Shown here: piece by piece, positions 1 through 48,752 of the stretch
Layout of the letters: the number at the start of each line of letters is the position of its first letter
Position numbering within the stretch: position 1 is the first letter of the stretch
Assembly (NCBI GenBank): GCA_027487695.1
Contig: JAIYDB010000077.1
Coordinates: 1-48,752, forward strand
Source of the DNA: Cytophagaceae bacterium
GTDB lineage: Bacteria; Bacteroidota; Bacteroidia; Cytophagales; Flexibacteraceae
Reading direction: 5' to 3'
DNA length: 48,752 bases
The notes under the pieces: model-generated
Database searches by the model: none
Told to the model about the DNA's origin: nothing
The model's input: the letters and a program-made list of their open reading frames with translations, nothing else
Position numbers and translations under genes: made by a program

Positions 1-863
1 ATTTGCTCATGGCTCCAATCAAAAACGTAATCTCTATTCAAACCACCATCGGTAGGCATAGACTTATCTTTTGGCGTAAGTTCAGCCTTTCCACGCATAC
101 TGTATTGGGTGTACTCATTCAAGGTCCATAAACGACCTACGTTAGCACCAAAACCAATGATAGTAGCTAGAATCAAAAATCCAGCAGTTTTAAATACTAC
201 TGAGAACTTCTTTTCTTTGATGGCAAAAACCAATTCAGATACCGCCATTATAGCTACAATAAAAGCAGTGTAGTACGTAATTTGATAGTGACCACTCTTA
301 ATTTGCATTGCAATACTTAAGGACGCTAACACAAAGCCCCATAACCACTTCTTATTCATCAAAAGGTTAATGCTACCTAGAATTAGCGGTGCATAAACCA
401 TAGCTCTTAATTTAGAATTGTGGCCTGCCTCTAACGAAATAAAATTGAAGCTAAAGAAGGTAAATGCTATGGCGCCCACTGCCGCCACATAAGGCTTTAC
501 ATTGAAACAAAGTAAAGTGATATAATAGCAAACAAGGGAAAGGAAAACAATACTGATAGGATAGGGAAAGCCTCCCATCAATATTTTATCGAAGATGTCT
601 AGAACATCGCCAGTAAAAATGGTTGATACCGTATAGGTTGGCATACCACCAAACATAGAGTTGGTCCATAGAGGTTCTTCATCATATTGGGCTCTGTGCT
701 CATAAACGGCCGAACTTGCACCTGCCCATTGAATGGAATCTGATTGCCTAATTACTTTGCCTCCGCCAAGGGCATCTGAAAAGTAAAGGAACACAATGGC
801 ATAAAACAAGGCCACAACAATTAGGTGTGGCAATACTTGTGTTTTAAAGTCTATTTTTTTCAT
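1..863 (-). CDS. YfhO-family membrane protein, N-terminal part (gene runs off the window)
   Basis: The frame starts with ATG at 863 and stays open to base 1, giving the first 287 residues (MKKIDFKTQVLPH...). It shows a first membrane segment near residues 13-29, a loop with EPLWTNSMFGGMPTY, then a run of hydrophobic helices. That loop and topology are typical of the large YfhO-type proteins of Bacteroidota, usually 800 residues or more, which are polytopic membrane proteins thought to act in glycosyl transfer to envelope polymers. The C-terminal part is missing only because the window ends. It lies 34 bases downstream of gldB on the same strand. A TACTTTTG box at 884-891 (minus) could give it a separate start of transcription, but no -33 element was found. 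Family call fairly safe; substrate unknown. Confidence 0.7.
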   Translation of the reverse strand, partial: MKKIDFKTQVLPHLIVVALFYAIVFLYFSDALGGGKVIRQSDSIQWAGASSAVYEHRAQYDEEPLWTNSMFGGMPTYTVSTIFTGDVLDIFDKILMGGFPYPISIVFLSLVCYYITLLCFNVKPYVAAVGAIAFTFFSFNFISLEAGHNSKLRAMVYAPLILGSINLLMNKKWLWGFVLASLSIAMQIKSGHYQITYYTAFIVAIMAVSELVFAIKEKKFSVVFKTAGFLILATIIGFGANVGRLWTLNEYTQYSMRGKAELTPKDKSMPTDGGLNRDYVFDWSHEQ

Positions 864-897
864 AGAAATTTTGGTATTCTGCTCAAAAGTAAGTGCT

Positions 898-1923
898 TTA
901 TTCCGGACGATACTTGCTTTCCGTAAAAATTTGGTTGGCGTTGGTATTTTCTAGTATTTCTTTCATTGAAAGTTCTGGATGTTCTTTGGCGTAGGCTTGC
1001 ACAATTCTCCAGCCTAGGTAACGACCAATTCGGCCAGGGCATTTCTGACCTATTTCGTTTACTTTAGGGCGTTCGCCAATAAAGCGGGTAACTTCCATGT
1101 TATTGGTTTCAAAGAATAGTTTGCGTTTTACAAAGTAACCCCAGATAATATCTAGGTGGTCTTCAACTTCCTTCATTTCTGTTGGCGAATAGCCAATGAT
1201 TAAGCTATCAGGAGTACACGGAAGAATGTTTTCCATAAAGTAATAGGTTTTACCCCATTGTATCATACTGGCTAAGAGCGTGTTATCGTCATCATCAATA
1301 TCAACGTAGTTTTTGCTCTGCGCCAAAATAATTGATGGCACAATGTTCTGTGGCTTCATTCTGGACTGAATATACATTGGCGTTTGGGCTGCACTCATTT
1401 GATAGTGCCCTTTACCTCCTAAAAAAGCATCTAAACCCAATACAATCATTGAATCGGTTACTACCAAATCAGTTCCAAAACCAGATACTAGTGTATATAA
1501 ATCAGGAACCTTAGTTTCTGGGTAATAATGTAATAAGTAATCGTAAGCAGTATTAAGGTTTTTAGAAATGCCCTCTAAATTGCCAAACTCCTTCTGAACA
1601 TCTTGATTAAGCGTATCCATAAACTTGGAGGTGCTTAACTTCAGCAATTGCCCTATCATAATACTATCATGAGGGAACCTGCTTCGCATTAAAAACATTT
1701 CTGAAAATACTGGGTAGGCATCCACTGCCTTTTTCATGCTTGCAGTATCTTTAGATGCAAATAATGATTGTTCCCAACGAACTATTTTAATAGCAGCTTT
1801 ACTGGCAACTTCTGGTGCTTTGCGGCAAGTACTGGTTTCTGTACATCCTGAAATACTTGAAAGCACCAAAACAAGCACTATCAACTTGCCAAGTCCGATT
1901 GAAATTTCTGATTTATAACGCAT
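898..1923 (-). CDS. gldB: Gliding motility lipoprotein GldB
   Basis: 341 residues. The N-terminus has a hydrophobic segment ending in SISGC (Cys27), a lipobox, so the mature protein should be a lipoprotein. The core has family features: RFPHDS near residue 82, a DYLLHYYPET segment, LYTLVSGFGTDLVV, and GLDAFLGGKGHY followed by YIQSRM. GldB is one of the Gld proteins needed for gliding and for the type IX secretion-linked motility machinery in Flavobacterium. The gene lies between rng and a YfhO-type gene on the same strand; no other gld gene is in the window, so the rest of the machinery is elsewhere. A 12-bp hairpin sits just upstream, after rng. Name rests on recognised motifs. Confidence 0.85.
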   Translation of the reverse strand: MRYKSEISIGLGKLIVLVLVLSSISGCTETSTCRKAPEVASKAAIKIVRWEQSLFASKDTASMKKAVDAYPVFSEMFLMRSRFPHDSIMIGQLLKLSTSKFMDTLNQDVQKEFGNLEGISKNLNTAYDYLLHYYPETKVPDLYTLVSGFGTDLVVTDSMIVLGLDAFLGGKGHYQMSAAQTPMYIQSRMKPQNIVPSIILAQSKNYVDIDDDDNTLLASMIQWGKTYYFMENILPCTPDSLIIGYSPTEMKEVEDHLDIIWGYFVKRKLFFETNNMEVTRFIGERPKVNEIGQKCPGRIGRYLGWRIVQAYAKEHPELSMKEILENTNANQIFTESKYRPE

Positions 1924-1938
1924 ATTCTGAATAACGAA

Positions 1939-1967
1939 AGCCCCTTCTAAAATTGTTAGAAGGGGCT
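1939..1967 (-). terminator. Perfect 12-bp hairpin between rng and gldB
   Basis: AGCCCCTTCTAA (1939-1950) pairs fully with 1956-1967 across a 5-base loop. It follows the rng stop codon on the minus strand and precedes the gldB start by 15 bases. In the minus direction only three T residues follow the stem, so it is a weak terminator or a processing/stability hairpin. Because no promoter is seen for gldB, partial read-through from rng is likely. Confidence 0.6.
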
Positions 1968-1973
1968 AATGAT

Positions 1974-3536
1974 TTAATTTTTTTCTAGGTCAATTACTGC
2001 ACCTGATTTAGATAGGAAACGGAAATCGGTTATTCCGAGCGAACTATCTATTTGAAGGGTAATCCATTGCTTGTATTTCCACCACCATTCCATTTGCCTG
2101 CTAATTAAGCCTTTAGTGAAATAGGCGTGCAAATAAGGGTGTAATTGAATATTTAAACCTTTTTGGTTTTGCTTTACTAACACAAATTCTATTGATTGCT
2201 CAATTTGATCTGTAACTAGAATAGAAGCCTGAATAGCTCCAGAACCGTGGCAAGTAGGACAAACTTCGCTGGTTACAACATTAGTTTCTGGTCTTACTCT
2301 TTCACGGGTAATTTGCATTAGACCAAATTTAGTGAGTGGCAATACACTGTGTTTTGCACGTTCATCTTTCATTTCGTCTTTCATCTTATCATAGATCAAT
2401 CGCTTGTTATCAGACTTGCGTTGATCAATGAAATCGACTATAACAATACCGCCCATATCGCGAAGGCGCAATTGCCTTGCAACTTCTCTGGCAGCTTCAG
2501 AATTTACTTGAAGGTTATATCCTTCTTGGTCTTCTGCATTGCGTTTGCTGCTACTTCCGCTATTTACATCAATAGAATGTAGTGCTTCCGTATGCTCAAT
2601 TACAATATAACCACCGCCTGGCAACGATACTGTTTTTCCGAAAAGACTTTTTATTTGCTTTTCAACAGCATATTGTTCAAACAGTTTATTCTTGCCATTA
2701 TAAAGACGTACGATACCTTCCTTTTCAGGAGCAATAGTGGTTACATATTGCTTTATTTCATCGTAAGCTTCCTTCTGATCAACCAAAATGGTTTCAAAAT
2801 CGGCATTAAGCATATCGCGCAGTAAACTGCCTCTTCTGCTTAGTTCACCAATTACGATATCGCGCGGGCGGGCAAGCTTTAGCTTTTCCATGCCAGCATC
2901 CCACTTGGCAATCATATTAAGTAGGTCTTGTTCTATTTCTTCCGTTTCCTGGCCTTCGGCAGCAGTACGGATAATTACACCAAAATTGGCTGGCTTTAAG
3001 GCTTTTACAATTCTGGTGAGGCGCTGGCGCTCTTCTTTATTTACGACGCGTTTACTAATATTAATGCTTTCAGAAAAAGGCACTAAAATAAGGAACCTAC
3101 CTGCTAAGGAAATCTCGCAGCTTAGGCGGGGTCCTTTGGTACTAATTGCTTCTTTGGTAACCTGAACAAGGGCATAAGAATTTTTATTGAAAACGTCGGT
3201 CATTTTACCGAGTTTATCAATTGGTTTCTCTAGTTGAAAACCATCAAGTCGGCCATTGTCTTGTTTGCCGGTTTGAAGATTTTTAACAAACTTATTCATT
3301 GAAGGGATATTAGGTCCCAGATCTAGGTAATGTAAAAACCCATCTCTTTCGTGCCCAATATCTACAAAGGCAGCGTTCATACTGGTATCGACTTTGCGAA
3401 CAATACCTAGATAGATATCGCCGACTTTAAATCGAACAGCATTTTCTTCCTGATGGTATTCCACCAGGCGTTTGTCGTCTAGAAGAGCAATACGATCGCC
3501 AGTTGGTGTGCAACTTAGTAGTAGTTCGTAGCTCAA
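1974..3536 (-). CDS. rng: Ribonuclease G/E family endoribonuclease
   Basis: 520 residues, near the length of RNase G (E. coli about 490). The N-terminus (ELLLSCTPTGDRIALLDD) leads into an S1-like RNA-binding domain (about 35-130) with an insertion at about 75-112. The catalytic domain holds the metal-binding aspartates D323 (SIDVNSG) and D368 (VIVDFIDQRK), and the CPTC zinc-link motif with C426 and C429 follows, so all key residues are present. The C-terminal scaffold of RNase E is absent. The enzyme cleaves single-stranded RNA during rRNA maturation and mRNA decay. The start is a TTG at 3536: the conserved N-terminus begins there and no ATG precedes it. Cytoplasmic. Confidence 0.93.
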   Translation of the reverse strand: MSYELLLSCTPTGDRIALLDDKRLVEYHQEENAVRFKVGDIYLGIVRKVDTSMNAAFVDIGHERDGFLHYLDLGPNIPSMNKFVKNLQTGKQDNGRLDGFQLEKPIDKLGKMTDVFNKNSYALVQVTKEAISTKGPRLSCEISLAGRFLILVPFSESINISKRVVNKEERQRLTRIVKALKPANFGVIIRTAAEGQETEEIEQDLLNMIAKWDAGMEKLKLARPRDIVIGELSRRGSLLRDMLNADFETILVDQKEAYDEIKQYVTTIAPEKEGIVRLYNGKNKLFEQYAVEKQIKSLFGKTVSLPGGGYIVIEHTEALHSIDVNSGSSSKRNAEDQEGYNLQVNSEAAREVARQLRLRDMGGIVIVDFIDQRKSDNKRLIYDKMKDEMKDERAKHSVLPLTKFGLMQITRERVRPETNVVTSEVCPTCHGSGAIQASILVTDQIEQSIEFVLVKQNQKGLNIQLHPYLHAYFTKGLISRQMEWWWKYKQWITLQIDSSLGITDFRFLSKSGAVIDLEKN

Positions 3537-3586
3537 CAGTTTAAATGTTTTGAGTGAATTAGAGTAATTGAAATAAAATAAAGATA

Positions 3587-3612
3587 ACCCGAAAGAAAAT
3601 TTTCTTTCGGGT
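3587..3612 (-). terminator. 26-base perfect palindrome, probable terminator after the COX24-like gene
   Basis: ACCCGAAAGAAAA is followed directly by its exact reverse complement. Read on the minus strand it is downstream of the 29-residue gene and followed by a T-rich run (TTATCTTTATTTTATTTC), as expected for intrinsic termination before rng. Confidence 0.6.
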
Positions 3613-3622
3613 ATCAGTATCT

Positions 3623-3653
3623 TAATTACTGACTTCGTAAAGTCAGATAATTA
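3623..3653 (-). terminator. Second hairpin directly abutting the COX24-like stop codon
   Basis: CTGACTT (3629-3635) and AAGTCAG (3640-3646) pair across a 4-base loop CGTA. The flanking TAATTA copies extend the stem with one bulged base. It begins one base after the stop codon of the 29-residue gene, in tandem with the palindrome at 3587-3612. No T run follows, so it may protect the mRNA 3' end rather than terminate. Confidence 0.45.
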
Positions 3654-3743
3654 CTACTTCTTCTTATGACGGTTTTTTCTTAAGCGCTTCTTACGCTTGT
3701 GAGTGGCAATTTTATGGCGCTTTCTTTTCTTTCCGCAAGGCAT
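3654..3743 (-). CDS. 29-residue AURKAIP1/COX24-domain (mS38-like) basic protein
   Basis: The frame from ATG at 3743 encodes a 29-residue protein that begins MPCGKKRKRHKIATHKRKKR and ends in three lysines. More than half the residues are Lys, Arg or His. This matches the very short AURKAIP1/COX24-domain proteins annotated across Bacteroidota, related to mitochondrial small-subunit protein mS38 and to actinobacterial bS22. By analogy it should bind rRNA on the small ribosomal subunit; that is inference from family and composition. It lies alone between the TPR gene and rng, followed by two hairpins, which suggests a short abundant transcript. Most gene finders miss it because of its size. Confidence 0.85.
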   Translation of the reverse strand: MPCGKKRKRHKIATHKRKKRLRKNRHKKK

Positions 3744-3803
3744 GATGCTTATTGTACGGTTTAGGGTGATTTGAAATTGATAAGTATTAACAAACCATAT
3801 CTG

Positions 3804-4661
3804 TTAGTTACCTTGTAAATCGGCTATCCGATCAGCAATGGTAGCTTTGGCAGTAGGGTCAGTATTTAATTCTGATGCCTTTTTATAGGCTGTTATTGCT
3901 TCAGTAGGTTTCTTTAAAGCTGCCAAGCATTCTGCCTGATAGAAATAATATCTACTATCTGAAGGGTTAATAGCAATTAGCTGATCAAAACGGGCTAAAG
4001 CTTTATCGTACTGTTGGCTTCGTATACTTAAAGTACCTAAGCTGTAAAGCGCTAGCTCGTTTTTTGGCTCAACTGCTAACACTTCTCTCAAAAGACCAAT
4101 ACCTTTCATAGGTGTTGGGCTTTCTACATAAGTAAGTGCCAGCTTTGTTTTCGCCGAAAGCGATTTGCTTAAATCAAAAGCCTTAATTAAAAGCTCTTGA
4201 CTTTTAGAAAGTAAACCTTGGCGCTTGGCTTCGTCAAAAGCCAATGAATACGCTTCATAATAAGTTTCCCCCGCCAGTTCAAACGCCGAACCAGTTTGTA
4301 GTAAACCAGCCCTTTGTTCTAAATAAGCAGCAGCAGAATCGTATTTGGTATTTGCCTTGAACAAGTCTGCAAGTGCAAGCAATGCTTTGCCCTTTTCAGT
4401 ATTGTTACCTTTAGAAGCAGAAGTTTTTAATTCAGTGATTTGCTTTATAACAGTTGGGCTTAGCTCAACTTTATGCAGCGTATCTGAATTAGCATCCTTA
4501 CTTTCTGAAGGGGTGGCAGCAACTGAGGTTGGTTCAGCCGCAGGTTTACCAGAATTTTCAGCTTCTTTTTTAACAACACCTTTCGGCAAAACAAATAGAA
4601 CTCCAACAGCCACTACTGCAGCTAAGATAAGAACTATTTGTTTTGTGTTAAGTGCTTTCAA
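3804..4661 (-). CDS. Membrane-anchored tetratricopeptide repeat protein
   Basis: 285 residues. One membrane segment (about 9-25) is followed by a Ser/Ala/Glu-rich linker (to about 65) and then helical repeats. The clearest TPR units are ALYSLGTLSIRSQQYDKALARF and RYYFYQAECLAALKKPTEAITAY near residues 205-270. The topology puts the repeats in the periplasm, anchored by the N-terminus, where they would serve as a protein-binding scaffold; no partner can be named. The start is TTG at 4661, since no in-frame ATG exists upstream before the HU stop codon. It begins 14 bases after the HU gene, so the two probably share the HU promoter. Confidence 0.7.
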   Translation of the reverse strand: MKALNTKQIVLILAAVVAVGVLFVLPKGVVKKEAENSGKPAAEPTSVAATPSESKDANSDTLHKVELSPTVIKQITELKTSASKGNNTEKGKALLALADLFKANTKYDSAAAYLEQRAGLLQTGSAFELAGETYYEAYSLAFDEAKRQGLLSKSQELLIKAFDLSKSLSAKTKLALTYVESPTPMKGIGLLREVLAVEPKNELALYSLGTLSIRSQQYDKALARFDQLIAINPSDSRYYFYQAECLAALKKPTEAITAYKKASELNTDPTAKATIADRIADLQGN

Positions 4662-4675
4662 AATGCTGTAAAAGA

Positions 4676-4972
4676 CTACTTCTTGTTAAGCGTTTTGCTT
4701 GACTTTATTTTTTGAACAAATTGTTTGCTCGGTTTGAAAGATGGTACAAAGTGCTCATCGATAATAATAGCAGTGTTCTTGCTAATATTACGTGCTACCT
4801 TTTGTGCTCTTTTCTTGTTAACGAAACTACCAAACCCTCTGACGTAGATGCTTTCGCCACGCTCCATCGAATCTTTGATAACATCAAAAAACTTTTCGAT
4901 AGCTATAGCAACGTCATTACGCTCTAAGCCTGTCTTTTCTGTAATTTCAGCAATAACCTCAGCTTTTGTCAC
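4676..4972 (-). CDS. HU/IHF-family DNA-binding protein
   Basis: 98 residues, the normal HU length. The N-terminal helices (TKAEVIAEITEKTGLERNDV) are followed by the family's VRGFGSF turn (about residues 44-50). The DNA-binding arm differs from the usual GRNP: it reads ARNISKNTAIIIDEHFVPSFKPS. The protein bends DNA as a dimer in the nucleoid. The start is GTG at 4972, giving the usual HU N-terminus (MTKAEV). A full consensus promoter lies 65-95 bases upstream and the leader contains a hairpin. Transcribed away from mutY. Which HU paralogue this is cannot be said. Confidence 0.9.
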   Translation of the reverse strand: MTKAEVIAEITEKTGLERNDVAIAIEKFFDVIKDSMERGESIYVRGFGSFVNKKRAQKVARNISKNTAIIIDEHFVPSFKPSKQFVQKIKSSKTLNKK

Positions 4973-5006
4973 TGTTTTAGAAGTATTTAGGTTTAAGAAA
5001 TATTTG

Positions 5007-5026
5007 CTGCACTTACTTTTGTGCAG
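5007..5026 (-). promoter_or_regulatory. Hairpin in the HU mRNA leader
   Basis: CTGCAC (5007-5012) and GTGCAG (5021-5026) form a 6-bp stem with an 8-base loop. Given the promoter at 5037-5066, transcription should start near 5030, so this hairpin would sit at the very 5' end of the HU transcript. It may stabilise the message or affect translation (inference). Confidence 0.4.
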
Positions 5027-5036
5027 AAACGGACTG

Positions 5037-5066
5037 CAAATGTAGGGGTTTCCACGCCTTTTACAA
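5037..5066 (-). promoter_or_regulatory. Bacteroidota sigma-A-type promoter of the HU gene
   Basis: Minus strand: TTG (5066-5064, preceded by more T residues), a 19-base spacer, then TACATTTG (5044-5037). This is an exact match to the Bacteroidota pattern TTG...TAnnTTTG with normal spacing. The predicted start of transcription is near 5030, leaving a leader of about 58 bases before the GTG start. Confidence 0.8.
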
Positions 5067-5094
5067 AAAACTGATTAAAAGAGACTTAAGTAAT

Positions 5095-6225
5095 TTGAAA
5101 AAAAATCTAAGAGAATTGCACTTTTCCAATACAATATTGCACTGGTTCAAGAAAAACAAGCGCAATTTACCTTGGAGAAATACCACTGACCCCTATAAAA
5201 TTTGGCTTTCAGAAATTATTCTTCAGCAAACAAGAGTAGCACAAGGACTGCCTTATTATGAAAAATTTGTCCATAACTATCCTGATATTAAAGCACTTGC
5301 CAATGCTGCTGACGATGATGTGCTTAGAGATTGGCAAGGTTTAGGCTATTATTCAAGAGCAAGAAATATGCATACCACCGCAAAATTTGTTGTTGAACAA
5401 TTAAACGGTCAATTTCCTGATAAATATATTGAGCTTTTAAAACTTAAAGGGATTGGTAGCTATACCGCAGCTGCAATTGCCTCATTTTCTAGCAATGAAG
5501 CCGTTGCCGTTTTAGATGGTAACGTTTTTAGGGTGTTGGCTAGGTACTTTGGTTTGGCACTTGATATATTAAGCAACGAAGGAAAAAAGCAATTTCAGGA
5601 ATTAGCCAATTCCCAACTCCCCCACGATAATGCTGCCGACCATAACCAGGCCATTATGGAATTTGGCGCCTTGCAATGCGTTCCAAAAAATCCTAATTGT
5701 TTGGCTTGCCCTTTGAAAGAAACTTGCATTGCTTTTGATCAAAAACAAGTGGATTCCCTACCCGTGAAGCTTAAAAAGTTAACTGTAAAGCATAGGTATT
5801 TATACTATTTCTTACCTATGTATAATAGTTCGCCAATTTTAATGATGCGCAAAAGAGGCAGTGGCGATGTATGGGAAGGCTTGTATGATATGCCTTGTGT
5901 TGAATCTGAAAAACCGTTGATAGAAGGTGCCCTGGTTAGCGAATTTTCAGAACGATTTTTAAATCCCAATCATCAGAAAGTACTTGAATTTGACAATTGC
6001 TTTATTCAATACAGTCCTGAATTAAAGCACCTACTTACCCATCAAAAGCTCTACATTAGATTTATAAATATTTCAGAACTTTTTTTTCCTGAGTTTAAGG
6101 ATTGGTGTTTAAAAAATGGCTATTTAGCATATCGTTTTGAAGAAGTTAGTAACTTGCCAAAACCTATAATCATTGCCAATTACTTGGCATCTAAATATTC
6201 AACTAATTCACTTTCAATAATTTAA
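5095..6225 (+). CDS. mutY: A/G-specific adenine DNA glycosylase MutY
   Basis: 376 residues. It removes adenine mispaired with 8-oxoguanine in base-excision repair. Visible features: catalytic Glu40 in LSEIILQQTRV, helix-hairpin-helix LKLKGIGSYTAAAIASF, catalytic Asp141 in VLDGNVFRVLARYF, and a complete [4Fe-4S] site C195-X6-C202-X2-C205-X5-C211. The C-terminal third is the NUDIX-like domain that reads 8-oxoG. The start is TTG at 5095; another in-frame TTG lies at 5116, and there is no ATG before the conserved WFKKNKRNLPWR. The gene is divergent from HU and is followed by ssb after 5 bases, so the two form a repair/replication operon. Confidence 0.95.
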   Translation: MKKNLRELHFSNTILHWFKKNKRNLPWRNTTDPYKIWLSEIILQQTRVAQGLPYYEKFVHNYPDIKALANAADDDVLRDWQGLGYYSRARNMHTTAKFVVEQLNGQFPDKYIELLKLKGIGSYTAAAIASFSSNEAVAVLDGNVFRVLARYFGLALDILSNEGKKQFQELANSQLPHDNAADHNQAIMEFGALQCVPKNPNCLACPLKETCIAFDQKQVDSLPVKLKKLTVKHRYLYYFLPMYNSSPILMMRKRGSGDVWEGLYDMPCVESEKPLIEGALVSEFSERFLNPNHQKVLEFDNCFIQYSPELKHLLTHQKLYIRFINISELFFPEFKDWCLKNGYLAYRFEEVSNLPKPIIIANYLASKYSTNSLSII

Positions 6226-6230
6226 AAACA

Positions 6231-6701
6231 ATGGCATCGTATAACAAAATCACTTTAATAGGTAACGTAGGTAACGATCCTATTTTCAAAACCACACCTA
6301 ATGGCAATAAGTTAGCTGAGTTTTCAATTGCATATAATGAAAACAGAGGAGGTGCTAACAGAGCAGATGAAAAACCAACTTGGTTTAGAGCAACCGTTTG
6401 GGGCGATAGAGCAGATACCATTAAGACCTATGTAACCAAGGGAACGCCTATTATGGTAGAAGGTAAACTATCAGTAAGTAATTATATAGGACAAGATGGT
6501 GTTCCAAGACAAGGTTTAGAAATTAGAGTGAGCGAATTTGTATTCTTAGGTGGCAAAGGCGATGGCACCTCAGGTTCAGAAAACGGTGGAGGTAATACCC
6601 AATACCCTTCTCGTCAGGGCGAAAATTCTCCAGAACCTATGAGCGGAGCACCAAATTCTTACACGAATAACAATGAAGCAGAAGACGACCTTCCATTTTA
6701 A
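6231..6701 (+). CDS. ssb: Single-stranded DNA-binding protein
   Basis: 156 residues. The OB fold occupies about residues 1-108, opening with MASYNKITLIGNVGNDP and containing TWFRATVWGDRA. It is followed by a Gly/Asn/Ser-rich flexible linker and the acidic tip EDDLPF, which recruits repair and replication partners. It coats single-stranded DNA as a tetramer during replication, recombination and repair. It lies 5 bases after mutY. No sign of truncation. Confidence 0.95.
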   Translation: MASYNKITLIGNVGNDPIFKTTPNGNKLAEFSIAYNENRGGANRADEKPTWFRATVWGDRADTIKTYVTKGTPIMVEGKLSVSNYIGQDGVPRQGLEIRVSEFVFLGGKGDGTSGSENGGGNTQYPSRQGENSPEPMSGAPNSYTNNNEAEDDLPF

Positions 6702-6775
6702 TGTAAAAAAGTTGTTGCTACTTTAGGCTGGTGTTACTACCAAGCTTTTCAATCCTAAAGCAAAATCCATTACCT

Positions 6776-7636
6776 ATGAAAAATATTTTAATAGGAGTTT
6801 CACTTTCTGCCCTTTTGTTTTCTTGCGGAGGCGAGAAAAAACATCAGGATAAAACTAACTCTGATACAACTTCAATAAATGCTGATACCAATGCACAAGC
6901 CACATCGGCCCAAGTGCAGCAAACAGTAGATTTTGTTGAAAACCTACCATCGCCATTGCATGTATCTCGTATCTTTAAAAAGAGCGGATTGAAATACGTG
7001 AGTGGTCTTACCAATAAGCCCGATGCAGTAAGCACTTACCAAAGCAACACTGGTAAAAGCTTGAACTTAGGTGTTTACAGTGCCGATTTGGCCTACACAT
7101 CGCTAAATAGTCAAACCCAAGAATCGGTTAAATACTTTAAAAGTATAAAAGGCATTTCCGATGGTTTAAATATGGGTTCCATATTTACCAATAATCAGCT
7201 TATTGATAGGTTTGAAAAAAACCTCGGTAATCAGGATTCTTTAATAAGAATAATGGCTGAATTGCAGATGGAAAGCGATATGCTTTTGAAAGAAACTCAG
7301 CGTTATGATGTAGTTTTCCTATCGTTTACAGGAGCTTGGATTGAAAGTATGTACCTGGCCTCTCAAATTAATGAAAAGCAGGCTAATCCAGAATTAGCCA
7401 AGAAAATGGCACAGCAAGCTGCCACTTTAAGTAAGCTTGTAAAACTACTAGATGGTTTCAAGACCGAAGTTTCAGTGCAAAATTTAATTGGTGAACTCAA
7501 CACGCTTCAAGCATCGTTAGATAAGTTAACAGAAGGCGATAAAGCAGCCACCGATCCTGCGTTTCAAAAGCACTTGAAGGAAGATTTTACACCTAAAATT
7601 GTTGCTTTACGCAAGCGTATTATTTCAGAAGCCTAG
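6776..7636 (+). CDS. Lipoprotein of unknown function
   Basis: 286 residues from ATG at 6776, which opens a clean lipoprotein signal (MKNILIGVSLSALLFSCGG, Cys17). The frame extends upstream to a GTG at 6731, but that would bury the signal peptide, so the ATG is preferred. After a Ser/Thr/Gln-rich linker (to about residue 55) the protein is mostly alpha-helical, with segments such as FVENLPSPLHVSRIFKKSGL and LNLGVYSADLAYTSLNSQ. I recognise it only as a conserved type of Bacteroidota lipoprotein. The site of action is the periplasm or outer membrane. It lies 74 bases after ssb and before another exported protein; co-transcription with ssb is possible. Confidence 0.7.
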   Translation: MKNILIGVSLSALLFSCGGEKKHQDKTNSDTTSINADTNAQATSAQVQQTVDFVENLPSPLHVSRIFKKSGLKYVSGLTNKPDAVSTYQSNTGKSLNLGVYSADLAYTSLNSQTQESVKYFKSIKGISDGLNMGSIFTNNQLIDRFEKNLGNQDSLIRIMAELQMESDMLLKETQRYDVVFLSFTGAWIESMYLASQINEKQANPELAKKMAQQAATLSKLVKLLDGFKTEVSVQNLIGELNTLQASLDKLTEGDKAATDPAFQKHLKEDFTPKIVALRKRIISEA

Positions 7637-7659
7637 GCATTAAACCATTGAAACATTTT

Positions 7660-8094
7660 ATGAAAGCATTCTACTACCTATCGCTTTTAGGCATTCTTAT
7701 AATGGGCAACTGTTATAATTCAAATGCCCAATGCGACGATAAAGAAACCAGAAAAAAAGTAAAAGCAGGCTTGAAAGAGTATGTTTTTGAAACCGCAAGC
7801 AGCAAACAATTCAATGCCTTCAGAGAGCCTAGGAAAGTAATTGATGCAACCTTTTCTGTTTATGCCGATGAGCAATACCGTGTGCTAAACCTTTGTGCAG
7901 GCTTTAAGCAAAAAGTAATTTTTTCTATTTACGATAGTAAAAAGAAATTGATCTACTCAAACGATAAAAACCCTACGGAAACTAGCTTTGACTTTAAAGC
8001 ACTAGAAACCGGCGATTATACCATCCGATTCAACTTTTCAGAAGAAAGCACCCCTACAGGTTGCGTATCGTTTGCTGTTGGGTATAAACTATAA
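7660..8094 (+). CDS. Small secreted protein of unknown function
   Basis: 144 residues from ATG at 7660. The frame extends to a TTG at 7648, but the ATG directly precedes a signal peptide (MKAFYYLSLLGILIMGNCYNSNAQ, cleavage after NAQ). The mature part is about 120 residues and looks beta-rich (KVIFSIYDSKKKLIYSNDK, GDYTIRFNF). It has three cysteines (in AQCDDKE, LNLCAGF and PTGCVSF). The pattern suggests a small periplasmic beta-sandwich; no family is recognised. The gene follows the lipoprotein by 23 bases and ends before a clear terminator, so the pair ends a transcript. Confidence 0.65.
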   Translation: MKAFYYLSLLGILIMGNCYNSNAQCDDKETRKKVKAGLKEYVFETASSKQFNAFREPRKVIDATFSVYADEQYRVLNLCAGFKQKVIFSIYDSKKKLIYSNDKNPTETSFDFKALETGDYTIRFNFSEESTPTGCVSFAVGYKL

Positions 8095-8125
8095 TTTGGC
8101 AGTTTGCTAAATGTTAACCTAATTT

Positions 8126-8157
8126 AAGTTCGGTACAGTAAGTGCCGAACTTTTTTA
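8126..8157 (+). terminator. Intrinsic terminator after the small secreted protein gene
   Basis: AAGTTCGG (8126-8133) pairs with CCGAACTT (8145-8152) and is followed by a T run to 8156. It ends the transcript before the prenyltransferase gene. Confidence 0.8.
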
Positions 8158-8190
8158 TTGGCAATTAGCCAATTACACCAACCCAAAACC

Positions 8191-9057
8191 ATGAATAGGC
8201 TTGTTTTTGCCCTTTACAGAAAGCTATTCCCCATTCTTAAGTTAGTAAGAATATGGAATTTGGTGCTGCTTGTGGTTATAGAATTGGGAGTAGGCTATTC
8301 TTTAGGTGCAGAAAACGAATCAATGGCTCACCTAATCGTTTCCAAGAAGTTATGGCTTCTTATTCTTAGTTTAGCAGCAGGAGCAGGCGCAGGTTATATT
8401 ATCAATGATTATTATGACCAAAAGGCAGATAGGATAAATGTTCCTGGCAGGGTAGTAATTGGCAATGATCTTACAAGAAGGAGGGCCTTGTTGCTGCATA
8501 CCATTTTAAACCTTGCCTCATTAGGCTTTGCCACATTGCTAAGCTGGAAGGTGGTAGTATTTGTAGGTACAGGTATTATGTTGCTTTGGGTTTATTGTAA
8601 CAGCCTTAAACGCCAACCACTTATTGGAAATCTTTCTCTTGGTATATTAGCAGGTGGTTTGGTTTATGCCCCTGCATTGGTATTTAAAGAGCCTAGTTTA
8701 AAGGTAGCTGCCTTTGCTTTGTATGCCTTTTGGGTATTTACCATACGTTCCTTATTGAAAGATAGCCGAGATAGAAAAGGCGAAGAACGTTTCGGGGCTA
8801 AAACCTTCCCCATACTTTACGGACTTAAGCGAACTAAAGACCTATTAGCAATCCTTTTCTTTGGGTTTTGCTCTAGCCTATATTTCACAGCAGGAATAAT
8901 TGGCGGTGGCGTAGGGTGGTATATGGTGGTGCTACTTCCTTTTATTGCCTACACTATTCACAGTTCCATTCAGGCCGATACGCGTGCAAAACTTCAAACA
9001 GCAATTTTGCTTTGCAAAATCCTAATCCTGCTAGGGATGGCAGGGCTTTATATTTAG
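8191..9057 (+). CDS. UbiA-family prenyltransferase
   Basis: 288 residues from ATG at 8191. An upstream in-frame TTG (8158) overlaps the T run of the terminator and is unlikely. About eight membrane helices are visible. The first Asp-rich prenyl-diphosphate site is NDYYDQKADRINVPGR, followed by VVIGN. The second is DSRDRKGEERFGAKT. These define UbiA-type transfer of a polyprenyl group from its diphosphate to an acceptor. Bacteroidota homologues are often annotated as geranylgeranylglycerol-phosphate geranylgeranyltransferase-like, but acceptor and chain length cannot be read from sequence. It is not next to ubiquinone or menaquinone genes. Inner membrane. Confidence 0.85.
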   Translation: MNRLVFALYRKLFPILKLVRIWNLVLLVVIELGVGYSLGAENESMAHLIVSKKLWLLILSLAAGAGAGYIINDYYDQKADRINVPGRVVIGNDLTRRRALLLHTILNLASLGFATLLSWKVVVFVGTGIMLLWVYCNSLKRQPLIGNLSLGILAGGLVYAPALVFKEPSLKVAAFALYAFWVFTIRSLLKDSRDRKGEERFGAKTFPILYGLKRTKDLLAILFFGFCSSLYFTAGIIGGGVGWYMVVLLPFIAYTIHSSIQADTRAKLQTAILLCKILILLGMAGLYI

Positions 9058-9061
9058 GCAC

Positions 9062-9211
9062 CTACTCTTTAGACTTAATACTTTCAGGCAAATGCTTTTT
9101 TGATCCTGGAGGACTTGTTTTCCTGAATATATCGATAGTAAAGCCAATACATACTGCTATAAACAGGATTGAAATAATAAGGAAAATGCGCTTTTTAGTT
9201 TGCTGGGTCAT
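9062..9211 (-). CDS. 49-residue single-pass membrane protein, unknown
   Basis: The frame from ATG at 9211 (first residues MTQQTKKRIFLIISILFIAV) has a basic N-terminus, one membrane helix (about residues 9-25), then a short hydrophilic tail ending SIKSKE. Its stop lies 5 bases past the convergent prenyltransferase stop. A TATATTTG box at 9249-9242 would start transcription about 25 bases upstream, which supports a real gene. The topology predicts an inner-membrane anchor with a 20-residue tail. No family is recognised. It is too short for many gene callers. Confidence 0.6.
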   Translation of the reverse strand: MTQQTKKRIFLIISILFIAVCIGFTIDIFRKTSPPGSKKHLPESIKSKE

Positions 9212-9241
9212 GGTTAAATGGAGCAATTACAACTTATAAAC

Positions 9242-9249
9242 CAAATATA
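9242..9249 (-). promoter_or_regulatory. -7 box (TATATTTG) for the 49-residue gene
   Basis: The box matches TAnnTTTG on the minus strand, with the predicted start near 9235 and a leader of about 24 bases. No TTG is found at the -33 distance, so this is a partial promoter. Confidence 0.4.
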
Positions 9250-9327
9250 GGGACTTATGGCTTTAAGTTTTTAAGAAAAAATTTGAGTTTAAAGTAGCTG
9301 CAATTGAACAAAAATGTAGTTTGCCAA

Positions 9328-9858
9328 ATGATTACTGTAAAAGACAAAACCTTTGTACCCTTTATTGGTGCAGATACCATTGAGCAAAGAGTTGCCGAAC
9401 TAGCTGCTCAAATAAGTACCGACTACGAAGGCAAAAATCCCTTGTTTATTGGCGTATTAAATGGTTCGTTTATTTTTGCAGCTGATCTATTCAAGAAAGT
9501 AGTAATCCCAGCCCAAATCACTTTTATAAAATTAGCCAGCTATAGCGCCACAGAAAGCACTGGAACTGTTGAAGAAGTTTTAGGCTTAAATATAGATATA
9601 GCAAATAGGCATATTGTAATAGTAGAAGATATAGTAGATACTGGTCTTACTATGACTGAGCTGCTTAAAACCTTAAAAGAATACCAACCATTATCCGTTG
9701 CAGTAGCTACGCTCTTACACAAACCAGAAGCCGCCAAAAAGAAAGTTGAACTTAAATATGTAGGCTTTCCCATTGATAATAAGTTTGTTGTGGGTTACGG
9801 TCTAGATTACGACGGTTACGGAAGGAACCTTCCGAGTATATATATACTATCAGAATAG
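9328..9858 (+). CDS. hpt: Hypoxanthine phosphoribosyltransferase
   Basis: 176 residues from ATG at 9328; the longer frame starts with TTG at 9304 and adds 8 residues not expected in the family. The PRPP-binding loop is IVIVEDIVDTGLTM, and the N-terminal region carries FIGVLNGSFIFAADL. The enzyme salvages hypoxanthine (and often guanine) to IMP/GMP using PRPP in the cytoplasm. It is followed by adk after 70 bases, so this is a small purine nucleotide cluster. Length is normal for the family. Confidence 0.93.
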   Translation: MITVKDKTFVPFIGADTIEQRVAELAAQISTDYEGKNPLFIGVLNGSFIFAADLFKKVVIPAQITFIKLASYSATESTGTVEEVLGLNIDIANRHIVIVEDIVDTGLTMTELLKTLKEYQPLSVAVATLLHKPEAAKKKVELKYVGFPIDNKFVVGYGLDYDGYGRNLPSIYILSE

Positions 9859-9928
9859 CTTGTTTTTAAATTAACAGTTTCGTAACAAGCAATACTACCT
9901 TATCTTGCACCATAAATTTTTCTTTGCA

Positions 9929-10504
9929 ATGCTAAACATCGTTTTATTTGGGCCTCCAGGAGCCGGAAAAGGAACTCAGAGCCAAAAACTGATTGATAAA
10001 TACCAGCTTAAGCATTTAAGTACTGGCGATATGCTCAGGTCTGAAATAGCTCACCAAACAGAGCTTGGACTTAAGGCAAAAGAATTGATGGATGCAGGCT
10101 TACTTGTACCAGACGAAGTTGTTATTGGGATGATTGATAATCAGCTCAATGCAAACAAGGAATCAAAAGGATTTATTTTCGATGGTTTCCCAAGAACTGT
10201 TGCTCAAGCCCAAGCTTTAGATACTTTGCTATCTAACCACCTTACGAGTATCCATTTAATGTTGGCACTTACAGTTACAGAAGAAGAACTGGTAAAGCGA
10301 TTGCTAATTAGAGGCGAGAGTAGCGGCCGTGCAGACGACCAAGACGAGGCTAAAATACGGGTGCGTGTAAATGAGTATAATACCAAAACCGCGCAAGTAG
10401 CCACCTATTATGAAGGCCAAGGCAAATTCAAAGCCATTGATGGCATTGGCGATATTGATGAAATTTTCAGTGCGCTATGTACTGAAATTGAGCAGGTTGG
10501 TTAA
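9929..10504 (+). CDS. adk: Adenylate kinase
   Basis: 191 residues from ATG at 9929 (MLNIVLFGPPGAGKGTQ). The longer TTG frame from 9905 is not needed. The P-loop GPPGAGKGT, the AMP-binding STGDMLRSEI and GFPRT segments and the catalytic arginines are present. The LID is of the short type (RGESSGRADD) without the zinc-binding cysteines of the long form. It interconverts ATP + AMP and 2 ADP. The gene follows hpt and ends at a strong bidirectional terminator shared with paaD. Confidence 0.95.
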   Translation: MLNIVLFGPPGAGKGTQSQKLIDKYQLKHLSTGDMLRSEIAHQTELGLKAKELMDAGLLVPDEVVIGMIDNQLNANKESKGFIFDGFPRTVAQAQALDTLLSNHLTSIHLMLALTVTEEELVKRLLIRGESSGRADDQDEAKIRVRVNEYNTKTAQVATYYEGQGKFKAIDGIGDIDEIFSALCTEIEQVG

Positions 10505-10519
10505 TTAACTAACTCTGAT

Positions 10520-10560
10520 AAAAGCAAAACGGTATGCCTTAGGCATACCGTTTTGCTTTT
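10520..10560. terminator. Strong bidirectional terminator between adk and paaD
   Basis: A 19-bp perfect stem (10520-10538 with 10542-10560) and a TTA loop. The stem begins AAAAGCAAAACGG and ends in TTTTGCTTTT, so either strand finishes in a T-rich tract. It serves the converging adk (plus) and paaD (minus) genes. Confidence 0.9.
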
Positions 10561-10574
10561 ATGATTGCTTCTGT

Positions 10575-11066
10575 TTACCCCAAAGGTTTAAACTGCTCAA
10601 AGGCCTGTAAGCAATTATGGCAATAGTGTAAGCTTCTACATAGGGTTGGACCGAACATACTTTTCATTTCGGTATTCATGCTATCGCAATGCGGGCAAGC
10701 AATTTGCTCAAGTATATCAATATCAGGCTGGTGATTGCCTAACATAGGCGGTGGTGCTAGTCCAAATTTTTTGATGGCTGCCCTACCCTTTTCGGTTAAT
10801 AAATCAGATGACCACGGTGTTTCAAAGCTTACTTTTACTGGGGTATGCTCTATGCCCTTGGCAAGTAAGGCTTCCTCTAACTGCTTTTTCATGGTGTCCA
10901 TAGCTGGACAACCAGAAAACGTAGGTGTAATGGTTACACTTACTACGTTAGTATCAGAAATAATAAGTTCAGTTATAACACCCAAATCAACCAGACTTAG
11001 AACTGGTATTTCAGGGTCTTTAACAGTATCTAAAACTTCGAGTATTTGTTCTTTGGTGTATTGCAT
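10575..11066 (-). CDS. paaD: Phenylacetyl-CoA epoxidase assembly subunit PaaD
   Basis: 163 residues. The N-terminal half is a MIP18/DUF59 domain (VKDPEIPVLSLVDLGVI, then TPTFSGCPAMDTM). The C-terminal part is a four-cysteine zinc ribbon (CPHC near residue 117, then CRSLHYCHNC). PaaD helps mature the iron centres of the PaaABCE epoxidase, which converts phenylacetyl-CoA to its ring-1,2-epoxide. It follows paaC after 33 bases on the same strand. The usual neighbours paaA, paaB and paaE are not in the window. Cytoplasmic. Confidence 0.93.
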   Translation of the reverse strand: MQYTKEQILEVLDTVKDPEIPVLSLVDLGVITELIISDTNVVSVTITPTFSGCPAMDTMKKQLEEALLAKGIEHTPVKVSFETPWSSDLLTEKGRAAIKKFGLAPPPMLGNHQPDIDILEQIACPHCDSMNTEMKSMFGPTLCRSLHYCHNCLQAFEQFKPLG

Positions 11067-11099
11067 AATACGTGGTTAACCGAAGTTTAAAGATAATTG

Positions 11100-11849
11100 T
11101 TACCATTCAGCTGAAGGATCTAGACGGAAAACTTCGCCCATCTCTTCAATCATAGGTTGTAAATACTCCGTATGCTCACCTACCCTGCCACCAAACTTAG
11201 GGGCAATAGCCAAATAATCTGGCATGTGTAATTGAGTTTGGTTTATCACTTCAGCAATGGCGTTCAACCATTTATCTTTTAATGCTACCTCGCCTTCAAA
11301 CAGGTTTCTGCCAATAATTTCTTCCTCTAGGTAAGAAGTTTCAAAAATGCCCAAGGCATAAGGAAAGGCATAATCCAAAGAATTTTGTAAACGCTCTATT
11401 GCCTCCTCAGATGAGTTGCCAAGCTTTTTAATCCACGTTTTAGCGTGTAGATTATGATATTTTATTTCTCCGTAAAACTTACGAGCTAGTTGTGCTAAAG
11501 GTTCGTTTGATGAGCTTCTTAAAGTATCGAACCTTAATAATTCTGCTGCATCAAACAGGAAATGCCTGATTAAGCTAAAATCGTATTCACCAATAGGCAG
11601 CTCAACTAACTGGCAGCATCTGAATGCTTCTGCGTTCCTAAGAAATGCATTTGGATCTGGTGCTGGTTCGCCTAAGCTATTTAGTATATCATACAATGCT
11701 TTGCTTTGGCCTACTTTATCCTGAGCCATTGAAGCGAAAGCAATATCTTCTTCCAAGATTGGACCTACCCCTGTCCACTCGCTATTTCGGTGACCAAGGA
11801 TAAGTTTATCGTCTGCTATTTTGTATAAAAGGTCAATTAGTGCCTCCAT
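11100..11849 (-). CDS. paaC: 1,2-phenylacetyl-CoA epoxidase structural subunit PaaC
   Basis: 249 residues, the normal length. A ferritin-like helical protein with the family opening ADDKLILGHRNSEWTGVGPILEEDIAFASMAQDKVGQ and the segment FYGEIKYHNLHAKTWIKKLG. PaaC is the inactive scaffold partner of catalytic PaaA in the di-iron monooxygenase. It is the first gene of a two-gene unit with paaD. A TATTTTTG box (11879-11872) puts a start of transcription about 16 bases before the ATG. In most genomes paaC follows paaAB directly; here a membrane protein gene is upstream instead. Confidence 0.93.
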   Translation of the reverse strand: MEALIDLLYKIADDKLILGHRNSEWTGVGPILEEDIAFASMAQDKVGQSKALYDILNSLGEPAPDPNAFLRNAEAFRCCQLVELPIGEYDFSLIRHFLFDAAELLRFDTLRSSSNEPLAQLARKFYGEIKYHNLHAKTWIKKLGNSSEEAIERLQNSLDYAFPYALGIFETSYLEEEIIGRNLFEGEVALKDKWLNAIAEVINQTQLHMPDYLAIAPKFGGRVGEHTEYLQPMIEEMGEVFRLDPSAEW

Positions 11850-11871
11850 AAAAAGGTATTTGGTGTATGTG

Positions 11872-11879
11872 CAAAAATA
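11872..11879 (-). promoter_or_regulatory. -7 box (TATTTTTG) upstream of paaC
   Basis: It matches TAnnTTTG on the minus strand about 23 bases before the paaC ATG; no clear -33 TTG. It suggests paaC-paaD is its own transcript, possibly activator-dependent. Confidence 0.4.
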
Positions 11880-11922
11880 ACCAAATAAAGCTAAAGGCAG
11901 CTAAATAAAACGCTATACTAAT

Positions 11923-12261
11923 CTATTTACCCTTAAAGCCATCTGAAAAGCCCTTTACAATTTCATCGCCTATGCGCTGAAAAAAGTTTTTGGTTTTCTT
12001 GTTTAAACCATCTTTAGCAGCAGTTACAGCGGTTTCAATCAAAGGATTTTCTTCTTTATCAAACCTATCGGCAATTTCTGCTTGGGTATGTCCAGGACCA
12101 ACAATAAAAAGACTGTTATTATTCTCCTTACTTTGGTACGAATACCCTGATTCGCTATTTACTAAACTAAAAGTTACTGTTAAAACTAGTAGTGCTGCTC
12201 CGAATGAAGTAATACCCAATAGTTTTGGTGAACTAATTAATACTTGGTGAAAATTTTTCAT
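11923..12261 (-). CDS. Short membrane protein of unknown function
   Basis: 112 residues from ATG at 12261; the frame extends three codons to a TTG at 12270. A membrane helix at about residues 14-34 is followed by a polar domain rich in Lys, Asp and Asn (GPGHTQAEIADRFDKEENP; ending KGFSDGFKGK). The C-terminal region looks like an amphipathic helix. No family is recognised. It lies between the PspC gene and paaC on the same strand, 165 bases after the PspC stop and 73 bases before paaC. Confidence reflects that it may be lineage-specific. Confidence 0.55.
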   Translation of the reverse strand: MKNFHQVLISSPKLLGITSFGAALLVLTVTFSLVNSESGYSYQSKENNNSLFIVGPGHTQAEIADRFDKEENPLIETAVTAAKDGLNKKTKNFFQRIGDEIVKGFSDGFKGK

Positions 12262-12352
12262 ATCAGCCAATGTTAAAAAGGTTTATTTGTGAGGTTGTGT
12301 GTTTATAAAGAGTAGATGCCGAAAATGATTAAATGGTTGTATTCTGAAGTAA

Positions 12353-12369
12353 AATTATTTGAAATAATT
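12353..12369. promoter_or_regulatory. 17-base palindrome in the gap between the PspC gene and the short membrane protein gene
   Basis: AATTATTT, one central G, then AAATAATT: perfect two-fold symmetry. It lies about 90 bases upstream of the short membrane protein start in a 165-base gap that holds no other gene I can support. It could be an operator or just an AT-rich hairpin. Confidence 0.3.
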
Positions 12370-12426
12370 CATTTGCAACTACCAAATAGACTAACGGCAA
12401 TTAGGCTTTATGGTTGGTAAAAAGGA

Positions 12427-13740
12427 TTAAAAATCCCATCTGCCATTTAATGCTTGCACTATAAGTGCACCTATAGCAAACAGATAGATAAGTATAGCCC
12501 AAAATACTAAGGTTGTGTTCAACAGTTTTTTCTTGAAAAACATTTGTAAGGCGCCAAGCACAAATAAAATCCCAGGAATTAACAATAATGAGGAAATGGT
12601 ATATACTAGGCTTTCCACATAATCAGAACTTATGCTTTCAAGTTTGTATTGAAAGTCGGTTTCTATTAGGAATACATTCCCTGCTAATTGTTGTATAATT
12701 TCAGAAAGGGTATAACCATTGCCAAGCTGGACGCCAATCATGATAAATTGAACGCCAGTAACCATTAGCGGTAATGCCATGATTAATAAAACTATGCCTA
12801 CTAAGCCTCTGCCTAGGGTGCCAATACCCTTGCTTATATTACTATAATTAGCTGTTCTGATTGGTGCGCCAGATTGAGTAAGTGGGTCTGCTTCCATTGT
12901 TTGAACGGTAACAGGAACTCCACGCATCCTTAAGAAGTCTGACCTCGTTTCAGCAAGTGGTGCCAAAATCCATAGCACCACATACACGAAGAAGCCTGAG
13001 CCAAAGAAGAACAAACTCGCAAAGAACAATATCCTCACAATGGTAGGATCTATATTCAAGAATGCGGCCACACCACCAGAAACACCTGCAATCATTTTAT
13101 CATTTGGATCGCGATATAATTTCGCACCTGTGGTCATTGGTTCAGGCAAATCGGCTCTGCCTTTTACAACTATCATGAAAAGTATGTAGGCAAAAAACAC
13201 AAAACCTGGCAATGCTGGAATTATCCAAAATCCGAAGAAGAAGAAAACAAAACCCAAACGGAGCCATAAGGTATCAATACCAAAGTAATTGCCTAAACCT
13301 GCCAAAACACCACCTACCTTTTTTCGAGCTAAATCTCTATAAAGCCTTCTGCCTAAGTTAAATGGATCTTGTGCCGAGGTAAAAGTACCTTCTTGGAAAG
13401 TACCGGTATTCGGATTCGCTTCCTGAGCTGTTGGCTCCTTTTCTTCTTCCATTGCAGGAATATCAGCCTCCTCTTCAGTGGTAAAATCTTCTGCTTTAGG
13501 ATAACCTACGGTTTGCTTTAAGTAGTCAATATCAGGCATTGAAACTCCTTGACGCTGCTTCAAACGAGCCTGAAGTAATTCAGCCATTCTGTATTCAATA
13601 TCTTGAACTATTTCTACTCCGCCTTCCATTTTTTCGAAGTGCTTGTAAATGAGTTCTAGGTATTGTTTCAGACTCTGGTAGGCATCGTCTTCCACAAAAA
13701 AGAGGATACCGCCAAGGGTTATGTTTATGGTAGTTTTCAT
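12427..13740 (-). CDS. Double PspC-domain membrane protein
   Basis: 437 residues. An N-terminal soluble domain (about 1-90; MKTTINITLGGILFFVEDDA) is followed by an acidic Glu/Pro linker. A first PspC domain (about 132-195; YRDLARKKVGGVLAGLGNYF) and a second (about 207-264; YRDPNDKMIAGVSGGVAAF) come next, then three or four membrane helices to the end. PspC proteins sense or respond to inner-membrane stress. The duplicated PspC domain preceded by this N-domain, next to a PadR regulator, is common in Bacteroidota. The gene is last in a PadR - TonB-C-like - PspC unit. Function beyond envelope-stress response is not known from sequence. Confidence 0.85.
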   Translation of the reverse strand: MKTTINITLGGILFFVEDDAYQSLKQYLELIYKHFEKMEGGVEIVQDIEYRMAELLQARLKQRQGVSMPDIDYLKQTVGYPKAEDFTTEEEADIPAMEEEKEPTAQEANPNTGTFQEGTFTSAQDPFNLGRRLYRDLARKKVGGVLAGLGNYFGIDTLWLRLGFVFFFFGFWIIPALPGFVFFAYILFMIVVKGRADLPEPMTTGAKLYRDPNDKMIAGVSGGVAAFLNIDPTIVRILFFASLFFFGSGFFVYVVLWILAPLAETRSDFLRMRGVPVTVQTMEADPLTQSGAPIRTANYSNISKGIGTLGRGLVGIVLLIMALPLMVTGVQFIMIGVQLGNGYTLSEIIQQLAGNVFLIETDFQYKLESISSDYVESLVYTISSLLLIPGILFVLGALQMFFKKKLLNTTLVFWAILIYLFAIGALIVQALNGRWDF

Positions 13741-13778
13741 TGTTAGGTGGGCTTTAGGGTTAATGCTTTAACCTTATA

Positions 13779-14183
13779 TTATTCTTGTATGGTAATTGGC
13801 AACACAACTCTGCTATTGATGGGTGAACCATCTAAAGTTGCTGGTTCCCAATGTGGCATATGAGTGAAGAAACCTTTCAGTTTTTCTTGAAGTAATTCAG
13901 AATCGCATTCCATTATTTGGATGTTATAGATAAGTCCCATCGCATCAATAGAGAAGGCTAACTTGGCTTTCTGACCAGCAAACTTTTGCTCTTCGTCTGC
14001 AATTAGGCTAGTTAAAAACTGCTTTAATGCCTCTTCCCCTCTAGGGAACTTTGGATTTTGAATGGCTAAAGTTTGTAACCTTGCATTGGCAGGCTCAGCC
14101 ATTATCAGGTCCTTTTCAATAGTATTGGCTTGAGCAATTATTGAAGCTGAAATTAGCAATGCAGTTAAAAGGTACTTTTTCAT
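13779..14183 (-). CDS. Secreted protein with TonB C-terminal-like domain
   Basis: 134 residues with a signal peptide (MKKYLLTALLISASIIAQA). The mature part includes a helix (NPKFPRGEEALKQFLTSLI) and a C-terminal beta region that ends MPHWEPATLDGSPINSRVVL followed by PITIQE. The MPxWxPA...G.P...RVVLPI pattern is that of TonB C-terminal domains, which bind TonB-box peptides of outer-membrane receptors. The N-terminal TonB membrane anchor is replaced by a cleavable signal, so this is a free periplasmic TonB-C-like protein. It sits between the padR-type and PspC genes and is probably co-regulated. Confidence 0.65.
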   Translation of the reverse strand: MKKYLLTALLISASIIAQANTIEKDLIMAEPANARLQTLAIQNPKFPRGEEALKQFLTSLIADEEQKFAGQKAKLAFSIDAMGLIYNIQIMECDSELLQEKLKGFFTHMPHWEPATLDGSPINSRVVLPITIQE

Positions 14184-14239
14184 TGTGCTGTGTTGTTTTG
14201 TGAGTGAAACTTTTGAGTTTGGTTTTTTGAGTTCCAGAA

Positions 14240-14626
14240 TTACTCTGGTAAGAGTTTAGGATTAGAATTCTCTGGGGAAGGTTGCATGAGAAAAACTTGC
14301 TGTTTTTTCCTGATTGCTTCCACACTTGAAACCATTTCTTCCCAAGCGGTATCGAGTGATGCCAGAAAGGCCTTTCCTTTCTCAGTGATGACGAAATATT
14401 TGCGTGGGGGACCGCTATTGCTTTCTTCCCAGCGGTAGGTTACTAATTCGGTGTTTTTAAGCCGAGTAAGCAATGGATAAAGTGTTCCTTCTACTACTAC
14501 CATCTGAGCTGTGGTAAGCTCCTCTAATAGGTCTGAGGCGTAAACCTCTCCCCTATTAATGATATGTAGCACGCAGAACTCTAAAATCCCCTTCCGCATT
14601 TGCACGCCGATGTTATCTGTATTCAT
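14240..14626 (-). CDS. PadR-family transcriptional regulator
   Basis: 128 residues. The winged-helix domain (about 8-90) opens QMRKGILEFCVLHIINRGEVYASDLLEEL and includes VVEGTLYPLLTRLKNTELVTYRWEES and the RKYFVITEKGKAFL wing; a C-terminal helix gives dimerisation. PadR proteins are usually repressors that release DNA when a ligand or stress signal binds. It is the first gene of the PadR - TonB-C-like - PspC unit and has a consensus promoter containing an inverted repeat, so it probably represses itself and the PspC gene. Ligand unknown. Confidence 0.9.
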   Translation of the reverse strand: MNTDNIGVQMRKGILEFCVLHIINRGEVYASDLLEELTTAQMVVVEGTLYPLLTRLKNTELVTYRWEESNSGPPRKYFVITEKGKAFLASLDTAWEEMVSSVEAIRKKQQVFLMQPSPENSNPKLLPE

Positions 14627-14648
14627 TAGTATCGGGCTTTATATAGAA

Positions 14649-14679
14649 CAAAGGTATGTAGTGTACTATGTATAACAAA
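14649..14679 (-). promoter_or_regulatory. Promoter of the PadR-PspC unit with an inverted repeat between its boxes
   Basis: Minus strand: TTTG (14679-14676), 19-base spacer, TACCTTTG (14656-14649), an exact consensus. The spacer contains TAGTACACTA (minus strand), with TAGT/ACTA arms around AC, the position where a repressor would block RNA polymerase. Transcription is predicted to start near 14641, a 15-base leader before the padR-type ATG. Confidence 0.8.
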
Positions 14680-14689
14680 GTACCTATCT

Positions 14690-14721
14690 AAAAAATATGC
14701 CGTGTATTTTATAAACGGCAT
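14690..14721 (-). terminator. Intrinsic terminator after the MerR gene
   Basis: ATGCCGT (14697-14703) pairs with ACGGCAT (14715-14721) around an 11-base loop. On the minus strand the stem is followed by ATTTTTTAG. It separates the PAP2-GT39-SixA-MerR unit from the PadR unit. Confidence 0.7.
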
Positions 14722-14744
14722 TATTGACTTATGAACGGTTTGTC

Positions 14745-15119
14745 TTAATCAAAAAGAGTAGGTCCGCTTTGTTTTGGCATCTCATTCACCAAAATTTCAC
14801 GTAGTTCTAAGAGGAAAACCTTAATACGCTTAAGCTGATTAACTGCTTCCTTGTTCTTAACATTCTTCTTTTTATCAAGGTATTCTTTAGCTCCTTGCAA
14901 GGTATAGCCTTGTTCCTTAACCAATCGTTGGATTACCTTAATTTGTTCAATATCTTCTGACCTATAACGCCTATCGCCCTTCCTATTTGTTTTAGGACGC
15001 AGATGAGGAAACTCCGTTTCCCAAAACCGAATTTGTGAAGCGGTTAAATTGAGCATTTTGGCTACTTCGCCAATGCTGTAATAGAGTTTGCCTTCAGTAA
15101 CTGTTTCTTTAACGGTCAT
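14745..15119 (-). CDS. MerR-family transcriptional regulator
   Basis: 124 residues from ATG at 15119. A longer frame reaches a TTG at 15146, but the ATG fits better. The winged helix begins YYSIGEVAKMLNLTASQIRFWE and continues through RKGDRRYRSEDIEQIKVIQRLV; a coiled dimer helix follows (GYTLQGAKEYLDKKK...). There is no Cys-rich metal- or drug-binding tail, so the effector is unknown. This is the small MerR type widespread in Bacteroidota. It lies 43 bases after sixA and is followed by a terminator, so it may be the last gene of the PAP2 unit. A TACTTTTG box at 15135-15128 could also start it. Confidence 0.88.
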   Translation of the reverse strand: MTVKETVTEGKLYYSIGEVAKMLNLTASQIRFWETEFPHLRPKTNRKGDRRYRSEDIEQIKVIQRLVKEQGYTLQGAKEYLDKKKNVKNKEAVNQLKRIKVFLLELREILVNEMPKQSGPTLFD

Positions 15120-15162
15120 CTTGAACTCAAAAGTAGTAGAATTCAAGTATCAAAAGCAAGTT

Positions 15163-15657
15163 TTATATTTGATTTTCAGGTACTTTAACCCATTCAATGG
15201 AAGCAATACCTGAACCAACCCCCTCCCAAGTATCTGATAATAAGGCTAGTTTAACAAAACCTGCGGTTGGCAAATCTACTTCATAAGTATCTGATAAATA
15301 ATTAACTAAATCAGATATTGTGGGATTATGTCCTACTAAAAGAGCTTTATTAACCGATTCTGGTATTTGGTTAATGACCTTCAAGTAATTACCAACTCCA
15401 CTATTATACAATGAGAATTCTGAACGAATTACTCCTGCCTCTAACCCTAATGCTTCACTAAAAAAGGTAGCTGTTTGGGTGGTTCTCACTGCGCTAGAGG
15501 CTATTACCAATTCAGGTTGAACTTGTAAATGCTTTGCAATTTCAGCCATTTGCAGAAGTTCTGCATAGCCAGTTTTAGACAGAACTCTTTCAAAATCAGA
15601 TTGATCTTTTTCCTGATTTTTTGCCTTTGCGTGACGTAAAAGAAACAGCGTTTTCAT
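15163..15657 (-). CDS. sixA: SixA-type histidine phosphatase
   Basis: 164 residues, like E. coli SixA (161). The catalytic motif LLRHAKA carries the phospho-accepting His9. A basic pocket follows (SSAVRTTQTA), and the second histidine is in LLVGHNPTISDL. SixA-type enzymes remove phosphate from phosphohistidine on phosphotransfer proteins; the substrate here is unknown because no histidine phosphotransfer gene is nearby. The start is 9 bases after the GT39 stop, so it is in the same transcript. Confidence 0.85.
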   Translation of the reverse strand: MKTLFLLRHAKAKNQEKDQSDFERVLSKTGYAELLQMAEIAKHLQVQPELVIASSAVRTTQTATFFSEALGLEAGVIRSEFSLYNSGVGNYLKVINQIPESVNKALLVGHNPTISDLVNYLSDTYEVDLPTAGFVKLALLSDTWEGVGSGIASIEWVKVPENQI

Positions 15658-15666
15658 AGTTCTAAC

Positions 15667-17325
15667 TTATTGATTAGCTGGTTTAACATAAAACACAAAA
15701 CCATTCTTCCTGCCAATTTCCTTTAGTTGGGTGTATTGAGTAAGTCCTTCAGTCTTATTGATTTTGGTGATGATATAAAGGTCTTTAGAAAGTTTATGGT
15801 TAAGGGCATAGTCTTTCCAATCGTCCAAATTATCGGTTAATGGCTTTTGGCTTGACTTTAATTCAGGATAAAAATAATGAGCGTAGCTTTTATAGCCGTG
15901 GGTAACAACATAGCAATCTTTCCCTTTTACCGATTTAAGAAACTCTATTCCAGCGTTTTGAGATATCTGTTCTACCCTGCCGATATAGGCTATCAAACCA
16001 ATAAACATAAAAGCAGAAACCCCGAAAAATAAGCTTTGAAAAGCATTACCCAACTTGTTTTGTTTCGCGTAGAATGCAAACAATGCGATTACTCCTATCA
16101 GAAATATTCCAACGGTAAACTCTATTCCTGTAAAATGGAGTTCTGCTTCCATATTGGCAACCGCAAAAGGATCTTTTATGGTTGGTATAATCAAATCTCT
16201 ATTTGCCCAAACCAGAGGAAAAATAAGCACTGGTATAGCTAAAATGCTTCCTAAAATCCAGATAAACCGCTTTAAGCTCTTTGGGATAGGCTTACCGTTT
16301 TGCTCCCATTGGTAAATGGCTGTACCAGCTACCCAAGCAATTGGAAAGTAACACATTGAACTATAGTGTACTATCTTGGTTTTTACCAAGCTGAAAAGAA
16401 TAAGTACAACCCAAAACAATACTTTCATTAAAATATCAAACTGTTTACCTGTATCTGCTTGCAGACCAGTGCTTCTATAACCTGAAATGAATATTAAACT
16501 TGAAGGGAAGCAGCCAATCAATAGTATCACAAAATGGTAGCCAGGAAAACCACCATGACCTGCATCTGGAGTACTCAATAGCCTGATTTGGTAAGTAATG
16601 AATGTTTCAATAAACCAAGTCCCATTCTGTGCCATTTCAATGCCAAACCACGAAAGTGTGGCTATGCAAATGCTTAATAGATAAATGATTACTTGGAACC
16701 AGCTCAGATAAACCTTAAACCGCCAAACTATAATCCAAAAGAAAAACACGGTAAGTCCTGCAATTAAAAGCGCAGCAGGTCCTTTGGTAAGTACCGCTAA
16801 GCCTAGGAACAGACCTCCTAAAGCAGCTTCCTTAAGTCCTTGCTTTTGGGCTTTATAAGCCATTGAAGCAAAGTAAAAATAGGCAATCCCTAAGAAAATA
16901 AATAGGTTAAACCAAGGGTCAATTATTCCACTTTTAAAGTAAAAAGCAGGCAAAATACTACCTCCATAAGCTAAAGCAATCCACCAGCCAAGTCGTTCAT
17001 TACCAATCTTTTTACCGAAACTGTATAAACATAAAATGGTAACTATACCTGCAATAGCATTTGGAAAGCGGGCAGCGTACTCCCCTACTCCAAATACAGC
17101 CATGCTTGCTGCTTGCAGCCAAATAAACACGGGAGGCTTTTCCCAGAAAGGCAGGTAGTTAATGCTCATCCGAAGATAATCGCCTGTTTCTAGCATTTCT
17201 CGGGCACCTTCTGCAAAGTTTATTTCGTCCCAATCAAATAAATGAACCCCACCTAAAAAGGGTAAGGCAAACAAGGCAATCCACAGGAAAAGGAATAAAG
17301 GCTTATTTTTAAAGAGTTGATTCAT
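15667..17325 (-). CDS. Glycosyltransferase family 39 (ArnT/PMT-type) membrane protein
   Basis: 552 residues with about 11 membrane helices. The first periplasmic loop carries the acidic catalytic site DWDEINFAEGAREML and, later, FWEKPPVFIWLQ, the features of polyprenyl-phosphate-dependent glycosyltransferases such as ArnT. These move a sugar from a lipid carrier onto lipid A, protein or another envelope acceptor on the periplasmic side. A C-terminal soluble domain of about 90 residues includes YVVTHGYKSYAHYFYPEL. It starts 2 bases after the PAP2 stop, which suggests a shared role in envelope lipid modification. Sugar and acceptor cannot be told. Confidence 0.85.
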   Translation of the reverse strand: MNQLFKNKPLFLFLWIALFALPFLGGVHLFDWDEINFAEGAREMLETGDYLRMSINYLPFWEKPPVFIWLQAASMAVFGVGEYAARFPNAIAGIVTILCLYSFGKKIGNERLGWWIALAYGGSILPAFYFKSGIIDPWFNLFIFLGIAYFYFASMAYKAQKQGLKEAALGGLFLGLAVLTKGPAALLIAGLTVFFFWIIVWRFKVYLSWFQVIIYLLSICIATLSWFGIEMAQNGTWFIETFITYQIRLLSTPDAGHGGFPGYHFVILLIGCFPSSLIFISGYRSTGLQADTGKQFDILMKVLFWVVLILFSLVKTKIVHYSSMCYFPIAWVAGTAIYQWEQNGKPIPKSLKRFIWILGSILAIPVLIFPLVWANRDLIIPTIKDPFAVANMEAELHFTGIEFTVGIFLIGVIALFAFYAKQNKLGNAFQSLFFGVSAFMFIGLIAYIGRVEQISQNAGIEFLKSVKGKDCYVVTHGYKSYAHYFYPELKSSQKPLTDNLDDWKDYALNHKLSKDLYIITKINKTEGLTQYTQLKEIGRKNGFVFYVKPANQ

Positions 17326-17327
17326 AA

Positions 17328-18008
17328 TTACAAAAGATTAGCCTTCTCAAACCAAATAGGGTAAAACTTAGCGATGATATACAGTACCAAAACATTGGAA
17401 CCTACACCAATTATACCACCTACTAAAACATCGGCTGGAAAGTGGGCTGATAAATATATTCTTGAAAAGCCAGTGAGTATTGCTGCCATTATACAAAATA
17501 CTGAAATGCTTGGCTTTCTATAAAATAGTGCAAGCAACATAAAGGCACTAAATGCTGTAATGCTATGACCTGAAGGAAAAGAGTAATGTGCTGGTGGTGC
17601 TAAACCATCAATAATTCTAATAGGGATTCCTTCTTCTTGAAAATACAATACTGGTCGGTGATAGTCACCAAAAATTACTCTTTTAAATAAAGTAGATAAC
17701 CCACCACTTACTCCGAAACAAACTAGAAGTAATAATGCCCGCCATTTATTATCTAAAAGCAAAAGTGCCGATACAAAAACATTAAATAACCCATCGCCAA
17801 TGTAAGTAAAGTAGGTGAAGAAGAAATCAAAACCACTTGAATACCATTGATTTATCTTTAAAAATAGTTGATGGTTGCCAATAATTTTTAAAAGCGAGGT
17901 TCCAATAATGTTCCAACCAATAAAGAACCAAGTAAAGGTTTCGGCTCTATTTAATACCGATTTGAATATACTAATAACACTTCCACTACTTTTTTGACCT
18001 ACTGCCAT
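17328..18008 (-). CDS. PAP2-family membrane phosphatase
   Basis: 226 residues, with five or six membrane helices. All three phosphatase motifs are present: K109/R110...R118-P119 (spacing to RP one or two longer than textbook), PSGH with His148, and SRIYLSAHFPAD with Arg183, His189 and Asp193. The active site faces the periplasm. Such enzymes dephosphorylate undecaprenyl diphosphate, phosphatidylglycerol phosphate or lipid A. Coupling to the GT39 gene by 2 bases favours lipid A or carrier-lipid chemistry (inference). First gene of the unit; TAGCTTTG at 18051-18044 is a possible -7 box. Confidence 0.88.
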   Translation of the reverse strand: MAVGQKSSGSVISIFKSVLNRAETFTWFFIGWNIIGTSLLKIIGNHQLFLKINQWYSSGFDFFFTYFTYIGDGLFNVFVSALLLLDNKWRALLLLVCFGVSGGLSTLFKRVIFGDYHRPVLYFQEEGIPIRIIDGLAPPAHYSFPSGHSITAFSAFMLLALFYRKPSISVFCIMAAILTGFSRIYLSAHFPADVLVGGIIGVGSNVLVLYIIAKFYPIWFEKANLL

Positions 18009-18070
18009 GGGTATAGATTGGAACTAATTCAACAAATTTGCCTCAAAGCTACGCCTTAAAGCATCATATT

Positions 18071-19162
18071 ATGACTGAAACCCTTGTAAATGCCTTAGAA
18101 TTACAAAATTTTGCTGAATCGGTTTTTCTGAAAGTGGGGTATTCTGAAGCCGATGCAAAGCTAATTGCTAGTAATTTATTGTCTGCCGATTTAAGAGGAG
18201 TAGATTCGCACGGGGTGGCAAGGCTTTCAGGGTATTTACGATTGATTAAGGTAGGACGAATTAATACAAAGGCTAAACCGTATATTACCCACCAAACACC
18301 CTCTACAGCTGTTTTAGATGCTGATGGTGCGCTTGGCTTATTAGTAGCTACTGAGGCTATGAATATAGCCATTGAAAAGTCACAGCAAGTAGGTACTGGT
18401 TGGGTTTCAGTATCCAATTCTAGTCATTTTGGGATTGCAGGAAGGCACGCAATGCAGGCCTTACCACACGATATGATTGGCATTGCGATGACCAATGCCA
18501 GTGCTTTGGTAGCTCCTACATTTGGCAAACAAAGGATGTTAGGTACTAACCCTATTGCGGTTGCCATTCCAGCAGGTAACCAACCGCCTTTTGTGGCTGA
18601 TTTTGCAACAACAACCGCAGCTAACGGTAAACTTGAAATACTCCAGCGAAAAGGCGCTGAAACACCCAATGGTTGGGTGCAAAATAAAGCTGGTGAGCCT
18701 ACTACCAACGCTAATATTCTAAAAGAAGGAGGCGTATTATTACCTCTAGGCTCTGATTATGAGCACGGTAGCCATAAAGGTTATGGACTTGGCAGCATTG
18801 TAGATGTATTTTCTGCTGTTTTTAGTGGGGCTAATTATGGTCCGTGGGTGCCGCCGTTTCCTGCCTATGTGCCTATTCCAGAAAATCCTGTGGGTAAAGG
18901 TATTGGCCACTTTTTTGGGGCAATGCGCATTGATGCTTGGCAACCTTCGGAAGTTTTTAAAGCGCGAATGGACCATTGGATTGAAGCATTCAGAAACACA
19001 GAACCCATTGACTCTGAACAACCTGTATTAATTCACGGCGATTTAGAACGTGCTTTTGAAATAGAAAGAACTGCAAATGGTATTCCTTTGCACCCTAATG
19101 TAATTACCGATTTGAAGGAATTAGCCAACGAACTAGGAATTACCACCCATATCTTCGGCTAA
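18071..19162 (+). CDS. Ldh-family (malate/lactate-type) NAD(P)-dependent oxidoreductase
   Basis: 363 residues from ATG at 18071 (MTETLVNALELQNF); the TTG at 18038 is inside the divergent intergenic region. Family features: NLLSADLRGVDSHGVARLSGYL, SVSNSSHFGIAGRHAM with the catalytic-region His, and GTNPIAVAIPAG. Members reduce or oxidise 2-hydroxy acids (malate, lactate, sulfolactate, ureidoglycolate), and the substrate is not clear from sequence. A glycine-rich HKGYGLGSIVDVFSAV segment binds substrate/cofactor. Its last 30 bases overlap the 3' end of convergent rnhB. Confidence 0.88.
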   Translation: MTETLVNALELQNFAESVFLKVGYSEADAKLIASNLLSADLRGVDSHGVARLSGYLRLIKVGRINTKAKPYITHQTPSTAVLDADGALGLLVATEAMNIAIEKSQQVGTGWVSVSNSSHFGIAGRHAMQALPHDMIGIAMTNASALVAPTFGKQRMLGTNPIAVAIPAGNQPPFVADFATTTAANGKLEILQRKGAETPNGWVQNKAGEPTTNANILKEGGVLLPLGSDYEHGSHKGYGLGSIVDVFSAVFSGANYGPWVPPFPAYVPIPENPVGKGIGHFFGAMRIDAWQPSEVFKARMDHWIEAFRNTEPIDSEQPVLIHGDLERAFEIERTANGIPLHPNVITDLKELANELGITTHIFG

Positions 19163-19741
19163 AAGCTTAAAGGTTTTTCTGTGGTGCGGGGTAATACCCG
19201 TTTCAAAAATAGCTTTTCGGTGAGCTTTAGTTGGGTAACCCATATTGCGGTGCCAAGCGTATTGAGGGTGCTCCTTTGCCAAGTTGGTCATTAACTCATC
19301 TCGGTAGGTTTTAGCAAGGATACTAGCCGCAGCAATACTCTGAAACTTGCTATCGCCTTTGATAATACATTGATGCGGTACCCAAGGAAAGGGATTAAAT
19401 CGGTTGCCATCTACCAACAGCATTTCTGGTAAAGCCTTTAAACCTTGAACCGACCTGTGCATAGCCAAAATACTGGCTTGCAGTATATTAATTTGGTCAA
19501 TCTCTTCTGCAGAAGCAAGGGCTATATGGTAATCTAAAGCTACTTCTTTCACCAATTGAGCAGCCTCCAAGCGTTGGCTTTCGTTTAACTGCTTGCTATC
19601 TCTGAATAATGGAGAAGAGAAAGCTCTGGGTAAAATAACCGCGGCAGCTACCACAGGTCCAGCCAAACAACCCCGACCTGCTTCGTCTAAGCCTGCTTCA
19701 ATTAAGTTATCAGTAAAATGAACTTGCAAGGGTTCAAGCAT
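19133..19741 (-). CDS. rnhB: Ribonuclease HII
   Basis: 202 residues from ATG at 19741, one base after the permease stop (TAA-T-ATG). The longer frame (TTG 19774) runs into the permease gene and is less likely. The metal-binding motif is AGLDEAGRGCLAGPVVAAAV with the DEAGRG core. MLLVDGN and AAASILAKTYRDELM carry the remaining active-site positions. It removes ribonucleotides and RNA primers from RNA-DNA hybrids. Its C-terminal coding end overlaps the convergent Ldh-family gene by 30 bases. Last gene of an HlyD-FtsX-rnhB operon. Confidence 0.95.
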   Translation of the reverse strand: MLEPLQVHFTDNLIEAGLDEAGRGCLAGPVVAAAVILPRAFSSPLFRDSKQLNESQRLEAAQLVKEVALDYHIALASAEEIDQINILQASILAMHRSVQGLKALPEMLLVDGNRFNPFPWVPHQCIIKGDSKFQSIAAASILAKTYRDELMTNLAKEHPQYAWHRNMGYPTKAHRKAIFETGITPHHRKTFKLLAEDMGGNS

Positions 19742-19742
19742 A

Positions 19743-21014
19743 TTATTTTCCTCTGATAATATCCACAGGGTCAACCTTGGCGGCTTTTACTGCAGGGAAA
19801 TACCCAGCTGCTGCTGTACTTAAAATGGCAAAGGCAAAGCCTGAAAGGTAAAAGAGCGGATCGAAATTGATTTGTAAGCGGTTTACTGTAATGAGTCCTT
19901 TCAAAGTTACTTCTACTTGTGAGGCAGCCCAACTCACCCCATAACCTAGAATAATACCAAGTGTTCCACCAACTAAACCAATCACTAAAGCCTCAATCAT
20001 AAACAAGGTTTTGATGTCTCTATTTTTATAACCAATTGATTTTAAGATGGCTATATCGGTCATCTTTTCATAAATCATCATCATCAAGATATTGAAAATA
20101 CCAAAGCCAGCCACAATCAGAATAGAAGTAATTACCAAAACCGTCGCCATATTCTGAATTTTGAACACCCCAAAAATTCCTGCATTGGCTTCTTTCCAAC
20201 TTACGGATCGGTACCCATAAGCACGACCAAATTCTTCAGCTAACAAATCTGCCTTCTCTACTTCTTTTAGCTTAATGTTTATATCGGTGATATAGTTTGC
20301 ATCCTTGTTTATGAGATTTTGAGCAGCTCTTAAATTAAGGTAGGCACGACTATCATCTACTGTTGTAATACCGCTTTGGGTAATTGCTACTACTTTACAG
20401 TCTATCACGGTATTAGTAGTAGCTACTGAAAGGATATCATCTACTTGAGCTCCTATTTTGTTAGCTACTCCTTTTCCTAAGATAATGCCGTTTGAAATGG
20501 TATTCAAGCGCATTATATCACCTGCTACTTGTTCCTTGTAAAGGTTAAAGAGTTTGTTTTCCTTATCTATATCAACCCCGCTAATGGTTACAGGTAGTTC
20601 TTTGATACCTGCCTTGCAAATAGCCTGCGTAATCATATTTGGAGCAACCCCGCTCACACTTGGATGGCGTTCTATCAAGGCCATCAGGTTAGATGAGTTC
20701 TTGATTTTTTTGTCTTCGTCCTTTACTTTTTGGTTGCGAACTACTACCCAATTATTCTTAAATTCTGGATAGGCTGCTGCAATTGGGGCAGGGTTTCTAT
20801 CAGGATCAACAAATAGGTGGATATGGAAGCTATTGTTCACAATCTTATCCAGCATATAAGTTTGTAAACCAGTTATAAGTCCTGCTTGAAAAATGAATAC
20901 TGTTATCCCAAACATTACTCCCAGCATGGCGACTAATGTTTGGCGTTTTTTACTCCATAAATGCACAAAAGCAATGCGGAGAATGGGTCTGTTTTTGAAA
21001 AGCCGCTTTATCAT
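19743..21014 (-). CDS. ABC transporter permease (FtsX/MacB type)
   Basis: 423 residues. An N-terminal helix (about 28-50) precedes a large periplasmic domain (about 55-285). Three C-terminal helices of the FtsX domain follow (ATVLVITSILIVAGFGIFNILMM; LVGGTLGIILGYGVSWAA; FYLSGFAFAILSTAAAGYFPA), ending in the family-typical ...AAKVDPVDIIRGK. Such permeases work with a LolD/MacB-type ATPase in lipoprotein release or export. It overlaps the adaptor gene by 4 bases (ATGA), but no ATPase gene is adjacent; the only candidate in the window is at 45352-46026. Inner membrane. Confidence 0.87.
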   Translation of the reverse strand: MIKRLFKNRPILRIAFVHLWSKKRQTLVAMLGVMFGITVFIFQAGLITGLQTYMLDKIVNNSFHIHLFVDPDRNPAPIAAAYPEFKNNWVVVRNQKVKDEDKKIKNSSNLMALIERHPSVSGVAPNMITQAICKAGIKELPVTISGVDIDKENKLFNLYKEQVAGDIMRLNTISNGIILGKGVANKIGAQVDDILSVATTNTVIDCKVVAITQSGITTVDDSRAYLNLRAAQNLINKDANYITDINIKLKEVEKADLLAEEFGRAYGYRSVSWKEANAGIFGVFKIQNMATVLVITSILIVAGFGIFNILMMMIYEKMTDIAILKSIGYKNRDIKTLFMIEALVIGLVGGTLGIILGYGVSWAASQVEVTLKGLITVNRLQINFDPLFYLSGFAFAILSTAAAGYFPAVKAAKVDPVDIIRGK

Positions 21015-22111
21015 TTTGGCTTTACCAGTTCATCGGTTTCTGAAATGCCGCTAATAATTTCTATAAACTCCACATCTGAAACACCGGTTTTCACCCTTCT
21101 AAACTGCTTTTCAGATTTAAGCATTACGGAATCGGTCTTCACAAAAATCTTAGGGATAACCAAAGCCCCCTTTACTGTTTTGTAAATGATATTGGCTTCA
21201 ATAGTACTACCTGCGTAAATTTTGGTTGCTGGAGGTAATTGAATGGTAGCAGTAGCCTTAATGCTCTTATTAGCCGCTGTAATTTTAGGATAAACTTGTT
21301 TAATAGTTCCTGTAAAAACTGTTTCCCCAAAGGCTTCAGAACTAAAAACCACCTGCTGACCCTTAAAAACAAAGTTTAAATCAGTTTCGTCAATAGCCAA
21401 TTCTACTTCATAATCGGTAGGGCTACCCATTTCTACAATAGGAATTTGAGGAGCGCAATACTCCCCTTCCTTTAGCAGAATATCAAAAATTACAGCCTTA
21501 GAAGTAGCTTTAATCACAAAATCAGATTGCTGACTTTTAGCCGCAGCAACTGCATTTTGGGCATTTTCTAAATCGGTATTTGTTTTTTGCAAGGCTGCTA
21601 AATAGGCTGCATCTGCCTTTTGGTAAGTATCCTTTGATACAGCAAGCTGCGTTCTTAAATTATCCGACTGCTGTTGAGTACCTGCATTATCTTTTCTTAA
21701 ACCTTGGTATCTAATAAACTGAAGGCTATCTAACTTGTACTTTTCCTTGGCGACTTGTAGTTCCTTCTTAAATGTACGCAAGTAATCGCTATTGCTGCTT
21801 GCATAGCTTTGAGCAAGGGCTAGGTTATTAAGGGCTGTTCTAACAGCAAATTCAGAACTTTCATTTTTTACTTTGAAAAGAGGGTCCCCCACTTCAACAG
21901 TATCACCAACAGATACATAAATCTTATCCAAATACCCTGGTAATGAACTTACTACCTTTCTATATTCTAGCGGGAATAGTTTACCACTTGCATATACGGC
22001 TTGGGTAATATCTTTCCGAATAGGTTTTACTATAAATTCCTTACTACCACAACTTGCCAAAAACAAGGAAAGTAGCAGGATAATGTATTGATTAAAATGC
22101 TTGGGTTGCAT
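21011..22111 (-). CDS. HlyD-type periplasmic adaptor lipoprotein
   Basis: 366 residues from ATG at 22111, which opens a lipoprotein signal (YIILLLSLFLASCGSKEF, Cys21). The longer frame to 22147 would bury that signal. An N-terminal lipoyl-like half (ASGKLFPLEYRKVVSSLPGYLDKIYVSVGDTVE) is followed by a long coiled-coil hairpin (about 80-195), the second lipoyl half and a beta-barrel domain (VVFSSEAFGETVFTGTIKQVYP). It should link the FtsX-type permease to the outer envelope in a MacA-like role. No outer-membrane TolC gene is adjacent. It overlaps the permease start, implying translational coupling. Confidence 0.87.
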   Translation of the reverse strand: MQPKHFNQYIILLLSLFLASCGSKEFIVKPIRKDITQAVYASGKLFPLEYRKVVSSLPGYLDKIYVSVGDTVEVGDPLFKVKNESSEFAVRTALNNLALAQSYASSNSDYLRTFKKELQVAKEKYKLDSLQFIRYQGLRKDNAGTQQQSDNLRTQLAVSKDTYQKADAAYLAALQKTNTDLENAQNAVAAAKSQQSDFVIKATSKAVIFDILLKEGEYCAPQIPIVEMGSPTDYEVELAIDETDLNFVFKGQQVVFSSEAFGETVFTGTIKQVYPKITAANKSIKATATIQLPPATKIYAGSTIEANIIYKTVKGALVIPKIFVKTDSVMLKSEKQFRRVKTGVSDVEFIEIISGISETDELVKPK

Positions 22112-22195
22112 TGAATGCTGTTGGTGATTTGCAATGCAAAGGTGCAAAAGCTTTAGTAATTAATAAATGATAAATGTGGGCAAAACCTGAACTTG

Positions 22196-24616
22196 CTATT
22201 CTTCTAACTGCCAATTCAATTGGATAGCATCGTTCAAAAACTCAAACTGGGTGGTTACCACATCTACATATGGAACAGGCAAATCAGGCCCCAAAGGATC
22301 GAAATTTGGTAAGCCTGCTAACCAAGTGAACTTTTCTGGTTGCAAGGTGGCTTCTTTACCATTAACTAAAAGCGCCTTTATATTTTCAAACCCGTGGAAC
22401 ATTATTTTAACCCATTTGAAAGGCACTTCATAACTACCGTCTTTTGGCGAAATAGATAAGCTTTCTGCAGTAAGTTCAATTTCCCTTAATGCATATTCGC
22501 CTGATTTGTAGCCAAAACCTTCCCCAGCATCGTAATACCAAGTGAAGTTTGTGGTGTCTTCGGAATGGTAAATATGAAGTTCTAATTCTACACCAGGGTC
22601 TTCGCTCGTATGTTGAATAGATTTATGCAATGGAATGATAGCCCCAGGCTTGGCAAACACTGGCAATAGGTGCAAAGGCGATTCCACTATTTCTGTACTG
22701 CCGCTTAAATAAGGCTCATCAGTCCAAAGGTTATAATAGAAGTTATCAGAACCCTCACCTGGGAAATAGACTTTCGTAAATTCCTTATAGGCAGCAACTG
22801 GTGATACCATTAAATGCGGACCAAAAAAGAACTGATTTTCAAACTTAACGTCGTAAATATCTTCTTCGTGGGCGTATTCTAGAGCTAAAGAACGCTGAAT
22901 AGGGGTGCCATCGGTTGCATTCTGATAGAAGCAACTATATAAATAAGAGAGTAATCGATACCTCAGATTGATATAATTTCTAGCTATGGTTTCAGTTGTT
23001 TCTCCTAATGCCCAAGGTTCTGTATCTCTATTATTAATCATAGTATGAATACGGAACATTGGCGAAAATGTACCTACGCTTACCCATCTGGCATAGGTAG
23101 GAGGATTCACTTCACCTTCAAAGCCACCAACATCCATACCTGCAAAGGCTACGCCGCTCATTCCTAATGAACTAAGCATTCTAACGCCTAATAACATGTG
23201 GTCGTTGGTAGCTTGGTTATCGCCTGTCCACAAGGCCGCATAGCGTTGTATGCCAGCATAACCTGCTCTTGAAAGCACGAAAGGACGCTTACTAGGCTGG
23301 TGTTTCAGATTGCCATCATAGGTTGCCCTAGCCATTTGCATACCGTAAACATTATGAGCTTCATTAAAACTGGCTTTATGCCCGTCTTGGTTAAACTCAA
23401 TCAGGGGAGGCGTATGTTGCCCCCAAGATGCTGGCTCATTCATATCGGTCCAGAAGCCTGCAATGCCTGCATCAATTACTGCTTTAAGGTTATGAGCCCA
23501 CCAAGCACGTCCTTTTTCAGAGGTAAAATCTGGGAAGTGGCACCAGCCTGGCCAAACCATTGCAGTCCAAGGGGTTCCATCAGGATAGTTCACAAAAATA
23601 CCTTCACCTATACCGGATTGATAGGCGTGGTAGGAATCTTCTACCTTAATTCCCGGATCCATAATGGTAACAACCTTAAAGCCTTGTTCGGCTAAATCGG
23701 CCATCAATTTCTTAGGATCTGGAAAGCGCGAAGGGTGCCAAGTAAAAACCTTAAACCCATCCATATAATGGATATCCAAATAAATTACATCAGCAGGAAT
23801 TTGGCGACTGCGGTAATTTTGAGCAACCATCCTCACCTCAGCTTCAGGGTAATAGCTGTAACGGCACTGCTGCAAACCTAAACTCCAACGTGGTGGCATT
23901 TGGGTTCTACCTGTTAATGCTGTGTATTTCTGAGTAATTGCTAATGGATTTTCTCCCGTAAATAGATAGTAGTTCAACTCACCATCATAGGCAGTATAAA
24001 AGCTGAACCTATTATTACTTGCTCCAAAGTTAAACTCACTTTTATGGCTGTTATCATAGAAAATACCATAAGCACCATTACTATGCACACCCATAAAAAA
24101 TGGAATTGAAGCATATAACGGATCAGAACCATCCTTGTAGCCGAAATGGTCGGTATTCCAATTGGTGTAAGCCCTACCTGCTCTATTTAAACGCTCGGTT
24201 TTTTCGCCTAGACCAATGAATTTTTCATTGGGTTGCAATTTTCTGTAATGAAAAACCTGTTGACCAATCCAAGAGCTACCAAAAGCAGGATCTTCCTCTA
24301 CCAAAGGATTTCCGCTCGTATTTAAAAGCCTTACTCTGAAAGGCTTTAAGTTAATTTCTAAAGTACCTTCTTTAGTTTTCAGCAAAAGCAGCTCATTTAC
24401 TTGCTCTAATTCAAAACTCCCATCTTCAAAAGGCTGATCAATAGCGTATGTAAAGTCGTTAAACTCGTGTTGTTGTGTTACTTGAACTTGCCAAGCACCT
24501 AATTGCCAAAGCCTTACCCTTACAATGGCTATATCGGTATAAAAAGTTAATGTACTTTGCTCCTGCTTCCAGTGTTGTACATTTCCTATTGCAGCGTTTA
24601 ATTTAGATTGTAACAT
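22196..24616 (-). CDS. Glycoside hydrolase family 31 (alpha-glucosidase type)
   Basis: 806 residues. An N-terminal beta-sandwich (about 1-235) is followed by the (beta/alpha)8 barrel with the nucleophile Asp391 in GFWTDMNEPASW and the acid/base Asp466 in LWTGDNQATNDH. C-terminal beta domains follow, including the DUF5110-like region. No signal peptide is visible, so it acts in the cytoplasm (or is exported by another route), likely on alpha-glucans or maltooligosaccharides. No sus-type transporter is adjacent. It diverges from miaB; a TGACA/TGTCA inverted repeat lies in the shared upstream region. 84 bases separate it from the adaptor gene downstream. Confidence 0.92.
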   Translation of the reverse strand: MLQSKLNAAIGNVQHWKQEQSTLTFYTDIAIVRVRLWQLGAWQVQVTQQHEFNDFTYAIDQPFEDGSFELEQVNELLLLKTKEGTLEINLKPFRVRLLNTSGNPLVEEDPAFGSSWIGQQVFHYRKLQPNEKFIGLGEKTERLNRAGRAYTNWNTDHFGYKDGSDPLYASIPFFMGVHSNGAYGIFYDNSHKSEFNFGASNNRFSFYTAYDGELNYYLFTGENPLAITQKYTALTGRTQMPPRWSLGLQQCRYSYYPEAEVRMVAQNYRSRQIPADVIYLDIHYMDGFKVFTWHPSRFPDPKKLMADLAEQGFKVVTIMDPGIKVEDSYHAYQSGIGEGIFVNYPDGTPWTAMVWPGWCHFPDFTSEKGRAWWAHNLKAVIDAGIAGFWTDMNEPASWGQHTPPLIEFNQDGHKASFNEAHNVYGMQMARATYDGNLKHQPSKRPFVLSRAGYAGIQRYAALWTGDNQATNDHMLLGVRMLSSLGMSGVAFAGMDVGGFEGEVNPPTYARWVSVGTFSPMFRIHTMINNRDTEPWALGETTETIARNYINLRYRLLSYLYSCFYQNATDGTPIQRSLALEYAHEEDIYDVKFENQFFFGPHLMVSPVAAYKEFTKVYFPGEGSDNFYYNLWTDEPYLSGSTEIVESPLHLLPVFAKPGAIIPLHKSIQHTSEDPGVELELHIYHSEDTTNFTWYYDAGEGFGYKSGEYALREIELTAESLSISPKDGSYEVPFKWVKIMFHGFENIKALLVNGKEATLQPEKFTWLAGLPNFDPLGPDLPVPYVDVVTTQFEFLNDAIQLNWQLEE

Positions 24617-24674
24617 GGCAAGTTATTGAATTTTAACAAAGGGAAAGGTTTTTAGGTTGAAAGGTAGTAAAACC

Positions 24675-24687
24675 TGACAGAATGTCA
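24675..24687. promoter_or_regulatory. Inverted repeat TGACA-GAA-TGTCA between the GH31 gene and miaB
   Basis: A perfect 5-bp dyad with a 3-base centre, 59 bases upstream of the GH31 start and upstream of the miaB -7 box. It may be an operator for either divergent gene. It covers the far-upstream ATG (24682) of the miaB frame, another reason not to use that start. Confidence 0.35.
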
Positions 24688-24708
24688 CCGAGTGCAAACC
24701 ATATTCCT

Positions 24709-24716
24709 TATATTTG
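24709..24716 (+). promoter_or_regulatory. -7 box TATATTTG for the miaB-secG operon
   Basis: It matches TAnnTTTG; the start of transcription should be near 24723, 16 bases before the ATG at 24739. No TTG at the -33 distance was found. Confidence 0.5.
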
Positions 24717-24738
24717 CAAAGCTAATGCTAAAGAACCG

Positions 24739-26169
24739 ATGAGCGAACTAATTCCTGATTTGGATATTTTAATTCCAACCGATAAAAACCTAGAGCCTGA
24801 AGCTCGAATAAGTGCCGATACCAGTACTGGCAAGCAACGTAAGCTTTATATAGAAAGCTACGGCTGCCAAATGAATTTCTCTGATTCAGAGATTGTTACT
24901 TCCATTTTGCTTGAAAATGGGTTTGATACCACTAGTCAGGCCAAGGAGGCGGATTTAATTTTATTGAATACCTGCGCCATTCGCGATAATGCCGAATTAA
25001 AAATAAGAAATAGGCTTGTTCACCTCAACGCCCTTAAACGCCAAAAGCCAAATATGATGATTGGCATTTTAGGTTGTATGGCGGAGCGTTTAAAAAGCAA
25101 ACTGCTAGAAGAAGAAAAATCAGTTGATATGGTGGTAGGTCCTGATGCCTATCGTAGCTTACCTGAATTGGTAGAAGAAGTATCTGACGGCAGAAAAGCA
25201 GTTAATGTTATTCTATCTAGAGAAGAAACCTATTCAGATATTACTCCTGTTCGTTTAAACTCTAATGGGGTTACTGCTTTTGTAAGTATCATGCGTGGGT
25301 GCGATAATATGTGCAGCTTCTGTGTAGTACCATTTACAAGAGGTAGAGAACGCAGCAGAGATGCTCATTCCATTGTAGCTGAAGCACAAGATTTATTTGA
25401 TAGAGGTTTCTGCGAGGTGACTCTATTAGGTCAGAATGTAGATAGCTACAAGTGGGAAAGTGAAAACGGGGAATTGAAAGTAAACTTTGCCCAATTGCTT
25501 GAAATGGTGGCATTGGTACATCCTGATTTAAGAATCAGGTTTAGCACCTCACACCCTAAGGATATTACCGATGAGGTATTGTACACGATGAAAAAGTACG
25601 ATAACATCTGTAAGTATATTCACTTGCCTGCCCAAAGTGGTAATAGCCGTATCCTGAAACTGATGAACCGTACTTACGACCGTGAATGGTACTTAGGTAG
25701 AATTGAGGCTATTAGAAATATTCTAGGCGAAGAATGTGGTATTTCAACCGATTCTATCACAGGCTTCTGCACTGAAACTGAGGAAGAACATCAGGATACG
25801 CTTAGTCTAATGGATATAGTAAAATATGACTACGCTTATATGTTTGCTTACAGCGAACGTCCGGGTACTCCAGCAGCTAAAAAACTAACAGATGATATTC
25901 CAGCTGAAGTTAAACAGCGCAGATTGAGCGAAGTAATTGCTAAGCAAAACGAGCATAGTTTAGAGCGTAATTTACTCCGAGTAGGACAGGTTTATAAGGT
26001 TCTGGTAGAAGGAACTAGCAAACGCAATGAAGATGAACTATGCGGTAGAATAGATGCCAACTGCATGGTAATCTTCCCTAAAGAGAACCTGAAGAAAGGA
26101 GATTATGCAATGGTGAAAATTCTTTCTTGCACAGCAGCTACCTTAAAAGGAGAAGTAGTTTCCGCTTAA
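24739..26169 (+). CDS. miaB: tRNA-2-methylthio-N6-dimethylallyladenosine synthase MiaB
   Basis: 476 residues from ATG at 24739; an earlier ATG at 24682 would lie upstream of the -7 box. The UPF0004 domain holds three cluster cysteines (43, 79, 113: YGCQMN, NTCAIR, LGCMAE). The radical-SAM motif CDNMCSFC (188, 192, 195) and a C-terminal TRAM domain follow. It adds the 2-methylthio group to i6A37 of tRNAs that read U-starting codons, using two [4Fe-4S] clusters. First gene of the miaB / sigma-54 activator / lptE / TPR / secG string. Confidence 0.95.
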
Positions 26170-26214
26170 ACTCCTAAATTACTCACAAACCACTCAACAG
26201 ACCGAAAACTAATT

Positions 26215-27528
26215 ATGACACCAGACGATTTACAACGGATTAAAGAGAATTATAAAATTCTTGGAACTAGTCCAAAGTTAAACGCTGCCATACTTGCTGC
26301 TGCTAAAGTAGCAGAAACCGATCTTACTGTTTTAATTCAAGGTGAAAGTGGTTCTGGTAAAGAATCGTTTTCTAAAATTATCCATAACCTAAGCCGCAGA
26401 AAACATAAATCGTTCTTTGCGGTAAACTGTGGTGGTATTCCTAGTGGTACTATCAACGCGGAATTATTTGGTCACGAAAAGGGTTCCTTTACGGGGGCCA
26501 TTGGCGATAGAAAGGGTTACTTTGAAGAAGCCAATGGTGGCACCTTATTCCTTGATGAAATTGGCGAAATGCCAATGGATACCCAAGCCATGTTACTTCG
26601 TGTTTTAGAATATGGAGAGTATTTAAGGGTAGGTAGTAGCGAAGTTCGCAAAACGGATGTTCGTATTATTGGTGCTACTAATGTTAACCTTGAAGATGCT
26701 GTTCAAAGAGGCAGATTCAGGGAAGATTTGTATTACCGTCTATCGGCCTATACCATTAAAGTACCTCCTTTAAGAGATAGGGGCGACGATATTTTACTCT
26801 TGTTCAGGAAGTTCGCTCGTGATTATGCGGAACAAAACCGTAGGCTAGACCCTATTAAACTTAGTGCTTCAGCATCTGAATTATTGCGCAGGTATAGTTT
26901 CCCTGGTAACGTAAGGGAGTTAAGAAACATCGTATCGCAATTGAGTTTGGATACCGACGATAACGAAATAGAACCAGACTTACTACAAACCAGGCTAAGA
27001 GTTAATGTAGAACGCTTTTTACCTGCTATGGCAGGCGGTTCTATGGGTTCCGGCAGTGGAGGTGGTACCAAAGATACCCAAGATATTATCTGGGGAATGC
27101 TCTTTGATATGCGCAAAGAAATTGCCGACTTAAAAGGATTTGTGCAACTACTTTTGCAAGGCAATGCGGCTAATGGTTCAGTAAACGAGTTTATAAGTAC
27201 TCATCCTGGATTTTTTGGAGCCAAAGAAGATGGACTTAGCAAGTCTAACAATATGCTACTTGCCAGTTCTTCAGAAAGCAAATCGATAGAAAATCACCAC
27301 GAAAGCACCATTTCTAATGTAAGAGATTACAATCAGAATGGAGCTGAGGTACTTGATATTGAGGCAAATTCTGTCGATGTAACATTTAGTTTAGAAAAGC
27401 AGGAGCGTGACCTCATTTACAAGGCCCTAAAAAAGCACCATCACAGGCGTAAAGCGGCAGCCGAAGAGTTAGGTATTTCTGAAAGAACATTGTATAGAAA
27501 AATAAAACAGTACGACCTTGAGTGCTAA
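26215..27528 (+). CDS. Sigma-54-dependent activator (AAA+ and Fis-type HTH, no receiver domain)
   Basis: 437 residues. The AAA+ domain starts almost at the N-terminus: Walker A GESGSGKE (Lys49), the sigma-54 contact loop as GSFTGA (90-95, Ser in place of the first Ala), Walker B LFLDEIGE (Asp114), and an Arg-finger region FREDLYYRLSAY. A Gly/Ser linker (about 272-290) and a polar stretch precede a Fis-type helix-turn-helix (AAAEELGISERTLYRKIKQY). With no regulatory domain upstream, it is probably controlled by level, partner or an unseen signal. It lies 45 bases after miaB and overlaps lptE by 11 bases. Confidence 0.92.
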   Translation: MTPDDLQRIKENYKILGTSPKLNAAILAAAKVAETDLTVLIQGESGSGKESFSKIIHNLSRRKHKSFFAVNCGGIPSGTINAELFGHEKGSFTGAIGDRKGYFEEANGGTLFLDEIGEMPMDTQAMLLRVLEYGEYLRVGSSEVRKTDVRIIGATNVNLEDAVQRGRFREDLYYRLSAYTIKVPPLRDRGDDILLLFRKFARDYAEQNRRLDPIKLSASASELLRRYSFPGNVRELRNIVSQLSLDTDDNEIEPDLLQTRLRVNVERFLPAMAGGSMGSGSGGGTKDTQDIIWGMLFDMRKEIADLKGFVQLLLQGNAANGSVNEFISTHPGFFGAKEDGLSKSNNMLLASSSESKSIENHHESTISNVRDYNQNGAEVLDIEANSVDVTFSLEKQERDLIYKALKKHHHRRKAAAEELGISERTLYRKIKQYDLEC

Positions 27529-28033
27529 GTTATTAAAAATCAATATTTTACTTATTTTCCTGATAAGCCTTAGCCTATCAGGTTGTGGGATATATTCTTT
27601 TACGGGTTCGGCGCTTTCACCAGATATAAAAACAATATCAATTGAAACCTTTCCAGATAGAAGTAATGGAGGTCCCTCGTATATTTCACAAGTATTTACT
27701 GATAAAGCTAGAGAGTACTTCCAGAGCAATAGTAAACTCGCTATACTTCAATCAAACGGCGATTTACAGATAACTGGGTATATCAGTGGCTATACACTAA
27801 GTCCAGTGGCTCCAACAGGAAATAACGTAGCAGCCAAAACAAGACTTACAATTACAGTAAAAGTGAAGTACCAAAATACCAAAAACGAAGAAGACGACTT
27901 TGAGCAAGATTTTAGCTTCTTTTCCGATTTTGACCAAACCCAAACCCTATCTGCAGTAGAAAGAGGCAAGATAGAAGAGATAAGCGACCAGATACTACTT
28001 GACATTTTCAACAAAACAGTTGCAAATTGGTAG
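27518..28033 (+). CDS. lptE: LPS-assembly lipoprotein LptE
   Basis: 171 residues. The TTG start at 27518 overlaps the activator gene by 11 bases; no ATG precedes the lipobox. Signal: NILLIFLISLSLSGCGIYSF with Cys23. The mature protein has the LptE pattern: GCGIYSFTGSALSPDIKTISIETF, VFTDKAREYFQ, a central beta region, and a C-terminal helix QILLDIFNKTVANW. LptE plugs LptD in the outer membrane to insert LPS. lptD is not in the window. The position between the activator and secG is typical for the phylum. Confidence 0.88.
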   Translation: MSAKLLKINILLIFLISLSLSGCGIYSFTGSALSPDIKTISIETFPDRSNGGPSYISQVFTDKAREYFQSNSKLAILQSNGDLQITGYISGYTLSPVAPTGNNVAAKTRLTITVKVKYQNTKNEEDDFEQDFSFFSDFDQTQTLSAVERGKIEEISDQILLDIFNKTVANW

Positions 28034-28083
28034 CGTAAACATATCCTTAAGAACGCAATAATCCCCTCATTACTCGTATAGCT

Positions 28084-29481
28084 ATGGAAAACAATTACTT
28101 TGAACCACTTTTGCAAAGCCCACCCGCTAGTTCGGCAGTGTATTGGAATGCAATTCAAGAATTAAGTGAAGAATTTCCTAGCTCATCGCTAGTACAGATT
28201 TTAAGGGCGAAACTCGCAGCTGATTTAAACAAACCAGAAAAAGGAAGTTTGTTAAAAAGTGCTAGCATTGCTGTTTTAGATAGAGCTCTTTTCAAACAAT
28301 ACTTTGAAAACGAAACAATTCCAGAGCCAAAACCCGTGCAATGGAAAAGTTGGGAATTTACCCCCCAGCCAAGTAATGATGCCCCTATTTTTACAGAAGA
28401 GCCTGAAATACAAGAGTTAGTTGTTACCTTAGAACCTAAGGCTGAAGTAGTTGAAGAAACTGTAGTAGTTGAACAACCTATTGCTGAAGCAATTTATGAA
28501 CCTTTATTAGCAGCGGAAACTATAGTTGAGGTTGATGAAATTGAGGAATCAGTTGTTGCTTTCACTCCAATTCTACACGAAGTAGAAAAGGTAATTGAAA
28601 TACCTACTGTTGAAATTACCGATGAACCTCAGCCAGAAACTGATAATCTGGTAAATGATTTATTAGCTAACCTTCAAGCATTAAAGAAGACTCACTTCCA
28701 GTACGATCATATAAACGACGAAGTAAAGCCAGAAATAAGTAAAACCAGTTTTGCTGCAGCAATTGACTTACCAGAAGTAATTGAGGTAGAGGAAAAAAGG
28801 TCAATAGAAATTGCGCCAGCTATTGAAGTTCAAGCTAACGAAACAGTGGCAGATATATGGGAAGCTCCCCCACTGTTTATCCCGCCTTACGAAGCACATC
28901 CGGCAGATGAGCCTCAATTTGATTCTTCAGCACATGTAGATCACGGTTTTTACGCCTCAGAAGCTAAAGAAGAAGTAGAGCTTAATGAAGAACTGATACT
29001 TTCTGATGATGAGAAGACCTTTCTTCATTCAGAACTAGATATTTCTGAATCGAATGCCATGTTCGAATTTGCTGAGACTGATGCAGCGCAAAACCTTGTT
29101 GAGCCAATTGCCCCAGACTTAGCATTTATCAATAGTATACCTAATCATATTTCTGACGATTATTTTAAGGATACAGAATTACAAGAAACTGGCGAGCCAG
29201 CTCTAGCTGCAGACGACCTTATTGATAGGTTCTTGGCTAATACCCCAAAAATTAGTGCACCAAAGGCTGACCCTATTCAGGGCATACAACCGCTTAAATC
29301 AGGTGAAATATCTTTACCTCATTTACCTGAAATAACTACAGAGAATATGGCATCGATTTACCTACGTCAGGGCAACCGAGAGAAGGCAATTGAAACCTAT
29401 TTAAAATTAATCTTGAAATTCCCCGAAAAAACTGCTTACTTTACAGCCCAAATTCAACACGCTGCACAAGCAGTAAAATAA
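28084..29481 (+). CDS. Acidic protein with C-terminal TPR-like unit, unknown function
   Basis: 465 residues. The N-terminal 75 residues are helical (SSAVYWNAIQELSEEFPSSS). A long stretch very rich in Glu, Val and Pro (about 80-420) looks disordered, with repeated EVVEE/IEVEE-like segments. The end forms a TPR-like helix pair (MASIYLRQGNREKAIETYLK). No signal peptide or membrane helix, so it is cytoplasmic. It is encoded between lptE and secG (secG begins 1 base after its stop), and a protein of this architecture is usual at this place in Bacteroidota. It may scaffold Sec or envelope-assembly factors; that is inference. Confidence 0.75.
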   Translation: MENNYFEPLLQSPPASSAVYWNAIQELSEEFPSSSLVQILRAKLAADLNKPEKGSLLKSASIAVLDRALFKQYFENETIPEPKPVQWKSWEFTPQPSNDAPIFTEEPEIQELVVTLEPKAEVVEETVVVEQPIAEAIYEPLLAAETIVEVDEIEESVVAFTPILHEVEKVIEIPTVEITDEPQPETDNLVNDLLANLQALKKTHFQYDHINDEVKPEISKTSFAAAIDLPEVIEVEEKRSIEIAPAIEVQANETVADIWEAPPLFIPPYEAHPADEPQFDSSAHVDHGFYASEAKEEVELNEELILSDDEKTFLHSELDISESNAMFEFAETDAAQNLVEPIAPDLAFINSIPNHISDDYFKDTELQETGEPALAADDLIDRFLANTPKISAPKADPIQGIQPLKSGEISLPHLPEITTENMASIYLRQGNREKAIETYLKLILKFPEKTAYFTAQIQHAAQAVK

Positions 29482-29482
29482 T

Positions 29483-29842
29483 ATGGTTATCGTAATAGTT
29501 GCACTTTCAATTCTGCTTACAATCTTATTAAGCCTAGTAATTTTAGCCCAAGACGGTAAAGGTGGAGGTTTTACTCCTTCTGCTGCTGGTGCTGCTCAAG
29601 TTATGGGTGTTAAGAAAACTACCGATGTTTTAGAAAAACTAACTTGGGGTTTTATTGCGGCTATTATAGTAGTAAGTATTTCTTCAGGCTTTGTAACTGG
29701 TGGTGAAGATGTAGCCGAAGGCGAAATTCCAACTACGGTTAACATGCAAAAGGCTAAAGCTACTGCTCCACGTCAGGCACCAGCTACCGCTGCCCCTGCT
29801 GATACTACCGCTGCTGCTCCAACTGCAGCACCTGCTAATTAA
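29483..29842 (+). CDS. secG: Preprotein translocase subunit SecG
   Basis: 119 residues. Two membrane helices (about 2-20 and 53-72) flank the conserved loop LAQDGKGGGFTPSAAGAAQVMGVKKTTDVLEKLTW. The C-terminal 35 residues form an Ala/Pro/Thr-rich tail (KATAPRQAPATAAPADTTAA). SecG assists SecA-driven protein export through SecYEG. The start lies one base after the upstream stop, so it is coupled to the TPR gene. A strong terminator follows. Confidence 0.93.
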   Translation: MVIVIVALSILLTILLSLVILAQDGKGGGFTPSAAGAAQVMGVKKTTDVLEKLTWGFIAAIIVVSISSGFVTGGEDVAEGEIPTTVNMQKAKATAPRQAPATAAPADTTAAAPTAAPAN

Positions 29843-29870
29843 TTAAAATCCTTATAGGACTAAAATATAA

Positions 29871-29902
29871 AGGGATGCTTTTTCGGCATCCCTATTTTTT
29901 TG
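29871..29902 (+). terminator. Intrinsic terminator after secG
   Basis: AGGGATGC (29871-29878) pairs with GCATCCCT (29886-29893) and a run of T residues follows (29895-29902). It ends the miaB-secG operon; the facing gene at 29919 also ends here. Confidence 0.88.
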
Positions 29903-29918
29903 CGAAAGAACAAGTTAG

Positions 29919-30581
29919 TTAGGCTAAAACCAATGGTTGCAATTGCGACCATAACTGCTTTTTGAGGCTGCTATCAGTCGTTAACTTCATTAAAGAATCA
30001 GACTTTAGATATAGCACACTATCTTCAGCAATGAGGCTATAAGACCTTGAAGGTAAAAATGCCAAGAAATTATACTTTACTCCAAAAGCAATCACTAGCT
30101 GAGGCTTATTAGCCAGTAACTGAGTCTTTGTAGTTATACCTCTGTTTTCGTTTTCAAATACAAAGCCAATATCATTTCCCTTTAACTGCTTAGAAGCCAT
30201 TATCTTCAAAAGGAAGTCACGTTCTTCGGTAGTTAGTTCAGTTTTTAGGCCTGGTAGTAAAACCAAAATATTCCTTTTGTTACTACCGTGAATCACCAAG
30301 TTTTGCGCAACCGAAGGTGCAACTACTTTTGGATTTTCAACAGGAGGCTGCACTGGTTCTACTTGGGCTGAGGTTTCAACTTGTACCACCTTTTCTGTTT
30401 CAGGCTTAACAACAGTGGCCTCGACAGGCTTTTGGGAAGGATTATTTAGGACTTCTATATCCTCTGGTTCTGTAAAGTCAATTTCTCTTAACAAACTATC
30501 GCGCGCATCTTGAAATACCACCAATTTTTCGGTGTATATATAACGCAATGCATTCGTTTCTAGAGAGAAATTGGGTTCCAT
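29919..30581 (-). CDS. Unknown protein with a possible psi (HolD)-like C-terminal domain
   Basis: 220 residues. An N-terminal motif (LRYIYTEKLVVF) is followed by a Val/Pro/Glu-rich linker (about 50-95). A compact C-terminal domain reads ILVLLPGL...LTTEERDFLLKIMASKQLKGNDIGF..., then QLVIAFGV and a last segment LKKQLWSQLQPLVL. The order of these elements (short N-terminal peptide, linker, Rossmann-like domain with LT.e..fL, final LK..LW..L) recalls the DNA polymerase III psi subunit, but identity would be low and no database was consulted. Its ATG overlaps the SDR stop by one base, so it is translated in tandem with that gene. Confidence 0.5.
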   Translation of the reverse strand: MEPNFSLETNALRYIYTEKLVVFQDARDSLLREIDFTEPEDIEVLNNPSQKPVEATVVKPETEKVVQVETSAQVEPVQPPVENPKVVAPSVAQNLVIHGSNKRNILVLLPGLKTELTTEERDFLLKIMASKQLKGNDIGFVFENENRGITTKTQLLANKPQLVIAFGVKYNFLAFLPSRSYSLIAEDSVLYLKSDSLMKLTTDSSLKKQLWSQLQPLVLA

Positions 30582-31285
30582 TAAATATCGCCTTCTATCG
30601 GTCTTATTAATAATTCTTCAACACAAGCTGCTTGGCTTAGGTTACTGCAAGTAAACACCAAATCGGCAATATCTTCAGCTTTCATAAACCTATTTTCAGG
30701 CAAATCGCTTCCTGCCCAGCTATCAGTTAAGGTAGGGCCTGGTAAAATGCTGGTAACCTTAATTTTCTTAGGCATCAGTTCAGCACGCAATACCTTACTA
30801 AATCCTAATAGTGCAAATTTTGAAATACAATAACTCCCACCATTGGTAAAAGCCATTATACTGGCAGTGCTACAAATATTAAATATATGTGGCAGTGTCG
30901 ATACTTCTAAAACTGGCAACAATACCCTAGTGAGGTAATAAGCACTGTTCACATTGGTTTGCAAAAGCTGTTCTAGGGTGCCATCAGTTTCACCTTCAAT
31001 AGTGCCAGGAATAAACTGACCAGCGTTATTCACCAAAATATTAACTTCTTTGGTATGCTTACCTACATATTCTGCAAAAGCATAAACATCGGCTTTTATG
31101 CCCATATCGCCAGAAAAAGTAAAAAGTCTAGATTTTTGTTCGTCTGACAGTGTATTGCTAAACGCCTCTAACCTTGCAACAGACCTACCCGAAACAAATA
31201 CCTGATAGCCTTCAGCCAAGTATTTTTGAGCAATTGCTTTGCCTATTCCTCTGGATGCCCCACTTATTACGGCAACTTTCTGCAT
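30581..31285 (-). CDS. Short-chain dehydrogenase/reductase (SDR)
   Basis: 234 residues, classical SDR length. The NAD(P)-binding motif ISGASRGIGKAIA is at residues 8-20. NNAG is near residue 86, and the catalytic Ser-Tyr-Lys set ends in SYCISKFALLGFSK (YxxxK). The Arg after VFVSGRS favours NADPH. The substrate is unknown. The stop overlaps the start of the unknown gene downstream. It diverges from the S1/P1-type gene. Confidence 0.9.
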   Translation of the reverse strand: MQKVAVISGASRGIGKAIAQKYLAEGYQVFVSGRSVARLEAFSNTLSDEQKSRLFTFSGDMGIKADVYAFAEYVGKHTKEVNILVNNAGQFIPGTIEGETDGTLEQLLQTNVNSAYYLTRVLLPVLEVSTLPHIFNICSTASIMAFTNGGSYCISKFALLGFSKVLRAELMPKKIKVTSILPGPTLTDSWAGSDLPENRFMKAEDIADLVFTCSNLSQAACVEELLIRPIEGDI

Positions 31286-31293
31286 TCTATCAG

Positions 31294-31301
31294 TATTTTT
31301 G
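31294..31301 (+). promoter_or_regulatory. -7 box TATTTTTG for the S1/P1-type gene
   Basis: It matches TAnnTTTG; predicted start near 31308, 14 bases before the ATG at 31322. No TTG at the -33 distance (TTTC is there instead). It supports the ATG at 31322 over the longer frame from 31226. Confidence 0.45.
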
Positions 31302-31321
31302 TGTGCATAAATTTAACAACT

Positions 31322-32302
31322 ATGAAGAAACTATTGCTCATAATTTCATTAAACCTTTTGGTTCAAACCTGTTTTGGTTGGGGATTTTATGCACATAAAC
31401 TCATCAATAGAAAGGCTATCAATCTTTTACCAGCCGAACTACAAATGTTCTATACTTCATATTCAGATGTAGTAAGTGAACGAGCAGTGAATCCTGATAA
31501 GCGAAGAAACCTGATTAAGAATGAAGGACCAAGGCACTATATAGATTTAGACAGATATGCACCTTCAAAAAGATGTTGCCTGCCCAGAAATTGGAAAGAT
31601 GCAGTACTCCTTTATTCAACCGATAGTCTTTATAACAATGGTGTTGTGCCTTGGCATACTATATCGGTTTATAACCAGCTGGTGAATGCCTTTGCAAAGC
31701 GGAATAAGGAACAAATACTTAAAATAAGTGCCGATATAGGTCATTACATTTCAGATGCTCACGTGCCTTTGCACAGCACAGAAAATTACGATGGTCAATT
31801 AACTAATCAGAAAGGCATCCATTCATTCTGGGAGAGTAGGCTGCCGGAGTTATTTGGGAACAACTACAACTTCATCGTTGGTAAGGCTGTATATCTAGAA
31901 AATCCATCAGAGCAAATGTGGGCAATAGTGCAAGCCTCGTTTATAGCAGTTGATTCAGTACTTTCATTTGAAAAGGAACTTACAATTGCAATGCCTGATA
32001 AAAAGTATGAGCCTAACCCGAAAAACCCAAGTAAAACTCAGGTAACTGAAGAATTCTCTAAAGCCTACCATGATAAATTAAACGGACAAGTAGAGCGCAG
32101 AATGCGTGCCTCTATTCAGGAAGTAGCTAACTTTTGGTATAGTGCCTGGGTAGATGCTGGTCAGCCTAAATTGGATATGCTCAGATCAGAAACATTAACA
32201 CCTGAACAATTAGAAGCAGCTGAAACCGAATACCAAGATTGGCTGTTAAGAACTTATGCTCAAGAGGCTGACTCTTGTATGAAACCTATCTTTAAAAAGT
32301 AA
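31322..32302 (+). CDS. S1/P1-nuclease / zinc-dependent phospholipase C superfamily enzyme, secreted
   Basis: 326 residues from ATG at 31322. A signal peptide (MKKLLLIISLNLLVQTCFG) would be cut just before WGFYAH, making Trp the mature N-terminus with a His at position 6, as in S1/P1 nucleases where the terminal amine and these residues bind zinc. GHYISDAHVPLH supplies the H-x3-D-x5-H zinc set. HSFWE supplies the last His, with Glu in place of the usual Asp. It hydrolyses phosphodiesters in the periplasm or outside; whether phospholipid or nucleic acid cannot be told. Its stop overlaps the HupE/UreJ start (TAATG). Confidence 0.82.
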   Translation: MKKLLLIISLNLLVQTCFGWGFYAHKLINRKAINLLPAELQMFYTSYSDVVSERAVNPDKRRNLIKNEGPRHYIDLDRYAPSKRCCLPRNWKDAVLLYSTDSLYNNGVVPWHTISVYNQLVNAFAKRNKEQILKISADIGHYISDAHVPLHSTENYDGQLTNQKGIHSFWESRLPELFGNNYNFIVGKAVYLENPSEQMWAIVQASFIAVDSVLSFEKELTIAMPDKKYEPNPKNPSKTQVTEEFSKAYHDKLNGQVERRMRASIQEVANFWYSAWVDAGQPKLDMLRSETLTPEQLEAAETEYQDWLLRTYAQEADSCMKPIFKK

Positions 32303-32874
32303 TGACCGATTTTAGTTTATACCTCAATTTAGGCCTAACTCATATCCTAGACCTCAATGGATATGATCATATTCTATTTGTAACAACCCTATGCCTTGTT
32401 TACCAGTGGAAGGATTATAAGGAAGTAGGTATACTAGTTACCGCCTTTACTTTAGGGCATTCAATAACACTAGCTTTAGCAGTTTTAGAACTTATCCAAT
32501 TCAATCCAGATGTAATTGAGTTCCTTATTCCTGTAACTATAATTATTGCTAGTATTGAAAACATTGCAGTGAATAGGTTACCCAATTTCACACAGGCAGC
32601 ACTGCTTCGCTATGTTACAGCAGGTACCTTTGGGCTAATACACGGGATGGGCTTTTCTAATTATCTAAGAATGCTATTAATGGACGAGCAAAGTATTGCC
32701 TTACCCCTGTTTGCCTTCAATATAGGATTAGAAATTGGGCAACTTGTAATTGTAACCTTAGTACTTAGCCTTAATTACCTAGCTTTTAAATTAGTACCTA
32801 AGCAGTTTAACTGGTACATTATTGCTGGAAGCTCAGCTATTGGAATTACCGCCCTAGTTCTTCTCCTGGGTTAG
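32302..32874 (+). CDS. HupE/UreJ-family membrane protein
   Basis: 190 residues with about six membrane helices. Family motifs: LTHILDLNGYDHILFVTTL with His/Asp, VTAFTLGHSITLALA, and GTFGLIHGMGFSNYL. HupE/UreJ proteins are thought to carry nickel or cobalt; in this subgroup the metal is not established. No urease or hydrogenase gene is near. It is coupled to the zinc enzyme upstream by a one-base TAATG overlap. Its last 29 bases overlap the convergent beta-barrel gene. Confidence 0.82.
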   Translation: MTDFSLYLNLGLTHILDLNGYDHILFVTTLCLVYQWKDYKEVGILVTAFTLGHSITLALAVLELIQFNPDVIEFLIPVTIIIASIENIAVNRLPNFTQAALLRYVTAGTFGLIHGMGFSNYLRMLLMDEQSIALPLFAFNIGLEIGQLVIVTLVLSLNYLAFKLVPKQFNWYIIAGSSAIGITALVLLLG

Positions 32875-33634
32875 GCTGCCAACCACCTTTCTGGTTATTA
32901 GGACAAGGAATTACGAAAATGGTGTAACTCAAATTAAAGCCAAAGAAGGCATACCAATCTTGTTCCTGAGAATACCCTCTTTGTGCAGAAGGGTAACTTA
33001 CTGTTTGCCCTCCAGGAGTTTGGTAGGTAGTATTTGGGAATTCAGTATTTCTGCCATCTAATAGTTTGGTAAAGGTTTTTCTAAACCCAGCCTCGAAATT
33101 CAAATTCCAATTTCTACCTAAAGCAATTTTACAACCTGCACCAAAAGGTATTACAGGCTGCATTAGAAAAGGTTCTTTATCGTTTTCTTTTGTTGGTTGA
33201 AAATAAAAAGCCCCCACTCCAGCAAACAAGTAAGGAGAAAACAAATCAGGTCTTACAGTACGTCTGTAATCCATAAAGTTGTACTCCCCTATCATTGAGA
33301 ACTCCGCAACGGGAGTTGAAAAGCTAGATGGCGTAATTTGAGTAAATACTGGGTTTTTGCTAGTAGATGCATCGGCTGAAAGCATCCCAAATAACAAATT
33401 AGTCCTTAGTACTGCTGCAGGGCTAAAATTATGTCTGTAAAAAAGCTGTAAGGCAGGTTGAGCAGTTTTATAGGAAAAGGTAGGTGAAAGTTCGCCTTGG
33501 TATGTAAGAGCTCCAACACCGAAACCAAATTCTTGTTTTTGTGCAAAAGATGCTTGAGCAATACTTATTAAAACACATAAAACCGGAAGCAATTTGACTA
33601 GCTTCCGGTTTATGGTAAAATGATTTAAAATCAT
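32846..33634 (-). CDS. Outer-membrane beta-barrel protein, second of two
   Basis: 262 residues from ATG at 33634; the frame extends to a TTG at 33670 inside the upstream gene. Signal: LPVLCVLISIAQASFAQ. The mature part has alternating amphipathic strands (FGFGVGALTYQGELSPTFSYK; AVLRTNLLFGMLSA; LFAGVGAFYFQPT; FGAGCKIALGRNWNLNFEAGF). It resembles DUF6089-type barrels and starts 1 base after the upstream barrel gene, suggesting an old tandem duplication. It overlaps the HupE/UreJ 3' end by 29 bases. Function unknown. Confidence 0.75.
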   Translation of the reverse strand: MILNHFTINRKLVKLLPVLCVLISIAQASFAQKQEFGFGVGALTYQGELSPTFSYKTAQPALQLFYRHNFSPAAVLRTNLLFGMLSADASTSKNPVFTQITPSSFSTPVAEFSMIGEYNFMDYRRTVRPDLFSPYLFAGVGAFYFQPTKENDKEPFLMQPVIPFGAGCKIALGRNWNLNFEAGFRKTFTKLLDGRNTEFPNTTYQTPGGQTVSYPSAQRGYSQEQDWYAFFGFNLSYTIFVIPCPNNQKGGWQPNPGEELGR

Positions 33635-33635
33635 A

Positions 33636-34703
33636 TTATCTTCTTCTTGGACCGCCTTTTGAGCTACCAATGATATAGTGTAAGTGAACAGCAGTAGTTA
33701 ACCAGTAGTCAGGGCTTGGTCCACCACGAGGCATTCTGCCTGCTTCAGTACCTACTTGGTAAGTAAAGCTAGAGCCATCTGACAATTCAATAGTTTTGAA
33801 ATTAGAAAAATATTGATTATTTCTATCGGTAACAATATTAGCGATTGGAACGCCTTTATAAGTTCTTGCCTTACCGAAGTTATCAACTAATTCTGCCGAA
33901 CGATTGCTCATTCTAACAGTAGTTGGATTAGCACCTCTCATTTCAGCTTCAGTTAAATAAGAAACGCCTACATCATCTAAGTAATTAGTGAAGGTAAAGC
34001 GGTAACCTAATTCAAATGAAATATCAATCTTACGTGTAATGGCAAATTTAACACCAACACCAAATGGAATACCAACTTGTAAGCCTGAATAAGCTTGAGG
34101 ACCATTTGTAGTGCCTTGACCTTCTGTTTTCAATTCGCGTAAGTTAATCCAATCGCCAGTGTTTCCTTTTCCGAAAGCTCTTGCTTGTGGGTTATTAGTA
34201 AACACGTTTAAACCCAAGAATACGAATGGGTTAACTTTTGCTCTTTTCAAATAACCACGGTTAACAGGGAATATGTTAGCCGTAATCATAGAAGAAAACT
34301 CAATCATATTATTTCTAAAGTGCAAGTTACGCGCATAACGCCCAGCTGTACTTGCATCGCCTGCCGGATCAGCAGAGGCATCAGAAGCGCTAAGCATCGT
34401 GTATGCTAGACCAGCACGTGCTGAAAAGTTTGGATGGAAGCGATATTCGCCAACTGCACCAACATATAAATTTACTCCGTTAAAGCTTGAAGAACCTATA
34501 CCGTTAGCTGGTGATAAATCTCCGAAATAATTATTGTAACCTATACCACCTCCAAAAGAGAAATATTTTGAACGCTTTGGCATAGCCTTACCGCGGCGAG
34601 AAGAAGGACGACGCTTCTTCCTTTTCGGTTGAGCTTCAGCACTTTCTATAGCCATTCCAGCTATAAAAAGTGTCAAAATCAAAAACAGTAAACTTTTTTT
34701 CAT
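33636..34703 (-). CDS. DUF6089-type outer-membrane beta-barrel protein
   Basis: 355 residues from ATG at 34703. A longer frame begins at 34760, but the predicted start of transcription (about 34756) makes that implausible. A signal peptide (LLFLILTLFIAGMAIESAEAQ) is followed by a basic stretch (KRKKRRPSSRRGK) and barrel strands (YFSFGGGIGYNNYFGDLSP; NPFVFLGLNVFTNNP; FGVGVKFAITRKIDISFELGYRFTFTNYLDD). Proteins of this type are common beside nadK in Bacteroidota; their role is unknown. It has its own consensus promoter. The downstream barrel gene is coupled. Confidence 0.82.
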   Translation of the reverse strand: MKKSLLFLILTLFIAGMAIESAEAQPKRKKRRPSSRRGKAMPKRSKYFSFGGGIGYNNYFGDLSPANGIGSSSFNGVNLYVGAVGEYRFHPNFSARAGLAYTMLSASDASADPAGDASTAGRYARNLHFRNNMIEFSSMITANIFPVNRGYLKRAKVNPFVFLGLNVFTNNPQARAFGKGNTGDWINLRELKTEGQGTTNGPQAYSGLQVGIPFGVGVKFAITRKIDISFELGYRFTFTNYLDDVGVSYLTEAEMRGANPTTVRMSNRSAELVDNFGKARTYKGVPIANIVTDRNNQYFSNFKTIELSDGSSFTYQVGTEAGRMPRGGPSPDYWLTTAVHLHYIIGSSKGGPRRR

Positions 34704-34762
34704 AACGACTTTTTGTCTTACACCTGAGTTACCTTTTAACAGCTTCCCGTATAAAGGCATTA

Positions 34763-34792
34763 CAAATGTAAGGTAATATTATTAAAGTGCAA
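34763..34792 (-). promoter_or_regulatory. Consensus promoter for the two beta-barrel genes
   Basis: Minus strand TTG (34792-34790), 19-base spacer, TACATTTG (34770-34763). Predicted start near 34756; leader of about 53 bases before the ATG at 34703. Confidence 0.8.
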
Positions 34793-34799
34793 AATTTAG

Positions 34800-35678
34800 C
34801 TAAGAATTGCGGTAATCCCAACCCCAATTCAGCTTGTTTTTTAAGGTTTTAATAAAGTTATCTTCGTTTAGTCTTAATAGCTTGATAGTAAAACTTGCCT
34901 TTTTTACCTCAATTTCAGCATTTTCATCTATCCGGTAGCTTCTAGAATCGGCCGATATTAAGAAATTATTATTTCTTGATTCGGCTTGAAACTGAAAAAC
35001 TGCGCTATTTGGTACAATTAGAGGCCTAGCAGTTAAACTATGCGGACTAACTGGGGTAATTACAAAAGTTTCTGACTGAGGCAACATAATAGGTCCTCCA
35101 CAACTCATAGAATAGCCTGTTGAACCAGTTGGTGTAGCCAGTATAAGACCATCGGCCCAATAACTATTCACATATACTCTATTTACCTTAGTGTGTACCA
35201 CAATCATATTGCTAGTATCGGTTTTCATGATACTAAGCTCGTTTAAGGCATAAGGGTAAATTTGCTGGGTGGTGCCCTTTACTGATATTTCTAATAAGCT
35301 ACGTTCCTCTAAATAAGTATGGTTTGCTACAGTTTCATTCAAAATATACTCAATATCGTACAATTGAGCCGTTGATAAAAATCCTAACCTTCCAGCATTC
35401 AAACATAGAATAGGACTATTATTGTCTGCAACAAACGGAATAGTATCCAGCAAAGTTCCATCACCCCCAATGCTCAAGAATAAATCTTGACGGGGTAATT
35501 TTTCAAATTCGTTAAAAACAGAAACATCAGGAAAAGAAATTCCATTAGCTAAGCAAATCTTATGGAAATATTCTTCCACTGCAAGTTCAACATTAGGTCC
35601 TGCAATTTTATGCAGCAACAGCTGAATCCATTGCCATTCATTGGCTTTGAGTTGTTTACCGTGAATGGCTATTTTCAT
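34800..35678 (-). CDS. nadK: NAD kinase
   Basis: 292 residues. The GGDGT motif (Asp73) lies in LFLSIGGDGTLLDTI. LCLNAGRLGFLSTAQ, the NE.s motif in ALNELSIMKT and the substrate-binding DGLILATPTGSTGYSMSCGGP are all present. It phosphorylates NAD to NADP with ATP, in the cytoplasm. Length is normal. It is downstream of the CBS and alpha/beta-hydrolase genes, with a 20-base gap after the CBS gene, so it is part of that transcript. Confidence 0.95.
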   Translation of the reverse strand: MKIAIHGKQLKANEWQWIQLLLHKIAGPNVELAVEEYFHKICLANGISFPDVSVFNEFEKLPRQDLFLSIGGDGTLLDTIPFVADNNSPILCLNAGRLGFLSTAQLYDIEYILNETVANHTYLEERSLLEISVKGTTQQIYPYALNELSIMKTDTSNMIVVHTKVNRVYVNSYWADGLILATPTGSTGYSMSCGGPIMLPQSETFVITPVSPHSLTARPLIVPNSAVFQFQAESRNNNFLISADSRSYRIDENAEIEVKKASFTIKLLRLNEDNFIKTLKNKLNWGWDYRNS

Positions 35679-35698
35679 TATTGCTGATGGCTTGGTGC

Positions 35699-36364
35699 TT
35701 AAACGTCCAAATATCGTAAAAAAGAACCTAACCTATCTAAATCTGAACTTGTATTAGATGTTTCACCGTAGTATTCAACAATTGAATAATTAAACCGCTC
35801 AAAAGTTGCAGCTACTTTAGTAAAATCAATTTGATTTAACTTAATGGTAATTAACACCTTAGCCATATCTGACGGATCGGTTTCCAAAAATATAGCTAAA
35901 ATTTTGATGTTGTTAGCTTCTATTAGGCGGCTTAATTCAGATAAGGAATAGTCCCTTTCAAACATGCTAAGTACTAATGTAGCCCCTGTTTGCTGTACAA
36001 AATATTGACTACTAAGATGGGTGGCAATATCAGCCACTGAAATAGCACCTATGTATTGATTTTGTGTATTACATACCGCTATAATATCTGATCTATTTAA
36101 CTGAGCAATTTTTAATGCTTCTAAAAAATGTTGATTTTCAAATATGTAACAAGATTTACCTTCCATAGGGAGGGTATCTAAGTGTAAATCCTGATCGGGA
36201 AAATCTAATAACTTATCTTCAAAAACCAGTCCTTTAAACTCTGATTGCTCTACAACAGGCAGTTGGTTTAATTTAAGCAATTCCATCTTATCCAACGCAT
36301 TGCCTATAGAGCTTTGTTGGCTTAGTTCTGGGATGGCTTGGTTAATTAAACTAACTATGTGCAT
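35699..36364 (-). CDS. CBS-pair protein with C-terminal ACT-like domain
   Basis: 221 residues. Two CBS motifs (about 10-65 and 70-120; GNALDKMELLKLNQLPVVEQSEFKGLV and LNRSDIIAVCNTQNQYIGAISVADIA) form a Bateman module. The C-terminal 90 residues resemble an ACT domain (LVLSMFERDYSLSELSRLIEANNIKI). CBS pairs bind adenosyl nucleotides, so it may sense energy or NAD(P) status; next to nadK that is attractive but unproven. Its ATG directly follows the stop of the hydrolase (TAA-ATG). Confidence 0.83.
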   Translation of the reverse strand: MHIVSLINQAIPELSQQSSIGNALDKMELLKLNQLPVVEQSEFKGLVFEDKLLDFPDQDLHLDTLPMEGKSCYIFENQHFLEALKIAQLNRSDIIAVCNTQNQYIGAISVADIATHLSSQYFVQQTGATLVLSMFERDYSLSELSRLIEANNIKILAIFLETDPSDMAKVLITIKLNQIDFTKVAATFERFNYSIVEYYGETSNTSSDLDRLGSFLRYLDV

Positions 36365-37138
36365 TTAAGAACTTTTGTGTAAAGGATTGTTATTTAAGAA
36401 GTTGAGTAGGTATTCATTGAATTGAGCCGGGTGTTCCATCATAGGTGCGTGGCAGCATTTATCAATAAAACGTAATTCAGAATTTTTTATTAGCCTATTG
36501 AATTCGTGACCTACAGATGGCGGGGTAATTGTATCGTTTAATCCCCAAACTAGTAAAGTAGGAACTGCAATCTTGTGCAAATCATTAGCCAAGTTATGGC
36601 GTTGAGCACTTTTTGCAATACTTACGATACGCATACATTTAGGGATGCTTTTCGTAATATCAAAAACCTCTGTAATCAATTCCTTGGTAGCAGTTTCAGG
36701 ACTGTAGAATGTGTACTCTACCCTTTCTTTGATATAGTCATAACTCCCCCTTTTAGGAAAAGAGCCACCCATGCTATCTTCAAACAAACCGCTACTTCCT
36801 GTTAAAATAAGTCTATCCACTTTTTCAGGATAGCAAAGAGTATAAACCAAACCTACGTGACCACCTAGACTATTGCCTAGCAAGGTTAATTGATTCAGCG
36901 ATTTATAGTTTACAAACCTATCTATAAACTCAACTAAGCCATCAATGCCAGCATCACGAATAGGACCTTCATATATAGGCATCATCGGGATCATTACCCG
37001 ATATTTATCTTTAAAAGTATTGATAACACCTTCCCAATTACTTAATGCGCCAAATAAGCCGTGAAGCAGCAATAGTACTTCACCATTACCTTCATCAATA
37101 AATGTATAGCCGTTTTCTTCTTTTACTTGGTACGACAT
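36365..37138 (-). CDS. Alpha/beta-fold hydrolase
   Basis: 257 residues from ATG at 37138 (MSYQVKEENGYTF); the longer frame from 37198 runs through the -7 box. Oxyanion region LLLHGLFGALSNWEG, nucleophile elbow LLGNSLGGHVGL (Ser), and a late LLVWGLNDTITP (Asp) with KCCHAPMMEHP (His) give a full catalytic triad. A lid insertion is near 145-185. No signal peptide. It is the first gene of the hydrolase-CBS-nadK unit. The substrate is unknown. Confidence 0.88.
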   Translation of the reverse strand: MSYQVKEENGYTFIDEGNGEVLLLLHGLFGALSNWEGVINTFKDKYRVMIPMMPIYEGPIRDAGIDGLVEFIDRFVNYKSLNQLTLLGNSLGGHVGLVYTLCYPEKVDRLILTGSSGLFEDSMGGSFPKRGSYDYIKERVEYTFYSPETATKELITEVFDITKSIPKCMRIVSIAKSAQRHNLANDLHKIAVPTLLVWGLNDTITPPSVGHEFNRLIKNSELRFIDKCCHAPMMEHPAQFNEYLLNFLNNNPLHKSS

Positions 37139-37155
37139 AAAAACTGTGATATATG

Positions 37156-37182
37156 CAAATTTAAGCCGTAACCTAACAGGTT
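37156..37182 (-). promoter_or_regulatory. -7 box and adjacent inverted repeat upstream of the hydrolase-CBS-nadK unit
   Basis: TAAATTTG (37163-37156, minus) matches TAnnTTTG, 18 bases before the ATG. Seven bases upstream is AACCT-AAC-AGGTT (37170-37182, plus-strand reading), a perfect 5-bp dyad in the promoter spacer. No -33 TTG is found, so an activator or repressor may bind there. Confidence 0.4.
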
Positions 37183-37217
37183 CTGACCGATTATGCAAGT
37201 TTTAACGATAAATAACC

Positions 37218-37784
37218 CTATTTACCTAATTCCTGTTTCACCCAATTTTGGAGAAGTTGCAAACCACATGGTGTTAAAATAGCTTCAGGATGAAATTGAA
37301 TACCAAACACTGAAAAGTGGGTATGCTTTAATACCATAATTACCCCATCATGAGTTGTTGCAATTGATTGTAAGCAAGTTGGTAAGTTTATAAGTTCCAA
37401 ACTATGGTACCTACAAGCCTCAAATTCTTGACCTATTCCTTCAAATAAGGGGTGGTTGTTATGCTTGATTAACGAAACTTTTCCATGCACTGGAGCATTT
37501 CCTGTTTTTAATTCAGCCCCAAAAAATTCTCCGATGGCTTGGTGACCAAGGCAGATACCCAAAACAGGTATTTTACCTAATGCGTAAGCCAAATACGAAA
37601 ACAAATAACCTGCTTGTTTGGGAGTTCCTGGTCCTGGACTAATAACCAAGGCATTGTATTTAAACCAGTCCAAACTTTCAGGTGGTACATTATTCCTAAC
37701 TACCTCGCATTCAATACCTAACTGGTAAAAATAATCGACCAGGTTAAAGGTAAAGCTATCAAAATTATCAAGGAATAAAATCAC
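37218..37784 (-). CDS. pabA: Glutamine amidotransferase, PabA/TrpG type
   Basis: 188 residues, a class-I amidotransferase. FLDNFDSFTFNLVDYF opens the fold; VISPGPGTP, the nucleophile Cys in LGICLGHQAIGEFFGA, and the His/Glu pair in GIQFHPEAILTP complete the site. It supplies ammonia to aminodeoxychorismate or anthranilate synthase. pabB or trpE is not in the window, so folate and tryptophan roles cannot be separated; many bacteria use one subunit for both. The GTG start overlaps the cvpA stop (TAGTG) by one base. Confidence 0.88.
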   Translation of the reverse strand: MILFLDNFDSFTFNLVDYFYQLGIECEVVRNNVPPESLDWFKYNALVISPGPGTPKQAGYLFSYLAYALGKIPVLGICLGHQAIGEFFGAELKTGNAPVHGKVSLIKHNNHPLFEGIGQEFEACRYHSLELINLPTCLQSIATTHDGVIMVLKHTHFSVFGIQFHPEAILTPCGLQLLQNWVKQELGK

Positions 37785-38320
37785 TAATTGGTAGATGGAG
37801 TAGGCTTAGATTTTGGGTAATATTCTTCGGCAATTTTACGCATAGTAGGCCAATAGGCGCTAAATAGGCTACTAGCCTTAGGTCCAGCCTCCTTGATTAC
37901 AGGATAAAGGAAGGTATCTTTTACCTCTCTGGCAGGTGGTTTAAGGTTTAATAATGACCCCACAAAAAGCAAAGAACTCATAATTAAAACAACCTTAAGC
38001 AAACCAAAGGTTGCTCCTGCTGCCCCATCAATAGAGCCAAAAATGGTTTTCTTAATAGCTTTACTTACCCAATGGCTGGCTTTCGTAAATACAAACCAAG
38101 CCAAAAAGAATACCACTAAAAATGAAACTATAGGCAAAAAGCTACTCTTACCCACGAAAGGAACTAAATACTTACTAGCAATATCTAAAAGACCAAGCCC
38201 CAAAAGAATTGCTGCAAACAATCCAATAGTTTGAAATAGTTCAATAAGCAGTCCTTTCTTATACCCTGAATAGGAGCCATAAAGCAATACAAGAAGAATA
38301 ACTATATCTAATGCTTTCAA
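37784..38320 (-). CDS. cvpA: CvpA-family membrane protein
   Basis: 178 residues with four membrane helices (LDIVILLVLLYGSYSGYKKG; IGLFAAILLGLGLL; LPIVSFLVVFFLAWFVF; AAGATFGLLKVVLIMSSLLFVG). CvpA is linked to colicin V export and to envelope resistance in enterobacteria; its general function is unclear. It starts with TTG at 38320, one base after the phosphatase stop, since the conserved N-terminus leaves no room for another start. Its stop overlaps the pabA start, which couples all three genes. Confidence 0.85.
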   Translation of the reverse strand: MKALDIVILLVLLYGSYSGYKKGLLIELFQTIGLFAAILLGLGLLDIASKYLVPFVGKSSFLPIVSFLVVFFLAWFVFTKASHWVSKAIKKTIFGSIDGAAGATFGLLKVVLIMSSLLFVGSLLNLKPPAREVKDTFLYPVIKEAGPKASSLFSAYWPTMRKIAEEYYPKSKPTPSTN

Positions 38321-38321
38321 A

Positions 38322-39563
38322 TTAGTTAGCGGGGGTGGTATTTGGCTTTGGTAATGGCAAACCTAATAAATCCATCATTTTGAAATATATGGCAGTATTA
38401 TGATAAATCCCTTGGAACTGATCAGCACCAGGACCGAAGGCAAAGACAGGTACCATGGTAGCAGTATGTTCTTTCCAAATAAATTTGGCTTCCACAGTAC
38501 CGCGTTTTAGGCTACCATCAGTTAATGCCATGCCACCAGTTTCATGATCGGCAGTAACAACCACAAGGGTGTTTCCATCTTTTTCAGCCCAATCAAGCAC
38601 TTGGCCTAGGGTATTTTCAAAGTCTAACATTTCGCTAACAACATAGGCTTTGTTATTTGCATGACCGCCCCAATCTATTTGAGACCCTTCTACCATTAAG
38701 AAGAATCCCTTTTTTTTTTTTTTTAGAAGGTCAATGGCTTTCTGTGCCGATTTTGGCAACATATCTCCTCTGCTTTCCTTTACCTCTATTTCTTTGCCCA
38801 GATAGGTATCTTTTGATCTCACACTATCCGGCCAATAAGGTGCCATGGCGTCTTCTTCAAGCAAAGCGCAAAGCTTGCCTGTTTTTACGTAATTCATTTC
38901 ATACATCGTATTTACTACGTTGTAGTTCTTAGCTCTAAGACTAGCTAATAAATCTTTGCTATCCTTTCTATCAATGGTAAAGTGCTTTCTTCCTCCACCA
39001 ATAAATACATCAATATCTGTTTCTAAGAAATAGTTAGCGATATCGTCTTCCGCTTTTCTACTTTTAACGTGCGCAATAAACGATGCTGGAGTTGCATGAG
39101 TAATTGTAGATGTAGCTACCAAACCAGTGGCAAGTCCATTTTTTTCGGCTGTTTCTAAGATAGTTTCTTGTGGAATACTGTCTTTATCTACACCAATAGC
39201 ACCATTGTAAGTCTTTCTGCCAATACTGAAGGCGGTTGCTCCAGCGGCGCTATCAGTTATATAATCGTCATAAGAGGCAGTTTTACTGAAACCAATGAAT
39301 TTCATTCGTTCAAAATTGGTAGCATCTTTCCTAGCAGTGATACCTGCATAAATTTGCGATACGCCCATACCATCGCCAATTAGGAAAATGATATTCTTTG
39401 GCTTTTTGGCTGTATTAGTATTTGGAGTAGGTTTTACCTCGGCTTTCTTTTCTTGACTAGGTGCAGGTGTAGGTTTAGCTGGCTTTGGCTTTTGGGCAAA
39501 GGCTATTGTACTTGAAGTAACTGCACAAAGGAGTAGTAGATTTCTTAAAATATTCATCTTCAT
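38322..39563 (-). CDS. phoA: Alkaline phosphatase (PhoA superfamily), exported
   Basis: 413 residues. A signal peptide (ILRNLLLLCAVTSSTIAFAQ) is followed by a Lys/Pro-rich linker (to about residue 55). Metal ligand Asp64 in NIIFLIGDGMG, nucleophile Ser105 in YITDSAAGATA, HATPASFIAH, EGSQIDWGGH, and the late VVTADHETGG are in place. It frees phosphate from monoesters in the periplasm. Lysines 281-285 are encoded by a 15-base A run (38710-38724), a slippage-prone site. The reading frame is intact as given. The start could be ATG at 39563 or at 39557, two codons later. Confidence 0.93.
   Translation of the reverse strand: MKMNILRNLLLLCAVTSSTIAFAQKPKPAKPTPAPSQEKKAEVKPTPNTNTAKKPKNIIFLIGDGMGVSQIYAGITARKDATNFERMKFIGFSKTASYDDYITDSAAGATAFSIGRKTYNGAIGVDKDSIPQETILETAEKNGLATGLVATSTITHATPASFIAHVKSRKAEDDIANYFLETDIDVFIGGGRKHFTIDRKDSKDLLASLRAKNYNVVNTMYEMNYVKTGKLCALLEEDAMAPYWPDSVRSKDTYLGKEIEVKESRGDMLPKSAQKAIDLLKKKKKGFFLMVEGSQIDWGGHANNKAYVVSEMLDFENTLGQVLDWAEKDGNTLVVVTADHETGGMALTDGSLKRGTVEAKFIWKEHTATMVPVFAFGPGADQFQGIYHNTAIYFKMMDLLGLPLPKPNTTPAN
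38710..38724. repeat. 15-base homopolymer inside the alkaline phosphatase gene
   Basis: Fifteen consecutive T on the plus strand, A on the coding strand, encoding most of five lysines (Leu-Leu-Lys5-Gly). It is the longest homopolymer I saw in the window. Gain or loss of one base would truncate the enzyme after about residue 285. Confidence 0.9.
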
Positions 39564-39594
39564 TTTTTTGTAAAAGTAATACCTCTGGTTTGTT

Positions 39595-40734
39595 CTAATA
39601 TTTTGCCAATGTGAACTTTTTACCTGGCATTGAACGCACCGTACCTGAAAACTCCAGATTTAGTAATACACTCGAAATTTCGCTCATTGTAATTAATGTG
39701 GCTCGACTTATCTCATCGATATGTGCCTGAGGATGTTTGAATAAAAACTCAACCACCAATCTTTCAGATGGTTGTAAACTATCTAAATTTAAAGTTAGCT
39801 GTTCAGGTTTCTTAGGTTGGTTGTTTTCGCCACTCGGTAAAGAATCTAACCAGCCTGTCATATACTCCAAACATTGAATACCTGTATAGCAAATTGCTTT
39901 TTGCTGGTAAATAAGGTTGTTGGTTCCTTTGCTTACTTCAGAAAATATTGAGCCTGGCACAGCGAAAACATCTCTATTATAACTATCGGCAATATCTGCT
40001 GTAATTAGGGCACCACCTTTGCTTGAGGCTTCTACTACAATAAGGGCATCGGACATACCCGCTATAATTCTATTACGTGCTGGAAATTGATAGGCTTCCG
40101 CCTCCACACCGAAATCGTGCTCGGTAAGTAAGGCTCCATTTTCTTGCATTAAGGCAGCTGTTTTCCTGTGAACTGCTGGGTAAATTCTATCCAAGCCATT
40201 TGCCATTACACCTATAGTACTCAAACCGCAATCCAAGGCTGCTTTATGGGCAGCTATATCAATCCCGTAGGCTAATCCGCTAATGATTTGAACATTGTAT
40301 TGTGCTAATTCTGCAACTATATTCTTAGTGGCTTCTACTCCGTAAGGCGTTGCTTTTCTGGTTCCTACAATTCCAATGGTTTTTGGTGGATTCAAATCTG
40401 CCTTACCTGCTTTGAATAGCAATAAAGGTGCATCGTTTTCTTTCTGAAGCCTTGAAGGATATTTTTCAGATCCTAATACAATGAGCTCGCCTTCCTTATT
40501 ATCTGCTAATCTGGAGATAGACAGTTGGGCTTTTTCTAAAGCTTTAGCTCTGTGCTCAATAATGATATCTACAATTTTAGGTCCTATTCCTGGCACGCGA
40601 AGTAGTTTACCTTTAGGTGCGGTAAATACGGGTTCAGCACCAGAAAAATAGCTTACCAATTGGCGCGTATTGATGCTGCCAATTTTAGGAATATGCGATA
40701 AGGCCAGTGTATGCAGAATACTGGAGTCTAACAT
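39595..40734 (-). CDS. dprA: DNA-processing protein DprA
   Basis: 379 residues. An N-terminal helix-hairpin-helix region (RVPGIGPKIVDIIIEH) is followed by the Rossmann-like core (IGIVGTRKATPYGVEATKN; IISGLAYGIDIAAHKAALD; SKGGALITADIADSYNRDVFAVPGS). A C-terminal winged-helix DML1-like domain ends the protein. DprA loads RecA on incoming single-stranded DNA in natural transformation. It lies 4 bases after the metal permease gene on the same strand and 31 bases before the phosphatase gene. Other competence genes are not in the window. Confidence 0.95.
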   Translation of the reverse strand: MLDSSILHTLALSHIPKIGSINTRQLVSYFSGAEPVFTAPKGKLLRVPGIGPKIVDIIIEHRAKALEKAQLSISRLADNKEGELIVLGSEKYPSRLQKENDAPLLLFKAGKADLNPPKTIGIVGTRKATPYGVEATKNIVAELAQYNVQIISGLAYGIDIAAHKAALDCGLSTIGVMANGLDRIYPAVHRKTAALMQENGALLTEHDFGVEAEAYQFPARNRIIAGMSDALIVVEASSKGGALITADIADSYNRDVFAVPGSIFSEVSKGTNNLIYQQKAICYTGIQCLEYMTGWLDSLPSGENNQPKKPEQLTLNLDSLQPSERLVVEFLFKHPQAHIDEISRATLITMSEISSVLLNLEFSGTVRSMPGKKFTLAKY

Positions 40735-40738
40735 TATA

Positions 40739-42028
40739 TTAGTAAGGAATAGTTTCGCCGTGGGGATCGGTTTTTGGGTAATTCAATTGTTGCTCAAGCC
40801 ATTGTTCTACCTGTGGGGTAATAATATGCTCAATGGTTTCGGCATTATCGTGAATATGATCTGGCGGTAAATTCAAATAAGTAGCCAAATATAACTCCCA
40901 TAACCTGTGCAGTTTGGCTACTCGCTTGGCTTGGATAAAACCCTTATCAGTCAATTGCCAAGTGGTAGTGCCTGTTTTTCTTACCAAATAACTCCTGCGT
41001 AAAAGCCTTAATGCATAGCTTAATTCTTCAGGTTTCATAGGTCTGATTACCTGAATTTCAGCCTCTGTTTTGGCATTTTTATGAAGTTCTTCTACTTCAC
41101 CTGCATGAAAAAATGCCTTTAAAACGTTCTCCGTCAGAATTTTACGTCTGTGCTTTTGCTGGTTTAAGTATAAAAATAGGACTCCCTTTTTTGGTGCGAA
41201 GAAGAATGAAAGTATAGCTAGGCCGCTTAATACCATTACTATCCAAGGACCTGTTGGTAAACCTGGACCTACATAACTTATAAATGCCCCTGCAAAACCA
41301 CTTACAGCTCCAAGCAAGGCGGCTATCCAAATCATTTTTACTAGGCTATCGGTCCAAAATCTTGCTCCTGCTGCTGGGGTAATGAGCATTGCCGCCATTA
41401 GTACAACACCAACTGCCTGTATACCTGTTACTATGGCTAATACTGTAAGACTAGAAAGCAAAATCTCGAGGAACTTCACAGGTAAACCTAAACTCACTGC
41501 ATAGCCCTTATCGAACGAGAGCAAGGTAAACTCCTTAAAAAAGAGGAAGGTTGCCAATAGCAAAACAATTGCCAGCGAAGCAAACACAATCAAATCTGGT
41601 CCTACCAGCGATGCCGCCTGCCCAAATAAAAACTTATCTAAACCACTTTGAGAGGCCTCTCCACTCTGTTGGATGGCAGTAAGCAATACAATACCAATTC
41701 CAAAAAACACAGAAAGCACAATGGCAATGGTAGTATCTTCCTTAAGCTTGGTTTTTCGTTTTAAATAATCGGAAGCTAATAAGGAAAGCCAACCCGTTAT
41801 GAATGCCCCAATCAATAGATATATAGGGTTTTTAGTCCCCGTAAGCATAAACGATAAACAAATACCAGGCAACACGGCGTGCGCCACTGCATCGCCAGAA
41901 AGACTTCTATTTCTTAAAAAGCTAAAACAGCCTACCACCGCTGTACTTACAGCCAACAGCATAGATCCCAATACCACAAAACGGGTATTGATATCTGCAA
42001 AACTGAAAAAGGCTATTACTTGGTCCAT
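40739..42028 (-). CDS. Metal ABC permease fused to a DtxR/MntR-like repressor domain
   Basis: 429 residues. Residues 1-285 are a zinc/manganese/iron ABC permease of the ZnuB/MntB/TroC family with 8-9 helices (AVAHAVLPGICLSF; AVGVVLMAAMLITPAAGA). Residues about 291-429 are soluble and look like a whole metalloregulator: a winged helix (about 296-362, ending TTTWQLTDKGFIQA), then KLHRLWELYL (His374) and NAETIEHII (Glu397, Glu400, His401). These match the positions of MntR metal ligands His77, Glu99, Glu102 and His103. This is the domain order of chlamydial YtgCR. It is the last gene of a binding-protein / ATPase / permease operon; dprA follows after 4 bases. Confidence 0.9.
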   Translation of the reverse strand: MDQVIAFFSFADINTRFVVLGSMLLAVSTAVVGCFSFLRNRSLSGDAVAHAVLPGICLSFMLTGTKNPIYLLIGAFITGWLSLLASDYLKRKTKLKEDTTIAIVLSVFFGIGIVLLTAIQQSGEASQSGLDKFLFGQAASLVGPDLIVFASLAIVLLLATFLFFKEFTLLSFDKGYAVSLGLPVKFLEILLSSLTVLAIVTGIQAVGVVLMAAMLITPAAGARFWTDSLVKMIWIAALLGAVSGFAGAFISYVGPGLPTGPWIVMVLSGLAILSFFFAPKKGVLFLYLNQQKHRRKILTENVLKAFFHAGEVEELHKNAKTEAEIQVIRPMKPEELSYALRLLRRSYLVRKTGTTTWQLTDKGFIQAKRVAKLHRLWELYLATYLNLPPDHIHDNAETIEHIITPQVEQWLEQQLNYPKTDPHGETIPY

Positions 42029-42031
42029 TGT

Positions 42032-42820
42032 TTAGCGTTCACGAATTGGGAATTGTTCGTTTTTAAGAAGGTCGCCTATTTTGCTTAGGATGGTTAATCT
42101 ACCACCGTAAGTTTCTTGTAAAAGTTCTTTGGTGAACACCTTTTCTGAAGGACCACTAGCTACCAATTTCATATTGAGCATAATAAGCCAATCGAAATAC
42201 TCAGTTACCGTTTGCAAATCGTGGTGAACTACTAATACCGTTTTTCCTTCCGCACGCAATTCTTTTAGGAGTTCAATAATGGCTGTTTCGGTAGCCACAT
42301 CAACCCCTGCAAATGGCTCGTCCATAAAATAAACATCGGCTTGCTGTGCTAAAGCACGGGCAAGAAATACCCTTTGTTGCTGTCCACCTGAAAGTTGAGA
42401 AATTTGACGGGTAGCATAGTTAGCCATTCCCAATTTCTCCAAACTACTCATGGCAATATCACGATCTTCGGCATTTGGTTTCTTGAACAAACCTAATTTT
42501 CCGTACCTACCCATTAGCACCACATCAAAAACCGAAGCTGGGAAATCCCAATCAACCGACTCTCGCTGAGGTACATAACTAATGCGTTGTCTTACTTCCT
42601 CAAGTGGCTTATCAAATACCTTCACAAAGCCAGAAGCCATTGGTAATAAGCCCATTATGGCCTTAATCAGCGTACTTTTACCTGCCCCATTTGGACCAAT
42701 TATACCAGCAAGCACCCCTTCAGGAATGGTGATATCTACACTCCATAACACAGGTTTGCTGTTATAACTCACTGTAAGATCGTGAACTTCTAAAACTGGT
42801 TTTGGGGTATGTATAATCAT
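42032..42820 (-). CDS. Metal ABC transporter ATP-binding protein
   Basis: 262 residues. Walker A GIIGPNGAGKSTLIKAI, Q-loop region YVPQRESVDWDFP (the ESVDWDFP form is typical of Mn/Zn/Fe importers), signature LSGGQQQR, Walker B VYFMDEPFAGVD and switch His in LVVHHDLQ. It powers the permease encoded 3 bases downstream. The operon order binding protein, ATPase, permease is complete. Metal specificity cannot be read from this subunit. Confidence 0.93.
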   Translation of the reverse strand: MIIHTPKPVLEVHDLTVSYNSKPVLWSVDITIPEGVLAGIIGPNGAGKSTLIKAIMGLLPMASGFVKVFDKPLEEVRQRISYVPQRESVDWDFPASVFDVVLMGRYGKLGLFKKPNAEDRDIAMSSLEKLGMANYATRQISQLSGGQQQRVFLARALAQQADVYFMDEPFAGVDVATETAIIELLKELRAEGKTVLVVHHDLQTVTEYFDWLIMLNMKLVASGPSEKVFTKELLQETYGGRLTILSKIGDLLKNEQFPIRER

Positions 42821-42826
42821 TAGAAA

Positions 42827-43774
42827 CTACTTTAAGGCCGAAACTATCACTTGGGTATTATATTTTACCATACCAATATAGGTACCTTCTGGTTTATCGG
42901 CTGCGCCAAGTGCATCTGAATATAATGTGCCACCTATTTTTACTGGCCAGCCCTTGCTTTTGCAACCTACCAATACCGCATTGATTGCTCTGCCAGAAAC
43001 ACTGCTTTCAACAAATATGGCTTTGATTTTTTTTGATACTATGTAATTAACAAGACTATTCACATCAGACAAACCATAATCAGTTAGGGTACTGATTCCT
43101 TGCAATCCTCTCACCTCCATATGATAAGCCTTGCCAAAATAGCCAAAAGCATCGTGAGCAGTAATTAGAATTCGACGTTTCTTTTCAATAGTTCCTATAG
43201 ATTGTAATACTTCCTGATGCAGAGCCATTAACTGTTGTTCGTAAACCAATCTGTTTTGTTTGAATTGTTCTGCAAATTCAGGGGCATTTTTTGAAAGCGT
43301 TTCTTCTACAACTTTGGCAGTTTTAAGCCATAAGACAACATCAAACCAAATATGAGGATCGTAAGAGCCGCCAAAATCTGCAGTGGCGTGCAGTAATTCT
43401 TTAGGCAAACTTTCTCCTAGTGGTACCGTTGTGCGCTTGTTTTCTATCTTATGGAGAGTTTCTGTCATCTTACCTTCTAAGTGAAGCCCATTATAAAAGA
43501 TGATTTGCGCTCTGGCAATTTTCAGTAAATCGTTTTGAGATACTTTATACAAATGCGGGTCAACTCCCGGACCCATTAAGGTTTCGCAAGTTACATTTTT
43601 ACCGCCGATAGCCTTAACCATATCGGCAACAATACCTGTTGTAGCCAATACTGTAATAGGTTGCCCCGGCGCTCTAACACGAGTTGCTGGTCTGCAAACT
43701 GAAAACAGCAAAGCAATACCTATTACAAATAGGCTTAAGCAGTACTTATTTAAACTATTTATTTTGGTACTCAT
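42827..43774 (-). CDS. Metal ABC transporter substrate-binding protein (ZnuA/TroA type)
   Basis: 315 residues. The N-terminal hydrophobic segment ends in LLFSVC (Cys27), an imperfect lipobox, so it is probably a lipoprotein. Cluster A-I fold: TVLATTGIVADMVKAIGG, metal ligand His in GPGVDPHLYKVSQND, second His in YDPHIWFDV, and later ILITAHDAFGYFGKAY and AIFVESSVSG, which supply the third and fourth ligands. There is no His-rich loop, which leans away from the typical zinc-only ZnuA. It captures a divalent metal in the periplasm. First gene of the importer operon. Confidence 0.9.
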   Translation of the reverse strand: MSTKINSLNKYCLSLFVIGIALLFSVCRPATRVRAPGQPITVLATTGIVADMVKAIGGKNVTCETLMGPGVDPHLYKVSQNDLLKIARAQIIFYNGLHLEGKMTETLHKIENKRTTVPLGESLPKELLHATADFGGSYDPHIWFDVVLWLKTAKVVEETLSKNAPEFAEQFKQNRLVYEQQLMALHQEVLQSIGTIEKKRRILITAHDAFGYFGKAYHMEVRGLQGISTLTDYGLSDVNSLVNYIVSKKIKAIFVESSVSGRAINAVLVGCKSKGWPVKIGGTLYSDALGAADKPEGTYIGMVKYNTQVIVSALK

Positions 43775-43841
43775 TTCAGTGCAAGTTACTACGAAACATA
43801 ATGTCTGAATTAAAATAAAAACTCCTACAATGTTTTAAGTA

Positions 43842-43872
43842 TTGCAATAAACACTGCCTTTGCTTAGTTTTG
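43842..43872 (+). promoter_or_regulatory. Consensus promoter of the TonB-like gene, overlapping a palindrome
   Basis: TTG (43842-43844), 20-base spacer, TAGTTTTG (43865-43872). Predicted start near 43879, leader of about 43 bases. The -33 element lies within the palindrome TATTGCAATA (43840-43849), which could be an operator shared with the divergent metal-importer operon. Confidence 0.7.
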
Positions 43873-43921
43873 ATGTTGAGGCGAAACTAAAAATTGTATT
43901 TTTACCTCATAAAACGATCAA

Positions 43922-44740
43922 ATGTCGCCAGCAGAAAATCTAAACCGATATAAAAGTGCAGCCATAACAGTAGGCATACACCTACTATTACTTTTGGCTT
44001 GTGCCTATTTATTTGGTGTAAAACCGCCGAACCCTCCCCTGCCCGATTATGGTGTAGAGGTAAACTTTGGTTTAGAAACAGAAGGCTTTGGCGATGTACA
44101 AGGTGTTGGTCCAGCCTCTGAAACAGTGACTGATGTTGCTAATGCAGAAGCTGTAAACAGTACTGAAGCCCCACAAGATGCTAGTCCTGAGGCAGTAAGC
44201 TCCACTTCAGATGCGGATAACGTAAACACAACAACCAATCCTGAAAGTCCGGTTGCCATTAAAGAAACCAATACCGCTAACAAACCAAAAGAAACCGGTA
44301 CCGGTACCGCTGAAAAAAATGTAAAGCCTGCTGTAGAATACAATGGTAATCCAGCAAATGGCGGCAACAATAACGGTAACAAAGCAGGCACAGTTGGCGA
44401 TATGGGCAACCCTAAAGGTGATATGAGTTCCTTAAACTACGAGGGCAATCCTGGAAAAGGTGGTAAAGGCGCCTCGTTACAAATTTCTGGTTGGAAATGG
44501 GATGAGGCTCCTAAAAAGGCTGACCCTTTTGATGAAACGGGTAAAATTGTCTTTGAAATAAAAGTAGATAGGGATGGCAATATTGCCAATATTAGAGTGG
44601 TAGAAAAAACGGTAAGTCCCAATGTGGTAGAGTTCTACAAGAACCAAGTTGAAGAACTCACCTTCACGAAGACCCGTGACAATGCCGATGCTGCTGAGTT
44701 TTCAACTGGCAGAATTACATTCGTTATACAAGGTAAATAA
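43922..44740 (+). CDS. TonB/TolA-like energy transducer
   Basis: 272 residues. One N-terminal membrane helix (about 13-33; AITVGIHLLLLLACAYLFG) is followed by an acidic and Asn/Gly/Thr/Pro-rich periplasmic spacer of about 150 residues. A C-terminal domain (about 205-272) contains KIVFEIKVDRDGNIANIRVVEKT and a final GRITFVIQGK. Bacteroidota proteins of this form usually follow exbB/exbD and act as TonB-like partners, passing proton-motive energy to outer-membrane receptors. No exbB or exbD is adjacent here. It has its own consensus promoter. Divergent from the metal importer. Confidence 0.75.
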   Translation: MSPAENLNRYKSAAITVGIHLLLLLACAYLFGVKPPNPPLPDYGVEVNFGLETEGFGDVQGVGPASETVTDVANAEAVNSTEAPQDASPEAVSSTSDADNVNTTTNPESPVAIKETNTANKPKETGTGTAEKNVKPAVEYNGNPANGGNNNGNKAGTVGDMGNPKGDMSSLNYEGNPGKGGKGASLQISGWKWDEAPKKADPFDETGKIVFEIKVDRDGNIANIRVVEKTVSPNVVEFYKNQVEELTFTKTRDNADAAEFSTGRITFVIQGK

Positions 44741-44795
44741 AGGATTGCTGAACATTTGGCGTGGATAGGGTGTTTTTAGAAAAACTAAAATCCGA

Positions 44796-45323
44796 ATGAT
44801 TACTTTAATAAGCGGTACTAACCGTCAGAATTCAAGAACCAGAGCCATTACTAATATTTATCAGTCTGTTTTAGAAGGCAAAGGAGCTGAAACACAAATT
44901 GTTGATTTAGCAGAAATACTTCCTTCTGATATTATTCCTAACGGATTATATGCCAATTCAGGCAAACACGAAGATTTTAACGCAGTTAGGGAACTGATGT
45001 GGGATGCTCAAAAATTCGTTTTTGTAGTTCCTGAATACAATGGTTCGTTCCCTGGTGTACTGAAAGTATTTATTGATGCCCTTAAATTCCCTGGAACTTT
45101 TACCGATAAAAAGGCAGGTTTAATTGGTTTAGGTAGTGGTGTACAAGGTGCCGTATTAGCGATGAGCCACCTAACCGATATTTTTGCTTATTTGAATATG
45201 AGTACTCTAGGTTTTAAACCTAAACTTGCAGCTATTGATAAGCACTTAGCTAATGGTGAAATTACAAATGAGTTATATACTACTATGCTGCACCAACACG
45301 CTGAAAAAATGATTAACTACTAA
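44796..45323 (+). CDS. NAD(P)H-dependent FMN reductase family protein
   Basis: 175 residues, flavodoxin-like. FMN phosphate loop ISGTNRQNSRTRAI, central FVFVVPEYNGSFPGVLKVFIDAL, and the third loop GLGSGVQGAV are visible. The family (including chromate and quinone reductases) transfers electrons from NAD(P)H via FMN; the acceptor cannot be predicted. It lies 55 bases after the TonB-like gene and converges on the ABC ATPase gene. Confidence 0.88.
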   Translation: MITLISGTNRQNSRTRAITNIYQSVLEGKGAETQIVDLAEILPSDIIPNGLYANSGKHEDFNAVRELMWDAQKFVFVVPEYNGSFPGVLKVFIDALKFPGTFTDKKAGLIGLGSGVQGAVLAMSHLTDIFAYLNMSTLGFKPKLAAIDKHLANGEITNELYTTMLHQHAEKMINY

Positions 45324-45332
45324 ACTGCTTTA

Positions 45333-45379
45333 AATGAAAGATAGCAGGGTTTTATAAAGCAACCTTACCATCTTTCATT
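45333..45379. terminator. Hairpin between the convergent FMN reductase and ABC ATPase genes
   Basis: AATGAAAGAT (45333-45342) pairs with ATCTTTCATT (45370-45379), with a nested GGTT/AACC stem. Its right arm lies in the last codons of the ATPase gene. No T run follows on either strand, so termination is uncertain. Confidence 0.4.
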
Positions 45380-46026
45380 ACAATTTTTCTATCAGTTCTA
45401 TCAGCAATATCAGGGTCGTGGGTCACAATCACGATGGTCTGGTTGTGGTTTGCTGATAGCTCCTTAAATATATCAAACACCATAGCACTGTTGGCGCTAT
45501 CTAAGTTACCTGTAGGTTCATCGCCAAAAATAATTCTTGGTTCGTTTATAAGCGCTCTTGCAATTGCCACTCGTTGTTGCTGACCTCCGCTGAGCATACT
45601 TGCCTTTTTAATCGCTTGAGATTTCAGACCTAAGATATCAAGCTTCTGCAAAGCCATTTCTTCAATCTGGTCTTCATCAAACTTAGCCAATTTTAAGGCT
45701 GGAAGGCAAACATTTTCCAGCACTGTAAATTCTGGAAGTAAATAATGAAACTGAAAAACAAACCCGATAGAGGCATTTCTGAAAGCAGCTAACTGGTTTT
45801 TACTTAGTTTTTTTAAATCTGAACCAGCTACCGAAATTCTGCCAGTATAATCAGTATCTAAGGTAGAAAGCACATAAAGTAATGTACTCTTCCCACTACC
45901 AGATTGCCCCACGATAGAAACAAATTCACCTTCTTCAATTTGAACTGAAACATCTATAAGCGCGTGAAAATCTTCCGCACCCTTATACCACTTGTTCAAT
46001 TTATCGGTTTCAATAATAACTGGCAA
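45352..46026 (-). CDS. LolD/MacB-type ABC transporter ATP-binding protein
   Basis: 224 residues. Walker A GQSGSGKSTLL, Q-loop FVFQFHYLLPEFT (the LLPEFT form is typical of LolD), signature LSGGQQQR, Walker B IIFGDEPTGNLD, His switch IVTHDPD. It should power an FtsX-type permease in lipoprotein release (LolCDE) or MacB-like export. No permease is next to it. The adaptor-permease pair at 19743-22111 lacks an ATPase, and the two may work together (inference). A short hairpin CCTGCA-AAA-TGCAGG lies 22 bases upstream of its start. Confidence 0.88.
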   Translation of the reverse strand: MPVIIETDKLNKWYKGAEDFHALIDVSVQIEEGEFVSIVGQSGSGKSTLLYVLSTLDTDYTGRISVAGSDLKKLSKNQLAAFRNASIGFVFQFHYLLPEFTVLENVCLPALKLAKFDEDQIEEMALQKLDILGLKSQAIKKASMLSGGQQQRVAIARALINEPRIIFGDEPTGNLDSANSAMVFDIFKELSANHNQTIVIVTHDPDIADRTDRKIVMKDGKVAL

Positions 46027-46170
46027 GGCAATTAAATGCTTAATGAGCCTGCAAAATGCAGGAAAATCATAAGTAATTGAAAGTTTAATGCCAAATAGCC
46101 TCCTATTTTTTGGCGATTTTGCTCACAATCATTTAATTGCGGCACACAATTTAAGATCACCGAATTAATA

Positions 46171-47085
46171 ATGGGAGCTAACGAACTTTATCTGGGTATA
46201 GATGTAGGCGGAAATCACGTAAAAATGGGCTTTGTAGATAAGCAGGGAAATATTAGTGATTTCATTAGTCATTCTACTGCAGAATGGAAAGCAACAAATG
46301 ATTTTACCCAAAAGTTAATCGAAACTATAGCCTTTAGGTTAATAAACCATAAAAATGTAACTAAGGTAGGTATAGGCTTACCTGGTACCATTAATAAAGA
46401 ACGTACAACACCAATTGAAATACCTAGCATACCAGAATTGAATGGAGTAAACATCCATGGAAGGTTATCTGAAGCAATGCCCGATAGGCAGTTTTTCCTT
46501 GAAAACGATGCTAATGCAGCTGCTCTAGGCGAATACCACTATGCAAATGTGCCCCTTCCAGAAGATTTTCTTTTCATTACACTTGGCACAGGTATAGGAA
46601 GCGCAGCTATTATGGACAAGAAATTATTCATTGGCGGCTCTGGCAATGCTATGGAGTTAGGGCATATTGTTTCAAGAAATCATCACCGCTTGGAGCAAAA
46701 TATAGGTAAGCAAGGTATTCTTAATCTAGCCGCTGAGCGTTTAGAGCAATTTAAAGGACATACTGTAATCCCAAGAGATCAGCCAATTTCAGCCACTAAA
46801 ATGGTAGTTGCAGCAGAAACAGGCGATGTTTTTTGCAAACAACTATTCTTTGAAGTAGGTCAAATTTTAGGAGAAGGATTAGTTGCCGCAATAAGGGTAT
46901 TAGATATCGGGCATATTATCATAGGAGGCGGACTTTCAGCAAGTTTCGATTTCATTATGCCAGGTGTAATGCAAGAATTGAACTATTATCTAACTCCATA
47001 TTACCTTAATAAGCTATTTATAAATAAAGCTGTTTTAGGTAACGATGCAGGCCTATTAGGCGCAGCTTCGCTTTGTAACCAATAA
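46171..47085 (+). CDS. ROK-family sugar kinase
   Basis: 304 residues. ATP-phosphate loop LGIDVGGNHVKMG, substrate region ENDANAAALGEYHY with the catalytic Asp, second phosphate loop FITLGTGIGSAAI, and the ROK-typical ELGHI. The CxCGxxGC zinc motif of many ROK members is missing: at the usual place the sequence reads HHRLEQNIGKQG. It probably phosphorylates glucose or a related hexose with ATP; a regulator role is unlikely since there is no HTH. It lies 29 bases before cca. Confidence 0.87.
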   Translation: MGANELYLGIDVGGNHVKMGFVDKQGNISDFISHSTAEWKATNDFTQKLIETIAFRLINHKNVTKVGIGLPGTINKERTTPIEIPSIPELNGVNIHGRLSEAMPDRQFFLENDANAAALGEYHYANVPLPEDFLFITLGTGIGSAAIMDKKLFIGGSGNAMELGHIVSRNHHRLEQNIGKQGILNLAAERLEQFKGHTVIPRDQPISATKMVVAAETGDVFCKQLFFEVGQILGEGLVAAIRVLDIGHIIIGGGLSASFDFIMPGVMQELNYYLTPYYLNKLFINKAVLGNDAGLLGAASLCNQ

Positions 47086-47114
47086 TTAAACAGTAGTATT
47101 CCTTAGTTTTGTGA

Positions 47115-48599
47115 ATGAATTTCACGCCTGAACTCCAACAACATTCCATATTTGCCACCATTGCAGACGCTGCAAGATTAACAGGATATGAAACTTATGT
47201 TGTTGGAGGTTGGGTTAGAGACCTTCTATTAAAGAGAGAAAACAAGAAAGATATTGATTTTGTATGCGTTGGCTCAGGAATTGAGCTAGCATCAGTAGCG
47301 GCAAGTATGCTACCAGGAGCCGTACAAGTTCATGTGTATAAGACCTTTGGCACTGCTCAATTCAATTATCAAGGTTGCGATTACGAGTTTGTAGGTGCCA
47401 GAAAAGAAAGCTACAATCACAATAGCCGAAAACCTATTGTAGAAGATGGCACACTAGACGATGACCAAAAACGTAGAGATTTCTCCATTAACGCCCTAGC
47501 TATCAGTCTTAACAAGGAAAACTACGGCAATCTTATTGATCCATTTGGAGGCATAGCCGATTTAAAGCGGAAGATGATTAAAACTCCGCTTGAACCTAAT
47601 CTCACTTTTTCAGACGATCCTTTACGAATGATGCGAGCCATAAGGTTCGCTAGTCAGCTTGAATTTGACATTCACCCAGATACTTGGGAAGGAATTACCC
47701 AAAACCTCCATCGGTTTGAAATACTTTCTATGGAGCGGGTAATCACAGAGTTTAACAAAATTCTACTTTCAAAAAAGCCAAGCTATGGTTTTAAGTTACT
47801 GTATCATAGTGGTTTACTTGGCAAATTCTTTCCAGAGTTTATAGACTTATTGGGCGCCGCCAATATGGAAGGCAAAACCCATAAAGATAATTTTTACCAT
47901 ACACTTGAAGTATTAGACAACGTAAGTCAGGTTAGCGACGATTTGTGGCTACGTTGGGCAGCTGTTTTACACGATATAGCAAAACCAGCCACTAAAAGAT
48001 TTGATTCTAAAGTAGGTTGGACATTTCACGGTCACGAGGAACGGGGTGCTAGAATGGTGAAAAAGCTGTTTGCCCGTTTTAAACTACCTTTAAATGAAAA
48101 GATGAAAAAGGTAGAAAGGCTGGTTAGAATGCACCTGCGTCCTATTGCATTAGTAAACGACGGAGTAACAGAATCGGCAATACGCAGGGTAATGTTTGAA
48201 GCAGGAGAAGATTTAGAAGATCTAATGCTGCTTTGCAGAGCCGATGTAACGACGAAGAACCCAAATAAGGCAGCCAAGTACCTACGTAATTTTGATTTGG
48301 TAGAAATCAAAATGAGGGAGGTAGAAGCCGCCGATAGTTTGAGGAATTTTCAGCCAGTAATTTCAGGACTACATATAATGCGTGCTTTTGGGTTAAATGC
48401 AGGTCCTGAAGTGGGGCATATTAAAGATGCAGTTAGGAATGGGATATTAGATGGAGAAGTTTTGAATGAATTTGAGCCAGCTTATGAATACATGCTTAAG
48501 GTAGCTGCCGCCATAAATAGGCACCCGCTTACTGAATTCACAAAAGCAGAAAAATTTTTAGCAGCGTACCCACCTGAAAATGAGGCAGAAGAAAATTAA
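47115..48599 (+). CDS. cca: CCA-adding tRNA nucleotidyltransferase with HD domain
   Basis: 494 residues. The nucleotidyltransferase core has VVGGWVRDLL and the DxD metal pair in KKDIDFVCVG; RRDFSINALA and DPLRMMRAIRFASQ follow. A C-terminal HD phosphohydrolase domain has WAAVLHDIAKP and TFHGHEERGA. It builds or repairs the 3' CCA of tRNAs; a poly(A) polymerase role is possible for this family. The ATG at 47115 is the only plausible start. It follows the ROK gene by 29 bases. Confidence 0.93.
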   Translation: MNFTPELQQHSIFATIADAARLTGYETYVVGGWVRDLLLKRENKKDIDFVCVGSGIELASVAASMLPGAVQVHVYKTFGTAQFNYQGCDYEFVGARKESYNHNSRKPIVEDGTLDDDQKRRDFSINALAISLNKENYGNLIDPFGGIADLKRKMIKTPLEPNLTFSDDPLRMMRAIRFASQLEFDIHPDTWEGITQNLHRFEILSMERVITEFNKILLSKKPSYGFKLLYHSGLLGKFFPEFIDLLGAANMEGKTHKDNFYHTLEVLDNVSQVSDDLWLRWAAVLHDIAKPATKRFDSKVGWTFHGHEERGARMVKKLFARFKLPLNEKMKKVERLVRMHLRPIALVNDGVTESAIRRVMFEAGEDLEDLMLLCRADVTTKNPNKAAKYLRNFDLVEIKMREVEAADSLRNFQPVISGLHIMRAFGLNAGPEVGHIKDAVRNGILDGEVLNEFEPAYEYMLKVAAAINRHPLTEFTKAEKFLAAYPPENEAEEN

Positions 48600-48634
48600 T
48601 TTAAATATTACCCAAAGTTTTCTTGTGCTCTTCC

Positions 48635-48664
48635 TTGCACTATCAAACTCTTTTCCTACCTTTG
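48635..48664 (+). promoter_or_regulatory. Consensus promoter directed out of the window
   Basis: TTG (48635-48637), 19-base spacer, TACCTTTG (48657-48664). The predicted start is near 48671. The following 80 bases up to the window end are purine-rich with no start codon followed by an obvious gene. The exact consensus and untranslated leader would suit a stable RNA operon or a highly expressed gene just outside, but the product cannot be seen. Confidence 0.8.
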
Positions 48665-48752
48665 CAATCCCAACAGCAACCAAGGGGGCTGAAAAAAGGG
48701 ATTAAAACTTCAAACGGAAGGTTTAAGCGAGTGAAAAAGTTGAGGTTACTGC

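Follow-up and report, generated by a model that had tools for sequence, protein, structure and literature searches.

A permease-fused DtxR-type domain with kept metal positions and a lost DNA-contact signature: a putative metal sensor of an ABC importer

Introduction

The window analyzed here, the whole stretch of 48,752 nucleotides of contig JAIYDB010000077.1 from a Cytophagaceae bacterium, carries a gene in which a metal-importer permease continues into a DtxR/MntR-type domain. The locus raises the question of whether the attached domain works as a repressor or serves the transporter that carries it. The fusion itself is already known; passages of a review citing Thompson et al. 2012 place permease-DtxR fusions in 11 phyla (PMC5599777). 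The literature that we found reads them via the chlamydial case, YtgCR (CT069) of Chlamydia trachomatis, as transcription factors. In two papers, YtgR is reported as a cleaved fragment of 28-30 kDa, compared with the ~16 kDa expected in the sequence-only reading of the window, and as a protein with iron-dependent DNA binding at the ytg promoter (PMC5599777, PMC7755916).

The fusion gene and its predicted structure

The fusion gene (40739..42028, minus strand) starts with ATG and encodes 429 aa in one frame without an internal stop. Residues 18-277 (41198..41977, minus strand) form an ABC-3 permease domain, identified by Pfam (E 7.8e-68) and by a Foldseek match of the permease part of the model to the PsaBC structure (7kyp). 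They are followed by a winged-helix part, residues 294-362 (40943..41149, minus strand), with a kept fold and a diverged sequence, and by a metal-binding/dimerization domain, residues 363-428 (40745..40942, minus strand). The equivalent of the recognition helix, residues 333-345 (40994..41032, minus strand), has lost the DNA-contact signature. In Pfam, Fe_dep_repr_C (PF02742) matched residues 360-428 (E 5.1e-22), and the DtxR helix-turn-helix (PF01325) was absent among the matches of the window fusion up to E 1. The in-frame junction of a TroC/ZnuB-type permease with a DtxR/MntR fold, which had been read from the sequence, was borne out.

Residues 286-429 were compared with PDB sequences and matched SloR (1.2e-15) and ScaR (2.2e-13). 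AlphaFold provided a full-length model with a pLDDT of 90.9 and a 147-residue model of the C-terminal domain alone with a pLDDT of 89.5. Foldseek matched the C-terminal part to DR2539 (TM 0.82 by target length), and VIA-align gave a Z of 17.8 against DtxR (132 residues, rmsd 2.1) and 17.4 against DR2539. The DtxR match starts at residue 12 of the 147-residue model, about fusion residue 294. Because of these results, the C-terminal domain was taken as a complete fold; structure prediction, proposed earlier as a check, returned a DtxR-like fold in the predicted model.

In the predicted model, the last membrane helix comprises residues 259-277, and after a five-residue gap a continuous helix, residues 283-313 (41090..41182, minus strand), begins and runs on into DtxR helix 1, as judged by AlphaFold and alignment. 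AlphaFold gives this helix unbroken, with a block pLDDT of 83-93, and Asn301, the N-terminal metal-site position, sits in it. As the helix starts five residues past the last membrane helix, the model has no loose linker. A cleavable linker is not evident in the predicted model, where residues 283-313 form one helix.

These results bear on a first alternative, a YtgR-like metal-dependent repressor, cleaved or membrane-tethered, with a DNA specificity unlike that of stand-alone DtxRs that drifts by lineage with its own operator. We regard this as rather unlikely. The window fusion resembles YtgCR, known here by published description, in its N-terminal ABC-type metal permease, its C-terminal DtxR-type domain, and its metal-importer operon, so the domain order proposed earlier agrees with the chlamydial one. 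This order, shared with a protein from which the DNA-binding YtgR fragment is reported to be cleaved off, and the full DtxR fold of the predicted model favor a repressor, whereas the model without a loose linker does not.

The importer operon and the second permease

Open reading frames and Pfam placed two further genes beside the fusion, a substrate-binding protein of the ZnuA family (PF01297, 315 aa; 42827..43774, minus strand) and an importer ABC ATPase (262 aa; 42032..42820, minus strand). The order on this strand is ZnuA-type binding protein, ATPase, and fusion. The PF00950 permease in one operon with an ATPase and a ZnuA-type binding protein identifies the system as an ABC-3 (TroC/ZnuB) importer. 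It is similar to PsaBC-type importers (TroBCD, ZnuBC) in the permease fold, which is that of PsaBC, and in the operon with an ATPase and a ZnuA-type binding protein; unlike them, it has an extra metalloregulator domain. The divergent gene at 43922-44740 shares its intergenic region with the importer operon; its match to TonB C-terminal is weak, at 17.7 bits, and does not reach the cut-off.

An unfused, second-type metal permease was found in the same genome, on contig C127 at 3309-4172 (L155), with neither an importer ATPase nor a binding protein in the 12 kb read around it. In 12 of the 17 operons headed by DtxR, described below, a second permease lies no more than about 450 bases past the fusion. 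The C127 permease is the likely unlinked partner of the window importer, as the operons of its relatives suggest. If it is the partner, each importer would carry one sensor domain, and a DtxR-type dimer would then either require two importers or fail to form.

A side observation concerns one genus of the same family (G001-G005), where the binding protein and ATPase read as one protein of 586-595 aa in 5/5 genomes (L130 1882-3642, L131 5453-7240, L132 4420-6198, L174 7042-8811, and L175 1173-2933). In L130 and L131, the two that were translated, a hydrophobic, membrane-span-like stretch lies between the two parts. A periplasmic binding protein tethered via a membrane span to a cytosolic ATPase would be an unusual importer layout.

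Distribution of the fusion

The same fusion was found in ten of the eleven genomes of the family. Among the matches listed, the whole fusion was present in 23 of the 296 genomes of the phylum sample, that of the window included. Given this presence, the fusion is not an assembly artefact. Bins of Cytophagales, Cyclobacteriaceae, and Flavobacteriales are among the relatives at 55-59% identity. Longer fusions of about 495 aa (L008-L012, L148-L150) match the stand-alone profile to its end and appear to retain the FeoA-like domain found at the C-terminus of DtxR; in L008, PF04023 scored 20.6 bits, below the cut-off.

In another 27 of the 296 genomes, again among the matches listed, the match stops after the winged helix; one further match was incomplete. 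Eleven of these 27 (L056-L066) were aligned, and they have the winged helix without the metal domain and belong to the same permease clade. For the other sixteen, the end of the match suggests that the metal domain is missing. Additionally, two Metabacillus fusions of similar length (L032, L033) have lost most metal ligands. The wider family is therefore mixed, and metal sensing is not universal in it. A (H/Y)-P-H motif occurs in 11/11 of the aligned permeases without a metal domain, and a C-terminal extension is possible in the neighboring second permeases too.

Such proteins would fit a second alternative, in which the winged helix serves the permease clade as a cytosolic scaffold or an ATPase-contact module and metal binding only stabilizes it. 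The 27 matches that stop after the winged helix, the adjoining second permeases, which can be equally long, and the Metabacillus fusions without most ligands are in its favor. However, the metal site is kept in 36/36 fused proteins with the metal domain, which seems to exceed what a scaffold would require, and PsaBC, the closest solved permease, has about 270-290 residues and lacks the domain. We consider a purely structural role improbable.

The metal site is kept

The comparison comprised 36 fused proteins, from 32 genomes and four named contigs, and 28 stand-alone DtxRs from the same genomes; a 29th, that of G008, was cut by a contig end and dropped. The fused proteins of G074, G168, G047, and G281, like those of the four named contigs, were included in the 36-protein counts and left outside the alignment used for pair identities, charges, and the tree.

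Positions 301, 374, 378, 393, 397, 400, 401, 421, and 423 were kept in all 36 fused proteins, with N/D/H allowed at 301, E/D at 397, and D/C at 421. The positions of both DtxR/MntR metal sites are thus retained in every fused protein, and PF02742 was above the cut-off in the fusions of 32/32 genomes. In the window fusion, the metal domain contributes His374, Glu378, His393, Glu397, Glu400, His401, Asp421, and His423. The earlier assignment of His374, Glu397, Glu400, and His401 held, and the conserved set is larger, as it also has Glu378, His393, and His423. Asn301 was considered as a lost ligand and rejected because most stand-alone DtxRs from these genomes (17/28) carry Asn at this position as well.

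His391 of the window fusion (40856-40858) lies in a D-H-x-H motif and is a possible extra ligand; its position is His in 29/36 fused proteins and in 0/28 stand-alone DtxRs. This fused-specific histidine and the place of the domain at the C-terminal end of the permease, probably on the cytosolic side, would suit a third alternative, a metal chaperone or buffer whose site takes the ion leaving the permease and hands it on. The fused proteins keep the positions of both sensor sites plus the dimer domain, which argues against a buffer, and we find this role very improbable.

The DNA-reading face is lost

In parts of a study of IdeR, Thr40 and Ser42 are described as phosphate contacts (PMC8464063). 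Ser or Thr at both matching positions, 335 and 337, was found in 26/28 stand-alone DtxRs and in 0/36 fused proteins, and the motif [AP][ST][VA][STN].M gave the same two counts. The position matching IdeR 41 is V/I/A, and that matching IdeR 44 is M, in all 28 stand-alone proteins, compared with 6/36 and 2/36 fused proteins, respectively. A helix-turn-helix profile built from the stand-alone DtxRs scored at most 23.4 bits on fused proteins and at least 81.4 bits on the stand-alones, its own training set. PF01325 was over the cut-off in the fusions of none of the 32 genomes. The sequence-only reading had described a complete repressor domain; the fold and the metal site stand, but the helix-turn-helix below the Pfam cut-off and the missing S/T contact pair do not fit that description. 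The fused domain thus resembles the DtxR/MntR family (DR2539, SloR, IdeR, DtxR) in its fold and metal positions, and differs in these two features and in being joined to a permease.

Divergence was also compared in 276 pairs among the 24 genomes that encode both proteins. The recognition helix had an identity of 0.21 in fused and 0.59 in stand-alone proteins, whereas metal-domain identity was 0.54 and 0.61, respectively. In 256/276 stand-alone pairs, too, conservation was lower in the helix-turn-helix than in the metal domain, by a smaller margin. Among close pairs, the fused winged helix had a lower identity than either the permease or the metal domain of the same protein in 10/10, and a lower identity than the winged helix of the stand-alone protein in 8/8 comparable pairs. 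For the fused winged helix, dN was lower than dS in six of the ten close pairs, and dS was not estimable in the other four. For this reason, identity and dN carry the divergence argument, and the six estimable pairs indicate a winged helix that is relaxed, not free. Judged by sequence, the fused domain has diverged unevenly, with its metal positions kept and its DNA-contact signature lost.

When the DtxR domains were placed in an unrooted tree, one branch (98/99) separated the fused from the stand-alone domains. A single origin of the fused domains is not claimed, as long branches were flagged and the tree has no outside root.

The absence of the signature in all 36 fused proteins and the rapid change of the fused winged helix even among close relatives count against a YtgR-like repressor. 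On the other side is charge. The recognition helix has a mean charge of +2.0 in fused and +0.6 in stand-alone proteins, and the whole winged helix +2.6 and +0.4, respectively (28 and 28 sequences). A positively charged fused helix would suit DNA, or a membrane face. According to parts of the same study, IdeR reads DNA largely by backbone shape, and its Q43A variant binds like the wild type (PMC8464063); lost sequence identity is therefore no proof of lost DNA binding.

A separate DtxR and the upstream box

A separate DtxR with both PF01325 and PF02742 over the cut-off was found in 29 of the 32 fusion genomes, that of the window included. None was found in the other three (G009, G214, G230), a point for a YtgR-like repressor; in these three, the DNA-contact signature is not restored in the fusion, and there is no exact box of the type described next. 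Fur was considered as a replacement for DtxR, and no claim is made for it. It was found in 6/6 genomes asked; in G214 and G230, a Fur gene lies 4-5 kb from the fusion, outside its operon.

DtxR is the first operon gene in 17 of the 36 fusion loci, namely 15 of the 32 genomes plus L028 and L029, in the order DtxR, binding protein, ATPase, and fusion. L030, one of the four named contigs, ends before the place of an operon-head DtxR. An exact TTTAG-N6-CTAAA box occurs within 300 bases upstream in 16/17 DtxR-headed operons and in 2/15 others (Fisher p 5e-6). This test used 32 of 34 upstreams, with L030 (47 bases upstream) and the stand-alone DtxR of the window's genome left out. The count for other loci becomes 2/18 with G001, G004, and L031, which have no DtxR at the operon head and whose best boxes have one, two, and three mismatches, respectively. 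Shuffling gave an expectation of 0.025 exact boxes for the 34 upstreams. The box is probably the target of the separate DtxR. That it tracks this protein does not suit a repressor acting through the fusion, while L148 and L150, in which an exact box immediately precedes the fusion gene itself, do. The sequence-only reading had named regulation by a stand-alone DtxR as a result that would speak against it; genome context points that way in part, with a DtxR in 29/32 genomes, at the operon head in 17/36 loci and mostly behind the box.

The window operon lacks a DtxR gene, and the stand-alone DtxR of this genome is on another contig, C129. Upstream of the window operon, a candidate DtxR box with one mismatch to TTTAG-N6-CTAAA lies at 43876..43891 (shuffle p about 0.035, weak). 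It overlaps a 27-bp inverted repeat, TTAGTTT-N13-AAACTAA (43864-43890). Zero such repeats are expected by chance, with a pattern chosen after sight of the sequence, and the repeat was kept as a candidate only because of this overlap. Upstream of the stand-alone DtxR of this genome there is no good box (best two mismatches, p 0.38). As a regulon marker for this genome, TTTAG-N6-CTAAA was rejected, since its 15 sites compared with 11 for the reversed control give no clear genome-wide signal.

The palindrome TATTGCAATA (43840..43849), put forward earlier as the target, found no support as an operator. It occurs once, with 0.19 copies expected by chance in the window, and is not conserved; in 32 upstreams of relatives (one 47 bases long), there were no exact copies and one with a single mismatch.

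A transporter-borne metal sensor

The reading that we lean towards is that the C-terminal domain senses metal and acts on the importer allosterically, by trans-inhibition, with transcription left to the separate DtxR. It best accounts for a domain whose metal site is kept, whose DNA face is lost, and whose join to the last membrane helix is rigid in the predicted model. The fusion, the predicted fold, the kept metal positions, the lost DNA-contact signature, the separate DtxR, and the box are observed; metal binding, allostery, and inhibition by the fused domain are what we infer. The positive fused helix, the backbone-shape readout of IdeR, the boxes before the fusion in L148 and L150, and a window operon without DtxR and with a one-mismatch box count against a sensor, as does YtgR, the characterized case, which binds DNA according to the papers cited (PMC5599777, PMC7755916).

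A metal-importer permease would have captured a DtxR/MntR-type metalloregulator, which would now sense metal in the cytosol on behalf of the transporter. Once Mn, Fe, or Zn from the cytosol fills the kept site, the domain would change shape, and helix 283-313, being unbroken, would carry this change to the last membrane span and to the region where the ATPase docks. Import would then slow by trans-inhibition, as in MetNI and ModABC with other domains. Control of the importer genes would fall to the separate canonical DtxR, at the operon head with the box in about half of the loci.

Fusions of regulatory domains to transporters, among them metal transporters, form a known theme, and in MetNI and ModABC transport is stopped by a cytosolic domain on sensing the imported substrate (PMC10710835). 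The likeness is one of working only, as their sensor is on the ATPase and has another fold, and inhibition in the window importer is presumed. Compared with YtgCR, the window fusion and its relatives have lost the DNA-contact signature and usually have a separate DtxR. Three things appear to be new: the constraint divided between metal site and DNA face, a canonical DtxR encoded in the same genome together with its box, and the sensor reading that follows from them. The titles and abstracts searched held no proposal of such a sensor, which is weak evidence of novelty, as subscription papers lay mostly outside the search.

In its widest form, to which we give an even chance, the claim is that an importer clade recruited a metalloregulator, erased its DNA face, and kept its metal sites, while a sister DtxR sets transcription, in about half of the loci from within the operon. 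This would be two-tier control with one sensor fold. If it is true, many permease-DtxR fusions would be transporter sensors instead of transcription factors, and manganese/iron ABC importers would gain direct, fast feedback control.
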